Origin: Comamonas testosteroni
Lineage (GTDB): Bacteria; Pseudomonadota; Gammaproteobacteria; Burkholderiales; Burkholderiaceae_C
Assembly (NCBI GenBank): GCA_008727115.1
Contig: CP044131.1
Location: forward strand, 310,001 to 374,000
DNA length: 64,000 nucleotides
Direction: 5' to 3'
Shown: in pieces, positions 1-64,000 of the stretch
How the letters are laid out: each line of letters begins with the position of its first letter
Position numbering within the stretch: position 1 is the first letter of the stretch
Position numbers and translations under genes: made by a program
Notes under the pieces: model-generated
The model's database searches: none
Told to the model about the DNA's origin: nothing
The model's input: only the letters and a program-made list of their open reading frames with translations

Positions 1-1
1 C

Positions 2-196
2 AAAAATGTGGCCGATGGCGCCTCGGCGGTGGTCAAGGTCTCAGGACAGGCCGCTGGTGCACTGTCGGTAGGGGTGGGTACGGTCGTAGAGACCAGTGCG
101 ATTGGCGCTGGCGTGATTCTGTCGACGGCGGGCCAGGTGCTGGCTTTCATTCCCAACGAAATTGGCAAGACCCTGATGCACAACGAGCGCCTGTAA
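2..196 (+). CDS. hypothetical protein, C-terminal part only (5' partial)
   Basis: The frame is open from the window edge and ends with TAA at 194-196. The visible 64 residues are rich in Gly, Ala and Val, and end in a charged tail (HNERL). The GTG at position 8 is probably not the real start because the frame continues upstream. The stop lies 8 nt before the next gene, so the two are probably co-transcribed. The small-residue hydrophobic stretch could be a membrane or surface segment. No family was recognised. Confidence 0.5.
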   Translation, partial: KNVADGASAVVKVSGQAAGALSVGVGTVVETSAIGAGVILSTAGQVLAFIPNEIGKTLMHNERL

Positions 197-204
197 GCAC
201 GGAG

Positions 205-1062
205 ATGACCATGGAGCAAATTCCCGTTGTGCATGCCGTATTGCCGGTGCCTAGCTCTAGCCGTCGCCTGCCCAGTACCGCAGTGCTGGTGCTGGGCGCA
301 GCCTTGATTGCATGGGCCGGTTCCGCCCATGCTGGTCGCAGCTGCGATAACAAGCCACTGACATCCGAGACTATGAGCAAGGGCTTGAATCTGGCCCTGA
401 ATACTGCCAAGGCCCTGGATGCCGAGTACAAAAAAAATGGCACCCAGGTTGTATTGTTGGCGCGTGAAGGGCAAGACCTGAGCAAGTACGAACTCAAATA
501 CTCGCATTACGGCTGGGCCTACCGCACGCCTGAAGGCGCCTGGCGTGTGGCGCACAAGCTCAATGAGTGTGGTACCGCAGGCGGTCATGTCTATCGCCAG
601 GGGCTGGGAGAGTTCTTCCTGGACGATATGTGGCGCTATACGGCTGCTATTCAGGTACCTACACCTGCCGTGCAAAAGGCGTTGTGGAGCTTTCTGACCC
701 AGCCCACGGTGTTGCGGCTGCAGAACGAGCCCTACAGCATGGTGAGTTATGCCTGGGGGCAGAAATATCAGCAATCCAACCAGTGGGCAACGGAGACACT
801 GGCCGCGGCCATGAATCCTGACAGCATTCAGAACCGGGTACAGGCTCAGAGCTGGCTGAAAAGCCAGGGCTATGAACCAAGTGCGCTGATCATTCGTGCA
901 TTTTCTCGATTGGGCGGGCGCATGACGGCGGCGAATATCGCTTTCGACGACCACCCGAACGAAAAGCGTTACGCCAGCCGCATCGAGACGGTGACGGTGG
1001 ATTCCGTGAGCAACTGGCTGCAGCGTGCACAGCTGGCATCCAGCGTGCGTGAAGTGCACTGA
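205..1062 (+). CDS. DUF2145-family exported protein
   Basis: 285 residues. A signal peptide precedes GRSCD: a hydrophobic run ends in AHA near residues 25-47. The mature part has the pattern I associate with DUF2145: the early GRSCD motif, a YSHYGWAYR segment near residue 95, a conserved Cys in NECGT, and a central run of aromatic residues. The function of the family is unknown. The export signal places it in the periplasm or outer envelope. The start codon follows CACGGAG. It is preceded closely by another exported or membrane-like frame, suggesting a small operon. Family assignment is from memory of the motif layout. Confidence 0.65.
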   Translation: MTMEQIPVVHAVLPVPSSSRRLPSTAVLVLGAALIAWAGSAHAGRSCDNKPLTSETMSKGLNLALNTAKALDAEYKKNGTQVVLLAREGQDLSKYELKYSHYGWAYRTPEGAWRVAHKLNECGTAGGHVYRQGLGEFFLDDMWRYTAAIQVPTPAVQKALWSFLTQPTVLRLQNEPYSMVSYAWGQKYQQSNQWATETLAAAMNPDSIQNRVQAQSWLKSQGYEPSALIIRAFSRLGGRMTAANIAFDDHPNEKRYASRIETVTVDSVSNWLQRAQLASSVREVH

Positions 1063-1077
1063 ATTTGAATGAAATCA

Positions 1078-1118
1078 GGCGCTAGCGTAATAGGTAAGAG
1101 CGCTTACAGCTATTGATT
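1078..1118. repeat. AGCGCTT-type interspersed repeat
   Basis: The segment contains GGCGCTAGCG and, 8 nt on, AGAGCGCTTACAGCTATTGA. It is the reverse orientation of the repeat seen elsewhere as GATAGCTGCTTGCGCTT. It fills the gap before the next gene. Confidence 0.5.
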
Positions 1119-1133
1119 CAGGAGTAACTTGAA

Positions 1134-2273
1134 ATGAGCAAATCCCTGCGACTGCCCGAGAAATGGTTTCGCCGTGGCCTGTGGCTGGTCGCGGCGGCCT
1201 TTGCGTTCTTTCTGATCGGGCTGGGCAGCCTGGTGGTGGGCAATCTGCCGCAGCCCAATACCGCACTGGAAATAGAGCAGTTCATCCCGCAAGCCGATGC
1301 ACAGCGCGTGCAGGCCGAGATCAACAAGGCGCAGGAGCTGGCTGGGCAAACGGGCAGGGCGCGTGACAAGGCTCAGCTCAAATACGACGCACAAAGAGCG
1401 AGCTACCAGTCTGCACGAGACACGTTCGAGAACTGGGTCTCCACCCGCCGCGCGACCGAGCGGCCCGAGCAGGATTCCGAACTGATCAGCCGCACCAAGG
1501 CGCTGGACGACATCAAGCAGGCCGAAAACAAGGCCCGCCAGGAGCTGGAAAAGCAGGAGCAGACCAATCTGGAGGCCTCTCAGGCTGTCTCCAATGCTGA
1601 GCAGGAAATGCGCCAGCTGCGTGACGCTGCCTACCCCGAATATCAATCGGCCATGCGCGCCAGTGAGCTGCGCGTGTTCCTGTTCCGTCTGGCAATCACG
1701 CTACCGCTGCTGGTGGTTGCGGGCTGGCTGTTTGCCAAGCAGCGCAAAAGTACCTGGTGGCCGTTTGTCTGGGGCTTTATCTTCTTTGCGCTGTTCGCCT
1801 TCTTTGTAGAACTGGTGCCTTATCTGCCCGACTACGGTGGCTATGTGCGCTACATCGTGGGCATTGTGGTGACGGTGCTGCTAGGGCGTTACGCCATCAT
1901 TGCGCTCAACCGCTACCTGGAAAAGCAAAAGCAGCGCGAAGCCATGCCCGAGGTGCAACGCAGGGAAGAGCTCAGCTACGACGTGGCACTGGAGCGTTTA
2001 TCCAAGAGTGTCTGTCCCGGTTGCGAGAGGCCGGTGGACTTGAAAAATACCGAGATCGACTTTTGTCCTCATTGCGGCATCGGCTTGTTCGACCACTGTG
2101 GCCACTGCCACACTCGCAAGAGCGCATTCTCTCGCTTTTGCCACAGCTGCGGTGCTTCTGCAAAGGAGGGGGCTCGACAGGGATCGTCCATCCATGAGGA
2201 TGCCGGGGGCGACGAAAGCGCCAACCGCGGTGTAAGAAGTGGCCCTGGCGTTGGAGGTGAACCGGAAGGGTAA
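1134..2273 (+). CDS. membrane protein with coiled coil and C-terminal zinc ribbons
   Basis: 379 residues, start supported by CAGGAG 9 nt upstream. One transmembrane helix lies near residues 15-37. A charged, Gln/Glu/Ala-rich coiled coil follows (about 50-165), then three more hydrophobic segments between about 178 and 258, and a soluble tail. The tail carries four Cys pairs (CPGC, CPHC, CGHC, CHSC) spaced like a double zinc ribbon near residues 290-345. The last 35 residues are low-complexity Gly/Ser/Glu. The layout suggests an inner-membrane scaffold or sensor with a cytoplasmic zinc-binding tail. No characterised homologue was recognised. Confidence 0.75.
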   Translation: MSKSLRLPEKWFRRGLWLVAAAFAFFLIGLGSLVVGNLPQPNTALEIEQFIPQADAQRVQAEINKAQELAGQTGRARDKAQLKYDAQRASYQSARDTFENWVSTRRATERPEQDSELISRTKALDDIKQAENKARQELEKQEQTNLEASQAVSNAEQEMRQLRDAAYPEYQSAMRASELRVFLFRLAITLPLLVVAGWLFAKQRKSTWWPFVWGFIFFALFAFFVELVPYLPDYGGYVRYIVGIVVTVLLGRYAIIALNRYLEKQKQREAMPEVQRREELSYDVALERLSKSVCPGCERPVDLKNTEIDFCPHCGIGLFDHCGHCHTRKSAFSRFCHSCGASAKEGARQGSSIHEDAGGDESANRGVRSGPGVGGEPEG

Positions 2274-2281
2274 CGGTAGAA

Positions 2282-2308
2282 AAAAGCCAGAGGCTTGCTC
2301 TGGCTTTT
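2282..2308. terminator. bidirectional intrinsic terminator
   Basis: Perfect 11-bp stem AAAAGCCAGAG / CTCTGGCTTTT with a 5-nt loop. It carries A and T tracts on its two sides and sits between the convergent zinc-ribbon gene and tgt. Confidence 0.9.
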
Positions 2309-2334
2309 GAGGGGGCTGCTGCAGCAGGCTTGGA

Positions 2335-3513
<1,179 letters not shown>

Positions 3514-3627
3514 CTATTTTCCCAGATGCCTGCAAGCACTGCTGCAATAGTCACTGCTTGCCCCAGATTAGTCCCCCGTCTTTTCTGTGCAGGCCTACAC
3601 TGGTGTGCAGGACAACAGGAGGTAGCC

Positions 3628-4098
3628 ATGTTCAAGATCATGATTGCAGTGGATGGTTCAGAAGTTTCCCTGGAGGCTGTGCGTTATGGCATCCGGCTTT
3701 TGCAGGGCGGGCTGAATGCTCACTTTGTGATAGCTCATGTGCAGAAAGAAGCGTCTTTGCTGGAGCTGGCGACGACAGATTCGGACCTGATTGCCAATGC
3801 CAGTATCGATGCCGGAATGGACTTGGTTGCTCCTGCCCAGGATTTGTTAAAGGCTGCAGGAGCTTCTTACGAGGTGGAAATCAGCCTAGGAGAAGAGGCC
3901 AATACCTTGATCGATATGGCCGATAGCAACGAATGCGATCAGATCATCATTGGTGCCACTGGGAAAGGCGGCCTGGACAGTATTTTGATTGGTTCGGTCT
4001 CGCGAGCCGTAGCGCGCCATAGCCGCTTACCTGTGACTATTGTGAAAATGCCCGAGGTGCTGGAGATGCCCGACGCAGTTGAGGAAGCGGACTCCTAA
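3628..4098 (+). CDS. universal stress protein, UspA family
   Basis: 156 residues, start at the ATG 6 nt after AGGAGGT; the longer open frame upstream is ignored. It opens with the family N-terminus MFKIMIAVDGSEVS. Near residue 109 it carries the ATP-binding motif G-2x-G-9x-G-S (GATG, then KGGLDSILI, then GS), so it should be an ATP-binding member of the family. Single-domain Usp proteins are cytoplasmic and usually induced by starvation or respiratory stress. It stands alone, divergent from tgt. Confidence 0.92.
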   Translation: MFKIMIAVDGSEVSLEAVRYGIRLLQGGLNAHFVIAHVQKEASLLELATTDSDLIANASIDAGMDLVAPAQDLLKAAGASYEVEISLGEEANTLIDMADSNECDQIIIGATGKGGLDSILIGSVSRAVARHSRLPVTIVKMPEVLEMPDAVEEADS

Positions 4099-4100
4099 TT

Positions 4101-4152
4101 GGATAGCTGCTTTCCTAATACTGGAAAGGCTTTTTATCTATTTGATATGAAT
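4101..4152. repeat. AGCGCTT-type interspersed repeat, degenerate
   Basis: Starts GGATAGCTGCTTTCC and ends with GGCTTTTTATCTATTTGATA. It fills the gap between two convergent genes and matches the ends of the other copies better than the centre. Confidence 0.4.
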
Positions 4153-4683
4153 TCAGGCAGCGCGACGCTGCTGGCTGGATTCCTGTCTTTGCCACGTACT
4201 GCGATGGCTAGATCGATGAGCGCCAAACTTGCCATGCGGGATGTGCGTCAGTCGCATCAGGAGCCAGCGGCAATAGCCTTGCACGCTCAGGCATTTATTG
4301 ATTTCTTCTTCGGGGAGTGGGCCAGAGACGACAACCAGTCGGTCTGCCCCCTCCCAGTCGCCAGCCATGCGCAGGCGGCGTTGCGCTCCCATGGCCCAGG
4401 AGTTGATGCGCGTTGGGTGCCCATGCTGATGTATGCGGCCGGTAATGCGGTCAAAGGCAATGGCGACCAGTTCGAGCTTGAGACGATAGGGGCGCTCGCC
4501 CGTGACAGTGTTGAGCGCATCACGCATGTCGTAGAGATAGTAGTGACCGGATCTGAGCCGATACCGCAGATGCATTAAATCCATGGGCCATACCCTCAAG
4601 CCTGTGATGCGCAGGATTGCGTGCAGGGCATTCTCCATGAAAACGTGAGAAATCGATGCCTTGTTTCTCTCAGGTGCTCTCAT
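4153..4683 (-). CDS. conserved-looking hypothetical protein coupled to the MarR gene
   Basis: 176 residues from the ATG at 4683, which overlaps the end of the marR frame by 14 nt; an alternative start is the ATG at 4638 (161 residues). Codon choice (mostly C/G-ending CTG, CGC, GCC, ATC) supports this strand over the competing + strand frame at 4099-4578. The central part is compact and ordered (for example YYLYDMRDALNTVTGERPYR and DRLVVVSGPLPEEEI); the last 20 residues are Ser/Gln/Arg rich. No family recognised. The overlap suggests co-expression with the regulator. Confidence 0.5.
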   Translation of the reverse strand: MRAPERNKASISHVFMENALHAILRITGLRVWPMDLMHLRYRLRSGHYYLYDMRDALNTVTGERPYRLKLELVAIAFDRITGRIHQHGHPTRINSWAMGAQRRLRMAGDWEGADRLVVVSGPLPEEEINKCLSVQGYCRWLLMRLTHIPHGKFGAHRSSHRSTWQRQESSQQRRAA

Positions 4684-5194
4684 GCTGGCTGAGTGCCACA
4701 CGCAACTGCCCCAGGTGCTCATACAAGTCGTGAGTGCTTTCACTGCCCAAGGGCGCTAGCAATTGCTCCAGCCATAGCTCGTGTGCACTGGCCATGGCCT
4801 TGAATTGCTTCTTGCCTGCACGGGTCAGGCGCACCGTCATGGCGCGGCGGTCTTGCTCATCCGAGACTCGCTCCACCCAGCCTTCTGTGACCAGTTGATC
4901 GGTCAGCCCTGTCACGTTGCCGCCGGTCACCATCAGATATTCCGACAGTGTTTTCATGCGCAGCCCTTTGGGAAAGCGGCTGAGCTGCGCCAGGTAGTCA
5001 AAGCGCGCAAGCGTGGTGTTGAACTCGGCGCGCAACTGACTGCGAATGACTTGCTCTATTTGCGTACTGCAGGTCAGCAGGCGCAGCCACAGACGCACGG
5101 CCTGATGGTCTGAGTGAGACAGGCCTGCTTCTCTGCCAAAAGCTTCAGGCATGTCTAGGGATGAGTCCTGATTATGGTGTGCCATGGTCTGCAT
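4670..5194 (-). CDS. MarR-family transcriptional regulator
   Basis: 174 residues from the chosen start; the frame extends 20 residues further (to 5254), but that start overlaps a near-palindrome likely to be an operator. The winged-helix region runs from about residue 60 to 140: TTLARFDYLAQLSRFP, LRMKTLSEYLMVTGGNVTGL (recognition helix) and the wing VSDEQDRRAMTVRLTRAG with the family D-x-R-R motif. It is transcribed divergently from the aromatic CoA operon. MarR regulators of such pathways typically repress and are released by an aryl-CoA ligand, so control of that operon is the natural inference. Confidence 0.88.
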   Translation of the reverse strand: MQTMAHHNQDSSLDMPEAFGREAGLSHSDHQAVRLWLRLLTCSTQIEQVIRSQLRAEFNTTLARFDYLAQLSRFPKGLRMKTLSEYLMVTGGNVTGLTDQLVTEGWVERVSDEQDRRAMTVRLTRAGKKQFKAMASAHELWLEQLLAPLGSESTHDLYEHLGQLRVALSQHEST

Positions 5195-5248
5195 GGTGCG
5201 CAAGCCAGCGCGCTTTGGGTTCCGGGTTAGACCGGATTTTAGTGAAAA

Positions 5249-5262
5249 ATTCATGCATCAAT
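5249..5262. promoter_or_regulatory. near-palindromic candidate MarR operator
   Basis: ATTCATGCATCAAT has dyad symmetry with one mismatched pair, in the AT-rich 116-nt divergent gap between the MarR gene and the catabolic operon. The position 49 nt before the operon start fits repressor binding. Confidence 0.4.
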
Positions 5263-5310
5263 AATTTAGACATAAAGTAATTTTCAACGAGCCTGTACTG
5301 GATCGCCGAG

Positions 5311-7623
5311 ATGAAAATTGTCTGCATAGGCGGCGGCCCCGCCGGCTTGTATTTCGCGCTGCTGATGAAGCAGGCGAACCCGTCGCACGACATCACCGTG
5401 GTTGAGCGCAACAAGCCCTATGACACCTTTGGTTGGGGCGTGGTGTTCTCGGATGCCACCATGGACAATATGCGCGAGTGGGACCCGGTCACGGCTCAGC
5501 AGGTTGAGCAGGCCTTCAACCACTGGGACGATATCGAGCTGTTGTTCAAGGGGCGCAAGATTCGCTCGGGCGGCCACGGTTTTGTCGGCATTGGCCGCAA
5601 GCATTTGCTCAACATCTTGCAGGCGCGCTGCGAGCAGCTGGATGTGAAGCTGGTCTTCGAGACCGATGTGCAAAGCGATGAAGACTATCCGGATGCCGAC
5701 CTCATCATCGCCAGTGACGGTGTGAATTCGCGCATACGTACCAAGTATCAGGACATCTTCAAGCCCGATATCGTCACCCGCCCCAACCGCTTTATCTGGC
5801 TGGGCACCAACAAGGTGTACGAGGCGTTTACCTTTGATTTTGTGCGTACCGAACACGGCTGGTTCCAGGCGCATATCTACAAGTTCGACGACAAGACCTC
5901 GACCTTTATCGTCGAGACCACCGAAGATACCTGGAAGGCGAGCGGCCTGGAAAACGCCGACCAAGAACAATCCATCGCCTTCTGCGAAAAGCTGTTTTCG
6001 GACAACCTGCAGGGCGAGAAGCTGATGACCAATGCGCGCCATCTGCGCGGCTCCGCCTGGATCAACTTTAACCGTGTGATCTGCGATCAATGGTCGCTGC
6101 AAAACGCCAAGGGCAGTCATGTGGTGCTGATGGGCGATGCCGTGCATACGGCACACTTTGCGATTGGCTCGGGCACCAAGCTGGCGATTGAAGATGCGAT
6201 CGAGCTGGCACGCCAGTTCAAGATCGCGGGCGACATCAAGGAGAATATTCCAGAGGTACTGGCGGCCTACCAGGAGGTGCGCCGCATCGAGACATTGCGC
6301 ATTCAGAATGCAGCGTGGAACGCGATGGAATGGTTCGAGGTTTGCGGAAAACGCTATTGTGACCAGCTGGAGCCGGAGCAGTTCATGTACTCCATGCTCA
6401 CCCGCAGCCAGCGCATCAGCCACGAAAACCTGCGCCTGCGCGATGCGGGCTGGCTGGGCGGCTATGAAAAATGGCTGGCCGAGCACAGCGGTGTGCATGT
6501 CGAAGGCAAGGCGCCGCCGCCCATGTTTCTGCCGTACACGCTGCGTGGCCTCACGCTCAAAAATCGCATTGTGGTCTCGCCTATGGCGCAGTACTCGGCC
6601 GTGGATGGTGTGCCCGGCGACTTCCACCTGGTGCACCTGGGCGCACGCGCTTTGGGCGGTGCCGGTCTGGTGTTTGCAGAGATGGCATGCGTCAGCCCCG
6701 AAGGCCGTATCACCCCCGGCTGCCCCGGCACCTATACCCAAGAGCAAAAGCAGGCCTGGAAGCGCATCTCGGACTGGATTCACGCCAACACCGATGCCAA
6801 GTTCGCCATGCAGATCGGCCACGCGGGTGCCAAAGCATCGACGCGTCTGGCCTGGGACGGCACGGACTTGCCATTGACGGAAGGCAACTGGCCCATCATG
6901 GCCGCGTCCGAGCAGCAATATCTGCAGGGCGTAAGCCAGATCTCCAAGTCCATGACGCGCGCCGACATGGACGAAGTCAAACAGCAGTTTGTGCATGCCG
7001 CACAAATGGCTGCTGACATTGGCGTGGACTGGCTCGAACTGCACTGCGCGCACGGCTATCTGCTGTCCAGCTTTATCTCGCCGCTGACCAATCACCGCAA
7101 CGATGAATACGGCGGCAGTTTGGAAAACCGCCTGAGCTATCCGCTGGAGGTATTCAAAGCCGTGCGCGCTGTCTGGCCGCAGGATAAACCCATGTCGGTG
7201 CGTATCTCGGCCCATGACTGGGTGCCCGGCGGCATCACGCCCGAAGACGCGGTGGAGATTGCCAAGGCTTTCAGGGATGCCGGTGCTGACTTGATCGACT
7301 GCTCATCGGGCCAGGTCAGCAAGGAAGAAAAGCCCGTGTTTGGCCGCATGTTCCAGACCCCGTTTGCCGACCGCATTCGCCAGGAGGCCGGTATTGCCAC
7401 CATGGCAGTTGGTGCCATCAGCGAGGCCGACCATGCCAACTCCATCATCGCCGCAGGCCGTGCCGACTTGTGCGCTGTGGCGCGCCCGCATCTGGCCAAC
7501 CCGGCCTGGACGCTTACCGAGGCGGCAAAGATTGGCTACACGCCCATCGTTTGGCCCAAGCAGTATTTCGCTGGCAAGCGCCAGATGGAGTCGCTGTTTG
7601 AGCGCGAAAAGGCAATGAAATGA
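5311..7623 (+). CDS. abmA: 2-aminobenzoyl-CoA monooxygenase/reductase (fused FAD monooxygenase and OYE-type reductase)
   Basis: 770 residues, two enzymes in one chain. Residues 1-380 form a flavin monooxygenase: [10 protein letters not shown] near residue 6, the GD motif [14 protein letters not shown] near residue 276. Residues about 398-765 form an Old Yellow Enzyme type reductase: [40 protein letters not shown]. In Azoarcus evansii this fusion hydroxylates and then reduces the ring of 2-aminobenzoyl-CoA; annotation pipelines also use the name salicylyl-CoA 5-hydroxylase/oxidoreductase. The substrate here is inferred from the downstream CoA-ligase, acyl-CoA dehydrogenase and SDR genes. It is first in the operon and overlaps the next gene by 4 nt. 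Confidence 0.88.
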
Positions 7624-8390
7624 CGGGCGGTCTGAGCGATCAACATGCCCTGGTGACGGGCGCAGGCCAGGGTATTGGCGAGGCCATTGCCCGCCAGCTG
7701 CTGGCGCAGGGCGCGCACGTCACCGTGCTGGGGCGGCGTGCTGAGCCACTGCAGAAGCTGGTGACAGAGCACCCGAAGCAATGCCAGATGGTGCTGGCCG
7801 ATGTAGCCGATGAATCAAAGGTAAAAACCGCGTTTTCGCAGGCTGTAAAAACGCAAGGTGCTATCAATATTTTGGTCAACAACGCAGGCCAGGCCAGCAG
7901 CGCACCGTTTCTGAAGATGGACGCCGCGCACTGGCAGCAGATGCTCAATGTCAACCTCATCGGCACCATGCTTTGCATACAGCAGGTGTTGCCAGCCATG
8001 GCAGCAGCGGGCTACGGGCGCATTGTGAATGTGGCCAGCACCGCTGGCTTGGTGGGCTATGCCTATGTCGCAGCTTATGTGGCGGCCAAGCATGGCGTGG
8101 TGGGTCTCACGCGTGCGCTGGCGCTGGAGTTCGCGCAAAAAGGCATCACGGTCAACGCTGTGTGCCCCGGCTATACCGAAACCGAAATCGTTAAAACCAG
8201 CATCGAGCGTGTCGTTGCGAAGACCGGCCGCACTGCGGAAGAAGCCATGGCCGAGTTTGTCAAAGCCAACCCGCAAAAGCGCTTGGTGCAGCCGCAGGAA
8301 GTGGCAGATGCCGTGCTATGGCTGTGTGGAAAAGGCGCGAGCGCGATTACCGGTCAATCCATTGCCGTCGCTGGCGGCGAAGTGATGTAG
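7620..8390 (+). CDS. SDR-family 3-hydroxyacyl-CoA dehydrogenase-like oxidoreductase
   Basis: 256 residues. Cofactor motif [10 protein letters not shown] near residue 14, NNAG near residue 87, catalytic Ser in VNVASTAG and the Tyr-x3-Lys pair in YVAAK. The start ATGA overlaps the monooxygenase stop, so translation is coupled. In the pathway it would oxidise a hydroxyl group on a ring-derived CoA intermediate. The C-terminal [12 protein letters not shown] is typical of classical SDRs. Its stop is followed within 9 nt by a GC-rich hairpin repeat that splits the operon. Confidence 0.88.
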
Positions 8391-8399
8391 ACGCGCAGC

Positions 8400-8480
8400 C
8401 CCCCCTGAGCCGCTGTGCGGCTTCCCCCCTCTCGCAAGCGGGAGGGGGACGACACCGTCGCTGAGGGGCGGCCCTTGCTC
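8400..8480 (+). repeat. GC-rich 3'-flank repeat, copy A
   Basis: CCCCCTGAGCCGCTGTGCGG, then a CCCCCCTCTC / GGGAGGGGG stem, GACGACACCGTCGCTGAG and GGGCGGCCCTTGCTC. It begins 9 nt after the SDR stop and is co-oriented with it. It occupies more than half of the gap before the crotonase-fold gene. Confidence 0.8.
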
Positions 8481-8544
8481 GGTGTCACTGGCTTGGGCCC
8501 TGCGCTGTTCGCGGATGGTTAACAGAGTGAGGAGTAATTTTGTG

Positions 8545-9399
8545 ATGAGCAATTACGCAATCGACCCCGGCTTGGCCGCAGGCAACCGCAAACCGCTGGC
8601 AGGCTATCAGGCAACGCATTTTCAGTGGAGTGTTGCGGATGGCGTGGCGACGATCACGCTCAACCGCCCGGAGCGCAAGAACCCGCTGACCTTTGAGTCC
8701 TATGCCGAGCTGCGCGATCTGTTTCACAACCTCAAATGGGCCAGCGATGTACAGGCCGTGGTGCTGGTGGGCGCGGGTGGCAATTTTTGCTCGGGTGGCG
8801 ATGTGCACGAAATCATTGGCCCACTGGTTGCGCTCAAAGCGCCTGAGCTGCTGATGTTCACCCGCATGACGGGCGAGCTGGTCAAGATGATGCGCGCCTG
8901 TCCGCAGCCCATCATCGCGGCGGTGGATGGCGTGTGCGCGGGTGCGGGAGCCATCATGGCCATGGCGTCCGACATGCGTCTAGGCACGGCGCGCAGCAAG
9001 ACGGCGTTTCTGTTCAACCGCGTGGGGCTGGCCGGTTGCGATATGGGTGCCTGCGCTTTTCTGCCGCGCATCATCGGCCAGGGCCGCGCCAGTGAGTTGC
9101 TCTACACAGGGCGCTCTCTGGGCGGTGAAGAGGGCGAGCGCTGGGGCTTTTTCAACCGCCTGTGCGAGCCAGATGCGGTGCTGGCTGAGGCACAAAAGCT
9201 GGCGGCCGATCTGGCTGCTGGCCCTGCATTCGCCAACGGCATCACCAAGACCATGCTGCATCAGGAATGGGCGATGACGATTGAGCAGGCTATTGAGGCC
9301 GAAGCCCAGGCCCAGGCTATCTGCATGCTGACCGAAGACTTTTCGCGCGCTTATCACGCCTTTGTGGCCAAGCAAAAACCTGTTTTTAAGGGGGACTGA
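8545..9399 (+). CDS. enoyl-CoA hydratase/isomerase (crotonase) family protein
   Basis: 284 residues from the ATG preceded by GAGGAG. Crotonase-fold signatures: [13 protein letters not shown], the oxyanion-hole segment [12 protein letters not shown] near residue 92, and [19 protein letters not shown] near residue 132. By my manual alignment the two glutamates that hydrate enoyl-CoA in classical members are not glutamate here (Ile and Val), so it may be an isomerase, a hydrolase or a ring-opening enzyme. It stands between the SDR and the acyl-CoA dehydrogenase in the aromatic CoA operon; 1 nt separates its stop from the next ATG. Confidence 0.85.
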
Positions 9400-9400
9400 G

Positions 9401-10567
9401 ATGGCCGATACCCGCTATTTAAAGTGGCCTTTTTTTGCCATGTATCACGAGCGACTGGCTCAGTCGCTGGATGCCTGGGCAACGCAGAATATTGCCCAGG
9501 AACATGGCAGCGATGTGGATGGTGAGTGCAGGCAGTTGGTCAAGGCTCTGGGCGAAGCAGGCTGGCTGCGTCATGCCGTGGCGGGGACGGCGTATGGCGC
9601 AGCGGGCGAGCAGATCGACATCAGAGCCATTTGCCTGATTCGAGAGACGCTGGCGCGCCACAGCGGCCTGGCGGACTTTGCCTTTGCCATGCAGGGGCTG
9701 GGTTCTGGTGCCATCTCGCTGGCGGGGACGCAGGAACAGAAAAAGCGTTACCTGACCCGTGTCGCCAGAGGCGAGGTGATTGCTGCCTTTGCCTTGTCCG
9801 AGCCAGATGCGGGGTCGGATGTGGCGGCAATGTCTTGCGAGGCAGCGCGGGATGGCGAGCACTACGTCGTCAATGGCGAGAAGACCTGGATATCGAATGG
9901 CGGGATTGCAGACTTTTACGTGGTGTTTGTGCGCACGGGCGAGGCACCCGGTTCACGCGGCATCTCGGCGCTGATTGTGGATGCCGGCACGCCGGGGTTT
10001 GAAGTGGCAGAGCGTATCAACGTCATCGCTCCGCATCCTTTGGCACGCCTCAGGTTCACCAACTGCCGCGTGCCCGTCACCCAGCGGGTCGGGGCTGCCG
10101 GTGAGGGCTTCAAAGTGGCCATGCGTACGCTTGATGTGTTTCGTACCTCGGTGGCGGCCGCGGCGCTGGGTTTTGCGCGTCGGGCAATGGATGAGGCCTT
10201 GCTGCGCGCCACCAGCCGCAAGATGTTTGGCGGCGTGCTGGCCGACTACCAACTGACCCAGTCCAAGCTGGCGCAGATGGCGACGCAGATCGACAGTGCA
10301 GCGCTGCTGACCTACCGTGCTGCCTGGCAGCGAGACCAGGGCGAGAGCGTGACGCGCGAGGCTGCCATGGCCAAGATGGTGGCGACGGAAAACGCGCAGC
10401 AGGTGATTGATGCCGCAGTGCAGATCTGGGGTGGTCTGGGAGTGGTCAGCGAGCATCCCGTGGAACGCCTGTACCGAGAGATTCGAGCCTTGCGCATCTA
10501 CGAAGGAGCGACGGAGGTGCAGCAGCTCATCATCGGGCGAGAGGTCATCAAAAATCATAGCTATTGA
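9401..10567 (+). CDS. acyl-CoA dehydrogenase family protein
   Basis: 388 residues, start immediately after the preceding TGA. FAD/acyl-CoA motifs: [27 protein letters not shown], and near the C-terminus [19 protein letters not shown] (the E of YEG is in the catalytic-base region). The flavoenzyme would dehydrogenate a cyclic or ring-opened acyl-CoA in the pathway. The last four residues (NHSY) and the stop codon are encoded by an AGCGCTT-type interspersed repeat running into the 3' gap, so the original C-terminus may have ended at EVIK. Confidence 0.92.
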
Positions 10568-10600
10568 CGGTTGCAGATAAAGAGTTAGAGCCTGTTTTTG
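10555..10600. repeat. AGCGCTT-type interspersed repeat overlapping a stop codon
   Basis: CATAGCTATTGACGG followed by TTAGAGCCTGTTTTTG. The first bases encode the last residues of the acyl-CoA dehydrogenase. Confidence 0.5.
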
Positions 10601-10618
10601 CCTGAAAGGTCAGAAGCC

Positions 10619-12241
10619 ATGCCGAACCCAGAGCCCTATACCGCGCATATCGACACCTTTGCTGCAGACAACCTGCCGCCGCCCGAGCAGCAGCCGGAGT
10701 TCATCTTTGAATTGCCCGAGCTGCAGTTTCCCGAGCGGCTGAACTGTGCTGTAGAGCTGCTGGACCGTCATGTTGATCAAGGGCATGGAGAGCGACTCTG
10801 CATTCAGGCTGAAGGGCTGCGCTGGAGCTATGCGGATCTGCAGCAGCGTGTCAATCGCATTGCCAATGTGCTGACGCAAAAGATGGGGCTGATTCCAGGC
10901 AACCGTGTGCTGCTGTGCGCACCCAACAACCCGATGATGGTGGCCTGCTGGTTTGCTGTCATCAAAGCAGGCGGCATTGCCGTGGCTGCCATGCCTTTGC
11001 TGCGGGCCAAGGAGCTTGCCACCATCATTGACATTGCCCAGATCAGCCATGCCTTGTGCGATGCGGCACTGCATGACGAAGTGCAAGCTGCACAGCAGAA
11101 AACCAGCTCGCTCAAGGCGGTGCGCTACTTCAACTGTGGTGATGACGAAGGGCTTGAGCATCTGATGGAGAGCGCATCCGATACTTTTGCGGCCATCGCC
11201 ACGGCAGCCACGGATACCTGCTTACTGGGCTTTACTTCAGGCACCACCGGCGTGCCCAAGGCCACCATGCATTTCCATCGAGATGTGATGGCGGTTTGCG
11301 CCTGCTGGCCTGTGCATATCTTGCGAGCCAATGCCGACGATGTGTTCATGGGCAGTCCGCCATTGGCCTTTACTTTCGGGCTGGGTGGACAGGTGCTGTT
11401 TCCCTTGGCGATTGGTGCTTCCATGGCATTGCTGGAAAAGGCCAGCCCGCCACTGCTGCTGGACGGCATTGAGAAGTTCGGTGCGACCGTCGTTTTCACT
11501 GCGCCTACGTCTTACCGTGTCATGGCCGAGCAGGGCGATCGCATACGCGCCACCCGCCTGCGCAAATGCGTGTCGGCGGGCGAGGCCTTGAACGCCTCCA
11601 CGCGGGCGCTGTGGAAGGACGTCACGGGCATAGAAATCATTGACGGCATTGGCTCTACCGAGATGCTGCACATTTTTATCTCGCACCGCGAAGAAGAGGC
11701 TCGTCCTGGTGCTACCGGCAAGGCGGTTCCAGGCTATAGGGCCAAGGTGGTGGACGACGATGGCAACGAAGTGCCAGCGGGTACCGTGGGCAAGCTGGCC
11801 GTGCAAGGGCCTACAGGTTGCCGCTATCTCAACGACAGCCGCCAGACCAAGTATGTGAGCCGGGGCTGGAACCTGACGGGCGACGCGTATCTGGTGGATG
11901 AGGAGGGCTACTTCATCTATCAGGCGCGTACCGACGACATGATTATTTCGGCGGGCTACAACATTGCCGCACCCGAGGTGGAGGAGGCCTTGATGGCCCA
12001 TGCTGCCGTGGCCGAATGCGCAGTCATAGGAGTGGCTGACAGTGCGCGTGGCCAGATCGTGAAAGCCTTTGTGGTGCTGCGACCCGCCCATGAGGCGGGC
12101 GATGCCATGGCACGAGAGCTGCAGGATTTTGTGAAAAACACGGTAGCACCGTACAAATATCCACGTGTCGTCCAGTTCGTCGATCAGCTGCCGCGCACAG
12201 CCACGGGCAAGCTGCAGCGCTTTCGCCTGCATGAGCAATGA
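10619..12241 (+). CDS. abmG: 2-aminobenzoate-CoA ligase (ANL superfamily aryl-CoA ligase)
   Basis: 540 residues. Adenylation motifs in order: GFTSGTTGVPKATMHFHR (P-loop) near residue 205, IDGIGSTEMLHIF near residue 341, LTGDAYLVDEEGYF near residue 418, ARTDDMIISAGYNIAAPEVE, and the C-terminal catalytic Lys in RTATGKLQRFRL. The enzyme activates an aromatic carboxylate to its CoA thioester using ATP. Benzoate- and 2-aminobenzoate-CoA ligases share this length and motif set. The fused monooxygenase/reductase in the same operon favours 2-aminobenzoate, but benzoate or salicylate cannot be excluded. Start chosen after AAAGGT. Confidence 0.85.
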   Translation: MPNPEPYTAHIDTFAADNLPPPEQQPEFIFELPELQFPERLNCAVELLDRHVDQGHGERLCIQAEGLRWSYADLQQRVNRIANVLTQKMGLIPGNRVLLCAPNNPMMVACWFAVIKAGGIAVAAMPLLRAKELATIIDIAQISHALCDAALHDEVQAAQQKTSSLKAVRYFNCGDDEGLEHLMESASDTFAAIATAATDTCLLGFTSGTTGVPKATMHFHRDVMAVCACWPVHILRANADDVFMGSPPLAFTFGLGGQVLFPLAIGASMALLEKASPPLLLDGIEKFGATVVFTAPTSYRVMAEQGDRIRATRLRKCVSAGEALNASTRALWKDVTGIEIIDGIGSTEMLHIFISHREEEARPGATGKAVPGYRAKVVDDDGNEVPAGTVGKLAVQGPTGCRYLNDSRQTKYVSRGWNLTGDAYLVDEEGYFIYQARTDDMIISAGYNIAAPEVEEALMAHAAVAECAVIGVADSARGQIVKAFVVLRPAHEAGDAMARELQDFVKNTVAPYKYPRVVQFVDQLPRTATGKLQRFRLHEQ

Positions 12242-12248
12242 ATACTCT

Positions 12249-12312
12249 GTTTTTGAGAGCTGCCTGCGCTGATCCAGAAAGCGCTTTAAGCCATTTTGAT
12301 GCAAAGAATAAA
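12249..12312. repeat. AGCGCTT-type interspersed repeat
   Basis: TTTTTGAGAGCTGCCTGCGC, then GAAAGCGCTTTAAGCCATTTTG, in the gap between ligase and thioesterase genes; it runs up to the thioesterase start. Confidence 0.5.
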
Positions 12313-12316
12313 TGCC

Positions 12317-12778
12317 ATGAGTGAGCTGCATTCTGTGAGCCAGCGCTTTGTGACCCAGGTCCCCATCCGCTTTGCGCACTGCGATCCGGCGGGAATCATC
12401 TTCTTTCCGCAGTATCTGGTGCTGTTCAACGGGCTGGTGGAAGACTGGTTCAACCAGGCACTGGGGGTGAGCTATGCGGACATGCTGCTGGTCGACAAGC
12501 TTGGGCTGCCCATTGTTCATCTGGAATGTGACTTTCGTGCCATCACTCGCATGGGTGAACAAGTGAGCCTGGGCCTGACGCTTGAGAAGCTCGGTCACCG
12601 CTCGCTGACGCTGTCCGTCGATTGCATGGGCCCCGATGGGCAGCTTCGCGTTTCGGCGCGGAAAGTGCTGGTCTTCACCAGCTTGCACACCCATCAGGCC
12701 ATCGGTGTGCCGCAACCGATTCGCCACGCCATTGAGCAATGGCTGAACCCATCCCAAGCAATAGAAAAAAGGAGTTGA
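12317..12778 (+). CDS. hot-dog acyl-CoA thioesterase, 4-hydroxybenzoyl-CoA thioesterase type
   Basis: 153 residues. The active-site segment RFAHCDPAGIIFFPQYL near residue 18 matches the Pseudomonas-type 4-hydroxybenzoyl-CoA thioesterase pattern, with the catalytic Asp in HCDPAG. In this operon it could hydrolyse dead-end aryl-CoA esters to recover CoA, or act as a pathway step. Two upstream starts (TTG and ATG) are in frame, but the ATG at 12317 gives the usual length; no start has a strong ribosome-binding site. The next gene starts 3 nt after its stop. Confidence 0.85.
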   Translation: MSELHSVSQRFVTQVPIRFAHCDPAGIIFFPQYLVLFNGLVEDWFNQALGVSYADMLLVDKLGLPIVHLECDFRAITRMGEQVSLGLTLEKLGHRSLTLSVDCMGPDGQLRVSARKVLVFTSLHTHQAIGVPQPIRHAIEQWLNPSQAIEKRS

Positions 12779-12781
12779 ACA

Positions 12782-13174
12782 ATGCAGGTATTGTTGCCGC
12801 CGGGATGGCCCCGGCCCAAGGGCTATGCCAATGGCGTGTCCGTCAGTGGTCGTCAGATCTATGTGGCGGGCATGATTGGCTGGGATGCGCACGGCCAGTT
12901 TCATACCGACGATCTGGCCTTGCAGGCAAGACAGGCCATGGAGAACATCGTCGCAGTGCTGGCCGCTGGTGATGCCAAGCCCGAGCACATTGTTCGAATG
13001 ACCTGGTACATCACCGACAAAAAGGAATACCTGCTTCAGCAGGCCGAAATAGGCAAGGCCTACCGCGAGGTGATTGGCTCCTTCAATGTCGCCATGACTG
13101 CTGTACAGGTGACCGCCTTGATCGAAGACCGTGCGAAGGTGGAGATTGAGGTGACTGCTGTCGTGCCAGACTGA
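12782..13174 (+). CDS. RidA (YjgF/YER057c/UK114) family protein
   Basis: 130 residues, start 9 nt after AGGAG. RidA-fold landmarks: VSVSGRQIYVAGMIGWD, ARQAMENIVAVLAAGDA, and the C-terminal strand KVEIEVTAVVPD. RidA proteins hydrolyse enamines/imines, and 2-aminomuconate deaminases belong to the same superfamily, so a role in ammonia release from the amino-ring intermediate is attractive. By my reading the arginine needed for canonical imine deaminase activity (R-L-P before the last strand) is replaced (TALIED), so the activity may differ. It is last in the operon, followed by a terminator. Confidence 0.88.
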   Translation: MQVLLPPGWPRPKGYANGVSVSGRQIYVAGMIGWDAHGQFHTDDLALQARQAMENIVAVLAAGDAKPEHIVRMTWYITDKKEYLLQQAEIGKAYREVIGSFNVAMTAVQVTALIEDRAKVEIEVTAVVPD

Positions 13175-13196
13175 TTCTCAAAAGGCTTTTGCATGC

Positions 13197-13227
13197 AGCC
13201 GCTGGCTTTGAGGCCCAGCGGCTTTTT
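13197..13227 (+). terminator. intrinsic terminator of the aromatic CoA operon
   Basis: Stem AGCCGCTGG / CCAGCGGCT followed by TTTTT, 22 nt after the stop of the RidA-family gene. Confidence 0.88.
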
Positions 13228-13312
13228 GATGATTGAGCCCGGGAGATTGCGAAAGCAAGGGGCAGGCTATCCTCTGGGCCTTCCCCTTTGTTCTTTGCTG
13301 ATGTGAGGTGCT

Positions 13313-13984
13313 ATGTCGAGGCTTGATCTATCCCGCCGCCATGTTCTGCAAGGTATGCGCGCTGCAGCTTTGCTGGCCAGTAGCGGAGTGCTGCTGACAG
13401 CCTGTGGCAAAAAACTGCCCAAGGCTGCTGCGGCTCCCGCAGGAGCGGTTGTGCTGGCCTTGGGTGACTCTCTGACGCAAGGAGTAGGTGCAAGTGCCGA
13501 GGCTGCCTATCCCAGCGTGCTGGCGGAGCGTTCGGGCTGGAAGGTTGTGAATGCCGGCGTCTCGGGGGAAACCAGTCGCCAGATCGCCGCTCGCTTGCCG
13601 GAGCTACTTGAGGAGTACCAGCCGGAGCTGTTGATTTTGTGCGCCGGAGGCAATGATTGGCTGCAGCGCAAGAGCGAACAGGAGGTACAGGCCGAGATCG
13701 CCCAGATGCTGCAACTGTGCAAGACCAAAGCTGTGCCGGTGCTGCTGGTGGCCGTGCCGGAGCTGAGCTTGAGCGCTGCTTTGACCGGGCGCATGAAAGA
13801 CCATCCGGTCTATCAAACACTGGCTAAGGATCACAAAGTAGCGCTGCTCTCCGGAGCCTGGAGCGAGGTCCTGGGCAATGCTGCCCTGCGCGCAGATCAG
13901 GTGCATGCCAATGCGGCGGGCTACGCCCGGTTTGCCGAGCTGCTGGAAGCACAGCTCAGGGCTTCAGGCTTTCTGGCCAGTTGA
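13313..13984 (+). CDS. SGNH/GDSL-family esterase, TesA-like lipoprotein
   Basis: 223 residues. The N-terminus has a twin-arginine-like SRRHVLQG and a lipobox LTAC near residue 31, predicting a lipid-anchored envelope protein. SGNH blocks: LALGDSLTQGVG (nucleophile Ser), VNAGVSGETS, LILCAGGNDWL, and the His block ADQVHANAAGYARFA. It resembles the multifunctional esterase/lysophospholipase TesA and arylesterases. Convergent with the outer-membrane phospholipase gene, with 47 nt between stops. Confidence 0.9.
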   Translation: MSRLDLSRRHVLQGMRAAALLASSGVLLTACGKKLPKAAAAPAGAVVLALGDSLTQGVGASAEAAYPSVLAERSGWKVVNAGVSGETSRQIAARLPELLEEYQPELLILCAGGNDWLQRKSEQEVQAEIAQMLQLCKTKAVPVLLVAVPELSLSAALTGRMKDHPVYQTLAKDHKVALLSGAWSEVLGNAALRADQVHANAAGYARFAELLEAQLRASGFLAS

Positions 13985-14031
13985 TCCCATCAGCCTGCAG
14001 GCAAAGGCCGACGGGATGGAAGTACTAAAGC

Positions 14032-15207
14032 TTAGAAATCCAGCAGGCTCAGGCCCACGCTAAGCATCGTGCGCTTGTTGTTGTAGTCGATCAGGCTGTC
14101 GCCATAGCCGCTGAAAAGCTGCACGTGCAGGCGCAGATTGCTCTTGCCGCCGTTCCAGCCTTCACCCAGGGTGCGCAGCCATTCGATGCGGCCGGAGCCC
14201 TTGCCCTTGCCCAGAGAGCCGCGAGCCGTGATGCCCAGATAGTTCTGCTCGTTGATGTTCCAGCCCAGCTTGACCTCGCCACGGCCTATGTAGTTCTGGA
14301 TATGGGGGTTGTCGTCTTCGAGCGCTCCCTCTCTCATGCGCTGCCAGGCTTTCACGTGCAATTGCCAGCGGTTGCCCAGCTCGGCACCGGTCATCAGATA
14401 CCAGCGGTTCCAGCTGCGCGAAAGAGGCTCGCTTTGGCCGTTGGACTGGTGGACAAGGCCTATGCCCGAATAACGCCAGCGCCAGCCAAAGGGCAGCTTG
14501 GCATCGGTGGGGTAGACGTAGAAGACTTCCGGCTCATGGTCCGTGGTGCGGAAAGGGCGCGAGATTTCGCTATTGAACAGCTGCCAATACGACTGCTGGG
14601 TGTAGCCAAACCACAGCGAATCCTTGCCCTGTGAGGTGGGGCCTGTCAACAGGCCCGAAGCAATCTTGGTACGGGCCGAAAGCTGCAGCCGCATTTCATG
14701 CTTTTGATAAGGCTGCTCGGTCGCAAAGCCGCGGCTGGGCGAATAAGGCTGCTGATTGACTTCGTCACCCATGACCACCGAGACCGACATGGGGCGATAG
14801 CCACGGAAGTTGAAGGTGCCGCAGTCGGAGCCTGGCTCGAGCTCGTAGTAGCGAGAGATTTCGGAGTAGCGCGGGTCACGGCAGCCGCCGTTGGTGGGCG
14901 ACAGGCCCAGGCCAGCGCTGGCAGTAGCTGTAGTCACAGGCACTGCCGCAGGGGTAACTTCTGCGGATGCACTGGCTGCGGGTGCGCTCCAGCCGGAGGC
15001 GGGAGGGGCAATATCCGGGTTTTGCTGCAAAGCCCAGGCATCAAAGCAGGCCAGGCGATCTGTGTTGCTGGTGGTCGCAGCGCATTGCTGCCAGCTTTCT
15101 GGAGCAGGCAGTTCGGTGCTGCTAGCGCTGGCGGGCTGAAGGCCGCTGATCAGCCCCAGGCCGATGCCAAGAGCCAGAGGATGGAGGGGAAGGAGGCGAG
15201 AACTCAT
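14032..15207 (-). CDS. pldA: outer-membrane phospholipase A1 (OMPLA)
   Basis: 391 residues from the ATG at 15207 (395 if the ATG at 15219 is used). A signal peptide ends near PASA. The beta-barrel part contains the catalytic pattern YSGIGLVHQSNGQSEPLSRS (His and Ser of H-x-S-N-G-Q), and NDN-like Asn/Asp residues for calcium lie near the C-terminus. The protein is about 100 residues longer than the E. coli enzyme. The extra N-terminal part contains a Cys-pair motif (QQCAAT and RLACFD), seen in several exported betaproteobacterial proteins, and an Ala/Thr/Pro linker. It ends in Phe, as outer-membrane proteins do. Confidence 0.92.
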   Translation of the reverse strand: MSSRLLPLHPLALGIGLGLISGLQPASASSTELPAPESWQQCAATTSNTDRLACFDAWALQQNPDIAPPASGWSAPAASASAEVTPAAVPVTTATASAGLGLSPTNGGCRDPRYSEISRYYELEPGSDCGTFNFRGYRPMSVSVVMGDEVNQQPYSPSRGFATEQPYQKHEMRLQLSARTKIASGLLTGPTSQGKDSLWFGYTQQSYWQLFNSEISRPFRTTDHEPEVFYVYPTDAKLPFGWRWRYSGIGLVHQSNGQSEPLSRSWNRWYLMTGAELGNRWQLHVKAWQRMREGALEDDNPHIQNYIGRGEVKLGWNINEQNYLGITARGSLGKGKGSGRIEWLRTLGEGWNGGKSNLRLHVQLFSGYGDSLIDYNNKRTMLSVGLSLLDF

Positions 15208-15258
15208 GGAATCAATCAATGCACAGGCGGGCTTGCGAAAAGCAGCACACAGCCCAGC

Positions 15259-15687
15259 TCAAGGCTGGGCCTTGCGCATGATGAAGGTACGCGGTGGAAC
15301 ATTTTCTCCCTCCTGGTAACTGCCGTGAATTTCTGTACCGCAGCTGCCTTCGACCACCTCACCCAGCCAGGTGCCGGTGATGCGTGAGCCATCTGCACTT
15401 TCTTCGAGCGTGACCGTTCCCTGGTTCACATCGCCCACCATGGGGTAGCTGCTGCCGGGGCGGTTGATGCGGCCTTTGACATTGCCCTTCCACTCGGGAT
15501 GCGGGCCCAGCACCATGCGGGCAGTTTCTTCGCTGCCGTTGATAATGCCTATCCATTCGCCCTGCAGCTGCTTGTCGCTCATCTGCCAGTCGGCGGGGCA
15601 AGCGTCAGAAGATTTGGCATCAAATTGTGCCCAAGTGCTTATGGATAAAGCGCTGATAGCTATGAAAAAAAGAGTCTTCTGAATCAT
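15259..15687 (-). CDS. small exported hypothetical protein
   Basis: 142 residues. The signal peptide (core FFIAISALSIST, residues 7-18) is encoded almost entirely by an AGCGCTT-type interspersed repeat. The mature part has two Cys (DACPAD, GSCGTE) and looks like a small beta-rich domain (LQGEWIGIINGSEETARMVL, GTVTLEESADGSRITGTWLG). No family recognised. It lies 8 nt downstream of rep on the same strand, so it may be co-transcribed. A hairpin (GCCCAGC / GCTGGGC, 15252-15270) overlaps its stop codon. Confidence 0.7.
   Translation of the reverse strand: MIQKTLFFIAISALSISTWAQFDAKSSDACPADWQMSDKQLQGEWIGIINGSEETARMVLGPHPEWKGNVKGRINRPGSSYPMVGDVNQGTVTLEESADGSRITGTWLGEVVEGSCGTEIHGSYQEGENVPPRTFIMRKAQP
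15633..15672. repeat. AGCGCTT-type interspersed repeat inside a signal-peptide coding region
   Basis: AAGTGCTTATGGATAAAGCG then CTGATAGCTATGAAAAAAAG. It encodes residues 6-19 of the exported protein on the minus strand. Confidence 0.55.
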
Positions 15688-15695
15688 GCTTGGTA

Positions 15696-17768
15696 TCAGT
15701 TGGCGGCACCCGGTGCCGCTTGATTCTTGCGCGCGGCAAATTCCTCGCGCAGCTTGCGCAGCTTCTCGCGCGGGTCTTCCTTGGCAGTGGCTGCATCGAG
15801 GCCCATTTCTTTGATGAAACGGCTGGGCTGGCAGGCCACCATCTCGCGGCCCTTCTTGCGGCGCTTGGTCCAGCTGACGGCCAGCGTGCGCTGGGCGCGG
15901 GTGATGCCCACATACATCAGGCGGCGCTCTTCCTGCAGCCGTGCTGCCGTTTCATCGCTGACCTTTTGCTGCTTGCCGTCATCGTCGTCCAGCTTGAAGG
16001 GCAGCATGCCCTCGGTCACGCCGACCTGCATGACATGGGGCCATTCCAGACCCTTGGAGGCATGGAGGGTGGAGAGCACGACCATGTCCTGCTCCTTCTC
16101 GCGCTCGCTGATGGTCGAGAGCAGGGCAATGTTCTGCGAAACCTCCAGCAGACTCTTCACCTCGGTCTGGGTGCTGGTGCCTGCGGCATCTTCTATCTGG
16201 CCACCAGCGCGCTGTGCCATCCAGTCGCAGAACTCCAGCACATTGCTCCAGCGTGCGGCGGCGACGGATTCGCTGTCTTCGCTGTCATACAGATACTGTT
16301 CGTAGCCAATTTCCTTGAGCCAATCGACGAGGAAAGCTCGCGAAGCTTCAAAGCCCAGCGTGTGGCGGGCGCGGTATTCCAGGTCGTTGATATAGCGACC
16401 GAACTCCAGCAGGCTTTCGAAGCCCTTGCGCGGCAGCGCCTCTTCCAGCATGGCATTGAACAGCGAGCCGAACATGCTGAGCTTGTGGGCGGAAGAAAAC
16501 TCGCCGAGCCTGCCCAGTGTGGTGTGGCCTATGCCGCGCTTGGGTGTGCCGATGGCGCGCAGAAACGCCGGGTCGTCGTCGTTGTTGATCCACAGACGGA
16601 ACCAGGCGCACAGATCCTTGATTTCTGCACGGTCGAAGAAGCTGGTGCCGCCCGAGACCTTGTAGGGAATATTGGCCTTGCGCAGGGCCTTCTCGAAAGG
16701 CTTGGCCTGGTGGTTGGCGCGGTAGAGGATGGCAAAGTCCTTCCAAGCGGGCTGCGGGTTCATGTTGGAGCGCAGGCTCTGGATGCGGGCCACGGCGCGC
16801 TCGGCCTCATGCTCCTCGGTATCGCAGTCGACGATGCGCACGGGCTCGCCCTCGCCCAGCTCCGAGAAAAGTGTCTTGGGAAACAGCTTGGGGTTGGGGC
16901 CGATCACATTGTTGGCAGCGCGCAGGATGGCGCTGGTGGAGCGGTAGTTCTGCTCCAGCTTGATGACCTTGAGCTGCGGAAAGTCGATGGGCAGCTTCTT
17001 CAAATTGTCCAGCGTGGCACCGCGCCAGCCGTAGATGGACTGGTCATCGTCCCCCACGGCGGTGAAATGGGCACGCTCGCCCACCAGCATCTTCAGCAGT
17101 TCGTACTGCGTGGCATTGGTGTCCTGATATTCGTCCACCAGCACATGGCCCAGCAGGCGCTGCCATTTCTCGCGCACCTCGGGGTGACCACGCAGCAGCC
17201 GCATGGGCATGCCGATCAGGTCGTCAAAGTCCACGCTCTGGTAGGCGGTCAGCCGCTCTTCATAGCGTTGCATGATGAGGGCGGTGCTGCGTTCGTTGTC
17301 GTCCTGCGCCATGGCCAGGGCTTTGCGGCTGTCCCAGCCCTGGTTCTTCCAGCCGCTGATGGTCCATTGCCACTGGCGGGCCGTCGCCACATCGGTGGTG
17401 CCGCCTGCGCAGTCTTTGAGGATGCCGGTGACATCGTCGGTATCAAGAATGCTGAATTGCGGCTTGAGGCCCAGCGCATGGCCATCTTCGCGCACCATGC
17501 GCACGCCCAGCGAGTGGAAGGTGCAGATCAGCACCTCCTTGGCCTGACGGCCAATCAGCCCTGCGGCGCGCTCGCGCATCTCGGCGGCGGCCTTGTTGGT
17601 AAAGGTAATGGCGGCAATGCGACGTGGTGCCAGGCCGGTCTCGATCAGGCGGCCGATCTTGTGCGTGATGACGCGGGTCTTGCCCGAACCGGCTCCTGCC
17701 AGAACAAGGCAAGGCCCTTCGGTGTAATGCACGGCCTGAAGCTGAGCGAGGTTGAGACCAGCGGACAT
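15696..17768 (-). CDS. rep: ATP-dependent DNA helicase Rep (UvrD/Rep family)
   Basis: 690 residues from the ATG giving MSAGLNLAQLQAV; the frame extends 14 residues upstream without support. SF1A motifs: Walker A VLAGAGSGKTRVI, motif II HVLVDEYQDTNATQY, QSIYGWRGA, and the later motifs EQNYRST and TLHASKGLEWPHV. The start LNLAQLQAVHY and overall length fit Rep rather than UvrD. Rep is a 3'-5' helicase that clears proteins ahead of the replication fork. The C-terminal tail is basic and Ala-rich. Confidence 0.92.
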   Translation of the reverse strand: MSAGLNLAQLQAVHYTEGPCLVLAGAGSGKTRVITHKIGRLIETGLAPRRIAAITFTNKAAAEMRERAAGLIGRQAKEVLICTFHSLGVRMVREDGHALGLKPQFSILDTDDVTGILKDCAGGTTDVATARQWQWTISGWKNQGWDSRKALAMAQDDNERSTALIMQRYEERLTAYQSVDFDDLIGMPMRLLRGHPEVREKWQRLLGHVLVDEYQDTNATQYELLKMLVGERAHFTAVGDDDQSIYGWRGATLDNLKKLPIDFPQLKVIKLEQNYRSTSAILRAANNVIGPNPKLFPKTLFSELGEGEPVRIVDCDTEEHEAERAVARIQSLRSNMNPQPAWKDFAILYRANHQAKPFEKALRKANIPYKVSGGTSFFDRAEIKDLCAWFRLWINNDDDPAFLRAIGTPKRGIGHTTLGRLGEFSSAHKLSMFGSLFNAMLEEALPRKGFESLLEFGRYINDLEYRARHTLGFEASRAFLVDWLKEIGYEQYLYDSEDSESVAAARWSNVLEFCDWMAQRAGGQIEDAAGTSTQTEVKSLLEVSQNIALLSTISEREKEQDMVVLSTLHASKGLEWPHVMQVGVTEGMLPFKLDDDDGKQQKVSDETAARLQEERRLMYVGITRAQRTLAVSWTKRRKKGREMVACQPSRFIKEMGLDAATAKEDPREKLRKLREEFAARKNQAAPGAAN

Positions 17769-18048
17769 GAAGCAGAGTGACCCATCATCAAAAACAAGGA
17801 CTGGGAGCATACCGCTTCACTGTGAAAAGTCCTGAGGGGCGCTCTCACAACTGACAAAAAAGAGGGGCTCCGCGAGCGTTTTGACTACAAGATTGGCGTA
17901 AGTAAGCTTGAATAATTGTTGTAATAAGGTGTTATCGAGTTAGTGTGAAGAATTGTGGAATGCAGGCTTCCATTGCAAATAAATCAAGCAAATTTGCTAT
18001 CGTTTGATGTGAATTGATTGCTTTTTCTTTAATAGTTGGGGTGCTTGC

Positions 18049-18786
18049 ATGGCGAGAACCATTGGTGAAGTGAACTTGGCCGCAGAATTGTGGACGCCTG
18101 CTGTGCAGCAGCGCTTTGAAACACTTTTTTCTGTGGCCGGGCGCAAGTCGCTGTCCGGTTGGCGCCAGACGCCAAGACAGACGGCGGAAGTGCTGGTGAT
18201 TGAGGGATTCGCGCCAGTGGATTTCAAGGACGGTGCCAGTGTTCCCTGTGTGGTCTACGTCGGTGGCGAGGCAGCTTTGCAACCTTTGGGGCGTTCCGCT
18301 CAGGGCTGGGCAGCACATCTTGACGTGGACTTCACGCTGTCCGATCTGATCGATATTCTGGATCGCGCAGCCGTTTTTCTTATGGATTGGAGAGCGCGGC
18401 AAAAAGCCAGTGTGACTTTGACCCTGCAGCGTGCTCTGGAAGATTTGAAGCACCAGGGCCTTGAATGTCCGCACCGCTTTCAGCTCAAGTCTTGGATTGC
18501 TTTGCCTATGGGGGCCAATACGGCTCAGAACATGCGTGTGCTGGCACTCTTGTCGCGTGGCCCTATTGATGCCAGATCACTGGCAGAGCACTCTGGCATC
18601 GAGCTGCCGCAATTGGTGGCATTGCTGTCTCTGCCGCAGCTTCAGACAGCACTTCAATGCAGTCTGCGTACGCAGCAGGTGCAGGCGACGGTAACGAAAT
18701 CAACAAAAACGCAGCCAGCCATTTCGGTGACACGTCAGTGGGTGAGCAAACTGACTGGCTGGATTACGCGCGGAGGACGTACATGA
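18049..18786 (+). CDS. uncharacterised first gene of a GTPase/Roadblock cassette
   Basis: 245 residues. The N-terminal 115 residues alternate short beta and alpha segments (VLVIEGFAPVDF, CVVYVGGEA, FTLSDLIDILDRAAVFLMDW) and could be a degenerate receiver-like fold. Residues about 160-205 (NMRVLALLSRGPIDARSLAE, then LPQLVALLSLPQL) look like a small winged helix, similar in layout to the DUF742 (CvnC) proteins of actinobacterial conservons. A Lys/Thr-rich tail follows. Its stop codon overlaps the ATG of the next frame (ATGA), showing tight coupling to the GTPase. No family assignment is certain. Confidence 0.7.
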   Translation: MARTIGEVNLAAELWTPAVQQRFETLFSVAGRKSLSGWRQTPRQTAEVLVIEGFAPVDFKDGASVPCVVYVGGEAALQPLGRSAQGWAAHLDVDFTLSDLIDILDRAAVFLMDWRARQKASVTLTLQRALEDLKHQGLECPHRFQLKSWIALPMGANTAQNMRVLALLSRGPIDARSLAEHSGIELPQLVALLSLPQLQTALQCSLRTQQVQATVTKSTKTQPAISVTRQWVSKLTGWITRGGRT

Positions 18787-19350
18787 CATCTTTTATCCCC
18801 ATGCAACCCGGCCAGGGTTTGCTGCGGGTGAGCCCTGCTGGGCCCCATGGGCATTGGTAAGACCACAGCGCTGCGCAGCTTATGCGGCCAGTTGATGGCT
18901 GGCAGCGATGTGCCCAATCTCGACAAGGCAGCACACTCCAAGGACTTCACGACCGTGGGGGCTGAGTTTGGTGAGATTGACCTGGGATCGGGGGAGCGCT
19001 TGCAGCTGGTTGGAAGTCCAGGGCAGGATCGCTTTGATTTTGTACGCCGCTGGGTGCTCTCTGCCTCAGTAGGTGCGCTGCTGATGCTGGACGTCAATGA
19101 TGCCGCTGCGGTGGATTACGCCTCTGAAATGCTGAAGGGCGTGGCTGAACTGGAGACCTCCCCGCTGATGATCATTCTCAGCTGCCGCTCGGCCAGTGGG
19201 GCACAGCAGGAAGCGTTCAGTGCAGCGCTGCAGGCCAAAGGTCATGACATTGTTCCTCTTGTCGAGGCCGATCCTCGCGATCGTCAGCAGATGCTGGATG
19301 CCCTGGGTGTACTGGCATCACTGCTGTCCTTGCAAAGTCAGAATTTATGA
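18783..19350 (+). pseudogene. Ras-like small GTPase split by a single-base frameshift in the P-loop
   Basis: The frame from 18783 (MTSFIPMQPGQGLLRV) stops at 18858-18860. A second frame, open from 18832 and with its first ATG at 18847, carries the rest of a GTPase. Removing the A at 18831 joins them as RVALLGPMGIGKTTALRS, a complete beta strand plus G1 motif G-x4-G-K-T. Further motifs: switch-I DFTTVGAEFGEID, G3-like LVGSPGQDRFDFVRRW, no clear NKxD. This pattern fits the COG2229/MglA-like GTPases. It could be a true mutation, a sequencing error, or recoding; reinitiation at 18847 would give a protein lacking the first P-loop residues. The following gene overlaps by 4 nt, so the operon structure is intact. 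Confidence 0.8.
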
Positions 19351-19745
19351 AAACCAATAGTCCTCTTGTTATTCCGGCCCACGCAGTCGAGGCCGGTCAG
19401 GAAATCCTGACGCGCGTAGTTGCGCCTGTTGCTGGTGTGCATATCGCTTTGCTTTGCACGCCCGATGGCTTTGAGATCACGGCGCTGCGCATTCGCAGCG
19501 AGCTACCGACCGAGCGCCTGTCCGCCATGGCGGGCTCGCTCATGGCCATGGCCAAGGCCGTGGCCAACGAAATCGGTCACAAAGACTGTAGGCGCCTGAC
19601 TTTCGAGACGGAGTCAGGCACGGTGGTCTTCCAGGCGGTGAACGGCTCTTTTCCGGCAGTTCTTTGTTTGGTGGTGGATCAGAACGCCTTGCTGGGCCGC
19701 GCGCTTTGGGCGGCAGGCGAGGTCTCTACAGGGTATCTGCCCTGA
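19347..19745 (+). CDS. Roadblock/LC7-like protein (first copy)
   Basis: 132 residues. The start ATGA overlaps the GTPase stop. The order is an N-terminal helix (AHAVEAGQEILTRVVAPV), a strand with GVHIALLCTPDGFEI, a helix rich in Ala/Met (MAGSLMAMAKAVANEIG), and the strands LTFETESGTVVFQAV and FPAVLCLVV. This matches the Roadblock/LC7 fold of MglB-type partners of small GTPases. The conserved small-residue helix after a Leu/Ser-rich segment is typical. Inferred role: GTPase-binding or activating subunit. Fold assignment is by pattern only. Confidence 0.7.
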   Translation: MKTNSPLVIPAHAVEAGQEILTRVVAPVAGVHIALLCTPDGFEITALRIRSELPTERLSAMAGSLMAMAKAVANEIGHKDCRRLTFETESGTVVFQAVNGSFPAVLCLVVDQNALLGRALWAAGEVSTGYLP

Positions 19746-19770
19746 TTGAGGTGAGGTTCTGAGGTTAGGG

Positions 19771-19790
19771 TGGGCGCACAGTCTGTGTGC
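19771..19790 (+). other. hairpin in the gap between the two Roadblock genes
   Basis: CGCACAG / CTGTGTGCG-type inverted repeat (stem CGCACA / TGTGCG) 25 nt after the first Roadblock stop. There is no T-tract, so it is more likely an mRNA-stability or partial attenuation hairpin than a terminator. Confidence 0.4.
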
Positions 19791-19824
19791 GGGTTCCTTG
19801 TCTTGCTTTCTATAAGGTGGATTT

Positions 19825-20184
19825 ATGGCCTCTATTCAAGATTCTCTGGACGCTCTGATGATGACTGACGGAGCTGTCTGTGCAGCTCTGGTCGACAGTA
19901 CCAGTGGCATGCTGATGGGCAGCGCCGGCAGTGGTGTCGATATGGAACTGGCTGCAGCAGGCAACACGGAAGTGGTGCGTGCCAAGCTCAAGACCATGCG
20001 CATGCTCAACCTCAATGATCAGATCGACGACATTCTGATCACTCTGGGCAAGCAGTACCACATCATTCGTCCAGTGAGTGCGCATGAGGGCGTGTTCTTC
20101 TATCTGGTTCTGGACAAGACGCGTGCCAACCTGGCGCTGGCCCGTCGCAAGACCATGGATGTGGAAAAGGAACTCAAGCTCTGA
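19825..20184 (+). CDS. Roadblock/LC7-like protein (second copy)
   Basis: 119 residues, start after AAGGTGG. It opens with a helix (SIQDSLDALMMTDGAVCAAL), then DSTSGMLMGSAGSGVDMELAAAG, NTEVVRAKLKTMRML, a strand IDDILITLGKQYHIIRPV and FFYLVLDKTRANLALARRK. This is the textbook Roadblock arrangement and is closer to the family than the first copy. Two different Roadblock proteins next to one GTPase recall MglB and MglC of Myxococcus. It is followed by a strong terminator, so it is the last gene of the cassette. Confidence 0.78.
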   Translation: MASIQDSLDALMMTDGAVCAALVDSTSGMLMGSAGSGVDMELAAAGNTEVVRAKLKTMRMLNLNDQIDDILITLGKQYHIIRPVSAHEGVFFYLVLDKTRANLALARRKTMDVEKELKL

Positions 20185-20206
20185 GTGCCCCGGACTCCTG
20201 TGAAAC

Positions 20207-20232
20207 AAAGCCTGCCTGGAGCAGGCTTTTTT
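20207..20232 (+). terminator. intrinsic terminator of the GTPase/Roadblock cassette
   Basis: Stem AAAGCCTGC / GCAGGCTTT, 5-nt loop, then TTT, 23 nt after the last stop. Confidence 0.9.
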
Positions 20233-20327
20233 GTGGCTGCGCTCATCGCTGTGTGCGACGGCTGACTGCAAATAATTTCAGGTGAGCAAAGGGCGCTATT
20301 TCACCGCTGTGCATTCACAATTTGCGG

Positions 20328-21287
20328 GTGCTGTCCGTTCTCCTCATCACCTTTCCCTTCTTCTCGCTGGTGGCCTGCGGCTTTATCGCCACCTGGCGCG
20401 GCGTGCTGCCGCAAGCCGCCATACCGGGACTCAACGCCTTTGTGCTGTACTTTGCGCTGCCCTGCATGCTGTACCGCTTTGGCGCGCAAACCCCCATTCA
20501 CCAGCTGCTGGACACCAACGTCACCGCCGTCTATCTGCTGTGCGCCGTGCTGATGGTAGGCGTGACGGTGACGCTGACCCGCAAGCGCATGGGCTGGAAC
20601 GATGCCGCCTTTGGCGCACTGGTGGCCGCTTTCCCCAATACCGGCTTTATGGGCGTGCCCATGTTGGTGGCGCTGCTGGGCGCGCAAAGCGCTGGGCCGG
20701 TCATCGTCACCATGGCCATCGACATGGTCATCACCACCTCGGCCTGCATTGCGCTCTCTCGCCTCGACTTTGCTGGCGGGCAAGGTCGAAGCGGTGTCTG
20801 GGCGGCTGTGCGCAACTCTCTCAAAGGCATGCTCTCCAACCCCATGCCTTGGGCGATTTTGCTGGGCGGGCTGGCATCCGCCATGGGCTGGGTGCTGCCT
20901 GAGCCCGTGGACAAAACCGTGGCCATGCTGGCTGGCGCGGCCTCGCCCGTGGCGTTGTTCACCATCGGCGCAGTGCTGGCACGCTCGCAGATGAATAGCC
21001 ATGAGCGCGTAGCCGTGCGCGACTACGTGCCGATTGCACTGGCAAAACTTATCCTCCACCCGCTGCTGGTCTGGGCTGTGGGCATGGCCGCCATCGGACT
21101 GGGAATGCCGCTGCAGCATGAAACGCTGGTCGTTCTGGTGCTGCTGGCGGCCCTGCCATCGGCCAGCAATGTATCGCTACTGACAGAGCGCTACGGCGCC
21201 CACAGCGGCCGCGTGGCTCGCATCATTCTGGTGTCGACCAGCCTGGCCTTTCTGACTTTCTCTGCCGCTGTGGCCTTGATGGTCTAG
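20328..21287 (+). CDS. AEC-family transporter (auxin efflux carrier-type permease)
   Basis: 319 residues from the GTG at 20328, which gives the family start MLSVLLITFPFFSLVACGF; a TTG at 20322 is in frame. About ten hydrophobic helices with the family segments FALPCMLYRFG, AFPNTGFMGVPMLVALLG and LLAALPSASNVSLLTERYG. AEC carriers move organic acids such as malonate or malate across the inner membrane; the substrate cannot be read here. No ribosome-binding site is obvious. A terminator lies before it and an interspersed repeat after it, so it is probably a single-gene unit. Confidence 0.85.
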   Translation: MLSVLLITFPFFSLVACGFIATWRGVLPQAAIPGLNAFVLYFALPCMLYRFGAQTPIHQLLDTNVTAVYLLCAVLMVGVTVTLTRKRMGWNDAAFGALVAAFPNTGFMGVPMLVALLGAQSAGPVIVTMAIDMVITTSACIALSRLDFAGGQGRSGVWAAVRNSLKGMLSNPMPWAILLGGLASAMGWVLPEPVDKTVAMLAGAASPVALFTIGAVLARSQMNSHERVAVRDYVPIALAKLILHPLLVWAVGMAAIGLGMPLQHETLVVLVLLAALPSASNVSLLTERYGAHSGRVARIILVSTSLAFLTFSAAVALMV

Positions 21288-21336
21288 CAAAAACAATAGC
21301 GGTCAGCGCTCAGCCGGTATGAGGAATCTGCTGTTT
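21284..21336. repeat. AGCGCTT-type interspersed repeat
   Basis: TAGCAAAAACAATAGCGGTC, AGCGCTCAGCCGG, then GAATCTGCTGTTTTGATG, between two convergent genes. The ends match the copy at 21884-21936. Confidence 0.5.
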
Positions 21337-21351
21337 TGATGGCGATGCCCG

Positions 21352-21756
21352 TTAGAGCATCGTTTGAAGCGATGGAATGATGGACTCACGGAGCATAGGC
21401 GCAACATCTGGCGGCGTTGAAATGCTCAAGGGAAGCCACTTCATTTCTGCGATTTCGGCCGCATGGGCAGGCGTCTGACCCCTGGGTAACTGAGCCAGAA
21501 ATACCTGTGCATTGACCAAGGTGTCGGCCTCATTTGCCGCAACTGCATCAAATGACCCCATAAAGCGCAACGCAGAGGCAGCAACTGAGATTTGCAGCTC
21601 TTCTTCCAGCTCGCGGATCAGCGCTTCGGTCGGTGTTTCATCTGCGTCGAGCTTGCCGCCAGGGAGCATCCAGGCGGTGGTGTTCTGCTTGCGAACGACC
21701 AGCAGTTCATGCTTGTCGTTGATAAAGCAGGCGGTAGCAATCTTCAGGGTTGTCAT
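21352..21756 (-). CDS. NUDIX hydrolase
   Basis: 134 residues. Nudix box GGKLDADETPTEALIRELEE near residue 33 keeps the metal-binding RELEEE core; the usual Gly after it is Leu. Single-domain members hydrolyse nucleoside diphosphate derivatives, for example in nucleotide-pool cleaning; the substrate is not predictable here. It stands alone between two interspersed repeats. Confidence 0.88.
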   Translation of the reverse strand: MTTLKIATACFINDKHELLVVRKQNTTAWMLPGGKLDADETPTEALIRELEEELQISVAASALRFMGSFDAVAANEADTLVNAQVFLAQLPRGQTPAHAAEIAEMKWLPLSISTPPDVAPMLRESIIPSLQTML

Positions 21757-21883
21757 CCAGGAAGTTTAAAAGCCCATACCAGAACTTCTGGCCTACCACG
21801 ATCAAACCTGCATGCATTGCTGAGCTTATGCCGCCGAATGGCGGTGCTTGCCAAGTTAGCCGTATTTCCCAGAAATGAATCAA

Positions 21884-21936
21884 AAACAATAGCGTATTGC
21901 GCATGCCCAGTAAGCGAAATCCGCTGTTTTATATAA
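21884..21936. repeat. AGCGCTT-type interspersed repeat
   Basis: AAAAACAATAGCGTATTGCG, CCCAGTAAGCG, then AAATCCGCTGTTTTATAT. Confidence 0.5.
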
Positions 21937-21980
21937 ATTACAACAATCATGTGCATCGCCCCTTTCGCAAGAGACAGCAA

Positions 21981-22073
21981 GCAAGGGCCGCCCCGCAGCG
22001 AGGCTGTCGTCCCCCTCCCGTAGCGCGAAGCGCGTAGAGAGAGGGGGAAGGCGCGTCAGCGCCTCAGGGGGAG
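21981..22073 (-). repeat. GC-rich 3'-flank repeat, copy B
   Basis: Read on the minus strand: CTCCCCCTGAGGCGCTGAC, the CCCCCTCTC / GGGAGGGGG stem around CTACGCGCTTCGCGCTAC, then GACGACAGCCTCGCTGC and GGGGCGGCCCTTGC. It begins 3 nt after the asparaginase stop, in the direction of that gene. Confidence 0.85.
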
Positions 22074-22076
22074 CAA

Positions 22077-23336
<1,260 letters not shown>

Positions 23337-23339
23337 TTA

Positions 23340-23390
23340 ATTTGATAGCCTAAAGCGCTTATGTATCAAGCGTTGGAGGCTAAAAACATC
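23340..23390. repeat. AGCGCTT-type interspersed repeat
   Basis: TTTGATAGCCTAAAGCGCTT then AAGCGTTGGAGGCTAAAAAC. It overlaps the last base pairs of the priA stop. Confidence 0.55.
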
Positions 23391-25554
23391 AAATGCTTAA
23401 AGGATCTACATCCACCAGCCAGCGCACCAGTGGCCTGTGTTCTGGCAGGCTGCGAAGCCAGTGCAGATACTGCTGCCAGGCGCTCAGAAAGCGCAGCAGG
23501 GCGCCGCGGTTGCTGGCTTCCAACAGCATCTGGGCACGCTCCACATTGGCCACGCGCTGTACGGCCATGGGGATGGGCGGGTAGATGAAAACCTCGTCCA
23601 GATACGGCAGCTTTGCATCGCGGGCGACCTGGGTGGCAGCGGTCAGAAAAGCCTGGGCGGCCTCCTGCGTGCGCGCATCGGCGCGGACGATGGCCTGGAA
23701 GGCATAGGGCGGCATACCGGCATCCAGCCGCTCCTTGAGCTGTCGTTTGGCAAACGCTGGATAGTCGTGTTTGCGCAGCGCGGTATAGACGGCGTTTTGC
23801 GGATCGTACGTCTGAACCCACATTTCAGGATGGCTGCCCTGGGCCTTCACATATTGCGCATCACGCCCGGCGCGACCTGCGGCCTGCATCAGCAGGCAGA
23901 ACAGCCGCTCCGGCGCACGGTAGTCGCTGGAGTACAGCGCGCTGTCGGGCTGCACGGCAGCCACCAGTGTGATGCGGCGAAAGTCATGGCCTTTGGCCAC
24001 CATCTGAGTGCCGACCAGCACATCGACATCACCGGCGTGGACCTGGGCCAGTTGCTCCTCCAGACTGCCCTTGGCCTTGGTGGTGTCGGCATCGATGCGT
24101 GCCACACGGGTGGGGTTGCCATCGGGGCGCTGCACATTGCGCAGCAGTCGCTCCAGCTCTTCCTGGAGTTGCTCCGTACCCTTGCCCAACGGCAGGATGT
24201 CGGGGTTGCCGCAACTGGGGCAGGCAAAAGGCACACGCTGGGTAAAGCCGCAGTGGTGGCAGCGCAGGGTGCGGTCGCCCTTGTGAAAGACCTGGTGGGC
24301 GCTGCAGTGCGGGCAGTCGCTTTTCCAGTTGCAGTCTGCGCAGAACAGCACGGGCGCAAAGCCGCGGCGGTTGAGCAGAATCAGGCTTTGTTCACCGCGC
24401 AGCACGCGCTCGGTAATTGCTTCGATCAGAGGTGGCGAAAAGACGGCACGCTTGGGCTGCTGGGTCATGTCCACCAGCCGTACTTTGGGCAGCGATGCAG
24501 AGCCGATGCGGCTGGGCATATGCAGGCGCAGATAGCGGCCGACTTCGGGATCCGAGGCATGCCAGCTCTCCAGCGATGGCGTGGCGCTGCCCAGAATCAC
24601 CTTGGCTCCGCTATCGCGCCCGCGCCAGATGGCCAGATCGCGGGCGGAGTAGCGTGCACCTTCCTGCTGCTTGTAGCTGGCGTCGTGCTCCTCATCGACC
24701 ACGATCAGTGCCAGTTGCGGCAGGCTGGCAAAAATGGCCATGCGCGTACCCAGCACGATGCGGGCGCGGCCGGTGTGGGCCGCCAGCCAGCTTTTGAGGC
24801 GCTGCGGGTTGGTCATGCCGCTGTGCATGCTCACAACAGCTCCCTTGCCGTACTGCGGCACAAAGCGGGCGACAAAGCGCTCTTCCAACTGCGGCGTGAG
24901 GTTGATCTCGGGCACCATCACCAGCGCCTGTGCCTCGGGGTTGGCATCCAGCACGGCCTGCACGGCGCGCAGATAGACCTCGGTCTTGCCGCTGCCAGTA
25001 CTGCCATAGAGCAGAAAGGGGCCGGGGTTTTGCTCGATTTGCTCGAAAACCGAGGACTGCTCTGCGCTAAGTGCTACTGATAAAGGCTTTTCGGGCGCTG
25101 CTGGCGTGAGGGCTACGGCAGTTTGCGTGTCATTCGTCAGCTCTTCTGCTTTGGCTTTTTTCTTGCTTCTGGATTTGGTGGCTTTGGGAGGAGTCAGCCG
25201 CCGAGCCAGTTGCTCGGGCGTCATATCGCGCAGCTGAGGCGGGAGTGCGGTGATGGCGATTTCACCGATGCTGCGTTGGTAGTAGTGGGCAGCAAAGGCA
25301 ACCAGCTTTCGCCAGGGCTGATCCAGTGGTGCTATGTCCTCTAGCAAAGTGGCAATGTTGCGCAGTTGCACCCCTTCGGGTATGGCATCTGGGGATGCAG
25401 GCGTATCCCAGACAACGCCCAGCAACTCTCTTTTTCCCAGAGGCACGCGCACCAGTGTGCCGGGCTCCAGCGCTGTCTCGCTGCCATAGCTCAACAGGTC
25501 GCCTACGGCACTGTGAGCAGGTGTGTGTACGGCAACGTGAACGAGGAGGGACAT
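23389..25554 (-). CDS. priA: primosomal replication-restart helicase PriA
   Basis: 721 residues from the ATG giving MSLLVHVAVHTP. SF2 helicase motifs: YGSTGSGKTEVYLR, LIVVDEEHDASYKQQ, LILLNRRGFAPV. Between the helicase lobes are the eight zinc-binding Cys (CADC, CPHC, CHHC, CPSC). The N-terminal 3'-DNA-binding domain and the C-terminal domain ending SLPEHRPLVRWLVDVDPLS are complete. PriA reloads the replisome at collapsed forks. A Lys/Ser-rich insertion (residues about 135-160) precedes the helicase core. Confidence 0.95.
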   Translation of the reverse strand: MSLLVHVAVHTPAHSAVGDLLSYGSETALEPGTLVRVPLGKRELLGVVWDTPASPDAIPEGVQLRNIATLLEDIAPLDQPWRKLVAFAAHYYQRSIGEIAITALPPQLRDMTPEQLARRLTPPKATKSRSKKKAKAEELTNDTQTAVALTPAAPEKPLSVALSAEQSSVFEQIEQNPGPFLLYGSTGSGKTEVYLRAVQAVLDANPEAQALVMVPEINLTPQLEERFVARFVPQYGKGAVVSMHSGMTNPQRLKSWLAAHTGRARIVLGTRMAIFASLPQLALIVVDEEHDASYKQQEGARYSARDLAIWRGRDSGAKVILGSATPSLESWHASDPEVGRYLRLHMPSRIGSASLPKVRLVDMTQQPKRAVFSPPLIEAITERVLRGEQSLILLNRRGFAPVLFCADCNWKSDCPHCSAHQVFHKGDRTLRCHHCGFTQRVPFACPSCGNPDILPLGKGTEQLQEELERLLRNVQRPDGNPTRVARIDADTTKAKGSLEEQLAQVHAGDVDVLVGTQMVAKGHDFRRITLVAAVQPDSALYSSDYRAPERLFCLLMQAAGRAGRDAQYVKAQGSHPEMWVQTYDPQNAVYTALRKHDYPAFAKRQLKERLDAGMPPYAFQAIVRADARTQEAAQAFLTAATQVARDAKLPYLDEVFIYPPIPMAVQRVANVERAQMLLEASNRGALLRFLSAWQQYLHWLRSLPEHRPLVRWLVDVDPLSI

Positions 25555-26009
25555 GGATGGAAAGCGAAAGGAAAAGTGGCAACTCTCCAGAGCTATAGCA
25601 GATTTTGAGACCTGCAAAGGTTTTGCGCTCTGTGGATAACTTTGTGAGAAAAAATATGCCTGAACCTGGCGGTTGAGGCTGGAGATGAACGGTGAAGCTT
25701 TGCTTTATCTTCTTTATTTTGGTGAAATCATATAAAAATCAATGACTTGAGTTTTATTTTGGAGGCTTGTCAAGAGTTCTGAAAACCGGGCGAGGTCGTG
25801 GGTCTGCTTTGCCGTATCTGTGCATAAATCAAGTGCTGAGGCACTGTCAACCGAGAAGCCCCCTAAACCTAAATGCATGCAAATGACGGTTCAAAGTCTT
25901 TAAGTCCTGAAAAAAGTAGCACTAATGCAAGCAGTCATCAGCTACGGCAATTACCTGGGGTATCCATATGTGGATAACTTCGGAGTCTTGCGGGTCTGAG
26001 AAGAGAAAA

Positions 26010-26039
26010 AATAAAAAAGCGCCAAGCATGGCTGGCGCT
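26010..26039 (-). terminator. intrinsic terminator downstream of hemE
   Basis: On the minus strand, AGCGCCA / TGGCGCT stem with an 8-nt loop followed by TTTTTTATTTTT. It is about 165 nt beyond the hemE stop. Confidence 0.8.
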
Positions 26040-26098
26040 GAAATTCTCAGGGTTGAGAGTTAATGATTTGAAATCAATGACTTATAAGAATTCTTTTG

Positions 26099-26130
26099 GG
26101 TTGTTGCACGAGGAATGTCGTGCAATAACC
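26099..26130. other. long inverted repeat between hemE and its terminator
   Basis: GGTTGTTGCACGA / TCGTGCAATAACC: 12 of 13 positions pair (the ninth is a G-T), around a 6-nt loop GGAATG. It could be an RNA hairpin in the hemE 3' UTR or a protein-binding site. Confidence 0.45.
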
Positions 26131-26168
26131 ATTGTCTCTGTTTGGGTAATAAGCCGGGTTTTCTCTAT

Positions 26169-26194
26169 GACGACAGCCATCGCAGGCTGTTGTC
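26169..26194. other. hairpin directly after hemE
   Basis: GACGACAGCC / GGCTGTTGTC with a 6-nt loop and one G-T pair. There is no T-tract; it probably stabilises the hemE mRNA end. Confidence 0.4.
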
Positions 26195-26204
26195 ACAGGC
26201 TTGA

Positions 26205-27320
26205 TCAGCCCTGAGTACGCAGCAGGCGAGAGTGGCTGTGGACTGTCTCCACCAAGGCTGCTACATGCTCGGGCGGAGTGAATTGGCTGATGCCATGGCC
26301 CAGGTTGAAGATGTGGGTAGGGCCGGTGGTGGTCTTGTCGGTGTGCGGCTTGCCGAAGCTGTCCAGCACGGCGCGCGCTTGTGCGGCGACCTGCTCTGGC
26401 TGTGCAAACAGCACATTGGGATCGATATTGCCCTGCAGTGCCTTGCCGGGGCCGCCGACCTCACCACCCACAATGGCGCGGGCCTTGCCCAGGTTGGCCG
26501 TCCAGTCCAGGCCCAGCACTTCGCAGTCCAGGTCCTTCATGTCGTCCAGCCAGATGCCGCCGCCCTTGGTAAAGACCAGGCGCGGTACATCGGTGCCGTC
26601 TACGCCGGTTCGCTTGAGCTGGGCCAGCACACGCTTGGTATAGGCCAGGCTGAACTCCTGGAACGCGCCGTCGGCGAGCACGCCGCCCCAGCTGTCAAAA
26701 ATCATCACGGCCTGGGCACCAGCGTCGATCTGGGCATTCAGGTACTGGGCCACGCTGTCGGCGTTGACTTGCAGAATGCGGTGCATCAGGTCGGGGCGCG
26801 AGTACATCAGCGACTTGACGGTACGGTAGTCGTCGCTGCCCTTGCCTTCGGTCATATAGCAGGCCAGCGTCCAGGGGCTGCCCGAGAAGCCGATCAGTGG
26901 CACACGGCCGTTGAGCGCCTTGCGGATGCTGGTGACGGCATCGAAGACATAGCGCAGTTTGTCCATATCGGGCACGGCCAACTCGGCCACGGCGGCCTCA
27001 TCACGCACCACCTTGGCAAAGCGTGGACCTTCGCCTTCGGCAAAGGTTAGGCCCAGGCCCATGGCGTCGGGCACGGTGAGGATGTCGCTGAACAGGATGG
27101 CAGCGTCGAGCGGGAAGCGCTCCAGCGGCTGCAGCGTCACTTCGGTGGCGTAGTCCACATTGGTGGCCAGGCCCATGAAGCTGCCGGCCTTGGCACGGGT
27201 CGCTTTGTATTCAGGCAGGTAACGTCCCGCCTGGCGCATCAGCCACAGGGGCGTGTAGTCAGTAGCCTGGCGACGGCACGCGCGCAGGAAGGTGTCATTG
27301 GTCAGGGGGGCGAAACTCAT
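26205..27320 (-). CDS. hemE: uroporphyrinogen III decarboxylase
   Basis: 371 residues from the ATG giving [17 protein letters not shown]. Family signatures: [16 protein letters not shown] near residue 26, [18 protein letters not shown] with the catalytic Asp near residue 78, [15 protein letters not shown] and the C-terminal [16 protein letters not shown]. It decarboxylates uroporphyrinogen III to coproporphyrinogen III in haem synthesis, in the cytoplasm. Divergent from olsB. Confidence 0.96.
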
Positions 27321-27409
27321 GGGCCAATTGTCGCCCACTCTGGCTTTTCTATTCATTACATTCCCGAGCTGTCACCCACACCTCTGGGGCTTAACGGTTT
27401 TTTACGCAC

Positions 27410-27442
27410 TGTCACGCAAGCGTCATGCAACTGTCGCGCAAG
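27410..27442 (+). promoter_or_regulatory. Pho-box array (three 11-bp direct repeats) upstream of olsB
   Basis: TGTCACGCAAG, CGTCATGCAAC and TGTCGCGCAAG follow one another without gaps. An 11-bp phased repeat beginning (C)TGTCA is the architecture bound by PhoB. It lies 94 nt before the olsB start, in the divergent hemE-olsB gap. Confidence 0.7.
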
Positions 27443-27535
27443 TTTCATTTGCGTTTTCCACAATGACGGCACGCAGACATACCGTGTGGCACAGGCAGGC
27501 CGCCAGCTGCGTCCAACACTGAGAGGAAAGCAGGC

Positions 27536-28402
27536 ATGAGGCATCCCGAGACTCTTGATGCGCTGAATGGACAGAGCATCGTGGCAACATCGTCATCGCC
27601 TCCCTTGCTTTCCCATCGACCCGCCCCGCTCTTGCACGCTGCAGCGCCCTCTTTACGTCTGCAGGTGCGCTGGGCGCGACATCTGGATGAGGTCCGTCAG
27701 GCGCAGCGCCTTCGTTATCAGGTGTTTGCCGAAGAGATGGGGGCGGTTCTGCAAACCCCCGTGGTTGGTCACGATATCGATGTCTTCGACGATTTCTGCG
27801 AACACCTGATGGTCTGCGATGAGGAGCAGGACAGGGTGATTGGTACGTACCGCCTGCTCACGCCTGCCCAGGCGCAGCGTGCGGGAGGCTTGTACAGCGA
27901 CCAGGAGTTCGACCTCTCGCCCATCAGTGCATGGCGAGAGAAGATGGTGGAGCTGGGGCGCAGCTGTGTGCATGCCGAACATCGTCAGGGGGGCGTGATT
28001 CTGGCACTCTGGGCCGCTTTGGCAGAGTTCATGCAGCGTAATCAACTGGAAGCCATGGTGGGCTGCGCCAGCATTCCCATGCAGTACCCGGGTCTGGCAC
28101 ATGGCGAAGGCCCGGCGCGCATCTGGCAGCAGCTGCGCCAGAGCCATTTGGCCGAACCGGAGCTGCAGGTGAATCCCCGCGTCGCCTTGCCAGAGGAGCT
28201 GGCGCATATCAGCAATGTCTCGGCAGATGCACTGAAGGTCGAGCCGCCTGCGCTCATTCAAGGCTATCTGCGCGCAGGCGCCAAAGTGCTGGGTGCACCG
28301 GCCTGGGACAGCGACTTCAATACGGCCGACCTACCCATCATGATGCGCATGCAGGATTTGCCGTCACGCTATCGCCGCCTGTTTGCTCGCGGCAAGGCTT
28401 GA
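27536..28402 (+). CDS. olsB: L-ornithine N-alpha-acyltransferase, OlsB-like (GNAT fold)
   Basis: 288 residues, start after GAGAGGAAAG. The GNAT-type acyltransferase core begins near residue 45: EVRQAQRLRYQVFAEEMGA, then DVFDDFCEHLMV, VIGTYRLLTPAQA, VELGRSCVHAEHRQGGVI, and GCASIPMQYPG. This is the layout of OlsB/hemolysin-like proteins that transfer a 3-hydroxyacyl group from ACP to ornithine, the first step of ornithine-lipid synthesis. The Pho-box array upstream fits replacement of phospholipids under phosphate shortage. The second acyltransferase (OlsA) is not in the window. Confidence 0.82.
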   Translation: MRHPETLDALNGQSIVATSSSPPLLSHRPAPLLHAAAPSLRLQVRWARHLDEVRQAQRLRYQVFAEEMGAVLQTPVVGHDIDVFDDFCEHLMVCDEEQDRVIGTYRLLTPAQAQRAGGLYSDQEFDLSPISAWREKMVELGRSCVHAEHRQGGVILALWAALAEFMQRNQLEAMVGCASIPMQYPGLAHGEGPARIWQQLRQSHLAEPELQVNPRVALPEELAHISNVSADALKVEPPALIQGYLRAGAKVLGAPAWDSDFNTADLPIMMRMQDLPSRYRRLFARGKA

Positions 28403-28408
28403 AAAAAT

Positions 28409-28438
28409 AAAGACCCGTGGCGCAAGCCACGGGTCTTT
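28409..28438. terminator. bidirectional intrinsic terminator
   Basis: Perfect 13-bp stem AAAGACCCGTGGC / GCCACGGGTCTTT with a GCAA tetraloop, between convergent olsB and the small membrane-protein gene. Confidence 0.93.
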
Positions 28439-28448
28439 GGATGCCTGC

Positions 28449-28964
28449 TCAGGCAGCGTGACCGGGTTCATCCTCCAGACCTTCGGCCAGCAGGCCCAGG
28501 GCGGTGATGGTCAGCCCCAGAATCAAAAAGGCATAGGCAGCCATGGACAGCACCAGGCTCAGGCTGTAGCCCCACTCCAGTGCAGAGCAGGCGAGGCCTG
28601 CGTTGGGATAAATGGCTAAGCACTGGCTGCTGACCGGCATGTGGGCATACCAGGTCATTGCCACCAGCATCAGCGCCAGCATGGAGAGAGTGGTGCGCAG
28701 CTTGTGGGGGTGTTCCTGCTGCAGGCTCAGCAGCAGAACCAGGGGAATGGCTGCGCCCCAGACAAACATCATGAGCCAGCTCAGAGCCGGGACTTGCGCC
28801 AGAGTCTGCTGCAGCCAGTCCATTTTTGGCATGTTGTCGATGCTGGCCAAGACATCCCAGGCAAAGGGCAAGGACATGCCCGCAATGGCAAGACTGGCCA
28901 GTGCCAGTGCGCGCAGAAGACAGAGCTTCTTGTGAGAAGGGGTGTGGCTATGGTTGGCATGCAT
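28449..28964 (-). CDS. small integral membrane protein, unknown function
   Basis: 171 residues with four hydrophobic helices: near residues 17-38 (ALALASLAIAGMSLPFAWDV), 62-80, 92-108 and 132-160. The N-terminus is His-rich (MHANHSHTPSHKK), which could bind metal. A loop after helix three contains two Cys. The gene is 127 nt downstream of dsbD on the same strand's 3' side but is read separately. No family recognised. Confidence 0.7.
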   Translation of the reverse strand: MHANHSHTPSHKKLCLLRALALASLAIAGMSLPFAWDVLASIDNMPKMDWLQQTLAQVPALSWLMMFVWGAAIPLVLLLSLQQEHPHKLRTTLSMLALMLVAMTWYAHMPVSSQCLAIYPNAGLACSALEWGYSLSLVLSMAAYAFLILGLTITALGLLAEGLEDEPGHAA

Positions 28965-29091
28965 GGCGGACCTCCTGTGCAGTTCAGGTGGCCGCAGTCT
29001 TCATGCTCGCTGTGCTGCGGCTTCACCCGGCTTGTGGGCAGGTCCAGTCTAGGCCGTCTATCGAGCCAAGGCCATAGGGTAGATGCTTGGC

Positions 29092-31404
29092 CTACAGCAT
29101 CTTCAGTGCATCGAGAACTTCAGCCTTGGAGAGCAATTCGCTCATGACAAGCGGAGCGCGGCCCGGTGCATACAGTACATAGACGGGGACGCCACTGCGG
29201 CCCAGAGACTGAAGCGCCTGGGTGATGGCGGGATCCTGGCGCGTCCAGTCGGCGCGCAGCAATTGCACCTGGTGCTGGGAAAAAGCGGCCAGAACCTCGG
29301 CGTTGCTGAGCGTGGTGCGCTTGTTGACCTGGCAGGTCACGCACCAGGCGGCTGTGAAGTCCACAAACACGGGCTGTTCTGCAGCCTGCGCAGCTTGAAC
29401 CTTGTCTGCCGACCAGGGCTGCCATAGCTCGCCCGACTGCGTTTGTGCCTGAGAGGTCTCCAATGGCTCTGCCTTGATCAGCGGCAAGGCGTAATACGCC
29501 ACGCCGGCGGTCAGTAGCGCTGCAATGGCGCAGACCATCATGCGGGTCTTGCCCTGCAGGCCGATAGCCCAGATCAGCGTGGCCAGCATCAGCAGCAAAG
29601 CCAGCAGAGCTGCTGCGGAGTCCATGCCGCCCTGATGGCCCAGTACCCAGACCAGCCAGATCACGGTGGCAAACATGGGAAAGGCCATGGCGTGGCGGAA
29701 GGTTTGCATCCAGGCACCGGGGCGAGGCAGCCAAGCTACGATGGCGGGTACAAAGCTGGCCAGCAGATAGGGAAGGGCCATGCCCACACCCAGAGCGGCA
29801 AACACGGTCAATGCCTGAGCGGTAGGCATGTCGATGGCAAAGCCCAGAGATGCCCCCATGAACGGGGCTGTGCAGGGCGAGGCGATGGCGACCGCCAGAA
29901 CGCCGGACAGGAAAGAGTCCAGCACCGGGCTGCGTGCCTGCATGCTGGCGATGCGGCTGGGCACGATGCTGCCGAACTCGAACAGACCTGCCAGATTGAG
30001 GCCTAGTACGGTAAACAGTGCTGCCAGCAGAGAAACTACAACGGGCGATTGCAGCTGAAAGCCCCAGCCCAGTTGCTGACCGGCGGCGCGCAGTCCCAGC
30101 AGCAAAGCGCCCAGAGCCATGAACGAGAGGATGACGCCAGCGGTATAGGCCAGGCCGCCCAGCTTTTGCTCGCGACGGTTTTGGCCATGGCCAGCAAAGC
30201 CCAGCACCTTGATGGCCAGTACCGGGAATACGCAGGGCATGAGGTTGAGGATCAGCCCGCCGATCAAGCCGCCCAGCAGGGCTGCCAGCAGACCGGAGTT
30301 GCTGCCCGCTGGCGTTGGCTGTGTCGTGCTGCCTGCACTCTTGTTGGCTTCCAGCGCCGCAGCCAATGCAGGGGAGACACTGGCCAGCTCGGCAGGCTTC
30401 CATTGCCCTTGCACTGCCAGAACGCTGCGCCAGGCCATGGGCTCGCCCTTGTCAAAGGCTGCGCTTCTTTGTGGTTCTGCCAATGTCAGCACAACAGCCA
30501 GTTGCTGCGGCGTCTCGCCGCGCATGTCGGAAAGTGGCAGGCCCTCGGCAATCCAGACATCTCCCTCCCAGCGCTGCTGCCAGTCCTTGCCGGATTCGGC
30601 AGCATGCTTGAAGGTCTCTGCATCTTCGGGATAGAACTCCAGCGCCTTGCCCTGAATGGACTTCGGCAGATCGGTGACACGCAAGGTTAGACGATCGTCT
30701 GCAACTTTGGCCGAGCTATCGGCTGCAGGCTGAACGCTTGCAACCCCTTTGCTGGCCAGGGCCAGAGGCTGCTGGGCCTGCGCCTTGAGGAAGTCACTGC
30801 TGTGGGCCGCAGTCGTGCCGCCCACTGGAATCTGCAGCGTGAACTCGCCGCTTTCAGGAATGCATTCCACGCGGCAGATCAGCCAGGTGGCAGACAGGCG
30901 AACATCCACCATGCCGGAGGCCGGGGCCTGAAAATCCTTGTCAACCTTGACGGGCACCGGCAGCAGCACGGTGTTTTCATAGCCGTAGTTGAGCAGCGGC
31001 CCTACGCGCAGCGCATGGGGAGCGGGCCAGTCAATGCTGCCGGCGCTCAGGCCAGGCGGCAGCTGCCATTGGAGCTCGGTGGGCAAACCAGAGTCACCAG
31101 CGTTCTTCCAGTAGGTATGCCACTCGGGCTCATGGGCGAGCTTCAGGCCAAGCCAGAAGCTTTGTCCGGCCGCAATGCCGTCGGGCGCCTGGGCGACCAG
31201 ATCGGCACGTGCGTGCGGCGTCTGTACGACGGCGGCAGAGCCAGGCTTGGATAGCTTGAGGTTGATTTGGGATCTGGCACTTGTATGCCAAGCACTTGCT
31301 GCTATCAATAAGAAAGCGAGCAGCCAAAATGCAAGCAAGGAAGGGCGAGGGCGGCGAGAAGAGAGAGCAGACAGCATGACGGTGGTAAGAGCCTGGGCCG
31401 GCAT
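29092..31404 (-). CDS. DsbD/ScsB-family protein-disulfide reductase
   Basis: 770 residues, start after AGGA. An exported N-terminal domain (to about residue 370) has EWHTYWKNAGDSGLPTELQW, which I associate with ScsB-like members. About eight transmembrane helices follow, with LMPCVFPVLAIK and ASPCTAPFMG holding the membrane Cys pair. The thioredoxin-like domain has the active site AAWCVTCQVNKR near residue 670. Such proteins pass electrons from cytoplasmic thioredoxin to periplasmic thiol proteins. The signal-peptide core (residues 30-43) is encoded by an interspersed repeat. Confidence 0.9.
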   Translation of the reverse strand: MPAQALTTVMLSALSSRRPRPSLLAFWLLAFLLIAASAWHTSARSQINLKLSKPGSAAVVQTPHARADLVAQAPDGIAAGQSFWLGLKLAHEPEWHTYWKNAGDSGLPTELQWQLPPGLSAGSIDWPAPHALRVGPLLNYGYENTVLLPVPVKVDKDFQAPASGMVDVRLSATWLICRVECIPESGEFTLQIPVGGTTAAHSSDFLKAQAQQPLALASKGVASVQPAADSSAKVADDRLTLRVTDLPKSIQGKALEFYPEDAETFKHAAESGKDWQQRWEGDVWIAEGLPLSDMRGETPQQLAVVLTLAEPQRSAAFDKGEPMAWRSVLAVQGQWKPAELASVSPALAAALEANKSAGSTTQPTPAGSNSGLLAALLGGLIGGLILNLMPCVFPVLAIKVLGFAGHGQNRREQKLGGLAYTAGVILSFMALGALLLGLRAAGQQLGWGFQLQSPVVVSLLAALFTVLGLNLAGLFEFGSIVPSRIASMQARSPVLDSFLSGVLAVAIASPCTAPFMGASLGFAIDMPTAQALTVFAALGVGMALPYLLASFVPAIVAWLPRPGAWMQTFRHAMAFPMFATVIWLVWVLGHQGGMDSAAALLALLLMLATLIWAIGLQGKTRMMVCAIAALLTAGVAYYALPLIKAEPLETSQAQTQSGELWQPWSADKVQAAQAAEQPVFVDFTAAWCVTCQVNKRTTLSNAEVLAAFSQHQVQLLRADWTRQDPAITQALQSLGRSGVPVYVLYAPGRAPLVMSELLSKAEVLDALKML
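31277..31316. repeat. AGCGCTT-type interspersed repeat inside a signal-peptide coding region
   Basis: GCACTTGTATGCCAAGCACT then TGCTGCTATCAATAAGAAAG. On the minus strand it encodes residues 30-43 of the DsbD-family protein. Confidence 0.5.
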
Positions 31405-31477
31405 TTTGGTTCCTGAACCGGGGCAGTATGGTGAGCACTGATTAAGTCTTTATGAGTGCGGCAGTGCTGTAAGACGG

Positions 31478-33073
31478 TCAGGGCTTATCCACAGCCATGG
31501 CCTGATTGGCGACAGGACTGGGCGGCTGGCCGCCGACTTCGGCTGGCATGGCAATGCGCTCGCAGCGGCTGGCACTGTCCATCAAGGCGTCGACATTGGT
31601 GGGGTCCTGCGCGGGGGAGCTGGTGAGGGGCGCGGGCTTTCCTGCCTGCATCTGGGCTTTGCGCCAGTTGCCCCAGCGGTAGTAGGCCAGTGTCATCAAC
31701 ATGGAGCACACCGAGCTGATGGGAAAGCTCCACCAGATGGCATCGACACCCAACACAGGCTGCAGCCAGCGTGCCACCGGTACACGTATGCCCCACATGG
31801 CAATGGCCAAAATAATGACGGGGGCCATGACGGCACCTGTGGAGCGCACCACGCCGGCCAGCACAAAGGTCACGCCAAAGAACAGAAACGAGCCTATGGC
31901 GATGTGGTTGAGGTGGCGGGCGATTTCCAGCGAGGGGCTGCCTGTGGGCAGAAACCAGCCCAGCACATGGCGATCCAGCAGCACGATAAGAGCGATCATG
32001 CTGCCGGTCAGCAAGATATTGCCCAGCATGCCTGCAGTGGCGGTGGCGCTGACCCGCTTCCACAGGCCTGCACCCACGTTCTGCGCCGCCATGGATGAGC
32101 AGGCCGCGCCAATGGCCATGGCAGGCATTTGCACATAGGTCCACAGCTGCAGGGCGGCGCTATAGGCGGAGGCAGTCTGCACGCCGTGCTCGTTGACCAT
32201 GGAGATCATGGCAATCATGGCCAGCGAGATCATCACGATCTGCACTCCCATGGGCAGGCCTTTGACGACCAGGGTGCGCACAATCGTCCAATCCGGCTTG
32301 AACAGGCCTAGCTGGCGCTTTCCTATCCACAGCGGATGGCGGCGCAGGCGCAGCCATGTCAGCAGGGCAAAAAAGCTCACGCCGTTGGCAATCAGCGTGG
32401 CCATGGCAGAGCCTTGAATGCCCATGGCCGAAACGGGGCCCCAGCCAAAGATCAGCAGCGGGTTCAGCACCATGTCCAGAGCGACGACAACGAGCAGGAA
32501 CCAGAAGGGTGTCTTGGTATCTCCCGCGCCGCGCAGGGCGGCCGTCACAAAGCTGAACATGAACAGCAAAGGAATGGCCAGAAAGATGATCTTGAGATAA
32601 GCCTCGGCCAGAGGCAGTGCCGCTTCGGGCGTGCTCATCCACTGCATCAGATGGCGCGACAGCGGCCAGCCCAGCAAGGCGATGAGCAGCGAAACCACGC
32701 TGAAGAACGTAGCGCTGGTGCCAAGCACGCGCTTGGCCTGAGCGATATTCTTGGCCCCCATGCTCTGGGCGATCAGGATGTTGGTAGCCATGCTGATGCC
32801 GAAGACGGCACCGATCAGCGCAAACATCACATTGTTGGCATTGGCCGTGGCGGTGAGTGCAGCCTCGCCCAGATGGCCGCCCACCCAGATGGCATTGACC
32901 GAGCCGTTGAGCGACTGCAGCACGTTGCCTGCCAGTATGGGCAGCGCAAAGAACAGCAAGGTGCTGGCAATCGGCCCCTGGGTCAGATCTCGGGTCTGGG
33001 GCTTTTTGGCGGAGTGCGCAGTCTGTGGCTTAGCGTTGGTGGAGGCGTCAGGCATCGGGCCATTGTGGGGCAT
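31478..33073 (-). CDS. MATE-family multidrug exporter
   Basis: 531 residues, with a Pro/Lys-rich cytoplasmic N-terminus and about twelve transmembrane helices in two similar halves. The first half opens TQGPIASTLLFFALPILAGN and the second near VVKGLPMGVQIVMISLAM. Helix-loop segments such as WVGGHLGEAALTATANANN fit the NorM/DinF class, which exports cationic drugs in exchange for sodium or protons. The hydrophilic C-terminal tail of about 60 residues is longer than usual. Start chosen at the first ATG; a second ATG lies 18 nt further in. Confidence 0.9.
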   Translation of the reverse strand: MPHNGPMPDASTNAKPQTAHSAKKPQTRDLTQGPIASTLLFFALPILAGNVLQSLNGSVNAIWVGGHLGEAALTATANANNVMFALIGAVFGISMATNILIAQSMGAKNIAQAKRVLGTSATFFSVVSLLIALLGWPLSRHLMQWMSTPEAALPLAEAYLKIIFLAIPLLFMFSFVTAALRGAGDTKTPFWFLLVVVALDMVLNPLLIFGWGPVSAMGIQGSAMATLIANGVSFFALLTWLRLRRHPLWIGKRQLGLFKPDWTIVRTLVVKGLPMGVQIVMISLAMIAMISMVNEHGVQTASAYSAALQLWTYVQMPAMAIGAACSSMAAQNVGAGLWKRVSATATAGMLGNILLTGSMIALIVLLDRHVLGWFLPTGSPSLEIARHLNHIAIGSFLFFGVTFVLAGVVRSTGAVMAPVIILAIAMWGIRVPVARWLQPVLGVDAIWWSFPISSVCSMLMTLAYYRWGNWRKAQMQAGKPAPLTSSPAQDPTNVDALMDSASRCERIAMPAEVGGQPPSPVANQAMAVDKP

Positions 33074-33158
33074 GTCAGCCTGTCAGCGATGACGGACGGC
33101 AAGCCAAAGCTCAGGCAGGACGTGTCCGAGCGGCGCTGGCCCAGCTACGATGCAGGGT

Positions 33159-34022
33159 ATGAGCACTACCCCGTCTTCTTCTGCACGCTGGCCTTCTCGT
33201 TTCTGGGCGCAGGCATCGGCCCATGACTTCGCTAGCGCGCAGGGCAATGGGCTGGCGGCCGACACCGTGGCCGTGCTGCCCGTGGGCGCGGTGGAGCAGC
33301 ATGGGCCGCATCTGCCGCTGTCGGTGGATGCCAGCCTGATTGACGGTGTCATCAACGCTGCACTGCCGCAGCTGCCCGCAGAGCTGCCGGTGCTGTTCCT
33401 GCCGCCGCAGAACATCGGCTTTTCCGTCGAACACACCCACTACGCCGGTACCTTGAGTCTGCAGCCTGCAACGCTGATTGCGCTGTGGACGGAGTTGGGC
33501 GCCTGCGTGGCGCGTGCCGGCATCAAGAAGCTGCTGCTGCTCAACGGCCATGGCGGCCAGGTCAGCGTGATGGATATCGTGGCGCGCGAGCTGCGCATGC
33601 AGCATGGCCTGCTGGTCTACAGCGCCAGCTGGTTCGGTCTGGTGGACGATGCGGCCAATCAGCAGTTCTGTGCGCATGAACACCGCTTCGGCATTCATGG
33701 CGGCGAGGTCGAGACATCGATGATGCTGCACCTGGCCCCCGAGACCGTGCACATGGGGCGCGCGCAGAACTTTGCCTCCACCTCCGAAGTGCGGGCGGGC
33801 AAATATCACTTCATCGGCAACGGCCGCAGTGCCAAGCTGGGCTGGGCCATCGAGGACTACAACCCGGCAGGCGCTGTGGGCAACGCCGCTGCGGCCACGG
33901 CCGAGCGTGGGGCTAAGGTCGTGCAGTCGGCGGCAGAGGGTCTGGTTGCGCTGCTGGGCGAGATTCACGACCTGCCTTTGAGCACGGTGGAGAATAAGCC
34001 TCAGCCGCTTTTAATTCAGTAG
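33159..34022 (+). CDS. creatininase-family amidohydrolase
   Basis: 287 residues. Metal-binding residues of the family are visible: VEQHGPHLPLSVDA (Glu, His, Asp) near residue 44, LLLLNGHGGQVSV (His) near residue 124, and HGGEVETSMML (Glu) near residue 183. Members hydrolyse creatinine or cyclic amide/formamide substrates, including steps in mycofactocin and riboflavin-type pathways; the substrate is not clear here. Start at the ATG giving MSTTPSSS; an ATG 9 nt upstream is also possible. Confidence 0.88.
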   Translation: MSTTPSSSARWPSRFWAQASAHDFASAQGNGLAADTVAVLPVGAVEQHGPHLPLSVDASLIDGVINAALPQLPAELPVLFLPPQNIGFSVEHTHYAGTLSLQPATLIALWTELGACVARAGIKKLLLLNGHGGQVSVMDIVARELRMQHGLLVYSASWFGLVDDAANQQFCAHEHRFGIHGGEVETSMMLHLAPETVHMGRAQNFASTSEVRAGKYHFIGNGRSAKLGWAIEDYNPAGAVGNAAAATAERGAKVVQSAAEGLVALLGEIHDLPLSTVENKPQPLLIQ

Positions 34023-34035
34023 CTGCTTGCGCAAG

Positions 34036-34062
34036 AACAGCCTGCATTTGCAGGCTGTTTTG
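34036..34062 (+). terminator. intrinsic terminator after the creatininase-family gene
   Basis: Stem AACAGCCTGC / GCAGGCTGTT, 4-nt loop, followed by TTGT, 13 nt after the stop. Confidence 0.85.
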
Positions 34063-34069
34063 TATTGAA

Positions 34070-34130
34070 AGCTAATCAACTCAGGCGCTATAAGCTACTG
34101 AAAGAATAGCTTTAGCGGTGGAGCGCTTAT
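34070..34130. repeat. AGCGCTT-type interspersed repeat
   Basis: Two partial units: AGGCGCTATAAGCTACTGA and ATAGCTTTAGCGGTGGAGCG followed by CTTATTGC. It reaches the stop of the Bug-family gene. Confidence 0.5.
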
Positions 34131-35113
34131 TGCTTGGGGATTTTGGCCTGGACGATCACATCGCCCCAGCGCTTGATTTCGGACTGCAGCAACTGGGCCG
34201 TCTGCTCGGGTGTGCTGGCCTGGGCCTGCACATTGAGCTCGCGCAGCTTCTTGGCGACTTCGGGGTTGTTGACGGCGGCGTTGATTTCCTGGTTCAGGCG
34301 CGCAATCACGGGGGCAGGCGTCTTGGAGGGGGCTGCCAGTGCATTCCAGGACGAGGCCACAAAGCCCTTGACGCCAGACTCCTGAGCCGTGGGCACGCTG
34401 GGAAGCAGCGGCGAGCGCTTCTCGCCCGTGACGGCCAGCAGGTTCACGGCCTTGGAGTTGATCTGGCCCATGATGGGCGTGAGAATTTCCACCGCTGCAT
34501 CGATCTGCTTGCCGCGCAGTGCGGTCACCACGGCGGGCGTGCCGTTGAAGGGGATGATCTGGGCGTCGATGCCGGCCGTGGTCTTGAACAGCTCGGCCGC
34601 CAGGTGCTGGGTGCTGCCTACGTTGATGCTGCCCAGGTTCAGCTTGCCAGGGTTGGCCTTGGCATAGCTGATCAGCTCTCCCAGGTTCTTGAAGGGCGAC
34701 TTGGCATCGGTGATGACGCCAATGTCAAAGTAGCCCAGGGTGGAGATAGGCGTCAGATCCTTGACCATGTCAAAGGGCAGCTGCTTGAACAGGCTCACCG
34801 TGACGGCGCTGCCGTTGGACATCAGAAACAGCGTATGACCGTCGGGTGCGGCCTTGGCCACGGCATCGGCCGCCACAATGCCGCCGGCGCTGGGCTTGTT
34901 GTCGATGACCACAGGCTGGCCCAGCTGGGTGGAGAGTTGCTGGGCCACGACGCGGGCCGTGACGTCGGCCACACCGCCGGCGCCAAAGGGTACGACGATG
35001 CGAATGGGGCGGTTGGACAGGCCCTGGGCCTGGGCGGTGGTGGCCAAGCCACTCAGCAAGGCAGCCCCCGCTGCGGCGCTGATCAGGGATTGCGTAAAAC
35101 TACGGCGCTTCAT
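34127..35113 (-). CDS. Bug/TctC-family tripartite tricarboxylate transporter binding protein
   Basis: 328 residues from the ATG giving MKRRSFTQSLISAAAG. The signal peptide has a twin-arginine-like start and ends ATTAQAQ. The family fingerprint IRIVVPFGAGGVADVTARVV lies near residue 38, then PSAGGIVAADAVAKAAPDGH. Bug proteins bind small carboxylates or amides in the periplasm and are very abundant in Bordetella and Comamonas. No membrane partner (TctAB) is adjacent, which is normal for orphan members. The ligand cannot be predicted. Confidence 0.92.
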   Translation of the reverse strand: MKRRSFTQSLISAAAGAALLSGLATTAQAQGLSNRPIRIVVPFGAGGVADVTARVVAQQLSTQLGQPVVIDNKPSAGGIVAADAVAKAAPDGHTLFLMSNGSAVTVSLFKQLPFDMVKDLTPISTLGYFDIGVITDAKSPFKNLGELISYAKANPGKLNLGSINVGSTQHLAAELFKTTAGIDAQIIPFNGTPAVVTALRGKQIDAAVEILTPIMGQINSKAVNLLAVTGEKRSPLLPSVPTAQESGVKGFVASSWNALAAPSKTPAPVIARLNQEINAAVNNPEVAKKLRELNVQAQASTPEQTAQLLQSEIKRWGDVIVQAKIPKQ

Positions 35114-35195
35114 GTCTGTCTTCCTGTCTGAAACTTTTATGCAGACAGTGTGCCGCCGAAAAATGCCCTCCGTAAGAAGCAAAGCGTTCTGCCTG

Positions 35196-35660
35196 CTATG
35201 CCTTAAGGGAATGGCTGCGGATTGCCTGCAGGGAATTCAGGCCCCAGTGATGCAGGGCTTCGCGAATGATCAAAAGGGCGGCTGCGAACTCTGGTGTCTG
35301 CGGCAGCTGAGGCTCGGCATGGCCTGGCTGCTGGGCCTGGCGTGCCAGTGCATCGCACAGGTGCTCGACAGCCTCGCGGGAGGCGGTCGTCGCTTGTGGG
35401 TTGCCGGTGGCATGGCGTATCAGTTGCAGCAGCAGCGGATCGGCCGTGTGCAGCACGCTTGCTTGTGCCGGCAAGCTGCGCCCGGCAGGCATGACCGCAT
35501 CTTCCACATCGGCAATGGCGTTCTCCAGAGCCAGAGCATCGGGCATGCGCTGACCAAAGGCCTTGACGAGTGTGGCAATGCCTGTGGGCAGTGAATGCTG
35601 TTGTGCACCAAGGCTCAGCGTCAGAGCCGTATCACCGAGGGTAAGAAGAGGCGTGTCCAT
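35196..35660 (-). CDS. hypothetical protein
   Basis: 154 residues, soluble, rich in Ala, Leu and Gln, mostly predicted helical. It opens MDTPLLTLGDTALTLSLGAQ, has no Cys in the active-site style, and no recognised motif. The gene lies 48 nt after the phosphatase-like gene on the same strand and may be in its operon. Coding assignment rests on frame length and codon use. Confidence 0.6.
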   Translation of the reverse strand: MDTPLLTLGDTALTLSLGAQQHSLPTGIATLVKAFGQRMPDALALENAIADVEDAVMPAGRSLPAQASVLHTADPLLLQLIRHATGNPQATTASREAVEHLCDALARQAQQPGHAEPQLPQTPEFAAALLIIREALHHWGLNSLQAIRSHSLKA

Positions 35661-35708
35661 GCAGGCTTTGTAGCACTTTGCGCCGGACCGCTGCGGACAG
35701 GGGCCTGA

Positions 35709-36386
35709 TCAGGCGCTGGTGATCCAGCTGCGATGCTCGGCCGTATCCAGGTGGTTGAGCGTGTTGAAGCTCTGCAGCATCAGGCGTTTTGGGCTGATGC
35801 TGAACTCGGTCACGGCAATATTGCGCAGTCGCATGTTCAGGGCAATCGTCACTTCGGGCGAGGTGCCCAGCACCTGACCCACAGCCGTGGAGATTGGCCC
35901 GCCGCTGCTGACCAGCAGAATGCTCTGATCGCTGTGGGCATGGCGTATTTCTTCCAGCACCTGGTGCACGCCGCCAGAAAAGCCTTCCCAGTCCGGCATG
36001 CCTTCGGGGCTGATGGTGCCGCCCATCCACTGCGCCAGCGCATCGCACAGCAGACGAAAGTGATGCCGGTACAGCTCTGGCGTATCGGGCTTGGGTAGCG
36101 GTGCGGGATGGATTGCGCTCAGCAGGGCCTGGCTGTCGTACTCGTTGAGTCCGGGGCGGCTTTGTACCTTGGGGCTGGTGCCGGGATTCAGCCCCTGAAG
36201 AATGCCGGCCAGTGTTTGCTGGTGGCGCTTGAGCGTGCCTGCATAGACGGCGTCGAACGTCAGACCTCGCTCACGCCAGTACTCGCCAAGACGCACGGCT
36301 TGCGCCTCGCCGCGCTCGCTGAGCTGGTCGTAATCATCGGCGCCAAACGAGGCCTGGCCGTGGCGCACAAGGTAGAGGCTTCCCAT
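35709..36386 (-). CDS. histidine phosphatase superfamily protein with a replaced second histidine
   Basis: 225 residues from the ATG giving MGSLYLVRHGQASFG. The RHG motif with nucleophilic His-9 is intact, as is the Arg of GTLKRHQQT and the acidic GLNEYD region near residue 82. At the position of the second catalytic His (usually V-S/T-H-G-G) it has LLVSSGGPI, with Ser-161. A subset of the family shows this change, so it may be a phosphatase with altered mechanism or a non-catalytic binder. The substrate is unknown. Confidence 0.85.
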   Translation of the reverse strand: MGSLYLVRHGQASFGADDYDQLSERGEAQAVRLGEYWRERGLTFDAVYAGTLKRHQQTLAGILQGLNPGTSPKVQSRPGLNEYDSQALLSAIHPAPLPKPDTPELYRHHFRLLCDALAQWMGGTISPEGMPDWEGFSGGVHQVLEEIRHAHSDQSILLVSSGGPISTAVGQVLGTSPEVTIALNMRLRNIAVTEFSISPKRLMLQSFNTLNHLDTAEHRSWITSA

Positions 36387-36530
36387 GGAGCGCAATGTTG
36401 GGCCTTGCCCGCAGGCCGCGCTGTCATGCCTGCGACCTGCTGGCGCTTGGGAGACAGTGGATTAATTCGCATTTCCGTTGCTTTCATCAGGCTTGAGGCG
36501 CATGCAGCAACGCTTGCTCGGTTAAGATGG

Positions 36531-36549
36531 ATGCGAGCGATTCTCATAA
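36531..36549. promoter_or_regulatory. Fur-box-like operator upstream of the iron ABC importer
   Basis: ATGCGAGCGATTCTCATAA closely matches the betaproteobacterial Fur-box form (A/T)TGCGAATGATTCTCATT. It lies 119 nt before the start of the binding-protein gene. Confidence 0.65.
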
Positions 36550-36668
36550 ACATAAAACACGCTCCGCTTTCAGCACAGATGGACAGGCCGACGGTATTAC
36601 ATGTCTGCAGTCTTTTCTGGGCTTTGAGGCGGGGCGTTTTTGTATCTGTTGACCTTCCGGAGCCATCC

Positions 36669-37697
36669 ATGTTTCGACGCCCTCTGTTTGCACTGGCCGC
36701 CGTTGCCAGCCTGTGCGCCCCTGCACTGTCCGCCCATGCGGAGGACATCACGCTCTACACCACACGTGAGCCCGCGCTGATCCAGCCCCTGCTGTCGGCT
36801 TTTACCGCCCAGACCCAGATCGGCGTGAAGACCGTCTTCGTCAAGGACGGCTTGCTGGAGCGCGTCAAGGCCGAGGGCCAGCGCTCGCCTGCCGATGTGC
36901 TGATGACCGTGGATATCGGCAACTTGCTGGATCTGGTCGATGGCGGCGTGACCCAGCCCGTGAAGTCTGCGGCTCTGGAGGCAGCCATTCCCGCCCAGCT
37001 GCGCGGAGCTGACAACCAGTGGTTTGCACTGTCCATGCGTGCCCGTGTGCTGTATGCCGAAAAGGACATGAAGATCGGTGCCTTCCGCTACGAAGATCTG
37101 GCCAAGCCCCAGTTCAAGGGCAAGGTCTGCAGCCGCGCCGGTCAGCACCCCTACAACACGGCACTGATTGCCGCCATGATTGCCCATGACGGCGAAGCCA
37201 AGACCGAGCAGTGGCTCAAGGGCGTCAAGGCCAATCTGGCCCGCAAGGCCACAGGCGGCGACCGCGATGTGGCGCGCGACATTCTGGGCGGCATCTGCGA
37301 TGTGGGCCTGGCCAACACCTATTACGTGGGCCACATGAAGGCCGCCAAGGAAGGAACGGACGCCCGCAAGTGGGGCGATGCCATCAAGGTCGTCAAGCCC
37401 ACATTTGCCGATGCCAAGAGCGGCACGCACGTGAATATCAGCGGCGCCTCTGTCGCCAAGCACGCGCCCAACCGCGAGCAGGCCGTGAAGCTGCTGGAGT
37501 TCCTGGTCTCCGAGCCCGCCCAGAATATGTACGCCCAGGCCAATTACGAGCACCCGGTGCGCAAGGGCGTGGCGCTGGACCCTGTGGTGGCCCAGAACAT
37601 TGGTGAAATCAAGATCGATCCGCTGCCGCTGACCGAAATTGCCAAGCACCGCAAGCAAGCCAGTTTGTTGGTCGACAAAGTAGGCTTTGATAAGTAA
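36669..37697 (+). CDS. fbpA: iron(III) ABC transporter substrate-binding protein
   Basis: 342 residues from the ATG giving MFRRPLFALAAV, with a signal peptide ending SAHA. Family landmarks: DITLYTTREPALIQPLLSAF, PADVLMTVDIGNLLDLV, GGICDVGLANTYYVGHM (with the adjacent Tyr pair that binds ferric iron), and the C-terminal HPVRKGVALDPVV. This is the periplasmic FbpA/FutA class of ferric-ion binding proteins. The Fur-like box upstream and the permease and ATPase genes downstream agree. GC-rich copy C begins 7 nt after the stop, so the two halves of the importer are separated by 242 nt. Confidence 0.92.
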   Translation: MFRRPLFALAAVASLCAPALSAHAEDITLYTTREPALIQPLLSAFTAQTQIGVKTVFVKDGLLERVKAEGQRSPADVLMTVDIGNLLDLVDGGVTQPVKSAALEAAIPAQLRGADNQWFALSMRARVLYAEKDMKIGAFRYEDLAKPQFKGKVCSRAGQHPYNTALIAAMIAHDGEAKTEQWLKGVKANLARKATGGDRDVARDILGGICDVGLANTYYVGHMKAAKEGTDARKWGDAIKVVKPTFADAKSGTHVNISGASVAKHAPNREQAVKLLEFLVSEPAQNMYAQANYEHPVRKGVALDPVVAQNIGEIKIDPLPLTEIAKHRKQASLLVDKVGFDK

Positions 37698-37704
37698 CTG
37701 AAGC

Positions 37705-37796
37705 TCCCCCTGAGGCGCTTTGCGCCTTCCCCCTCTCTCTACGCGCTTCGCGCTACAGGAGGGGGACGACAGCCTCGGTGCGGGGCGGCCCTTCCT
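37705..37796 (+). repeat. GC-rich 3'-flank repeat, copy C
   Basis: CCCCCTGAGGCGCTTTGCGC, the CCCCCTCTC / GGAGGGGG stem around CTACGCGCTTCGCGCTAC, then GACGACAGCCTCGGTGC and GGGGCGGCCCTTCCT. Co-oriented with fbpA. Confidence 0.85.
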
Positions 37797-37939
37797 CACT
37801 GTCCCTTGCTTTTGGGGCATGCTTGTTCAAGTGCCGCGCCCTGGATGTGGCTGCTTGCTGGGTGTGATTTATTGAGTGCTGCGTCCTTCTTTTGGGGCGC
37901 AGCTTTTTGGTTTTCTGGCGCGACAGTTCTTCGCAGTTG

Positions 37940-39592
37940 ATGTTTTCCTTTCTTCGTTCAGGGCTGCGGCCCGTCGGGCCTGTGTGGCAGGGCGCAAGCT
38001 GGTTGATTGCGCTGGGGGTGTTTGCACCCATTGCCTCGCTGGCCTGGCTGGCGCTGGGGGCCGATTTTGCGCATTGGCAGGATCTGGTGCGCTATGTGCT
38101 GCCCGATGCCGCTGCCAATACGGGCTTGCTGCTGCTGGGCGTGGGGCTGCTGGTACTGGTTGTGGGCACGGGTTGCGCCTGGCTGGTCACGGCCTATGAC
38201 TTTCCGGGGCGGCGCTGGCTGCACTGGGCGCTGCTGCTGCCACTGGCCATGCCGGCCTATATCGTGGCCTTTGCCTATCTGGATTTGCTGCACCCCATCG
38301 GGCCGGTACAGGGCGCGCTGCGCTGGCTACTGGGTTATGACAGCCCGCGGCAGTGGCGCTTGCCGGATCTGCGCTCCATGGGCGGTGCCATCTTTGTGCT
38401 GGGCTTCACGCTCTACCCCTATGTGTATATGACGGCGCGGGCCATGTTCATGACCCAGCCTGCGCACCTGATGGAGGCAGCCCGTTCGCTGGGCGAAACG
38501 CGCTGGGGCGCTTTCTGGCGCGTGGCCCTGCCCATGGCGCGGCCCGCGCTGGTCGTGGGCTTGAGTCTGGCGCTGCTGGAGACGCTCAACGATATCGGCG
38601 CATCCGAATTTCTCGGTGTGCACACGCTCACGGTGTCGATCTACACCACCTGGGTTACGCGCTCCGATCTGGCAGGGGCGGCGCAGATTGCCTGCTCCAT
38701 GCTGCTGGCCGTGGTGGCGCTGGTCTGGCTGGAGCGCCAGGGCCGCAGCCGTCAGCGCTTTGGCTCGGCCCAGCGCATGCGGGCGATTGAGCCGCATCGT
38801 CTGCCCGCCCGCACGGCCTGGCTTGCCACGCTGTTTTGCAGCGTGCCCGTACTGATCGGCTTTGCCGCCCCCGCCGCCTATCTGGCCTGGGAAAGCGCCA
38901 AGCGTTTTGCACAGGGCACAGGGATCTCGGATGGACTTCTCTCCAGCCTGCTCAACACGCTGGGGCTGGCCTTGGGGGTAACGGTGATTGCGGTTGCGGC
39001 TGGTCTGGTCGTGGCCTGGGCCACGCGCACCAGCGTCAGCACGCGCGCGCCCTCGCGCTGGCAGGCGCAGATTGCGGCGCTGGGTTATGCCGTGCCCGGT
39101 ACGGTGCTGGCGATCGGCTTGCTGACACCGGCGCTGGCGCTGGATGCGGGGCTGGCCCAGCTGTTTGGCATGGACGGTCTGCCGCTGATGGGCCAGGGTG
39201 TGGTACTGGTAGCTGCCTGCGTGATTCGCTTTCTGGTCATGCCCGTGGGCGGTATCGAGGCGGGACTGGCCCGCATTCCGCCCACGCTGGAGCAGGCTTC
39301 GCGCCTGCTGGGCGAAAGCCGTTTGGGCACGCTGCGCCGTGTGCACCTGCCACTGCTGCGCCCGGCCATGGCCACCAGCGCCATGCTGATATTTGTCGAT
39401 GCCATGAAAGAGCTGCCCGCCACGCTGCTGCTGCGTCCGGCCGATTTCGATACGCTGGCCACCTGGCTGTACGCCGAAGCCGCGCGCGGCACCTATGAAG
39501 AAGGTGCGATCGCTGCGCTGTGCATTGTGTTGGCGGGCCTGATTCCCGTCATGCTGCTGGCACGCACCCAGCTTGCGGGTCACAAAAATTAG
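37940..39592 (+). CDS. fbpB: iron(III) ABC transporter permease, fused two-domain type
   Basis: 550 residues from the ATG giving MFSFLRSGLRPVG. About twelve transmembrane helices in two homologous halves. Each half holds the cytoplasmic coupling (EAA) loop: MEAARSLGETRWGAFWRVAL near residue 190 and LEQASRLLGESRLGTLRRVH near residue 465. This two-in-one permease is the FbpB/ThiP class. It pairs with the binding protein upstream and the ATPase 63 nt downstream. The start is uncertain by up to 16 codons. Confidence 0.9.
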   Translation: MFSFLRSGLRPVGPVWQGASWLIALGVFAPIASLAWLALGADFAHWQDLVRYVLPDAAANTGLLLLGVGLLVLVVGTGCAWLVTAYDFPGRRWLHWALLLPLAMPAYIVAFAYLDLLHPIGPVQGALRWLLGYDSPRQWRLPDLRSMGGAIFVLGFTLYPYVYMTARAMFMTQPAHLMEAARSLGETRWGAFWRVALPMARPALVVGLSLALLETLNDIGASEFLGVHTLTVSIYTTWVTRSDLAGAAQIACSMLLAVVALVWLERQGRSRQRFGSAQRMRAIEPHRLPARTAWLATLFCSVPVLIGFAAPAAYLAWESAKRFAQGTGISDGLLSSLLNTLGLALGVTVIAVAAGLVVAWATRTSVSTRAPSRWQAQIAALGYAVPGTVLAIGLLTPALALDAGLAQLFGMDGLPLMGQGVVLVAACVIRFLVMPVGGIEAGLARIPPTLEQASRLLGESRLGTLRRVHLPLLRPAMATSAMLIFVDAMKELPATLLLRPADFDTLATWLYAEAARGTYEEGAIAALCIVLAGLIPVMLLARTQLAGHKN

Positions 39593-39593
39593 A

Positions 39594-39655
39594 TGAAATT
39601 GGCCTTAAACGCTTTCTGGTATTGCGCAAGCAGCTATTGAATATAAAGTGATTGC
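39594..39655. repeat. AGCGCTT-type interspersed repeat
   Basis: TTGGCCTTAAACGCTTTCTG then GCGCAAGCAGCTATTGAATA. It fills the whole permease-ATPase gap. Confidence 0.55.
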
Positions 39656-40318
39656 ATGACTGCCTCTTTGAACATTGCACAGCTGCATCTGGGCTACGAA
39701 AGCCCCCAGGGCCTGCAAACCGTATTGCGCAGCTTTGACCTGCAGGTGTCGGCCGGCCATATCGCCAGCCTGCTTGGGCCCTCGGGCTGCGGCAAAACCT
39801 CGGTGCTGCGCGCCATCGCGGGCTTTGAGCCCGTGCGTGCGGGCAGCATTCATCTGGGTGAGCGGCTGCTGTCCGGCCCCAGGACGCATCTGCCGCCCGA
39901 GCAGCGCCATGTAGGCATGATGTTTCAGGAGTACGGCCTGTTCCCGCACCTGACGGCTGCCCAGAACGTGGGCTTTGGCCTGCGCCGCAGCAGCAAGCCA
40001 GAGCGCGACCAGCGTGTGCAGGAGTTGCTGGCCGTGGTGGGCCTGGCCGATTCGGGCAACAAGTTCCCGCATGAGCTGTCCGGCGGCCAGCAGCAGCGTG
40101 TGGCGCTGGCGCGGGCCTTGGCGCCGTCCCCGGCATTGCTGCTGCTGGATGAGCCGTTCTCCAATCTGGATGCCGCCACGCGTGAGCGGCTGACGGTCGA
40201 GGTGCGCGACATTCTGCGTGCTGCTGGCCAGACGGCCATTCTGGTCACGCACAACGCGCAGGAGGCCGAAACCATGGCCGATCAGATCAGTCACATGACG
40301 CCGTTTGCAAAAAGTTAG
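39656..40318 (+). CDS. fbpC: ABC transporter ATP-binding protein of the iron importer
   Basis: 220 residues. Walker A LLGPSGCGKTSVLRAI near residue 40, Q-loop MMFQEYGLF, signature LSGGQQQRVALARAL near residue 139, Walker B LLLLDEPFSNLD and the switch His in LVTHNAQEA. It is much shorter than typical FbpC (about 350 residues): the C-terminal regulatory (TOBE-type) domain is absent. It ends shortly after the nucleotide-binding domain, so iron-sensing feedback described for full-length FbpC proteins may be missing. Last gene of the importer. Confidence 0.88.
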   Translation: MTASLNIAQLHLGYESPQGLQTVLRSFDLQVSAGHIASLLGPSGCGKTSVLRAIAGFEPVRAGSIHLGERLLSGPRTHLPPEQRHVGMMFQEYGLFPHLTAAQNVGFGLRRSSKPERDQRVQELLAVVGLADSGNKFPHELSGGQQQRVALARALAPSPALLLLDEPFSNLDAATRERLTVEVRDILRAAGQTAILVTHNAQEAETMADQISHMTPFAKS

Positions 40319-40534
40319 CAAACACTTCTGCCAAGCAGGTTTTCACGGGTCTTCACTGGGAGCAAGTTCGCCACACTTGTGACGGTATCTGCTTGATTCT
40401 GTAAAGAACCCAAAAATGCCATGCTACGCTGTCGGCCTTGCCGCGCGGCTTCACTGTGCTGCACCCTTACAAACTGCCATGGCGCCGTGCAGGTGCCGGT
40501 GCATTGCCATCTGCCTTCTGGAAGGAATCGTCCC

Positions 40535-41635
40535 GTGTCCACCTCTGCCACCCAGTTCAAGCTGACTGCCTCGAGCCACCCCCGCAGCGCCGAAGAGCGC
40601 GCCAAGATTCTGGAGAAGCCAGGCTTTGGCCTGCACTTTACCGACCACATGGTGGCAGTGCGTTGGGAAAAGGAAACCGGCTGGCATGACGCCGAAGTGA
40701 TGCCCTATGGCCCCATTTCGCTGGACCCTGCCGCCGCCGTGCTGCACTACGGCCAGGAAATTTTTGAAGGCATCAAGGCCTACCGCCACGCAGATGGTTC
40801 CATCTGGACCTTCCGCCCCACGGCCAATGCCCAGCGTATGCAGCGCTCGGCCAAGCGCCTGGCCCTGCCTGAGCTGCCCGTGGAGCTGTTTGTCGAATCG
40901 CTCAAGCAGATCATTGCCGTGGACAAGGACTGGGTGCCCGGCGGCGAAGAAGCCAGCCTGTACCTGCGCCCCTTCATCATTGGCGACGAAGTCTTCCTGG
41001 GCGTGCGCAGCGCGCACAAGGCCAGCTACTACGTGATCGCCAGCCCCGCAGGCCCTTACTTTGCCAAGGGCGTGGCGCCCGTGGCCATCTGGCTGTCGAC
41101 CGACTTTGCCCGCGCTGCCAAGGGCGGCACCGGCGCTGCCAAGTGCGGCGGCAACTATGCGGCATCGTTGCTTCCCCAGGAGCAAGCCTATGAAAACGGC
41201 TGCTCCCAGGTTCTGTTCCTGGACCCCGCCGAAGGCAAGTACCTGGAAGAGCTGGGTGGCATGAACGTGTTCCTGGTCTACGGCAAGGAAAACAAGCTGG
41301 TCACCCCCGCACTGTCCGGCAGCATTTTGGAAGGCATCACCCGCGACTCCATCCTGCAACTGGCGCGCGACCGTGGCATGACCGTGGAAGAGCGCAAGGT
41401 CTCTGCCGACGAGTGGAAGCAAGGCGTGGCCAGCGGTGAGATCACCGAAGTGTTTGCCTGCGGCACGGCTGCCGTCATCACCCCCATCGGCCAGCTCAAG
41501 GGCAAGGATTTCTCCGTGGGCGATATCAACGCGCCTGCCGGTGAAGTCACCCTGGCGCTGCGCAAGGAACTGACCGACATCCAATACGGCCGCGCTGCGG
41601 ACCGTCACGGCTGGTTGGTGCGTCTGGACGCTTAA
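40535..41635 (+). CDS. ilvE: branched-chain amino acid aminotransferase
   Basis: 366 residues from the GTG 8 nt after GAAGGAA. Class IV PLP fold: FTDHMVAVRWEKETGWHDAE, HYGQEIFEGIKAYRHADG, the PLP Lys in AAKCGGNYAAS near residue 207, and EITEVFACGTAAVITPIG. It transfers amino groups between glutamate and the keto acids of Leu, Ile and Val. The 216-nt region before it may contain a regulated leader, but no clear attenuator was seen. Followed by a strong terminator. Confidence 0.95.
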   Translation: MSTSATQFKLTASSHPRSAEERAKILEKPGFGLHFTDHMVAVRWEKETGWHDAEVMPYGPISLDPAAAVLHYGQEIFEGIKAYRHADGSIWTFRPTANAQRMQRSAKRLALPELPVELFVESLKQIIAVDKDWVPGGEEASLYLRPFIIGDEVFLGVRSAHKASYYVIASPAGPYFAKGVAPVAIWLSTDFARAAKGGTGAAKCGGNYAASLLPQEQAYENGCSQVLFLDPAEGKYLEELGGMNVFLVYGKENKLVTPALSGSILEGITRDSILQLARDRGMTVEERKVSADEWKQGVASGEITEVFACGTAAVITPIGQLKGKDFSVGDINAPAGEVTLALRKELTDIQYGRAADRHGWLVRLDA

Positions 41636-41652
41636 TCAGCTTCAGGCTTTAA

Positions 41653-41688
41653 AAAACGCCAGACATCGGAAACGGTGTCTGGCGTTTT
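41653..41688. terminator. bidirectional intrinsic terminator
   Basis: 13-bp stem AAAACGCCAGACA / TGTCTGGCGTTTT with a 10-nt loop, between convergent ilvE and the PhzF-family gene. Confidence 0.92.
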
Positions 41689-41709
41689 CTTTTGTGCAGG
41701 GCTGGTGGT

Positions 41710-42678
41710 TCAGAGCAAGGCCGAACCGCTGACAACGGTGACGGTGTGGCCGCCCACCCAGAGCTTGCCGTTGCTGCCGGTCTGAACATGGACTTGGCCG
41801 TCGCGGCCCACGCACACGCCTTGGGCGGCGATATAGGGCGTTTGCAGCAGGCCTTCGCCCGTCAGCCATTGGGCCAGCGCGGCGTTCAGACTGCCTGTTA
41901 CAGGGTCTTCGCTGCTAGTTTCGCCAACCAGGGCGCGCACTTCAAGACGTGGCTGCGCAGAAGTCACTTTTTCCTGCGCCGCTTCTTCGGCCTGCTTGGC
42001 AAAAGCCCGCGCCTCGCGGCTGGAGCGGCCAATCAGCGGGGCATCATCTTCTTGCTCATAAATGGCAGCCAGACCGGCTTTGGCCCCCAGCTTTTTGAGC
42101 GCGGCAAAGTCGGGTTCCACGCCCAGCACGGTATCGGGCTCATCCAGCAGCAGCCCCAGCCAGGGCGAGCCGTTGTACAGGCGGCGAGCCATCAAGAGCT
42201 GTTCTCGCGCAAGGCCAAGTGCCTGTAGCACCGGGGCCAGCTCTGCTTCGGAAACCTCTTGAGATTCCAGCGAGGGAGCTTCAAAAAACAGAGCGCCTTG
42301 TGCGCTTGCAGTAAGGCGTACAAGGCCTTTTTTGCACTCTTGCAGAATGTGCTCGGTCGAATGCGGTTGACCGCCCTGTGCCAGCCAGGCGTGGCAACTT
42401 CCCAGCGTGGGGTGACCGGCAAACGCCAGCTCGCCCGCAGGCGTGAAGATGCGCAGCAGATAGTCGGCACCAGCGGCTTGGCCCTCGGCGCTGGGCTGCA
42501 TCACAAACGTGGTTTCCGACAGGTTGGTCCAGCGTGCAAAAGCCTGCATCTGTGCATCGCTCAGTCCATCGGCATTCAGCACCACGGCGACGGGGTTGCC
42601 CAGCAGCGCGGTTTGCGTGAACACGTCCACAGTCATATAGGGACGGGAATAAGCGATGTGGGAAGCAGTGGCAGACAT
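41710..42678 (-). CDS. PhzF-family isomerase/epimerase-like protein
   Basis: 322 residues from the ATG giving MSATASHIAYSRPY. The PhzF fold is shown by TVDVFTQTALLGNPVAVVL, the catalytic Glu in RWTNLSETTFVMQ near residue 57, AFAGHPTLGSCHAWL, and the C-terminal EDPVTGSLNAALAQWL. PhzF enzymes isomerise hydroxyanthranilate derivatives, but most genomic relatives are of unknown role. No phenazine cluster is near, so the phenazine role is unlikely. The frame extends 41 residues upstream with no support. Confidence 0.88.
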   Translation of the reverse strand: MSATASHIAYSRPYMTVDVFTQTALLGNPVAVVLNADGLSDAQMQAFARWTNLSETTFVMQPSAEGQAAGADYLLRIFTPAGELAFAGHPTLGSCHAWLAQGGQPHSTEHILQECKKGLVRLTASAQGALFFEAPSLESQEVSEAELAPVLQALGLAREQLLMARRLYNGSPWLGLLLDEPDTVLGVEPDFAALKKLGAKAGLAAIYEQEDDAPLIGRSSREARAFAKQAEEAAQEKVTSAQPRLEVRALVGETSSEDPVTGSLNAALAQWLTGEGLLQTPYIAAQGVCVGRDGQVHVQTGSNGKLWVGGHTVTVVSGSALL

Positions 42679-42958
42679 GGACAGCGATTGTCGGCAAAAA
42701 GAAAAACCGGCGCTGTACGGTGGTTCGTGTGGCTTCCGCTTAGAGAGCATTGCGCGCGATCCGTTGGCGGAGATGCGGATGCAGTTTTTATGTTTCCACA
42801 CAGCCCCGGCTTATCCCGGTTGGTCGAAGTGTGCTCAATCAACGCCTGCTTTGCAGGGCAGAGTCAACTGCTCGCCGATACAGCCAAGTTCGCCGACCAC
42901 CTCATGACACTTCTTGGCCACTCGAGCCTGCGAGCAGGCTCTCTGCTGAGGTGCGCGC

Positions 42959-43399
42959 TCAAACCTTGGCGAGGAAGGCCGCCGCATCACCCGCTTCACA
43001 CTTCCAGTCGGCAAAGACCCCCACCAGATTGCATTCCACGCAGTGGCAAGCGATGTAGTACCAGCGCACGTCGTGTGTACCCTCGTACACGGAGACTCCG
43101 GACACCAGCTCGAACGCTTCGTTCTCGCACACGCACTCGTGTGCCTCAGGGACGGCCTTTTCAATGTAGTCCGCGCTATCGCCCATCAAGTGTTCCTGCC
43201 CGCAGTCGGTGCAGGTGCGGATGGCCACGCCGGCCTCTTCATCGGTCTGCAGTGCAAAAGTCCGGCACCCGCAATCGCATTTGGATGAGGCAAACCGGAC
43301 GGCCTCAGCGCCATTCGCAACGCTGTAGCTGCGTAGCTCGGCTTGGGTGTCACCGGACGTCGTCCCGTACCAGAACTCGCCCTTCTTCGTCAGTGCCAT
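42959..43399 (-). CDS. cysteine-rich, probably zinc-binding hypothetical protein
   Basis: 146 residues from the ATG giving MALTKKGEFWYGTTSG; GGAGC upstream fits a ribosome-binding site. Cys occur in clusters: KCDCGCRTF near residue 50, RTCTDCGQEH near residue 73, HECVCEN near residue 100, and YIACHCVECN near residue 125. The pattern suggests one or two zinc ribbons. The protein starts KKGEFWYGTT and is acidic. No family recognised. It sits in a gene-poor, lower-GC island between the PhzF and aminotransferase genes, suggesting possible acquisition. Confidence 0.7.
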   Translation of the reverse strand: MALTKKGEFWYGTTSGDTQAELRSYSVANGAEAVRFASSKCDCGCRTFALQTDEEAGVAIRTCTDCGQEHLMGDSADYIEKAVPEAHECVCENEAFELVSGVSVYEGTHDVRWYYIACHCVECNLVGVFADWKCEAGDAAAFLAKV

Positions 43400-43732
43400 T
43401 GATGTTGCTCCATTCTTCAAGATGGGCTGCCCGACAGAACTGACGCCAAGCTTGGCCCGATCACCTGAATTTTGCCTGAACGCCCGGAGAATCATCGTCA
43501 AGGAGCTGAGTCGGAGGCTTCGGTAAGGGCTGCGGAAATCCTTGAGTGCTGCTCCTTGGGGTTGCAAAGTGCGCAGTGAGTTGAGCTCTAAGAGCGTGAC
43601 GGCGCAGCTTGGCCTGTGGCGTAACGAGGGTGCCGGGCCTTCTGTTCTTGGCCAAGGCATGTTGCAAAACCGTTTGGTGAATTGGTTGCCCCTCCCGCTG
43701 CCCGCAGAAAGAGGGGGTCGATCAAAGGCCGG
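43400..43732. other. non-coding gap upstream of the cysteine-rich gene
   Basis: About 330 nt with no convincing gene. Near 43688-43712 lies CCCCTCCCG, CTGCCCGCAG and GAGGGGG, an imperfect hairpin just past the stop of the aminotransferase gene on the minus strand. It recalls the central stem of the GC-rich 3' repeat but lacks its other elements. The rest may hold the promoter of the cysteine-rich gene. Confidence 0.5.
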
Positions 43733-44911
43733 TCAAAGGCTCGCTTTGATCGCTGCAGCCAGTGACTGGATACCTTGACGAATCTGCTCGGCCGACACCG
43801 TCACATACGACAGGCGCAGCGTGTTGATTTCGGCGTTGTCTGCGTAGAAGGGCGCGCCGGGCACGAAGGCCATATTGCGCTCCACGGCCTTGGTCAGCAG
43901 CGTCTGAGCGTCCATGCCTGCAGGCAGCTTGACCCACAGGAACATGCCGCCTACGGGGCGTGTCCACTGCACATCCAGACCGGCCATCTCGCGCTCCAGT
44001 GCCATCAGCATCACATCGCGCTGCACCTTGTACATGGCGCGAATGGTGGGCACATGGCGATCCAGAAATCCGTCCTTGATGACTTCGGCCACCACGCGCT
44101 GGTTGAAGCTGGGGGTGTGCAGATCGGCCGCCTGCTTGGCCTGGGTCAGCTTGCCGTAGACCGACTTGGGCGCCACGATAAAGCCAATGCGCAGGCCGGG
44201 GGCCAGCACCTTGGAGAACGAGCCCATGTAGATCACGCCCTCGGGGTTGCGTGCGGCCAGCGGCAGGGGCGGCTCCTGTTCGTACCAGAGGTCGCCGTAG
44301 GGGTTGTCCTCGATCAGGGGAATGTCCAGTTCCTTGGCCTTTTCCACTAGAGACTGGCGGCGGGCTTCGCTCATGGTGCGGCCCGTGGGGTTCTGGAAGT
44401 TGGGCAGCACGTAAGCCATGCGGGCCTTGTCGGCGCCGGTGCCCACTTGCTTTTCGAAGTCGGCAATCAGCATGCCTTCGTCGTCGCTGTCCACGCCGAC
44501 GGCCACGGGCTCCATGGGCGTGAAGGCCTGCAGCGCGCCCAGGTAGGTTGGCTTTTCGACCAGCAGGCGGCTGCCCTTGTCCAGAAATACCTTGCCGATC
44601 AAGTCCAGCGCCTGCTGGCTGCCGGTGGTGATCAGGATTTGCTCGGGGTCGACATTCCAGGGCAGGAAGTCGGCAATCGCCTGACGCAGCGGGGCAAAGC
44701 CTTCGGTGGTGGAGTACTGCAGGGCGGCAGCGCCGTCACGCTGCATCACGGCCTGGCAGGCCTCGGTGAAGGCATCCAGCGGGAAGGCCTGGGGCGAGGG
44801 CAGGCCGCCGGCCATGCTGATGATGCCGGGACGGTCGGTCAGCTTGAGGATTTCGCGGATGGCGGAGGAATTCATCTTGGCAGCACGCTCTGCCAGCTTC
44901 CAGGTTGTCAT
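43733..44911 (-). CDS. PLP-dependent fold-I aminotransferase (2-aminoadipate/LysN-like)
   Basis: 392 residues from the ATG giving MTTWKLAERAAKMNSSAIRE. Fold-I landmarks: ISMAGGLPSPQAFPLDAF, LQYSTTEGFAPLRQAIADF, ITTGSQQALDLIGKVF, LPNFQNPTGRTMSE and the PLP Lys in GSFSKVLAPGLRIGF. This start and motif set belong to the kynurenine/2-aminoadipate aminotransferase group. The substrate is probably an aromatic or branched/long acidic amino acid, not resolved. Divergent from the MocR-type regulator. Confidence 0.9.
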   Translation of the reverse strand: MTTWKLAERAAKMNSSAIREILKLTDRPGIISMAGGLPSPQAFPLDAFTEACQAVMQRDGAAALQYSTTEGFAPLRQAIADFLPWNVDPEQILITTGSQQALDLIGKVFLDKGSRLLVEKPTYLGALQAFTPMEPVAVGVDSDDEGMLIADFEKQVGTGADKARMAYVLPNFQNPTGRTMSEARRQSLVEKAKELDIPLIEDNPYGDLWYEQEPPLPLAARNPEGVIYMGSFSKVLAPGLRIGFIVAPKSVYGKLTQAKQAADLHTPSFNQRVVAEVIKDGFLDRHVPTIRAMYKVQRDVMLMALEREMAGLDVQWTRPVGGMFLWVKLPAGMDAQTLLTKAVERNMAFVPGAPFYADNAEINTLRLSYVTVSAEQIRQGIQSLAAAIKASL

Positions 44912-45266
44912 AAAACAGGTCTCGATCTCTACGTCGCCAGTCCCGACGGGGCTGGCCAATGTGCGGTCTCACGCCGTTGTAGGGCATGTGCTGGCAAAAG
45001 TGCATTGCTTTTTGCGCAACAGCGGCGGTGCGGATAGCACGGTCACTGCGCTCCAGCAGGTGGGTTTATTGTGTCGCGCCTCGTTTGCCGGTGTGGGCGT
45101 GGCGGGCAATTGCGACAAGCTGGCCATGGCCCTGTGTAGAGGGCAGCCCAGCAAGAGGATGAAATCAATATACGCCTGAGACCATTACAGAACCTATACA
45201 GACAGTCTTACAATTTTGGCTTCTGTATTGGTATCTGCATCAATACAGTCTGACGCCTCAAAAACC
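44912..45266. promoter_or_regulatory. divergent control region between aminotransferase and MocR-type regulator
   Basis: 355 nt without a gene. The regulator-proximal 90 nt are AT-rich. They contain TACAG repeats (ATTACAGAACCTATACAGAC at 45184-45203) and the perfect inverted repeat CTGTATTG / CAATACAG at 45223-45248. MocR regulators usually bind such direct or inverted TACAG-like sites in the gap with their target gene. Confidence 0.6.
45223..45248. promoter_or_regulatory. perfect inverted repeat, candidate MocR operator
   Basis: CTGTATTG, 10-nt spacer, CAATACAG, ending 19 nt before the regulator start codon. This position would allow autorepression. Confidence 0.6.
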
Positions 45267-46736
45267 ATGGCCATTTCCCTCTCCCGCCAAGCTGCTCTGA
45301 CGCTGACCCAGCAACTGGCTGAACGTCTGGCTGAGCGCATACGTACCCGGCTGCTGCCCGCCGGTTCGCGCCTGCCATCGGTGCGCGAGTGCGCGCGCCA
45401 GCAGGGCGTGAGCCCCTATACCGTGGTGGCCGCCTATGACCTGCTGCAGGCGCAAGGCCTGGTCGAGGCCAGACCGCAGCGCGGCTTCTTTGTACGAGAT
45501 ATTGCACAAAATCCGCTTCAAACGCAGGATGGGCAAGCGCAAGCAGCTATCAAAAAAGCTGAGGCGGATACGCCGCTGGGCTTGGCACCGGGCACGCATG
45601 TCAATGCCACCTTGCTGATTCGTGGCATGTTTGTGGAAAGTGTGGCGGGCAAGCCCCAGCCTGGCGCTGGCGTGCTGCCGGCGGAGTGGCTGGATGCGAG
45701 CTTTCTGGCTGCCGCCATGCGCAAGGTCACCAGCGGGCCCGCGCTGCGCGAATCGCTGGTGCGCTATGGCGAACCCATGGGCGACAGCAGCCTGCGCGAG
45801 GCGCTGGCGCGGCGGCTGCGGCGCATCGGCATTGCGGCTGTACCTGGGCAAATCATCACCACCATGGGCGCCACCCAGGCGCTGGACATTGTCAGCCGCG
45901 CCCTGCTGCAGCCCGGTGACCCGGTCATGGTGGAGGAGCCTGGCTGGGCTGTGGAGTATGCGCGCCTGCAGGCGATGGGCATGCGCGTGCTGCCCGTGCC
46001 GCGTGGCCCCGAGGGGCCGGACATGGCCGTGATGCAGCGCTATTGCGAAACCATGGCGCCCAAGCTGTATGTCAGCGTCAGCGTGCTGCACAACCCCACG
46101 GGTTACAGCCTGAGTGCGGCCAGCGCCCATGAGGTGCTGCAGATGGCGCAGCGCTACGGTTTCTATGTGGTGGAGGATGACACCTACTGCCACATCGCCC
46201 CTGACCACGCGCCGCGCGTGACGGTGCTGGACCGTTTGCAGCGCAGCATCTATGTCAGCGGCTTTGCCAAGGTGCTGGTGCCCAACTGGCGCCTGGGTTA
46301 TCTGGCCGCGCCGCCCGAGCTGGTGGAAAGATTGCTGGATACCAAGCTGCTGTCCACCTTATCTACTCCCACGCCCATGGAGCAGGCGCTGGCCCTGTGC
46401 ATGGAGCAAGGCCAGTTGCGCCGCCATGCCGAGCGCCTGCGCCAGCATCTGGCACAGGCCAGAACCAGAAGCGTGGCGCTGGCCCAGGCGGCAGGTTGCC
46501 GCTTTGTGGCCGAGCCCGCTGGCATGTTTGGCTGGGTGGATACAGGCGTCGATACCGAAGTGCTGACCCAGTTGCTGCTGGACGAGGGCTACATGATTGC
46601 GCCCGGTGCCATGTTCCACGCCAGCCGAGGATCGAGCACTTGCATGCGCATCAATTTCGCCACCACGCAGGACGCGGCCTTCTGGCGGGTGTTCGAGCGC
46701 GTGGTGAAAAGCCTGCAGGGTGCGGCAGGCGAATGA
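45267..46736 (+). CDS. MocR/GntR-type PLP-dependent transcriptional regulator
   Basis: 489 residues. The N-terminal GntR winged helix (about 10-82) has RIRTRLLPAGSRLPSVRECA and GVSPYTVVAAYDLLQAQGLV. A linker (about 85-130) follows, then an aminotransferase-like domain: RRIGIAAVPGQIITTMGATQ, VLHNPTGYSLS, VEDDTYCHIAPD and the PLP Lys in YVSGFAKVLVPNWRLGYL. Part of the linker (QAQAAIKKAE) is encoded by an interspersed repeat. Such regulators sense amino acids or PLP. The divergent aminotransferase is the likely target. Confidence 0.92.
   Translation: MAISLSRQAALTLTQQLAERLAERIRTRLLPAGSRLPSVRECARQQGVSPYTVVAAYDLLQAQGLVEARPQRGFFVRDIAQNPLQTQDGQAQAAIKKAEADTPLGLAPGTHVNATLLIRGMFVESVAGKPQPGAGVLPAEWLDASFLAAAMRKVTSGPALRESLVRYGEPMGDSSLREALARRLRRIGIAAVPGQIITTMGATQALDIVSRALLQPGDPVMVEEPGWAVEYARLQAMGMRVLPVPRGPEGPDMAVMQRYCETMAPKLYVSVSVLHNPTGYSLSAASAHEVLQMAQRYGFYVVEDDTYCHIAPDHAPRVTVLDRLQRSIYVSGFAKVLVPNWRLGYLAAPPELVERLLDTKLLSTLSTPTPMEQALALCMEQGQLRRHAERLRQHLAQARTRSVALAQAAGCRFVAEPAGMFGWVDTGVDTEVLTQLLLDEGYMIAPGAMFHASRGSSTCMRINFATTQDAAFWRVFERVVKSLQGAAGE
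45531..45562. repeat. AGCGCTT-type interspersed repeat inside the MocR linker
   Basis: GGGCAAGCGCAAGCAGCTAT then CAAAAAAGCTGAGG. It is in frame with the regulator and lies between its DNA-binding and aminotransferase-like domains. Confidence 0.5.
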
Positions 46737-46749
46737 GCGCAGAGGATAT

Positions 46750-46802
46750 GAGTTTTTTTACCCTCAAACGCTTATAGGGTAAGCGCTGATAGCTATGAAA
46801 AT
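46750..46802. repeat. AGCGCTT-type interspersed repeat
   Basis: GAGTTTTTTTACCCTCAAACG, CTTATAGGGTAAGCGC, then TGATAGCTATGAAAA, between the convergent regulator and flgN genes. Confidence 0.55.
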
Positions 46803-46820
46803 TGACTGGGGTGGGTCAGG

Positions 46821-47183
46821 TCAGCTGGCCGCGTGATAAATCCGTGCACGGCCGGTCTGTGAAGCGCCACGCAGGCTGCTTTCATAGGTGCTGTCCTGGG
46901 CCGCAGGAACCAGGGCCTGTGTGCGGCGCTGGTTGAGTACCGACAGACGTGCCAACTGGTCGCGCATGAGGGAGATGTCAGCATTGAGCTTTTGTGCCCG
47001 TTCGCGCAGCTCTGGCGTCCAGTCTTCGGGCGCAAAGCGCTTGACGAGCTGGGCCACAGCCACCATCGCGTCGCGCAGGCGGGTGCTGGATTGCTCCAGC
47101 GCAGAGGCATCCGAAGTTTGCAGCGATGCCGAGACGGTCTGAATCACCGCATCCAGCGAGTCGAGCATTTCCTGCAAAGTCAT
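46821..47183 (-). CDS. flgN: FlgN-like flagellar export chaperone
   Basis: 120 residues, almost entirely predicted helical with Leu/Ala/Gln heptads (MLDSLDAVIQTVSASLQTSD, MRDQLARLSVLNQRRTQAL). The Ala/Ser tail is typical of FlgN proteins, which escort the hook-filament junction proteins FlgK and FlgL to the export gate. Sequence conservation in this family is weak. The assignment rests mainly on size, helical pattern and position directly after flgM in the flgA-flgM-flgN order. Confidence 0.78.
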   Translation of the reverse strand: MTLQEMLDSLDAVIQTVSASLQTSDASALEQSSTRLRDAMVAVAQLVKRFAPEDWTPELRERAQKLNADISLMRDQLARLSVLNQRRTQALVPAAQDSTYESSLRGASQTGRARIYHAAS

Positions 47184-47206
47184 GGTGTCAGTCTCTGAGA
47201 ATGCTT

Positions 47207-47524
47207 TCAGGCGCGAGCGTGCACCAGAAATTCTTCCGTGTTGGCCAGCAGCTTGTCGGCCACGGCTTCGGCGCTGACGCGGAAGCTGCCATTGGCAATG
47301 GCTTCGCGCATGGCCTTGACGCGGTCGGCATCAAAGTCCGTGTTGGTGCGGCTCTGGTTGTCCAGGGCGCGGGCAGACGATGAGAAAGACACGGGCACGC
47401 CAGCGGCTCGCTCAGGTAAACCCTTGGTCGATTCTTCGGTGGCAACCGTGGTTGCAGATTTCGGTGCCTGCTTGGCCGCCGCAGCAGCAGCCTGCGGCAG
47501 ATCAGGCTTGTTACCTATCTTCAT
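47207..47524 (-). CDS. flgM: anti-sigma-28 factor FlgM
   Basis: 105 residues from the ATG giving MKIGNKPDLPQ; the frame runs 19 residues further upstream without support. The N-terminal half is low complexity, as in all FlgM (disordered, needed for export through the hook). The C-terminal sigma-28-binding part reads ADRVKAMREAIANGSFRVSA then EAVADKLLANTEEFL. FlgM holds FliA inactive until the hook is complete. A sigma-28-type promoter lies 48 nt upstream, giving the usual feedback. Confidence 0.93.
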   Translation of the reverse strand: MKIGNKPDLPQAAAAAAKQAPKSATTVATEESTKGLPERAAGVPVSFSSSARALDNQSRTNTDFDADRVKAMREAIANGSFRVSAEAVADKLLANTEEFLVHARA

Positions 47525-47571
47525 GCTGGTTCTCCAATCGCCCTGTATCGGCGTAGGGCGCTGTAGCCTTG

Positions 47572-47598
47572 CTTTCGACAAGGGCGCGTAAAACTTGA
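47572..47598 (-). promoter_or_regulatory. sigma-28 (FliA)-type promoter upstream of flgM
   Basis: Minus strand TCAAGTTT, 11-nt spacer, GTCGAAAG. The consensus is TAAAGTTT-N11-GCCGATAA; 7 of 8 and 5 of 8 positions match with the exact spacing. Confidence 0.6.
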
Positions 47599-47642
47599 GG
47601 GATTTTTGACACGGGTTCAGAAATGTGAGTCATTGCTCTCGA

Positions 47643-48401
47643 TTACTGAACCAGAACCACGCCCTGGGCATTGACTGTTCCCGTCACCAGGCGGCCATTA
47701 TCCATGCGAACCCGTACCTGCTGCCCCTGTCCTGCGGCGGTCATGGCCTTGCCAGAGGCGGTGACGCTGAAGCCGCCGCCGTCAACCATGACCTGTACCG
47801 GTGCGCCGGCGCTGAACAGGGCGGGGGAGCGCACCATGTTCTGTCGCAGAGCCTGGCCAGATGCCAGGGCACGGGTCGTCACCATGCCGATGAAGTCCTG
47901 TGCATTGGCAAACACGGGGGCGTTGTCTTCGGCCCAGTCCACCTCGCTGGAGGTGACATCGGCGGCGCTCAGGGTTGTGCCCATGGGGATATTGCCTTGC
48001 GCCACCCATGCCGGGCCGTAGGCGCGCACGGTAATGGGCAAGAACACATTCCAGTGAACGGAGCCCTGCACGCAGCGCAGACCCAGGCGGGTGCGACCCC
48101 AGAGGCGGCTGCCCGTGGGCAGATAAGGCTCCACCTTGGCGCAGGCCGCCAGGCGCAGGCGTGAATCAAGCTGGCCCATCTGCACTTCCATGCGCAAAGG
48201 CATGGGGTTGCTGCCCTGGGGGGAGTCGGCAGAGGGCTGCTGCAGGGCGGCATCCACAAAACGCTGGCCGATCTGGCTCAACTGTGCGGCTCCGTCCTGA
48301 GCATGCACGTTGCCTGCCAGCATGAGTGAGCCCAGGCACCACGCGGCAGCTGCGCCTTGTAAGCGGCGTAGTGCGAAACGGTGGGTGAAGCGGCCAGACA
48401 T
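47643..48401 (-). CDS. flgA: flagellar P-ring assembly chaperone FlgA
   Basis: 252 residues with a signal peptide (MLAGNVHA near residue 33). The C-terminal SAF/FlgA region contains IPMGTTLSAADVTSSEVDWA, TTRALASGQALRQNMVR and the final VRVRMDNGRLVTGTVNAQG. FlgA works in the periplasm to polymerise FlgI into the P ring. Divergent from flgB; 206 nt between them hold the control region of both operons. 118 nt separate it from flgM. Confidence 0.95.
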   Translation of the reverse strand: MSGRFTHRFALRRLQGAAAAWCLGSLMLAGNVHAQDGAAQLSQIGQRFVDAALQQPSADSPQGSNPMPLRMEVQMGQLDSRLRLAACAKVEPYLPTGSRLWGRTRLGLRCVQGSVHWNVFLPITVRAYGPAWVAQGNIPMGTTLSAADVTSSEVDWAEDNAPVFANAQDFIGMVTTRALASGQALRQNMVRSPALFSAGAPVQVMVDGGGFSVTASGKAMTAAGQGQQVRVRMDNGRLVTGTVNAQGVVLVQ

Positions 48402-48607
48402 GCATCAATCCTTGTGTGCGCTCTGCAGTGACAAGAGCTGCAGACGATGGCAGCAAATATAGGGGCGATGGTCTGGCGGTGATGGCTGGAAGAGCCTGCG
48501 CATTACCGCTTTCTTCGCGCTTTAGTTTTGCGCCCCGATTTTCATAATCCTCGCATGCCGCAGTCCGTGGGCGCAGGCACTTCCGAATTGTTGAAAGCGA
48601 GGCTGAC

Positions 48608-49021
48608 ATGCTGAACAAAATGACCGAACGACTGGACTTTCAGAGCGAGGCACTGCTGCTGCGCGCAGAGCGCCAGCGTGCCATTGCCAGCAATATTGCC
48701 AATGCCGATACGCCCGGCTATGTGGCGCGCGACTTCAACTTTCGCGAAACGCTGATGGCTGCATCCAGCGGCCCCCAGGCCATGACGCAGGCCAGCACCA
48801 CAGCAGCAGGCCATATCCCGCTGCAGGTGCAGATGTCGGGCGAGGCGCTCAAGGCCAAGCTGGGCTATGCGGTCAATTCCCAGCCCAGTCTGGACAACAA
48901 CACCGTGGATCTGGATCGCGAGCGTGCCAACTTCGTGGACAACGCCGTGCGCTATGAGGCCACGCTGCGCTTCATCAACGGCCAGTCCAAGACCATGCTC
49001 AGCGCCATTCAAGGCCAGTAA
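48608..49021 (+). CDS. flgB: flagellar proximal rod protein FlgB
   Basis: 137 residues. The N-terminal rod motif has QSEALLLRAERQRAIASNIA followed by NADTPGYVARDFNF; the C-terminal helix is FVDNAVRYEATLRFINGQSK. FlgB is exported without a cleaved signal and forms the base of the rod. First gene of the rightward operon; 16 nt before flgC. Confidence 0.96.
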   Translation: MLNKMTERLDFQSEALLLRAERQRAIASNIANADTPGYVARDFNFRETLMAASSGPQAMTQASTTAAGHIPLQVQMSGEALKAKLGYAVNSQPSLDNNTVDLDRERANFVDNAVRYEATLRFINGQSKTMLSAIQGQ

Positions 49022-49037
49022 GCCCAGGAGTTCAACC

Positions 49038-49442
49038 ATGTCGATGTTTTCCATCTTCAATATTTCGGGCAGTGCGGTCAGCGCCCAGTCCCAGCGCCTG
49101 AACGTGGTGGCCTCCAATCTGGCCAACGTCGATGCCGTGGCCGGGCCTGACGGCAGCGTCTACAAGGCCCGTCAGGTGGTGTTTCAGACCGTGCCCATGG
49201 GCCATGACGGCAGCGCGGGCGTCAAGGTCAATGCGATCAGCGAAGACGACACGCCTGGTCGCCGTATTCACGACCCCAGCCACCCACTGGCCGATGGCGA
49301 GGGCTATGTCACCCACTCCAACGTGAGCGCCGTGGACGAGATGGTCAACATGATCTCGGCCTCGCGCTCCTACCAGAACAATGTGGAAGTCATGAACACG
49401 GCCAAGACGCTGCTGCTCAAGACTTTGCAAATGGGCCAGTAA
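49038..49442 (+). CDS. flgC: flagellar proximal rod protein FlgC
   Basis: 134 residues from the ATG after GGAG. Rod-protein N-terminus FNISGSAVSAQSQRLNVVAS then NLANVDAV; C-terminal VNMISASRSYQNNVEVMNTA. Partner of FlgB in the proximal rod. Confidence 0.96.
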   Translation: MSMFSIFNISGSAVSAQSQRLNVVASNLANVDAVAGPDGSVYKARQVVFQTVPMGHDGSAGVKVNAISEDDTPGRRIHDPSHPLADGEGYVTHSNVSAVDEMVNMISASRSYQNNVEVMNTAKTLLLKTLQMGQ

Positions 49443-49458
49443 GCCCGGGAACACGCAC

Positions 49459-50121
49459 ATGATCTACGGCGCAAGCAGTGTGGACGGCACCACGCCCAAC
49501 ACCACCAGCAATAACAAGAACTCGGTCACCGACCCCAACGAGGCGCAGGACCGTTTCCTCAAGCTGCTGGTGGCACAGTTGAACAACCAGGACCCCATGA
49601 ACCCCATGGACAACGCGGAGATGACCTCGCAGATGGCGCAGATCAATACCGTGACCGGTATTCAGCAGCTGAACCAGACCATGCAGTCCATGGCTGGGCA
49701 GTTCACCGCTATGCAGATGCTGCAGGGCACCTCCATGATCGGCCGCACCGTGCTGACCGAGGGCAATACCCTGGGCACAGCCGTCGACGGAACGCACACC
49801 GCTGCGTTTGACCTGGAAGGCTCGGCCGCCAGTGTCAAGGTCCAGATCACCACGGCCAGCGGCGAGCTGCTGGACACCATTGACCTGGGCGCTGGTGCAG
49901 CAGGTCGCAACTATTTCACCTGGGATGCCGCCGACAAATACAGCGGCGACGCTTCTCAACTGCGCTACTCGGTTCAGGCCACCAATGGCAGCACGGTCGT
50001 GGCCTCCACACCGCTGGCGCCGCACGCCGTGATTGCGGCCAATGCCGGCAACGGCAGTCTGATGCTGGAGCTGGACAACGGCGAAGCCATTGCCTACACG
50101 GGCGTCAAGGCCGTTTACTGA
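49459..50121 (+). CDS. flgD: flagellar hook-assembly cap FlgD
   Basis: 220 residues. N-terminal cap signature EAQDRFLKLLVAQLNNQDPM then NPMDNAEMTSQMAQINTVTG; the C-terminal part is a beta-rich FlgD Ig-like/tudor region (VKVQITTASGELLDTIDLGA). It scaffolds polymerisation of the hook protein and is later lost. 46 nt before flgE. Confidence 0.96.
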   Translation: MIYGASSVDGTTPNTTSNNKNSVTDPNEAQDRFLKLLVAQLNNQDPMNPMDNAEMTSQMAQINTVTGIQQLNQTMQSMAGQFTAMQMLQGTSMIGRTVLTEGNTLGTAVDGTHTAAFDLEGSAASVKVQITTASGELLDTIDLGAGAAGRNYFTWDAADKYSGDASQLRYSVQATNGSTVVASTPLAPHAVIAANAGNGSLMLELDNGEAIAYTGVKAVY

Positions 50122-50167
50122 GTCGCCGATTCTTTTTACCGATTAATTGCCCCGCAGGAGAACAAGC

Positions 50168-51421
50168 ATGGGTTTCCAACAAGGCCTCTCGGGTCTGAAC
50201 GCCGCCAGCAAGAATCTGGATGTGATCGGCCACAACATCGCCAACTCCAACACCACGGGTTTCAAATCCTCGCGTGCGGACTTTGCGGAAATGATTGCCA
50301 GCGCCATTGGCTCGGCCAGCGGCCAGAGCAGTGGCATCGGCGTGAATGTGGCGGCGGTGTCGCAGCAGTTCCGCCAGGGCTCCATCACTTCCACAGGCAA
50401 CAACCTGGACATTGCCATCAACGGCAACGGCTTCTTCATCGTCAAGCAAAGCGATGGCAGCACGGCCTACACGCGTGCCGGCAACTTTGGCCTGGACAAG
50501 GAGGGTAACCTCAAGACTGTGGACAACGACAATGTCATGGGCTACATGGTGGACCCCGCGACCGGCAAGATCCAGTCCGGTGCCACGCCTGTACCTTTGA
50601 GCTTTCCCACAGGCCAGCCCATCCCCGCCAAGCAGACTTCCAAGGTGAATGTGGAGCTGAACCTGGACTCGCGTGCCACGCTGGCTGCGGGGGATGCCAC
50701 GGCCACTCCCCCTGTTGCCGCCACACCGCGTGCCACCTATGGCACATCGCTCAATGTGTATGACACGCAGGGCACGGCGATCCCCGTCAATCTGTATTTC
50801 GAAAAAGATGCGACAGGCAACACCTGGAACATCTTCAACTCCCTGGACCCGGCTGCGGGCCCCATCGGAGTGGCGACTTTTGATGCGAGCGGCAAGCTCA
50901 CCGGCGTCACACCGGGCACGGGAACCTCGCTGAACCTGAGCATCAACGGCGGCACGGCCAACCCCAATGGGCTGCCGGCCTTCAATGTGGAACTCGACTT
51001 CGGCGGCCTGACCCAGTTCGGCACCAAGTTTGCCGTCAGCAGCCTCAAGCAGGACGGCTATACCTCGGGCGCGCTGACCGGCATCAATGTGGGGCGCGAT
51101 GGCTCCATCGTGGCTTCCTACTCCAATGGCGTCACACGTACCGAAGGCCAGATGGCCTTGGCGGCGTTCACCAACACCCAGGGCCTTGGCTCCATTGGCA
51201 ACAACAAATGGGTGGCTACGGCGGATTCCGGCCCGGCACTCAATGGCTCGGCCCAGACCGGCACTTTTGGCTCTCTGCAGTCGGGTGCGCTCGAGGAGTC
51301 CAACGTGGATCTGACGGCCGAGCTGGTCAACATGATGACGGCGCAGCGCTCGTACCAGGCCAATGCCCAGACCATCAAGACGCAGGACCAGGTGTTCTCG
51401 ACCTTGGTGAATTTGAGGTAA
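50168..51421 (+). CDS. flgE: flagellar hook protein FlgE
   Basis: 417 residues from the ATG after GGAG. N-terminus GFQQGLSGLNAASKNLDVIG then HNIANSNTTGFKSSRADFA; C-terminus LEESNVDLTAELVNMMTAQR then SYQANAQTIKTQDQV. The central domain is Thr/Ala/Gly-rich, as usual. The stop TAA is followed with no spacing by GC-rich repeat copy D, in the middle of the hook-rod operon. Confidence 0.96.
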   Translation: MGFQQGLSGLNAASKNLDVIGHNIANSNTTGFKSSRADFAEMIASAIGSASGQSSGIGVNVAAVSQQFRQGSITSTGNNLDIAINGNGFFIVKQSDGSTAYTRAGNFGLDKEGNLKTVDNDNVMGYMVDPATGKIQSGATPVPLSFPTGQPIPAKQTSKVNVELNLDSRATLAAGDATATPPVAATPRATYGTSLNVYDTQGTAIPVNLYFEKDATGNTWNIFNSLDPAAGPIGVATFDASGKLTGVTPGTGTSLNLSINGGTANPNGLPAFNVELDFGGLTQFGTKFAVSSLKQDGYTSGALTGINVGRDGSIVASYSNGVTRTEGQMALAAFTNTQGLGSIGNNKWVATADSGPALNGSAQTGTFGSLQSGALEESNVDLTAELVNMMTAQRSYQANAQTIKTQDQVFSTLVNLR

Positions 51422-51490
51422 CCCCCTGAGGCGCTTTGCGCCTCCCCCCTGAAAGGGGGACGACGCCCTCGCTGCGGGGCGGCCCTTGCT
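51422..51490 (+). repeat. GC-rich 3'-flank repeat, copy D (short form)
   Basis: CCCCCTGAGGCGCTTTGCGC, CTCCCCCCTGAAAGGGGGACG, then ACGCCCTCGCTGCGGGGCGG and CCCTTGCT. The central stem is shortened (CCCCC / GGGGG around TGAAA). It starts on the base after the flgE stop. Confidence 0.85.
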
Positions 51491-51574
51491 CTGCGACTCT
51501 GGCTCAGGCCACGTCGCTCACGCAAGGCAACGAGCAGCAAAGAGGGCGATTGTTGAGAGCGAAGGAGAGCCAGA

Positions 51575-52315
51575 ATGGATCGAATCATTTACACCAGCAT
51601 GACGGGCGCCAATGCGGCGGCCCAGCGTCAGGCTGTGCTGGCGCACAACCTGGCCAATGCGGGCACCAATGGCTTTCGGGCCGAGATGTCGACCTTTCGC
51701 TCGGTGCCCTTGCAGGGCAGTGGCGCCAGCACACGCGTGTTTGCGCTGGAGGCAACGTCCGGCTATGTCGATGCTCCCGGTCCCGCCCAGCGCACAGGAC
51801 GGGAGCTGGATGCCATGGCCATGGGGCGTGCCTGGTTTGCCGTGCAGGGGCTGGACGGGCAGGAAGCCTATACGCGCAATGGCGTGTTCGAGATTTCTCC
51901 CGAAGGCGTGCTGGTCAACAGCCATGGCTTGCCGGTGCTCTCCGACGGTGGCGCACCGATCGACATCCCTGCCGAGTCGACGATCTCCCTGGGCTCGGAT
52001 GGCACGCTGACGGCCAAGACCGGCAATCAGCTGCCCGTGGCCGTGGGGCGGGTCAAGCTGGCGACGCCGCCGGTGGATGAGCCTCTGGTGCGCGGCACGG
52101 ACGGCTATTTCCGTCAGGCTCAAGGCCAGCCGTTGCCCAACGATGAAGCGGCTCGCCTGCTGGCCGGGTCGATTGAAGGCTCGAACGTGAATTCGGTCGA
52201 AACCATGGTCGGCATGATCGCTGCCTCGCGCCAGTTCGAGCAGCAGATGAAGTTGCTGCAGACCGCTGAAACCAATGACAAATCCGCCAGCCAGCTGCTG
52301 AGCCTGAACGGCTGA
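51575..52315 (+). CDS. flgF: flagellar proximal rod protein FlgF
   Basis: 246 residues. N-terminus MDRIIYTSMTGANAAAQRQA then VLAHNLANAGTNGFRAEM; the C-terminus SNVNSVETMVGMIAASRQFE is the rod/hook family helix. 153 nt after flgE because of the repeat, and 18 nt before flgG. Confidence 0.95.
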   Translation: MDRIIYTSMTGANAAAQRQAVLAHNLANAGTNGFRAEMSTFRSVPLQGSGASTRVFALEATSGYVDAPGPAQRTGRELDAMAMGRAWFAVQGLDGQEAYTRNGVFEISPEGVLVNSHGLPVLSDGGAPIDIPAESTISLGSDGTLTAKTGNQLPVAVGRVKLATPPVDEPLVRGTDGYFRQAQGQPLPNDEAARLLAGSIEGSNVNSVETMVGMIAASRQFEQQMKLLQTAETNDKSASQLLSLNG

Positions 52316-52333
52316 TAACCCAAGGAATACGCC

Positions 52334-53122
52334 ATGATTAACTCGCTGTTTACCGCCAAGACGGGCATGGAAGCCATGCAGACCCAACTGGATGTGATCT
52401 CTCACAACCTGGCCAACGTCTCGACCACCGGCTACAAGCGCGCCAGCGCGCAATTTCAGGATCTGATCTATCAGAACCTGCGCCAGGCTGGCGGCCAGAC
52501 CACAGAGCAGACGCAGCACCCGACGGGGCTGGACATTGGTCTGGGCACCAAGGTGATTGGCACCACGCGCGACTTCAAGGCGGGTAGCCAGCAACTGACC
52601 AGCAATGCGTTTGATGTGGCCATCAGCGGCAGTGGATTTTTTGAAATTCAGATGCCTGACGGCACCATCGCCTATACCCGCGACGGCACGTTCAAGCCTG
52701 ATGCCAATGGTCAGCTGGTGAATGCCTCGGGCTATCCGCTGGCAGCAGGGATTTCGATTCCAACATCGCCTGCGCCCGCCTCGGTCACCATCGGTGCAGA
52801 CGGGGTGGTGAGCATCACCACGGCAGGCAATCCGACCCCTCAAGCTCAGGGAACGCTGATGCTCAGCCAGTTCGTCAATCCGGCAGGCTTGCAGCCGGTG
52901 GGTGAAAACCTGTACCGCGAATCGGCGGCTTCTGGACCACCTCAGCAAGGCACACCGGGCACCAACGGTCTGGGAACGCTTCAGCAGGGCTATCTGGAAG
53001 CCTCGAACGTCAACGTGGTGCAGGAGCTGGTGACCATGATCCAGACCCAGCGCGCCTACGAAATGAACTCCAAGGCCATCCAGACCTCCGACCAGATGCT
53101 GGCTAAGCTGGCGCAGCTCTGA
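52334..53122 (+). CDS. flgG: flagellar distal rod protein FlgG
   Basis: 262 residues, the usual size. N-terminus NSLFTAKTGMEAMQTQLDVI then SHNLANVSTTGYKRASAQF; C-terminus ASNVNVVQELVTMIQTQRAY then EMNSKAIQTSDQML. It forms the drive-shaft part of the rod. Followed by a 171-nt gap with two interspersed-repeat units before flgH. Confidence 0.96.
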   Translation: MINSLFTAKTGMEAMQTQLDVISHNLANVSTTGYKRASAQFQDLIYQNLRQAGGQTTEQTQHPTGLDIGLGTKVIGTTRDFKAGSQQLTSNAFDVAISGSGFFEIQMPDGTIAYTRDGTFKPDANGQLVNASGYPLAAGISIPTSPAPASVTIGADGVVSITTAGNPTPQAQGTLMLSQFVNPAGLQPVGENLYRESAASGPPQQGTPGTNGLGTLQQGYLEASNVNVVQELVTMIQTQRAYEMNSKAIQTSDQMLAKLAQL

Positions 53123-53140
53123 TTGATCACTATGCATTGA

Positions 53141-53232
53141 GGAGCTGCTTGCGCTTGATGGATGGCGTTTTCATGTGCAATTGACATTGAATTCGTTGTG
53201 AGACAAGCGCTAGAAGCTCTTTATTCAATAGC
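53141..53232. repeat. two AGCGCTT-type repeat units between flgG and flgH
   Basis: First unit GAGCTGCTTGCGCTTGATGG (53142-53161) with GGCGTTTTCATG; second unit ACAAGCGCTAGAAGCTCTTT (53202-53221) with ATTCAATAGC. Together they make up most of the gap. Confidence 0.55.
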
Positions 53233-53293
53233 GCGCTGTTGCGCGTACCAGGGGCACAAGGGCCAAGCACCTGACTGCCAAGGACTTGCCGCC

Positions 53294-54007
53294 ATGTTCA
53301 AAGCCACCGTTTTCAATGCCTCCACCGCAAGCGCCATCGCCATGGCCTTGCTCGCTTCCGGTTGTGCGCTTTCCCCCAATGCACCGCCGCCCGTGGATAT
53401 GCCGGTGGCCACCACACCGCCCGTGCTGCAGCCGCGCGAGCAGGTGGCCGAAGCGCCTACGGGCAGCCTGTTCAATGCCTCGCGCTACCGCCCTGCCTTT
53501 GAAGATCGCCGGGCACGCCTGGTGGGCGATCTGGTGACGGTGCAGATCGTGGAGAGCGTGACGGCACGCCAGAACCAGGACTCCGGCGTGAGCCGCAAGA
53601 ACAGCCTGGGCGCCGGTGTCTCAGCACTGCCTTTCTTCAAGGGCGGCGCGACCCAGACGATCAAGGACAGCCTCAATGCCGAGCTGGGCAGCAAGTCCGA
53701 TTTTTCGGGCAAAGGCTCCACCAGCAATGTGAACACCTTTACCGGCACCATCAGCACGACGGTGGTGGATGTACTGCCCAACGGCCATCTGGTGGTGGCC
53801 GGCGAGAAGCAGGTGGGCGTGAACCAGAACGTCGATGTGCTGCGCTTTACGGGCACGGTGGACCCACGTTCGCTGCGCCCCGGCAGCACCGTGGCATCGA
53901 ACCAGGTGGCCAATGTGCGCATCGAGTCGCGCGGCCGTGGCCAGGGCAGCGAAGCCCAGTCAATTGGCTGGTTGTCACGGTTCTTTTTGAACGTTATGCC
54001 GTTCTGA
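53294..54007 (+). CDS. flgH: flagellar L-ring lipoprotein FlgH
   Basis: 237 residues from the ATG giving MFKATVFNAS. Lipobox LLASGC near residue 22, with lipidated Cys; then LVGDLVTVQIVESVTARQNQ near residue 82, the G-rich SDFSGKGSTSNVNTFTGTIS and VLPNGHLVVAGEKQVGVNQN. It forms the outer-membrane bushing of the rod. Confidence 0.95.
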   Translation: MFKATVFNASTASAIAMALLASGCALSPNAPPPVDMPVATTPPVLQPREQVAEAPTGSLFNASRYRPAFEDRRARLVGDLVTVQIVESVTARQNQDSGVSRKNSLGAGVSALPFFKGGATQTIKDSLNAELGSKSDFSGKGSTSNVNTFTGTISTTVVDVLPNGHLVVAGEKQVGVNQNVDVLRFTGTVDPRSLRPGSTVASNQVANVRIESRGRGQGSEAQSIGWLSRFFLNVMPF

Positions 54008-54027
54008 TTCTTCCGAGAATGGGCAGT

Positions 54028-55176
54028 ATGAAAGTACTGTCCACGCTCCTGTCACTGCGTCCGGCAAGCACCGCCATTCTGGTGCTGGCTGCCCTGGGCG
54101 CCAGCGGGCTCACCCTGCCTGCGCATGCCACACGCATCAAGGAGGTGGCAGCCATTCAGGGGGTGCGCAGCAACCAGTTGACGGGCTATGGCCTGGTGGT
54201 CGGCCTCGACGGAACGGGCGACCAGACCACGCAGATGCCCTATACCAAGCAGGCCCTGGCCAACTATCTGGAGCAGATGGGCATCTCGCTGCCTGCCACC
54301 GGCAATAGTGGGCAGCTGCAGCTCAAGAACGTGGCCGCCGTCATCGTCACGGCCGAGTTGCCTGCGTTTGCGCAGCCGGGCCAGTCCATTGACATCAATG
54401 TCTCTTCCATGGGCAATGCCAAGTCGCTCAAGGGCGGCACGCTGGTGGCGACACCGCTGCGCGGTGCCGATGGCGAGATCTATGCACTGGCCCAGGGTAA
54501 TGTGGTGGTGGGCGGTGCGGGTGCTGCGGCCGGCGGCTCCAAGGTACAGGTCAATCACCTCAATGCAGGCCGTGTGCCGCAGGGCGCGCAGGTAGAGCGC
54601 GCCGTCAGCTCTCCGCTGCAGCAGGGCAATACGATCACGCTGGGTCTGAATCAGACCGACTTCCAGACCGCCGACAAGATGGTGCGCGCCATCAACCAGC
54701 GCATGGGCGCAGGCACGGCCATGGCACTGGACGGGCGCACGGTGCAGGTCAATGCGCCGCTGGACCCCGGCTCGCGCGTGCGCATGATTGCCGAGATCCA
54801 GGAAATGCCGATCGAGACCTCCAAGCCTGCAGCCAAGGTCGTCATCAATGCGCGCACCGGCTCCATCGTGCTCAATCAGGCGGTGACGCTGGGGCCCTGC
54901 GCCATTGCGCACGGCAATCTGTCCATCACCATCAGCACCACACCGGTCATCAGCCAGCCCGAGCCTTTCTCGCGAGGCCAGACCGTGGTGGCGCAAAAGT
55001 CCGATATCCAGATCAAACAGGAGCCGGGGCAGGTCATCAACATGCCCAATTCTCCGCAACTGACCGATGTGGTGCGGGCGCTGAATGCCCTGGGCGCCAC
55101 GCCGCAGGATCTGCTGGCCATCTTGCAGGCCATCAAGGCCGCAGGTGCCATGGATGCCGAGCTGGAGGTGATATGA
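54028..55176 (+). CDS. flgI: flagellar P-ring protein FlgI
   Basis: 382 residues (an ATG 9 nt upstream is possible). Signal peptide ending PAHA, then TRIKEVAAIQGVRSNQLTGY and GLVVGLDGTGDQTTQMPYTK, the most conserved stretch of the family. Assembled in the peptidoglycan layer with help from FlgA. Overlaps flgJ by 4 nt (ATGA). Confidence 0.96.
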   Translation: MKVLSTLLSLRPASTAILVLAALGASGLTLPAHATRIKEVAAIQGVRSNQLTGYGLVVGLDGTGDQTTQMPYTKQALANYLEQMGISLPATGNSGQLQLKNVAAVIVTAELPAFAQPGQSIDINVSSMGNAKSLKGGTLVATPLRGADGEIYALAQGNVVVGGAGAAAGGSKVQVNHLNAGRVPQGAQVERAVSSPLQQGNTITLGLNQTDFQTADKMVRAINQRMGAGTAMALDGRTVQVNAPLDPGSRVRMIAEIQEMPIETSKPAAKVVINARTGSIVLNQAVTLGPCAIAHGNLSITISTTPVISQPEPFSRGQTVVAQKSDIQIKQEPGQVINMPNSPQLTDVVRALNALGATPQDLLAILQAIKAAGAMDAELEVI

Positions 55177-56201
55177 GCACGTCTTTGCCCCATTCTTCCT
55201 CTTTGGCGGCCAGCAATGCCCTGGCCGTTGATTCGCGCTCGCTCAATGCTCTGAAAACTGCAGCGGGCGAGAACAATCCACAAGCCGCGCGTGAGACGGC
55301 CAAACAGCTTGAGTCGCTGTTCATGCGCGAGATGATCAAGAGCATGCGCGAGGCGACCATGAAGTCCGGTCTGCTCGATAGTGCGCAGGGCAATCTCAGC
55401 ACCGACTTGCTTGACCAGCAGCTATCCGTTGCCATGGCCGGCCAGCCCGGTGGCCTGACGGACGCCATCAGCAAGCAGCTGGCGCGCAGCATGGGGGTCG
55501 AAGCGGCTGAAGATGCCGAAATTGCCGTACCCTCCACACTGAGCATGAGCCGCAGCACTTGGCGCAATGTAGGTGGCAGTGGGGTCTGGAGCGGCCAGCG
55601 CACGCAGGCGGCCCAGTCCATCAATGCCTATGCACCCGCCCCCAAGGGACGCGATAACTTTGTCACGGCTCACAACGCCGCCGCACAGCGCGTGGCCGCT
55701 GAAAGCGGCATTCCTGCGCACTACATGATTGGTCAGGCGGGGCACGAAACCGGCTGGGGCAAGAGCGAGATCCGCAACAAGGATGGCAGCAACTCCTTCA
55801 ACCTGTTCGGCATCAAGGCCGGCGGCAGCTGGAAGGGCAAGGTGGCCGAGATCACGACCACCGAATACATCAACGGCTCGCCCAAGAAGATCACGGCCAA
55901 GTTCCGCGCCTATGCCTCGTATGAGGAGTCCTTCCGGGACTATGCGCGCCTGATCGGCACCAATCCGCGCTATGAAAAGGCCATGGGCCAGACCGGCTCG
56001 GCGCATGCCTATGCCAGCGAGCTGCAAAAGGCCGGCTACGCCACCGATCCGGCCTATGCCCAGAAGCTCAGTCGCGCCATTCAGAGCGTGGTGCAGGTTC
56101 ATGCGGCCAGCGCAGCCAACAACAGCACCCATGTCGCCAGCCGCCTCAGCGGTAGCGCTCGTGCAGCACAGATCAACAAGATCACCGAGAACCAGTCATG
56201 A
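55173..56201 (+). CDS. flgJ: flagellar rod cap / peptidoglycan hydrolase FlgJ
   Basis: 342 residues, the dual-domain form. The rod-capping N-terminus (about 30-110) has AKQLESLFMREMIKSMREAT. The C-terminal glucosaminidase domain (about 160-305) has MIGQAGHETGWGKSEIRNKD with the catalytic Glu, then SNSFNLFGIKAGGSWKGKV. It cuts peptidoglycan to let the rod pass. Overlaps both neighbours by 4 nt. Confidence 0.95.
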   Translation: MSTSLPHSSSLAASNALAVDSRSLNALKTAAGENNPQAARETAKQLESLFMREMIKSMREATMKSGLLDSAQGNLSTDLLDQQLSVAMAGQPGGLTDAISKQLARSMGVEAAEDAEIAVPSTLSMSRSTWRNVGGSGVWSGQRTQAAQSINAYAPAPKGRDNFVTAHNAAAQRVAAESGIPAHYMIGQAGHETGWGKSEIRNKDGSNSFNLFGIKAGGSWKGKVAEITTTEYINGSPKKITAKFRAYASYEESFRDYARLIGTNPRYEKAMGQTGSAHAYASELQKAGYATDPAYAQKLSRAIQSVVQVHAASAANNSTHVASRLSGSARAAQINKITENQS

Positions 56202-58141
56202 GTCTTTTGAACGTGGGCGCACGCGCCCTGATGGCCAACCAGATTGCCTTGCAGACGGCAGGGCACAACATTGCCAACGTCAACACCGCCGGTTATTCGC
56301 GCCAGACTGTGGCTTTTCAGAGCTCGGCCGGGCAGAACATGGGCAATGGCTACATCGGCAATGGTGCCGACGTGGCCACTATCCAGCGCAATTTCAGCGA
56401 GCTGCTCAATCGCCAGGCGACTGCCGCCAAGGCTGCAAGCGCTGCAGATGCTGCACGCTCCCAGTCGCTCAATCAGCTGCAGGAAGTGTTTTCCGGTGGC
56501 AGCAACGGCCTGGGCGCAGCCATCAACGACATGATGAATGCGTTTGCCGATGTGAGCAGCGCGCCTACGGACTCCTCGGCGCGTCAGGTGGTGCTGACGC
56601 GCATGAATGAGCTTGCGGCACGCTTTCGCTCGGCCTCGGCACGGCTCGATGAGATGGACTACAGCACGCGCCAGCAAATGAGCAACGATGTGAACGTGGT
56701 CAACAGCCTGTCCGAGCAGGTTGCGGCGCTCAATGGCCAGATCAGCCGTGCCATTGCCACCGGACACACGCCAAACGATCTGCTCGATCAGCGCGATCAA
56801 CTGGTGCGAGACATCAACAAGTATGTGCAGACCACGCAGGTGGATGCGGGTGATGGTTCCATCAGCCTGTTTGTCGGCGGCAGCCAGCCTCTGGTGCTGG
56901 GCCTGAGTGCGGCCAAGCTGAGCATGCAGGAGTCCACGCAGTACCCCGGCAGCGGCAAGATGAGCCTGTACTTTCAGCAGCAAGACGGTCAGCCCGTGGA
57001 GCTGACGCCTGCCATGGCTGGGGGCGGCGAGATTGCCGGTCTGCTGCAGTTCCAGAACAGCGATCTGAGCGAAGGCCGCAGCCTGCTGGGACGTATGGTG
57101 ATTGCGGTTGGCGACACCCTGAACACGCAAAACCAGCTGGGCCTGACTCTGACGGGGCAAAAGGGCGGGGCGCTGTTCAATATTCCTATGACCACCCAGG
57201 GCTCCACCACGGGTGCTCAGTGGGCGCAGCCCGATACGCCGACCGTCACGGTCACGGATTCCGGCGCGCTCAAGGCATCCGATTACAAGATCGTGTTCGG
57301 CAACGATGCCCCCAAGGGCCAGGTCGTGCGACTGTCGGATGGACAGGCCACAAGCTTCAATGACCTCAACGAGCTGCGCGGTCTGAGCATCGACGGACTG
57401 CAGTTCGACCTCAAGAACGAAGGCAAGCCTGGGCAGTCCGTGCTGTTTCAGCCCATGTCCTCGGCGGCGCATGATATTGAGGCCATGGTGCACTCCGGCA
57501 ATGATCTGGCTGTGGCCAATCCGGTGTCGGCCAAGATCAACTCCCTGGGCGATGCAGCGATTCGCATGTCCAGTCTGGTGGTGGAAAAGGGCTTTGCCGG
57601 CTCGGTGCCAGCGGGCACGAAGCTGTCCTTTACGAGCGGTGCCAATGGCGAGGTGAACTACACCATCACCCCAGCTCCCGCAGGTGTCTCCGCCACGGGA
57701 ACCTATATCTCCGGGCAGGCGATTGAGCTGGCTCCGGGGCTGAAAGTGACGCTGACCGGAACGCCTGCTATTGACGGTGTCAACAGCGACAGCGTGAGCT
57801 TTGACGCGAACACTTTCTATGGCTCGGATACCGGCAATGCCAGCGCATTCCTGGCGCTGCGCGATGCCGTGATCTTTGATGGGGCCACTACGCTCAGCGA
57901 TGGCTTTTCTGCTGCCATGGCCCAGGTCGGAACACGCACCCAGAGTGCGGCCTATGCGGCCAAGCTGTCGGACTCCATTGCCAAGAACCTGGAAGCAGAC
58001 CGCACGGCCGTGTCCGGCGTCAACCTGGATGAAGAAGCGGCCAAGCTGCTGCAGTTTCAGCAGGCCTATCAGGCCTCGGCCAAGATGCTGCAGGTGGCTC
58101 AGGGCATTTTTGACAGCGTGATCCAGGCCGTTGGCCGTTAA
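56198..58141 (+). CDS. flgK: flagellar hook-filament junction protein FlgK
   Basis: 647 residues. N-terminal helix LLNVGARALMANQIALQTAG then HNIANVNTAGYSRQTVAF; C-terminal EEAAKLLQFQQAYQASAKML. First adapter between hook and filament; FlgN is its export chaperone. The start ATGA overlaps the flgJ stop. Confidence 0.96.
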   Translation: MSLLNVGARALMANQIALQTAGHNIANVNTAGYSRQTVAFQSSAGQNMGNGYIGNGADVATIQRNFSELLNRQATAAKAASAADAARSQSLNQLQEVFSGGSNGLGAAINDMMNAFADVSSAPTDSSARQVVLTRMNELAARFRSASARLDEMDYSTRQQMSNDVNVVNSLSEQVAALNGQISRAIATGHTPNDLLDQRDQLVRDINKYVQTTQVDAGDGSISLFVGGSQPLVLGLSAAKLSMQESTQYPGSGKMSLYFQQQDGQPVELTPAMAGGGEIAGLLQFQNSDLSEGRSLLGRMVIAVGDTLNTQNQLGLTLTGQKGGALFNIPMTTQGSTTGAQWAQPDTPTVTVTDSGALKASDYKIVFGNDAPKGQVVRLSDGQATSFNDLNELRGLSIDGLQFDLKNEGKPGQSVLFQPMSSAAHDIEAMVHSGNDLAVANPVSAKINSLGDAAIRMSSLVVEKGFAGSVPAGTKLSFTSGANGEVNYTITPAPAGVSATGTYISGQAIELAPGLKVTLTGTPAIDGVNSDSVSFDANTFYGSDTGNASAFLALRDAVIFDGATTLSDGFSAAMAQVGTRTQSAAYAAKLSDSIAKNLEADRTAVSGVNLDEEAAKLLQFQQAYQASAKMLQVAQGIFDSVIQAVGR

Positions 58142-58164
58142 CCCCGTACCGCCGGAGAGCAGAC

Positions 58165-59373
58165 ATGAGCATCAACCGCATTGGCACGGCCAATATGTAT
58201 GACAGCACCATCAACAACCTGGGCTCGCGCCAGAGCAGCCTGGTGGATCTGATGGAAAAGACCACGGCGGGCAAACGCGTGCTGCGTGCCAGCGATGACC
58301 CGGTGGCAGCGGCCCAGGCCGAGCGGGCACGTACGCGCATTACGCGCTCCGAAAATGATCAGCGCGTGCTGGGAGCGCAGCGCGATGTGATTGCCCAGGG
58401 GGAGTCCGAGCTGGGCAAGGCCCATGGGGCGCTGCAGGATTTTCGTGACTTGCTGGTGCAGGCGGGCAATGGCTCGTATGACCAGGTGGCGCGTGATGCT
58501 CTGGTGCAGCAGATGGAGAGCCTGCGCGAGCAGATTCTGGGCTATGCCAATGCCAAGGATTCCAACGGCCTGCCTATCTTTCGCGGGCTGGGCGGCTCTG
58601 ACACCCCTTTGCAAAGCGTGCCCCCCGGTGCGCAAGGCTCGTTCAACCCCGGCCAGAACACCGGCAGCGACAACGGCCTGCCCATTGCGCTGGATGGCTT
58701 TTCCACCTGGCTCAATGTGCCCACGGGCAATGGCGTGTTTGAAGTGGGTAGCGGCGCTGGCAACTCGGGCAAGGCCTGGGCCGATGTGGGCTCGGTCACA
58801 GATCCTAGTCTGGTTACGGGCGACAGCTACAGCCTGGTGTTCAGCAAGGATGCAGCCACCGGCGTTGTCAGCTACGAGGTCAATCTGGTGCCTGCGGGCG
58901 CCACACCGGTAAAGACGGGCACGTACAAGGACGGCGAGGCCATCGTCGTCAATGGTCAACAAATCACCATCAAGGGCCAGCCTGCGGATGGCGACAGCTT
59001 CAGCATGAGTCCCAGCAAGCGCACCGATGTGTTCACCGTGCTGGATCAGGCCATTGCCACGGTCAAGGCAGGTACCACGGGCTCCACCGCGCTGCAGCAG
59101 GGCCTGGGCCGTGCAATGAGCGAGCTGGATGCCGGCATGAACCGCGTGCAGGCCATGCGCAGCTATGCCGGTGACCAGCTCAACCGTGCGGATCGCCTGG
59201 AATCGGACATGAAGGATCAGGCGCTGACGCAGGAGGGCGCACGCTCGCGTGCTGAAGATATCGATATGATCACGGCGCTGTCAGATATAGAGACGCAAAA
59301 GGTGGGCTTGCAGGCAGCGCTGCAGTCGTATGCGCAAATGCAAAAGCTCTCCTTGTTCAACTACATCAGCTGA
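58165..59373 (+). CDS. flgL: flagellar hook-filament junction protein FlgL
   Basis: 402 residues, flagellin-like ends: RIGTANMYDSTINNLGSRQS then VLRASDDPVAAAQAERAR at the N-terminus, EDIDMITALSDIETQKVGLQ with ALQSYAQMQKLSLFNYI at the C-terminus. Second junction protein between hook and filament. A stem without T-tract (TGGCGGG / CCCGCCA at 59377-59394) follows the stop. Confidence 0.95.
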   Translation: MSINRIGTANMYDSTINNLGSRQSSLVDLMEKTTAGKRVLRASDDPVAAAQAERARTRITRSENDQRVLGAQRDVIAQGESELGKAHGALQDFRDLLVQAGNGSYDQVARDALVQQMESLREQILGYANAKDSNGLPIFRGLGGSDTPLQSVPPGAQGSFNPGQNTGSDNGLPIALDGFSTWLNVPTGNGVFEVGSGAGNSGKAWADVGSVTDPSLVTGDSYSLVFSKDAATGVVSYEVNLVPAGATPVKTGTYKDGEAIVVNGQQITIKGQPADGDSFSMSPSKRTDVFTVLDQAIATVKAGTTGSTALQQGLGRAMSELDAGMNRVQAMRSYAGDQLNRADRLESDMKDQALTQEGARSRAEDIDMITALSDIETQKVGLQAALQSYAQMQKLSLFNYIS

Positions 59374-59376
59374 TAC

Positions 59377-59394
59377 TGGCGGGTGTTCCCGCCA
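59377..59394 (+). other. hairpin after flgL
   Basis: TGGCGGG / CCCGCCA with a TGTT loop, 3 nt after the flgL stop and without a T-tract. It might partly insulate the HDOD gene from the flg operon. Confidence 0.4.
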
Positions 59395-59427
59395 TCATGT
59401 TCTGCCGTTTATCTGTCCAAATTTTTC

Positions 59428-60696
59428 ATGGTTCAGCCTGCACTCAGCTCTTTGACTCTCGGTTATCAGCCGCTGTGGAGCCGTGCACGGCGCCTGGCAG
59501 GTATTCAGCTCTATGTGCATGAAGAGCCGGGCTGCAATGCAGACATGGCGCACTTTCTGCGCAGCGTCAATGAATACTGGAGCGGGCAGGCCCCTCCCTT
59601 GCTGATCTCTGCCCAGTCACGCCAGGTGCTGTGCAGCCTGCTGGAACATGCGCCAGCGGGCAGTCCGTGGATAGAAGTGCGTGGCGACTGGCTGCAGCAG
59701 GACGAAGGCATTCATCAACTGGTGCAAAAGGCCAGGGCGCGCGGGCTGATGCTGGTCTGGGGAGGCTCTCTGGCGGACGTGCCGGACGCCGATGCCGCCC
59801 GCAACTTTGCCAGCAGCCTGCTGAGTGTGCCGCCTGAAGGAGCGGGCGGAATCGCGAATACCGTGCGCGCGGTGCAGCAGCCTCGCAGTGAGAGCAAGGA
59901 GGCGGCAGCCGAATTCTTTGCGGCGGCCCCGCTCAGCCTGCTCAACGGCCAGATGTACCGCGGCCTGCAAAGTCTGGAGCTGGCACGCGCCTGTCTGGAC
60001 GGACATGAGGCGGCAGCCCTGGCCGGCTGGCCCGTGGCGGACACCATACAGGCCTTCCGGCTGCAGCAGCCGCAGCCATCAAGGGATGCGCTGTTCAGGC
60101 TGATGAAGGCCATCGACAAAGAGCAGTCGCTCGATGTGATGGAAGATATTCTGGGCTCAGACCCCGTGCTGGCCTATCGCTTTTTGCTCTATACCAACTC
60201 GGCGGCGCTGGGTCTGCGTCGCGGTGTGGATTCGCTGCGCCGCGGACTGGTCATGCTGGGGCTGGGGACGCTGGAGCGCTGGCTGGCCGACCAGCTGCCA
60301 CATGCTTGCACGGAGCAGGATCTGGTGCCCATGCGCAGCCAGATTGTGCTCAGGGCCAGACTGGCCGAGCGGCTGATCGAGGCAGGCGTCAGTCTTGATC
60401 TGCAGCGTGAGATGTATTTGTGCAGCCTGTTCTCGCAACTCGATCTGCTGCTGCATGAGCCGGTGGTCAATATCTTGCGCCGCACGCCGCTGAACGAGCG
60501 CATCTTTGATGCCATCGTCTCGCGCACCGGCCCTTATGCCGGAGTGCTACAGATGAGTCAGGCGCTGGAGGGCAGTGATGCAGGCCCGATTCGCCAATTG
60601 CGCGAGCAGGAGGAGTGGGAGACCGAAGACCTCAACCGCCTGCTGCTGCGCATGCTCAGCGAGCTCAAGCTGGGCATGCCGCAAACACTGGCCTGA
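59428..60696 (+). CDS. HDOD-domain protein with degenerate EAL-like N-terminus
   Basis: 422 residues from the ATG giving MVQPALSSLTLGYQPLW. Residues about 10-170 keep the outline of an EAL domain (GYQPLWSRARRLAGIQLYV) but lack its metal-binding and catalytic motifs. Residues about 205-370 form an HDOD domain: LFRLMKAIDKEQSLDVMEDI, LGSDPVLAYRFLLYTNSAAL, SLRRGLVMLGLGTLERWLAD. This is the layout of YuxH/CdgJ-type proteins, which affect motility in Vibrio. Placed between flgL and flhB, a motility role is likely; the mechanism is unknown. Confidence 0.85.
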   Translation: MVQPALSSLTLGYQPLWSRARRLAGIQLYVHEEPGCNADMAHFLRSVNEYWSGQAPPLLISAQSRQVLCSLLEHAPAGSPWIEVRGDWLQQDEGIHQLVQKARARGLMLVWGGSLADVPDADAARNFASSLLSVPPEGAGGIANTVRAVQQPRSESKEAAAEFFAAAPLSLLNGQMYRGLQSLELARACLDGHEAAALAGWPVADTIQAFRLQQPQPSRDALFRLMKAIDKEQSLDVMEDILGSDPVLAYRFLLYTNSAALGLRRGVDSLRRGLVMLGLGTLERWLADQLPHACTEQDLVPMRSQIVLRARLAERLIEAGVSLDLQREMYLCSLFSQLDLLLHEPVVNILRRTPLNERIFDAIVSRTGPYAGVLQMSQALEGSDAGPIRQLREQEEWETEDLNRLLLRMLSELKLGMPQTLA

Positions 60697-60705
60697 TTTT
60701 GGTGA

Positions 60706-60765
60706 AAATGGGCTTAATCCCATATCTGACAAGCGCAAGCAGCTATCAAATTAATGAATCTGAGG
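60706..60765. repeat. AGCGCTT-type interspersed repeat
   Basis: ATGGGCTTAATCCCATATCT then ACAAGCGCAAGCAGCTATCA. In the 168-nt gap before flhB. Confidence 0.55.
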
Positions 60766-60864
60766 CTGCATAGTCGCGCATAAACAGGGCTTGGCTGCCG
60801 CTTATCCGCGCATTGCCGTGGTGCCAGATTCGGACAATCTGGGTATCCCATCCGTCCGTGCGCC

Positions 60865-62049
60865 ATGTCCGAATCCCAAGACAAAAATCTGCCCGCAACC
60901 GAACGCAAGCTGCAAAAAACGCGTGCGGACGGTCAGGGTGCGCGCTCGCGCGATCTGTCGCACCTGGCCATTCTGGGAACCGGCTCGTTGCTGATGCTGC
61001 TGGGCACGCAGCCCTTGATCAATCATCTGCGCGAAGCCATGGCCAAGCAGCTGGCTTTCAATGCGGCGGCGGCCAAGACGCCGGAGGTGATGCTGGAGCG
61101 CTTTCAGACCATGCTGGTGCTGGGCCTCGGCGTGGCGGTGATCTTTGCGCTGGTGACGACGACGGCATCGGTGCTGTCCGGTGTGGCCGCTGGCGGCTGG
61201 ATCTTCAGCTTCAAGCCCATACAGCCCAAGTTCAGCAAGCTCAATCCTCTGTCGGGTCTGAAGAACCTTTTCTCCAAGCAGCAGCTGACCAATGTGGTCA
61301 AGATGGTCTTCATGACCATCGTGCTGAGCTTTGTGGCCTGGAAGTACATGAGCGCCAACATGGCCGAGATTGCCTCGGTCTCGGCCCAGCCCTCGCCCAT
61401 GGCGCTGTCCATGGTGGGCGCGTGGATGACGACAGGCATCACCCTGCTGCTGGTCGTGGTCTTGCTGGTGGCGATCATCGATGTGCCGCTGCAGGCGTTT
61501 CTCTTCAAGTCGCGCCTGAAGATGAGCCATGAGGAGGTCAAGCAGGAGCACAAGGAATCGGAAGGCAACCCCCAGCTCAAGGGCAAGCTGCGCCAGAAGC
61601 AGCGCGAGATCGCCGATCGCGCCAGCATCTCTGCCGTGCCACGAGCCGATTTTGTGGTGACCAACCCTACGCACTACGCCGTGGCCTTGCGCTATGACGA
61701 TGCCACCATGGCAGCCCCTCAGGTGATTGCCAAGGGCACGGACCTGGTGGCGCTCAAGATTCGTGAAGTCGCGGGTGCACACAAGATTCCGGTGCTCGAA
61801 TCCCCCATGCTGGCCCGCGCGCTCTATGCCCATGCCGACCTGGATCAGGCCATTCCGGCAGCGCTCTACACCGCAGTGGCCCAGGTGCTGGCCTACGTCT
61901 ATCGCCTGAAAGCCGCGCTGAGCGGCCAGGGGCCCATGCCCGATGCCATGGATGAGCCGCCCGTGCCTGTGGAGCTGGATCCGCAGCATGCTCACACCCG
62001 TCCTGCAATGGCTGGTGGCGACGCTGCGCAGCAAGAAGGTAATCTGTGA
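60865..62049 (+). CDS. flhB: flagellar export switch protein FlhB
   Basis: 394 residues. N-terminal KNLPATERKLQKTRADGQGA, then four transmembrane helices (about 30-215). The cytoplasmic autocleavage motif NPTH in DFVVTNPTHYAVALRYDDAT lies near residue 268, followed by IPVLESPMLARALYAHADLD. It switches export from hook to filament substrates. The C-terminus is about 35 residues longer than the conserved core. Its stop TGA shares one base with the flhA ATG. Confidence 0.96.
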   Translation: MSESQDKNLPATERKLQKTRADGQGARSRDLSHLAILGTGSLLMLLGTQPLINHLREAMAKQLAFNAAAAKTPEVMLERFQTMLVLGLGVAVIFALVTTTASVLSGVAAGGWIFSFKPIQPKFSKLNPLSGLKNLFSKQQLTNVVKMVFMTIVLSFVAWKYMSANMAEIASVSAQPSPMALSMVGAWMTTGITLLLVVVLLVAIIDVPLQAFLFKSRLKMSHEEVKQEHKESEGNPQLKGKLRQKQREIADRASISAVPRADFVVTNPTHYAVALRYDDATMAAPQVIAKGTDLVALKIREVAGAHKIPVLESPMLARALYAHADLDQAIPAALYTAVAQVLAYVYRLKAALSGQGPMPDAMDEPPVPVELDPQHAHTRPAMAGGDAAQQEGNL

Positions 62050-64000
62050 TGTCGTCGAATCCTCTGCAACTCTTCCAGAAGTGGTCTGGCGCCAATGTTG
62101 GCGCCCTGCAAGGCCTGACCGCTCCTATTCTGGTAGTGGCTATTTTGGGTTTGATGGTTCTGCCCATCCCGCCCTGGCTGCTCGATACCTTCTTCACCCT
62201 CAACATCGCCGTGGCGCTGATGGTGATGATGGTGGCGGCCTACATGATCAAGCCGCTGGACTTTGCGGCGTTTCCTTCGGTGCTGTTGCTCACCACGCTG
62301 ATGCGTTTGTCGCTCAACGTGGCATCGACCCGCGTGGTGCTGATGGAAGGCCACACCGGCCCCGGCGCTGCGGGTGCAGTGATCGAGGCCTTTGGCCACT
62401 TCCTGATCGGCGGCAACTTTGCCGTGGGTCTGATCGTGTTCAGCATCCTGGTGGTCATCAACTTTGTGGTGATTACCAAGGGCGCAGAGCGTATTGCCGA
62501 AGTCTCGGCCCGCTTCACGCTGGATGCCATGCCCGGCAAGCAGATGGCGGTGGATGCCGACCTCAACGCCGGCCTGATTGACGAAAAAGAAGCCAAGCGT
62601 CGCCGTGCCGAAGTGGGCGAGGAAGCCAACTTCTTCGGCTCCATGGACGGTGCCAGCAAATTTGTGCGCGGCGATGCGATTGCCGGCATCTTGATTCTGG
62701 TCATCAACGTGATCGGCGGCCTCATCATCGGTATGGCCCAGCACGGCCTGTCGGCTGGCCAGGCCGCCGACAGCTACATCCTGCTGGCCGTGGGTGATGC
62801 GCTGGTGGCGCAGATTCCCGGTCTGCTGATCTCGGTGGCATCGGCCATGGTGATCTCGCGCGTGGGCAAAGAGGCCGACATGGGCCGCCAGATCGTGCAG
62901 CAGCTGTTCATGTCGCCCAAGGTGCTGGGTATTACGGCGGGCGTGATGACCTTGCTGGGCCTGATTCCCGGCATGCCGCATCTGGTGTTTCTGTCCATGG
63001 GCGCGCTGCTGGGCTGGGGTGCCTGGATGCTGGACAAGCGGGAAAAAGCCCGCGTTGCCGCGCAAAGCAGTGCTCCTGCACCACAGCAGCAGGCCGCGCA
63101 AAACGATGGCGAAGCCACCTGGGACGATTTGCAGCCTGTGGATCTGCTGGGCCTGGAGCTGGGCTATCGCCTGATCGCGCTGGTTGACAAGAGCCGCCAG
63201 GGCGATTTGCTGACCCGCATCAAGGGCGTGCGCCGCAAGTTTGCGCAGGAAGTGGGCTTTCTTCCACCCGCCGTGCATGTGCGCGACAACCTCGAGCTCA
63301 AGCCCAGTGCCTACCGCATGACGCTGCGCGGCGTGATGGTGGGCGAGGGTGAAGCCTTCCCCGGCATGTTCCTGGCCATCAACCCCGGAGGCATTACCAC
63401 GCCCTTGATTGGCACGCCCACCACCGATCCCGCCTTTGGTCTGCCCGCGCACTGGATCGACGAACGGCAAAAGGAAGCGGCACAAATGGCAGGCTTTACC
63501 GTCGTTGATTCGGAAACTGTGATGGCGACGCATTTGTCACACTTGATGCAAGTGCACGCGGCCAAGCTGTTGTCTCGTACCGAGACGCAGCAGCTCGTTG
63601 ACCATGTGGCCAAGCTGGCCCCCAAACTCATCGAAGAAGTCATCCCGAAAATGGTGCCCATCACAACGTTCCAGAAAGTGCTCCAGCTGCTGCTGGAAGA
63701 CTCTGTGCACATTCGTGATATCCGAACCATCATCGAGACGCTGGCCGAAAACGCCACGCAGACGACTGACCCGGTGGAGCTGGCGCGCCGTGTGCGCATT
63801 GCGCTGTCGCCTGCCATCGTGCAGCAGATCTATGGCCCCACCCGCGAGCTCAATGTGATTGCCATCGAGCCCGGTCTGGAGCGTCTGCTGGTGCAGGCGC
63901 TGGCCAACCCCAATGCGCCATCGCTGGACCCCGGCGTGGCCGAAATCCTCACACAAAAGGCGGTGGATGTCGCCAATCAGCAGGAAGAGCTGGGTCTGCC
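62049..64000 (+). CDS. flhA: flagellar export gate protein FlhA (3' partial)
   Basis: 650 residues are visible before the window ends; the family is about 690-700. Eight transmembrane helices (about 20-320), with MRLSLNVASTRVVLMEGHTG and the FHIPEP-region RFTLDAMPGKQMAVDADLNA near residue 155. The cytoplasmic domain has LELGYRLIALVDKS and IRDIRTIIETLAENA. The frame is open to the edge. FlhA is the export gate that docks chaperone-substrate complexes such as FlgN-FlgK. Confidence 0.97.
   Translation, partial: MSSNPLQLFQKWSGANVGALQGLTAPILVVAILGLMVLPIPPWLLDTFFTLNIAVALMVMMVAAYMIKPLDFAAFPSVLLLTTLMRLSLNVASTRVVLMEGHTGPGAAGAVIEAFGHFLIGGNFAVGLIVFSILVVINFVVITKGAERIAEVSARFTLDAMPGKQMAVDADLNAGLIDEKEAKRRRAEVGEEANFFGSMDGASKFVRGDAIAGILILVINVIGGLIIGMAQHGLSAGQAADSYILLAVGDALVAQIPGLLISVASAMVISRVGKEADMGRQIVQQLFMSPKVLGITAGVMTLLGLIPGMPHLVFLSMGALLGWGAWMLDKREKARVAAQSSAPAPQQQAAQNDGEATWDDLQPVDLLGLELGYRLIALVDKSRQGDLLTRIKGVRRKFAQEVGFLPPAVHVRDNLELKPSAYRMTLRGVMVGEGEAFPGMFLAINPGGITTPLIGTPTTDPAFGLPAHWIDERQKEAAQMAGFTVVDSETVMATHLSHLMQVHAAKLLSRTETQQLVDHVAKLAPKLIEEVIPKMVPITTFQKVLQLLLEDSVHIRDIRTIIETLAENATQTTDPVELARRVRIALSPAIVQQIYGPTRELNVIAIEPGLERLLVQALANPNAPSLDPGVAEILTQKAVDVANQQEELGL

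Follow-up and report, generated by a model that had tools for sequence, protein, structure and literature searches.

A Group-3-like cassette of an MglA-type GTPase and two Roadblock-fold proteins in Comamonas testosteroni

The window, a 64,000-base stretch of DNA from Comamonas testosteroni (bases 310001-374000 of a single-contig genome of 4,136,480 bases, here G000), contains a cassette of overlapping genes that combines an MglA-type GTPase, an MglB-like Roadblock protein (R1), a second protein with a Roadblock fold (R2) and a protein with a receiver-like and a winged-helix-like part (O1). These identities follow from sequence or from predicted folds. Published Group 3 MglA systems match the cassette better than conservons do, and we do not consider it a new kind of system: it is a diverged Comamonadaceae branch of the known Group 3 type. 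The reading frames 18049-18786, 18847-19350, 19347-19745 and 19825-20184 are present as originally predicted. That prediction was also right to call the second gene MglA-like, but it had missed the break in the GTPase frame of this genome, as well as a second cassette and a third Roadblock gene elsewhere in the chromosome (both below). In window coordinates, the parts of the cassette are:

18049..18786, + strand: O1, with a receiver-like N-terminal half (about residues 4-123), a winged-helix-like middle (about 140-206) and a conserved C-terminal helix (225-240)
18783..18860, + strand: coupled start of the GTPase gene (ATGA), from which the frame stops after 25 codons owing to the frame break
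18828..18847, + strand: frame-change stretch of the GTPase, where the frame differs from that of every relative compared
18832..19350, + strand: remaining open frame of the MglA-type GTPase, with its first ATG at 18847, within the P-loop
19347..19745, + strand: R1, a Roadblock/LC7 protein, MglB-like, a candidate GAP (Pfam PF03259, E 1.6e-6) with an invariant Asp-Gly turn
19775..19791, + strand: hairpin between R1 and R2, a possible attenuator, from a consensus scan only
19825..20184, + strand: R2, the second Roadblock-fold protein, with an equivalent turn that lacks the Asp
20214..20232, + strand: intrinsic-terminator-like hairpin, from a consensus scan

The four genes are tightly packed, as had been proposed, and a terminator-like hairpin lies 3' of them, in a scan that returned 6 such sites in the region against 3.0 expected. 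The GTPase draws only sub-threshold matches of Ras type in Pfam. The claim of two different Roadblock-fold proteins is borne out by the PF03259 match of R1 and the predicted fold of R2, which has no Pfam match. We rejected the idea that the two are recent duplicates, as hhalign finds no similarity between them. The Asp and Gly of the turn are kept in 11/11 R1 sequences, and what we read by eye as the equivalent turn of R2 is Ser-Gly in 21/22 and Thr-Gly in 1/22. We assign R1 as the GAP candidate because of its Asp-Gly pair; section 15 of PMC4316618 describes the Asp of this pair in MglB as predicted to lie within reach of MglA. The R2 family is a well conserved Roadblock-fold family that the Pfam Roadblock model misses. 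Elsewhere, an R2-like domain forms the C-terminus of open frames of 408-617 residues in 14 loci (L176-L189), which by eye share an MLTSLFGDL-like N-terminus. It is also fused behind an unrelated N-terminal region at L117 7026-7871, a protein with no Pfam match at E 0.1, and at L175 895-1851.

The first protein had been suggested, from layout, as a winged-helix protein standing in for the conservon protein DUF742. The winged-helix part of this suggestion agrees with the C-terminal region of O1, which bears a weak likeness to winged-helix regulators (HlyU and PcaV among other PDB chains, E 0.04-0.06) and is homologous to that of distant cassettes; in Pfam, O1 has a single, insignificant winged-helix match (E 0.18). 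Homology to DUF742 we reject: no cassette protein matches it at E 10, and the N-terminal half of O1 has the predicted fold of a response-regulator receiver. In a Foldseek search that covered this half, the first match was the receiver domain of FrzS (E 0.017, probability 0.99). The structure of the conservon protein CvnC is absent among the matches listed for the same half, which excludes nothing. DUF742 was found in 0/20 genomes of the class, a weak control in that the control genomes also gave no match above the family cut-off. A 2026 preprint, in the part we cite, reports the conservon protein MfpC only from Actinobacteria (PMC13015309). O1 is 245 residues long, compared with 326-429 residues for the stop-to-stop frames at 13 distant loci. 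In its receiver-like domain, the Lys-Pro found in the fifth strand of receivers is missing, and Leu235 and Trp238 of its C-terminal helix are invariant in 35 sequences.

Conservation as one unit is supported as well. The GTPase occurs in 29/53 genomes of the genus, and R1 and the R2 family each occur in 30/53, namely these 29 and G033. G033 is 59% complete: R1 matches there on C7 (E 2e-48), a fused protein of R2 type lies on another contig, and the GTPase gives no match; either the genome is incomplete or the cassette has decayed. We compared the window copy with 29 others: a second copy in this genome and a single copy from every other genome of the genus that carries the GTPase (28). All four genes are present in 28/29, in order and with overlaps of -4/-4. 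The exception (L029, in G032) has altered switch motifs and neither R1 nor R2 next to the GTPase. Named records yielded 26 Comamonadaceae loci, from Comamonas, Delftia, Paracidovorax, Diaphorobacter, Acidovorax and one uncultured bin with two, some of them in the same genomes as the 29 copies, so that the sets overlap. All four genes are found in 25/26 of them, one with O1 truncated where its contig stops, and the locus of Delftia sp. PS-11 is without R1 and R2. The other 6 of the 32 loci found are one Corynebacterium locus and five short P-loop matches. At L069 3397-5026, Corynebacterium glaucum has a trio of a divergent R2-like gene, a GTPase and an R1-like gene in an actinobacterium; by eye, no kinase gene was recognized among the reading frames listed there between 1500 and 7000.

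The surroundings of the native cassette are shared as well. A rep gene and an AEC gene flank it on either side in 7/7 Acidovorax, Paracidovorax and Diaphorobacter loci inspected by eye, with one additional gene before the AEC gene in the three Acidovorax loci, and the same flanks occur at L033 and L042 of the window's genus. Because these neighbors are common to four genera, a mobile origin of the native cassette is unlikely. In the GTPase tree, the copies from this genus fall together with named ones from Comamonas and Delftia. A sample of 229 genomes of the class gave matches in 79 at E 0.001, many of them short P-loop pieces, and by our own count of the table in 36 at E 1e-12 or better. At L038 8869-10432, G021 carries another GTPase type (47% identity) beside an O1-like gene; R1 and R2 gave no match within that 18-kb locus.

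In 29/29 other copies, the GTPase starts in an ATGA (-4) overlap with O1 and stays open for 183-190 residues. The same start at 18783 is kept here, but the frame breaks upstream of the P-loop and terminates at 18860, and the frame that encodes the GTPase is preceded by a stop at 18829-18831. Profile searches place one internal stop in this copy; among the other strong matches listed, only the distant G253:C72 has one. Translation begun at the ATG 18847 would leave out the first strand along with the initial glycine of the P-loop. Downstream of the break, the sequence looks fully constrained: 0 residues that are invariant in a 14-row alignment are changed, and dN/dS is 0.03-0.12 against eight relatives, at a dS of about 1-2 that is near saturation. 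The break is absent from all 29 other copies, which makes a programmed frameshift unlikely.

An assembly or sequencing error, with a fully functional native cassette, has in our judgment only a little less than an even chance of explaining the break, the alternative being a recent mutation. The intact invariant residues and a dN/dS within the range of intact relatives argue for it, as do isolated frame changes flagged in other assemblies of the genus (L141-L160), one gene each in G022 and G029, which we take to be priA and fliM. Against it, the genome is a single contig, and by eye the break is the only real frame change among the cases flagged over 400 kb, 4 in 132 genes with G029 as reference and 2 in 137 with G022. 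We discarded the others as apparent antisense or over-extended frames. This screen is incomplete, in that the G022 run did not flag the GTPase site and stop-crossing alignments (11 for G022, 14 for G029) were not settled singly.

Unless the break is such an error, the switch of this genome would be run by its second cassette, which lies at G000:C1 ~2,058,384-2,060,617 (L031 5885-8118) with all four genes intact. In the tree, its GTPase falls within a group, supported at 100/100, of four Acidovorax copies and a copy from an uncultured member of the Comamonadaceae. The surroundings of this cassette are rich in transposon genes and include a Tn3 transposase, an IS transposase, a phage integrase, a PAS-GGDEF-EAL protein and a chemoreceptor. 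The second cassette was likely gained horizontally. Beside it, an MHYT-GGDEF-EAL gene (L031 3492-5695; G000:C1 ~2,055,991-2,058,194) is scattered over different frames and looks broken.

We think it probable that the cassette is a divergent Comamonadaceae form of Group 3 MglA, passed on mostly by vertical descent and built as a GTP/GDP switch in which R1 is the GAP, R2 and a relative of it encoded far away, R3, are adaptors, and O1 serves for input or nucleotide exchange. The GTPase would cycle between GTP and GDP, and R1 would act as its GAP via the Asp-Gly turn. R2 and R3, without the Asp, may be non-catalytic Roadblock adaptors that could pair with R1; MglC of Myxococcus is an adaptor of this non-catalytic kind. 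O1 is the putative input arm, most likely setting the nucleotide state as an exchange factor or else carrying the output, and its receiver-like domain would work without the usual phosphorylation pocket. A kinase and a regulator near R3 are a possible source of the upstream signal. The output is most likely a surface behavior, type IV pili or polarity, a guess taken from relatives. We dropped co-occurrence with type IV pili as a test of this output because PilO, present in 51/53 genomes and in 22/24 of those that lack the GTPase, discriminates nothing.

A different output is conceivable, although we hold it to be doubtful: O1 could be a DNA-binding, response-regulator-like protein under GTPase and Roadblock control, with gene expression as the result. 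The authors of the 2014 description of Group 3 proposed such a role in section 18 of PMC4316618. The receiver plus winged-helix architecture of O1 speaks for it, together with the weak likeness of its C-terminal region to HlyU and PcaV. No DNA target of O1 is known, however, and the conserved end helix with Leu235 and Trp238 could rather contact protein or membrane. Winged helices, moreover, also serve as protein-binding modules.

For the switch itself, the original prediction had described the cassette as sensor-less. No kinase match was found by Pfam among the cassette proteins, the helicase before them and the transporter after them, so the description holds for the cassette. It may be wrong for the system, as within the genus a kinase/regulator pair beside R3 is confined to genomes that carry the GTPase. 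R3 lies far from the cassette (here at G000:C1:3912215-3912568), adjoins malate synthase G and faces, in convergent orientation, the genes of a PAS-type histidine kinase and an OmpR-type regulator. With at most 35 candidates scored per genome and at E 1e-40, the kinase was found in 22/53 genomes of the genus and in 0/24 that lack the GTPase. By our own reading of the tables, 22/22 kinase genomes carry the GTPase, and R3 lies 767-939 bp from the kinase in every one. In G037, nested among positive species, GTPase, kinase and R3 are all absent. Two tandem R3 copies occur at L113 7017-8212, where the kinase/regulator pair follows, and at L114 6976-8122.

These observations make it possible, though on balance we doubt it, that the system is a split conservon, the kinase and regulator feeding the GTPase switch in trans with R3 as the bridge. 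The co-occurrence within the genus, the joint absence in G037 and two genomes of another genus (G298 and G425) point this way. In a family sample (n=150, at most 12 candidates scored each), the kinase query matched 17 genomes at E 1e-35; in 3/17 (G000, G298 and G425, at E <1e-140) R3 is adjacent to the kinase and a cassette-type GTPase is present. The remaining 14/17 are weaker matches of 37-50% identity, and near the three that span most of the length (G308, G326 and G371) there was no R2-family match. Several points weigh against a split conservon. R3 and the kinase/regulator pair are convergent and hence not one operon. The kinase is not obligatory, because G001, G002, G008, G032 and G052 have the GTPase with neither kinase nor R3; the extra R2-type genes of G002, G032 and G052 adjoin another GTPase. 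Two more GTPase-bearing genomes are without the kinase, G024, where R3 is near a contig end, and G051, which has only a fused form of R3 and a fragment. Finally, a tree built from rpoC of 52 genomes (the remaining genome of the 53 gave no match) offered only 4 independent contrasts on supported branches with G024 omitted from the count. On average, the kinase changed in the same direction in 2.5 of them, in the opposite direction in 0 and showed no difference in 1.5 (median p 0.25). The association of kinase and GTPase is strict but not significant after phylogeny. The more elaborate scenario, a proteobacterial split conservon with a distant kinase and a bridging Roadblock adaptor whose native switch failed here and was taken over by the Acidovorax-lineage cassette, we regard as unlikely.

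We compared the cassette with systems described elsewhere; a search of a limited literature collection found no paper that joins roadblock, Comamonas and GTPase. In the sections of Wuichet and Sogaard-Andersen 2014 used here (PMC4316618), Group 3 systems of beta- and gamma-proteobacteria comprise an unknown protein with a receiver-like N-terminus and a winged-helix C-terminus, MglA, and one or two MglB proteins. The Comamonas cassette resembles them in content and gene order (section 18) and in the architecture of O1. The GTPases also agree in motifs: both carry Thr-Thr at G2 where the Arg finger would be; the usual Lys of G4 is absent, the type here, placed by eye, being S-C-R with Arg in 14/14; and the Asp and Arg of G5 are shared, 14/14 here, with a middle residue that is Pro in 13/14 and not the Ala of DAR. 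They differ at G3, which is GTPGQ there and G[S/C]PGQ here (Ser 9/14, Cys 5/14, Thr 0/14; Gln 13/14), and O1 is shorter here and without the receiver Lys-Pro. In the GTPase tree, which did not include the 2014 Group 3 sequences, the cassette copies form a long-branched clade apart from other beta/gamma copies. Because of this clade and the departing G3 motif, we call the cassette a Group-3-like variant rather than a plain Group 3 member. A GTPGQ-type copy coexists in G051 (L039).

The mgl genes of Snodgrassella, as the excerpted text of PMC11112851 presents them, are a Group 3 system of one mglA, two coupled mglB and one distant orphan mglB closer to mglB-2. The orphan is tied there to host colonization and soft-agar flares, and its mutation was favored in a non-native bee host. 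R3, a distant relative of R2, is reminiscent of that orphan. The excerpt mentions no kinase neighbor, unlike the locus described here, which is known from genes alone.

Like the cassette, actinobacterial conservons (CvnA-D, MfpB-E) are operons that encode a GTPase together with a Roadblock GAP and a further small regulator. The Comamonas cassette differs in having no kinase gene, a first protein that is not DUF742, another gene order and a host outside the Actinobacteria. For mycobacterial conservons, the passages drawn on report the Roadblock protein as a GAP and MfpC as a likely GEF (PMC13343842, PMC13015309). The MglA/MglB/MglC system of Myxococcus, with RomR and FrzS, is similar in pairing a GTPase with more than one Roadblock partner and with receiver-like partners; the likeness of O1 to the FrzS receiver is one of predicted fold. 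By the sections cited of PMC4316618, however, the Myxococcus GTPase belongs to Group 1 with an intrinsic Arg finger (section 15), and the genes of its receiver-type partners are not near mglA (section 18). The papers drawn on here do not explain how signals enter Group 3 MglA systems, which occur in many beta- and gamma-proteobacteria, and the kinase/regulator/R3 locus is a concrete, testable candidate for this input. With two Roadblock types and a receiver-like partner, the cassette also allows the GAP, adaptor and receiver logic of Myxococcus to be tested in the easily grown Comamonas.
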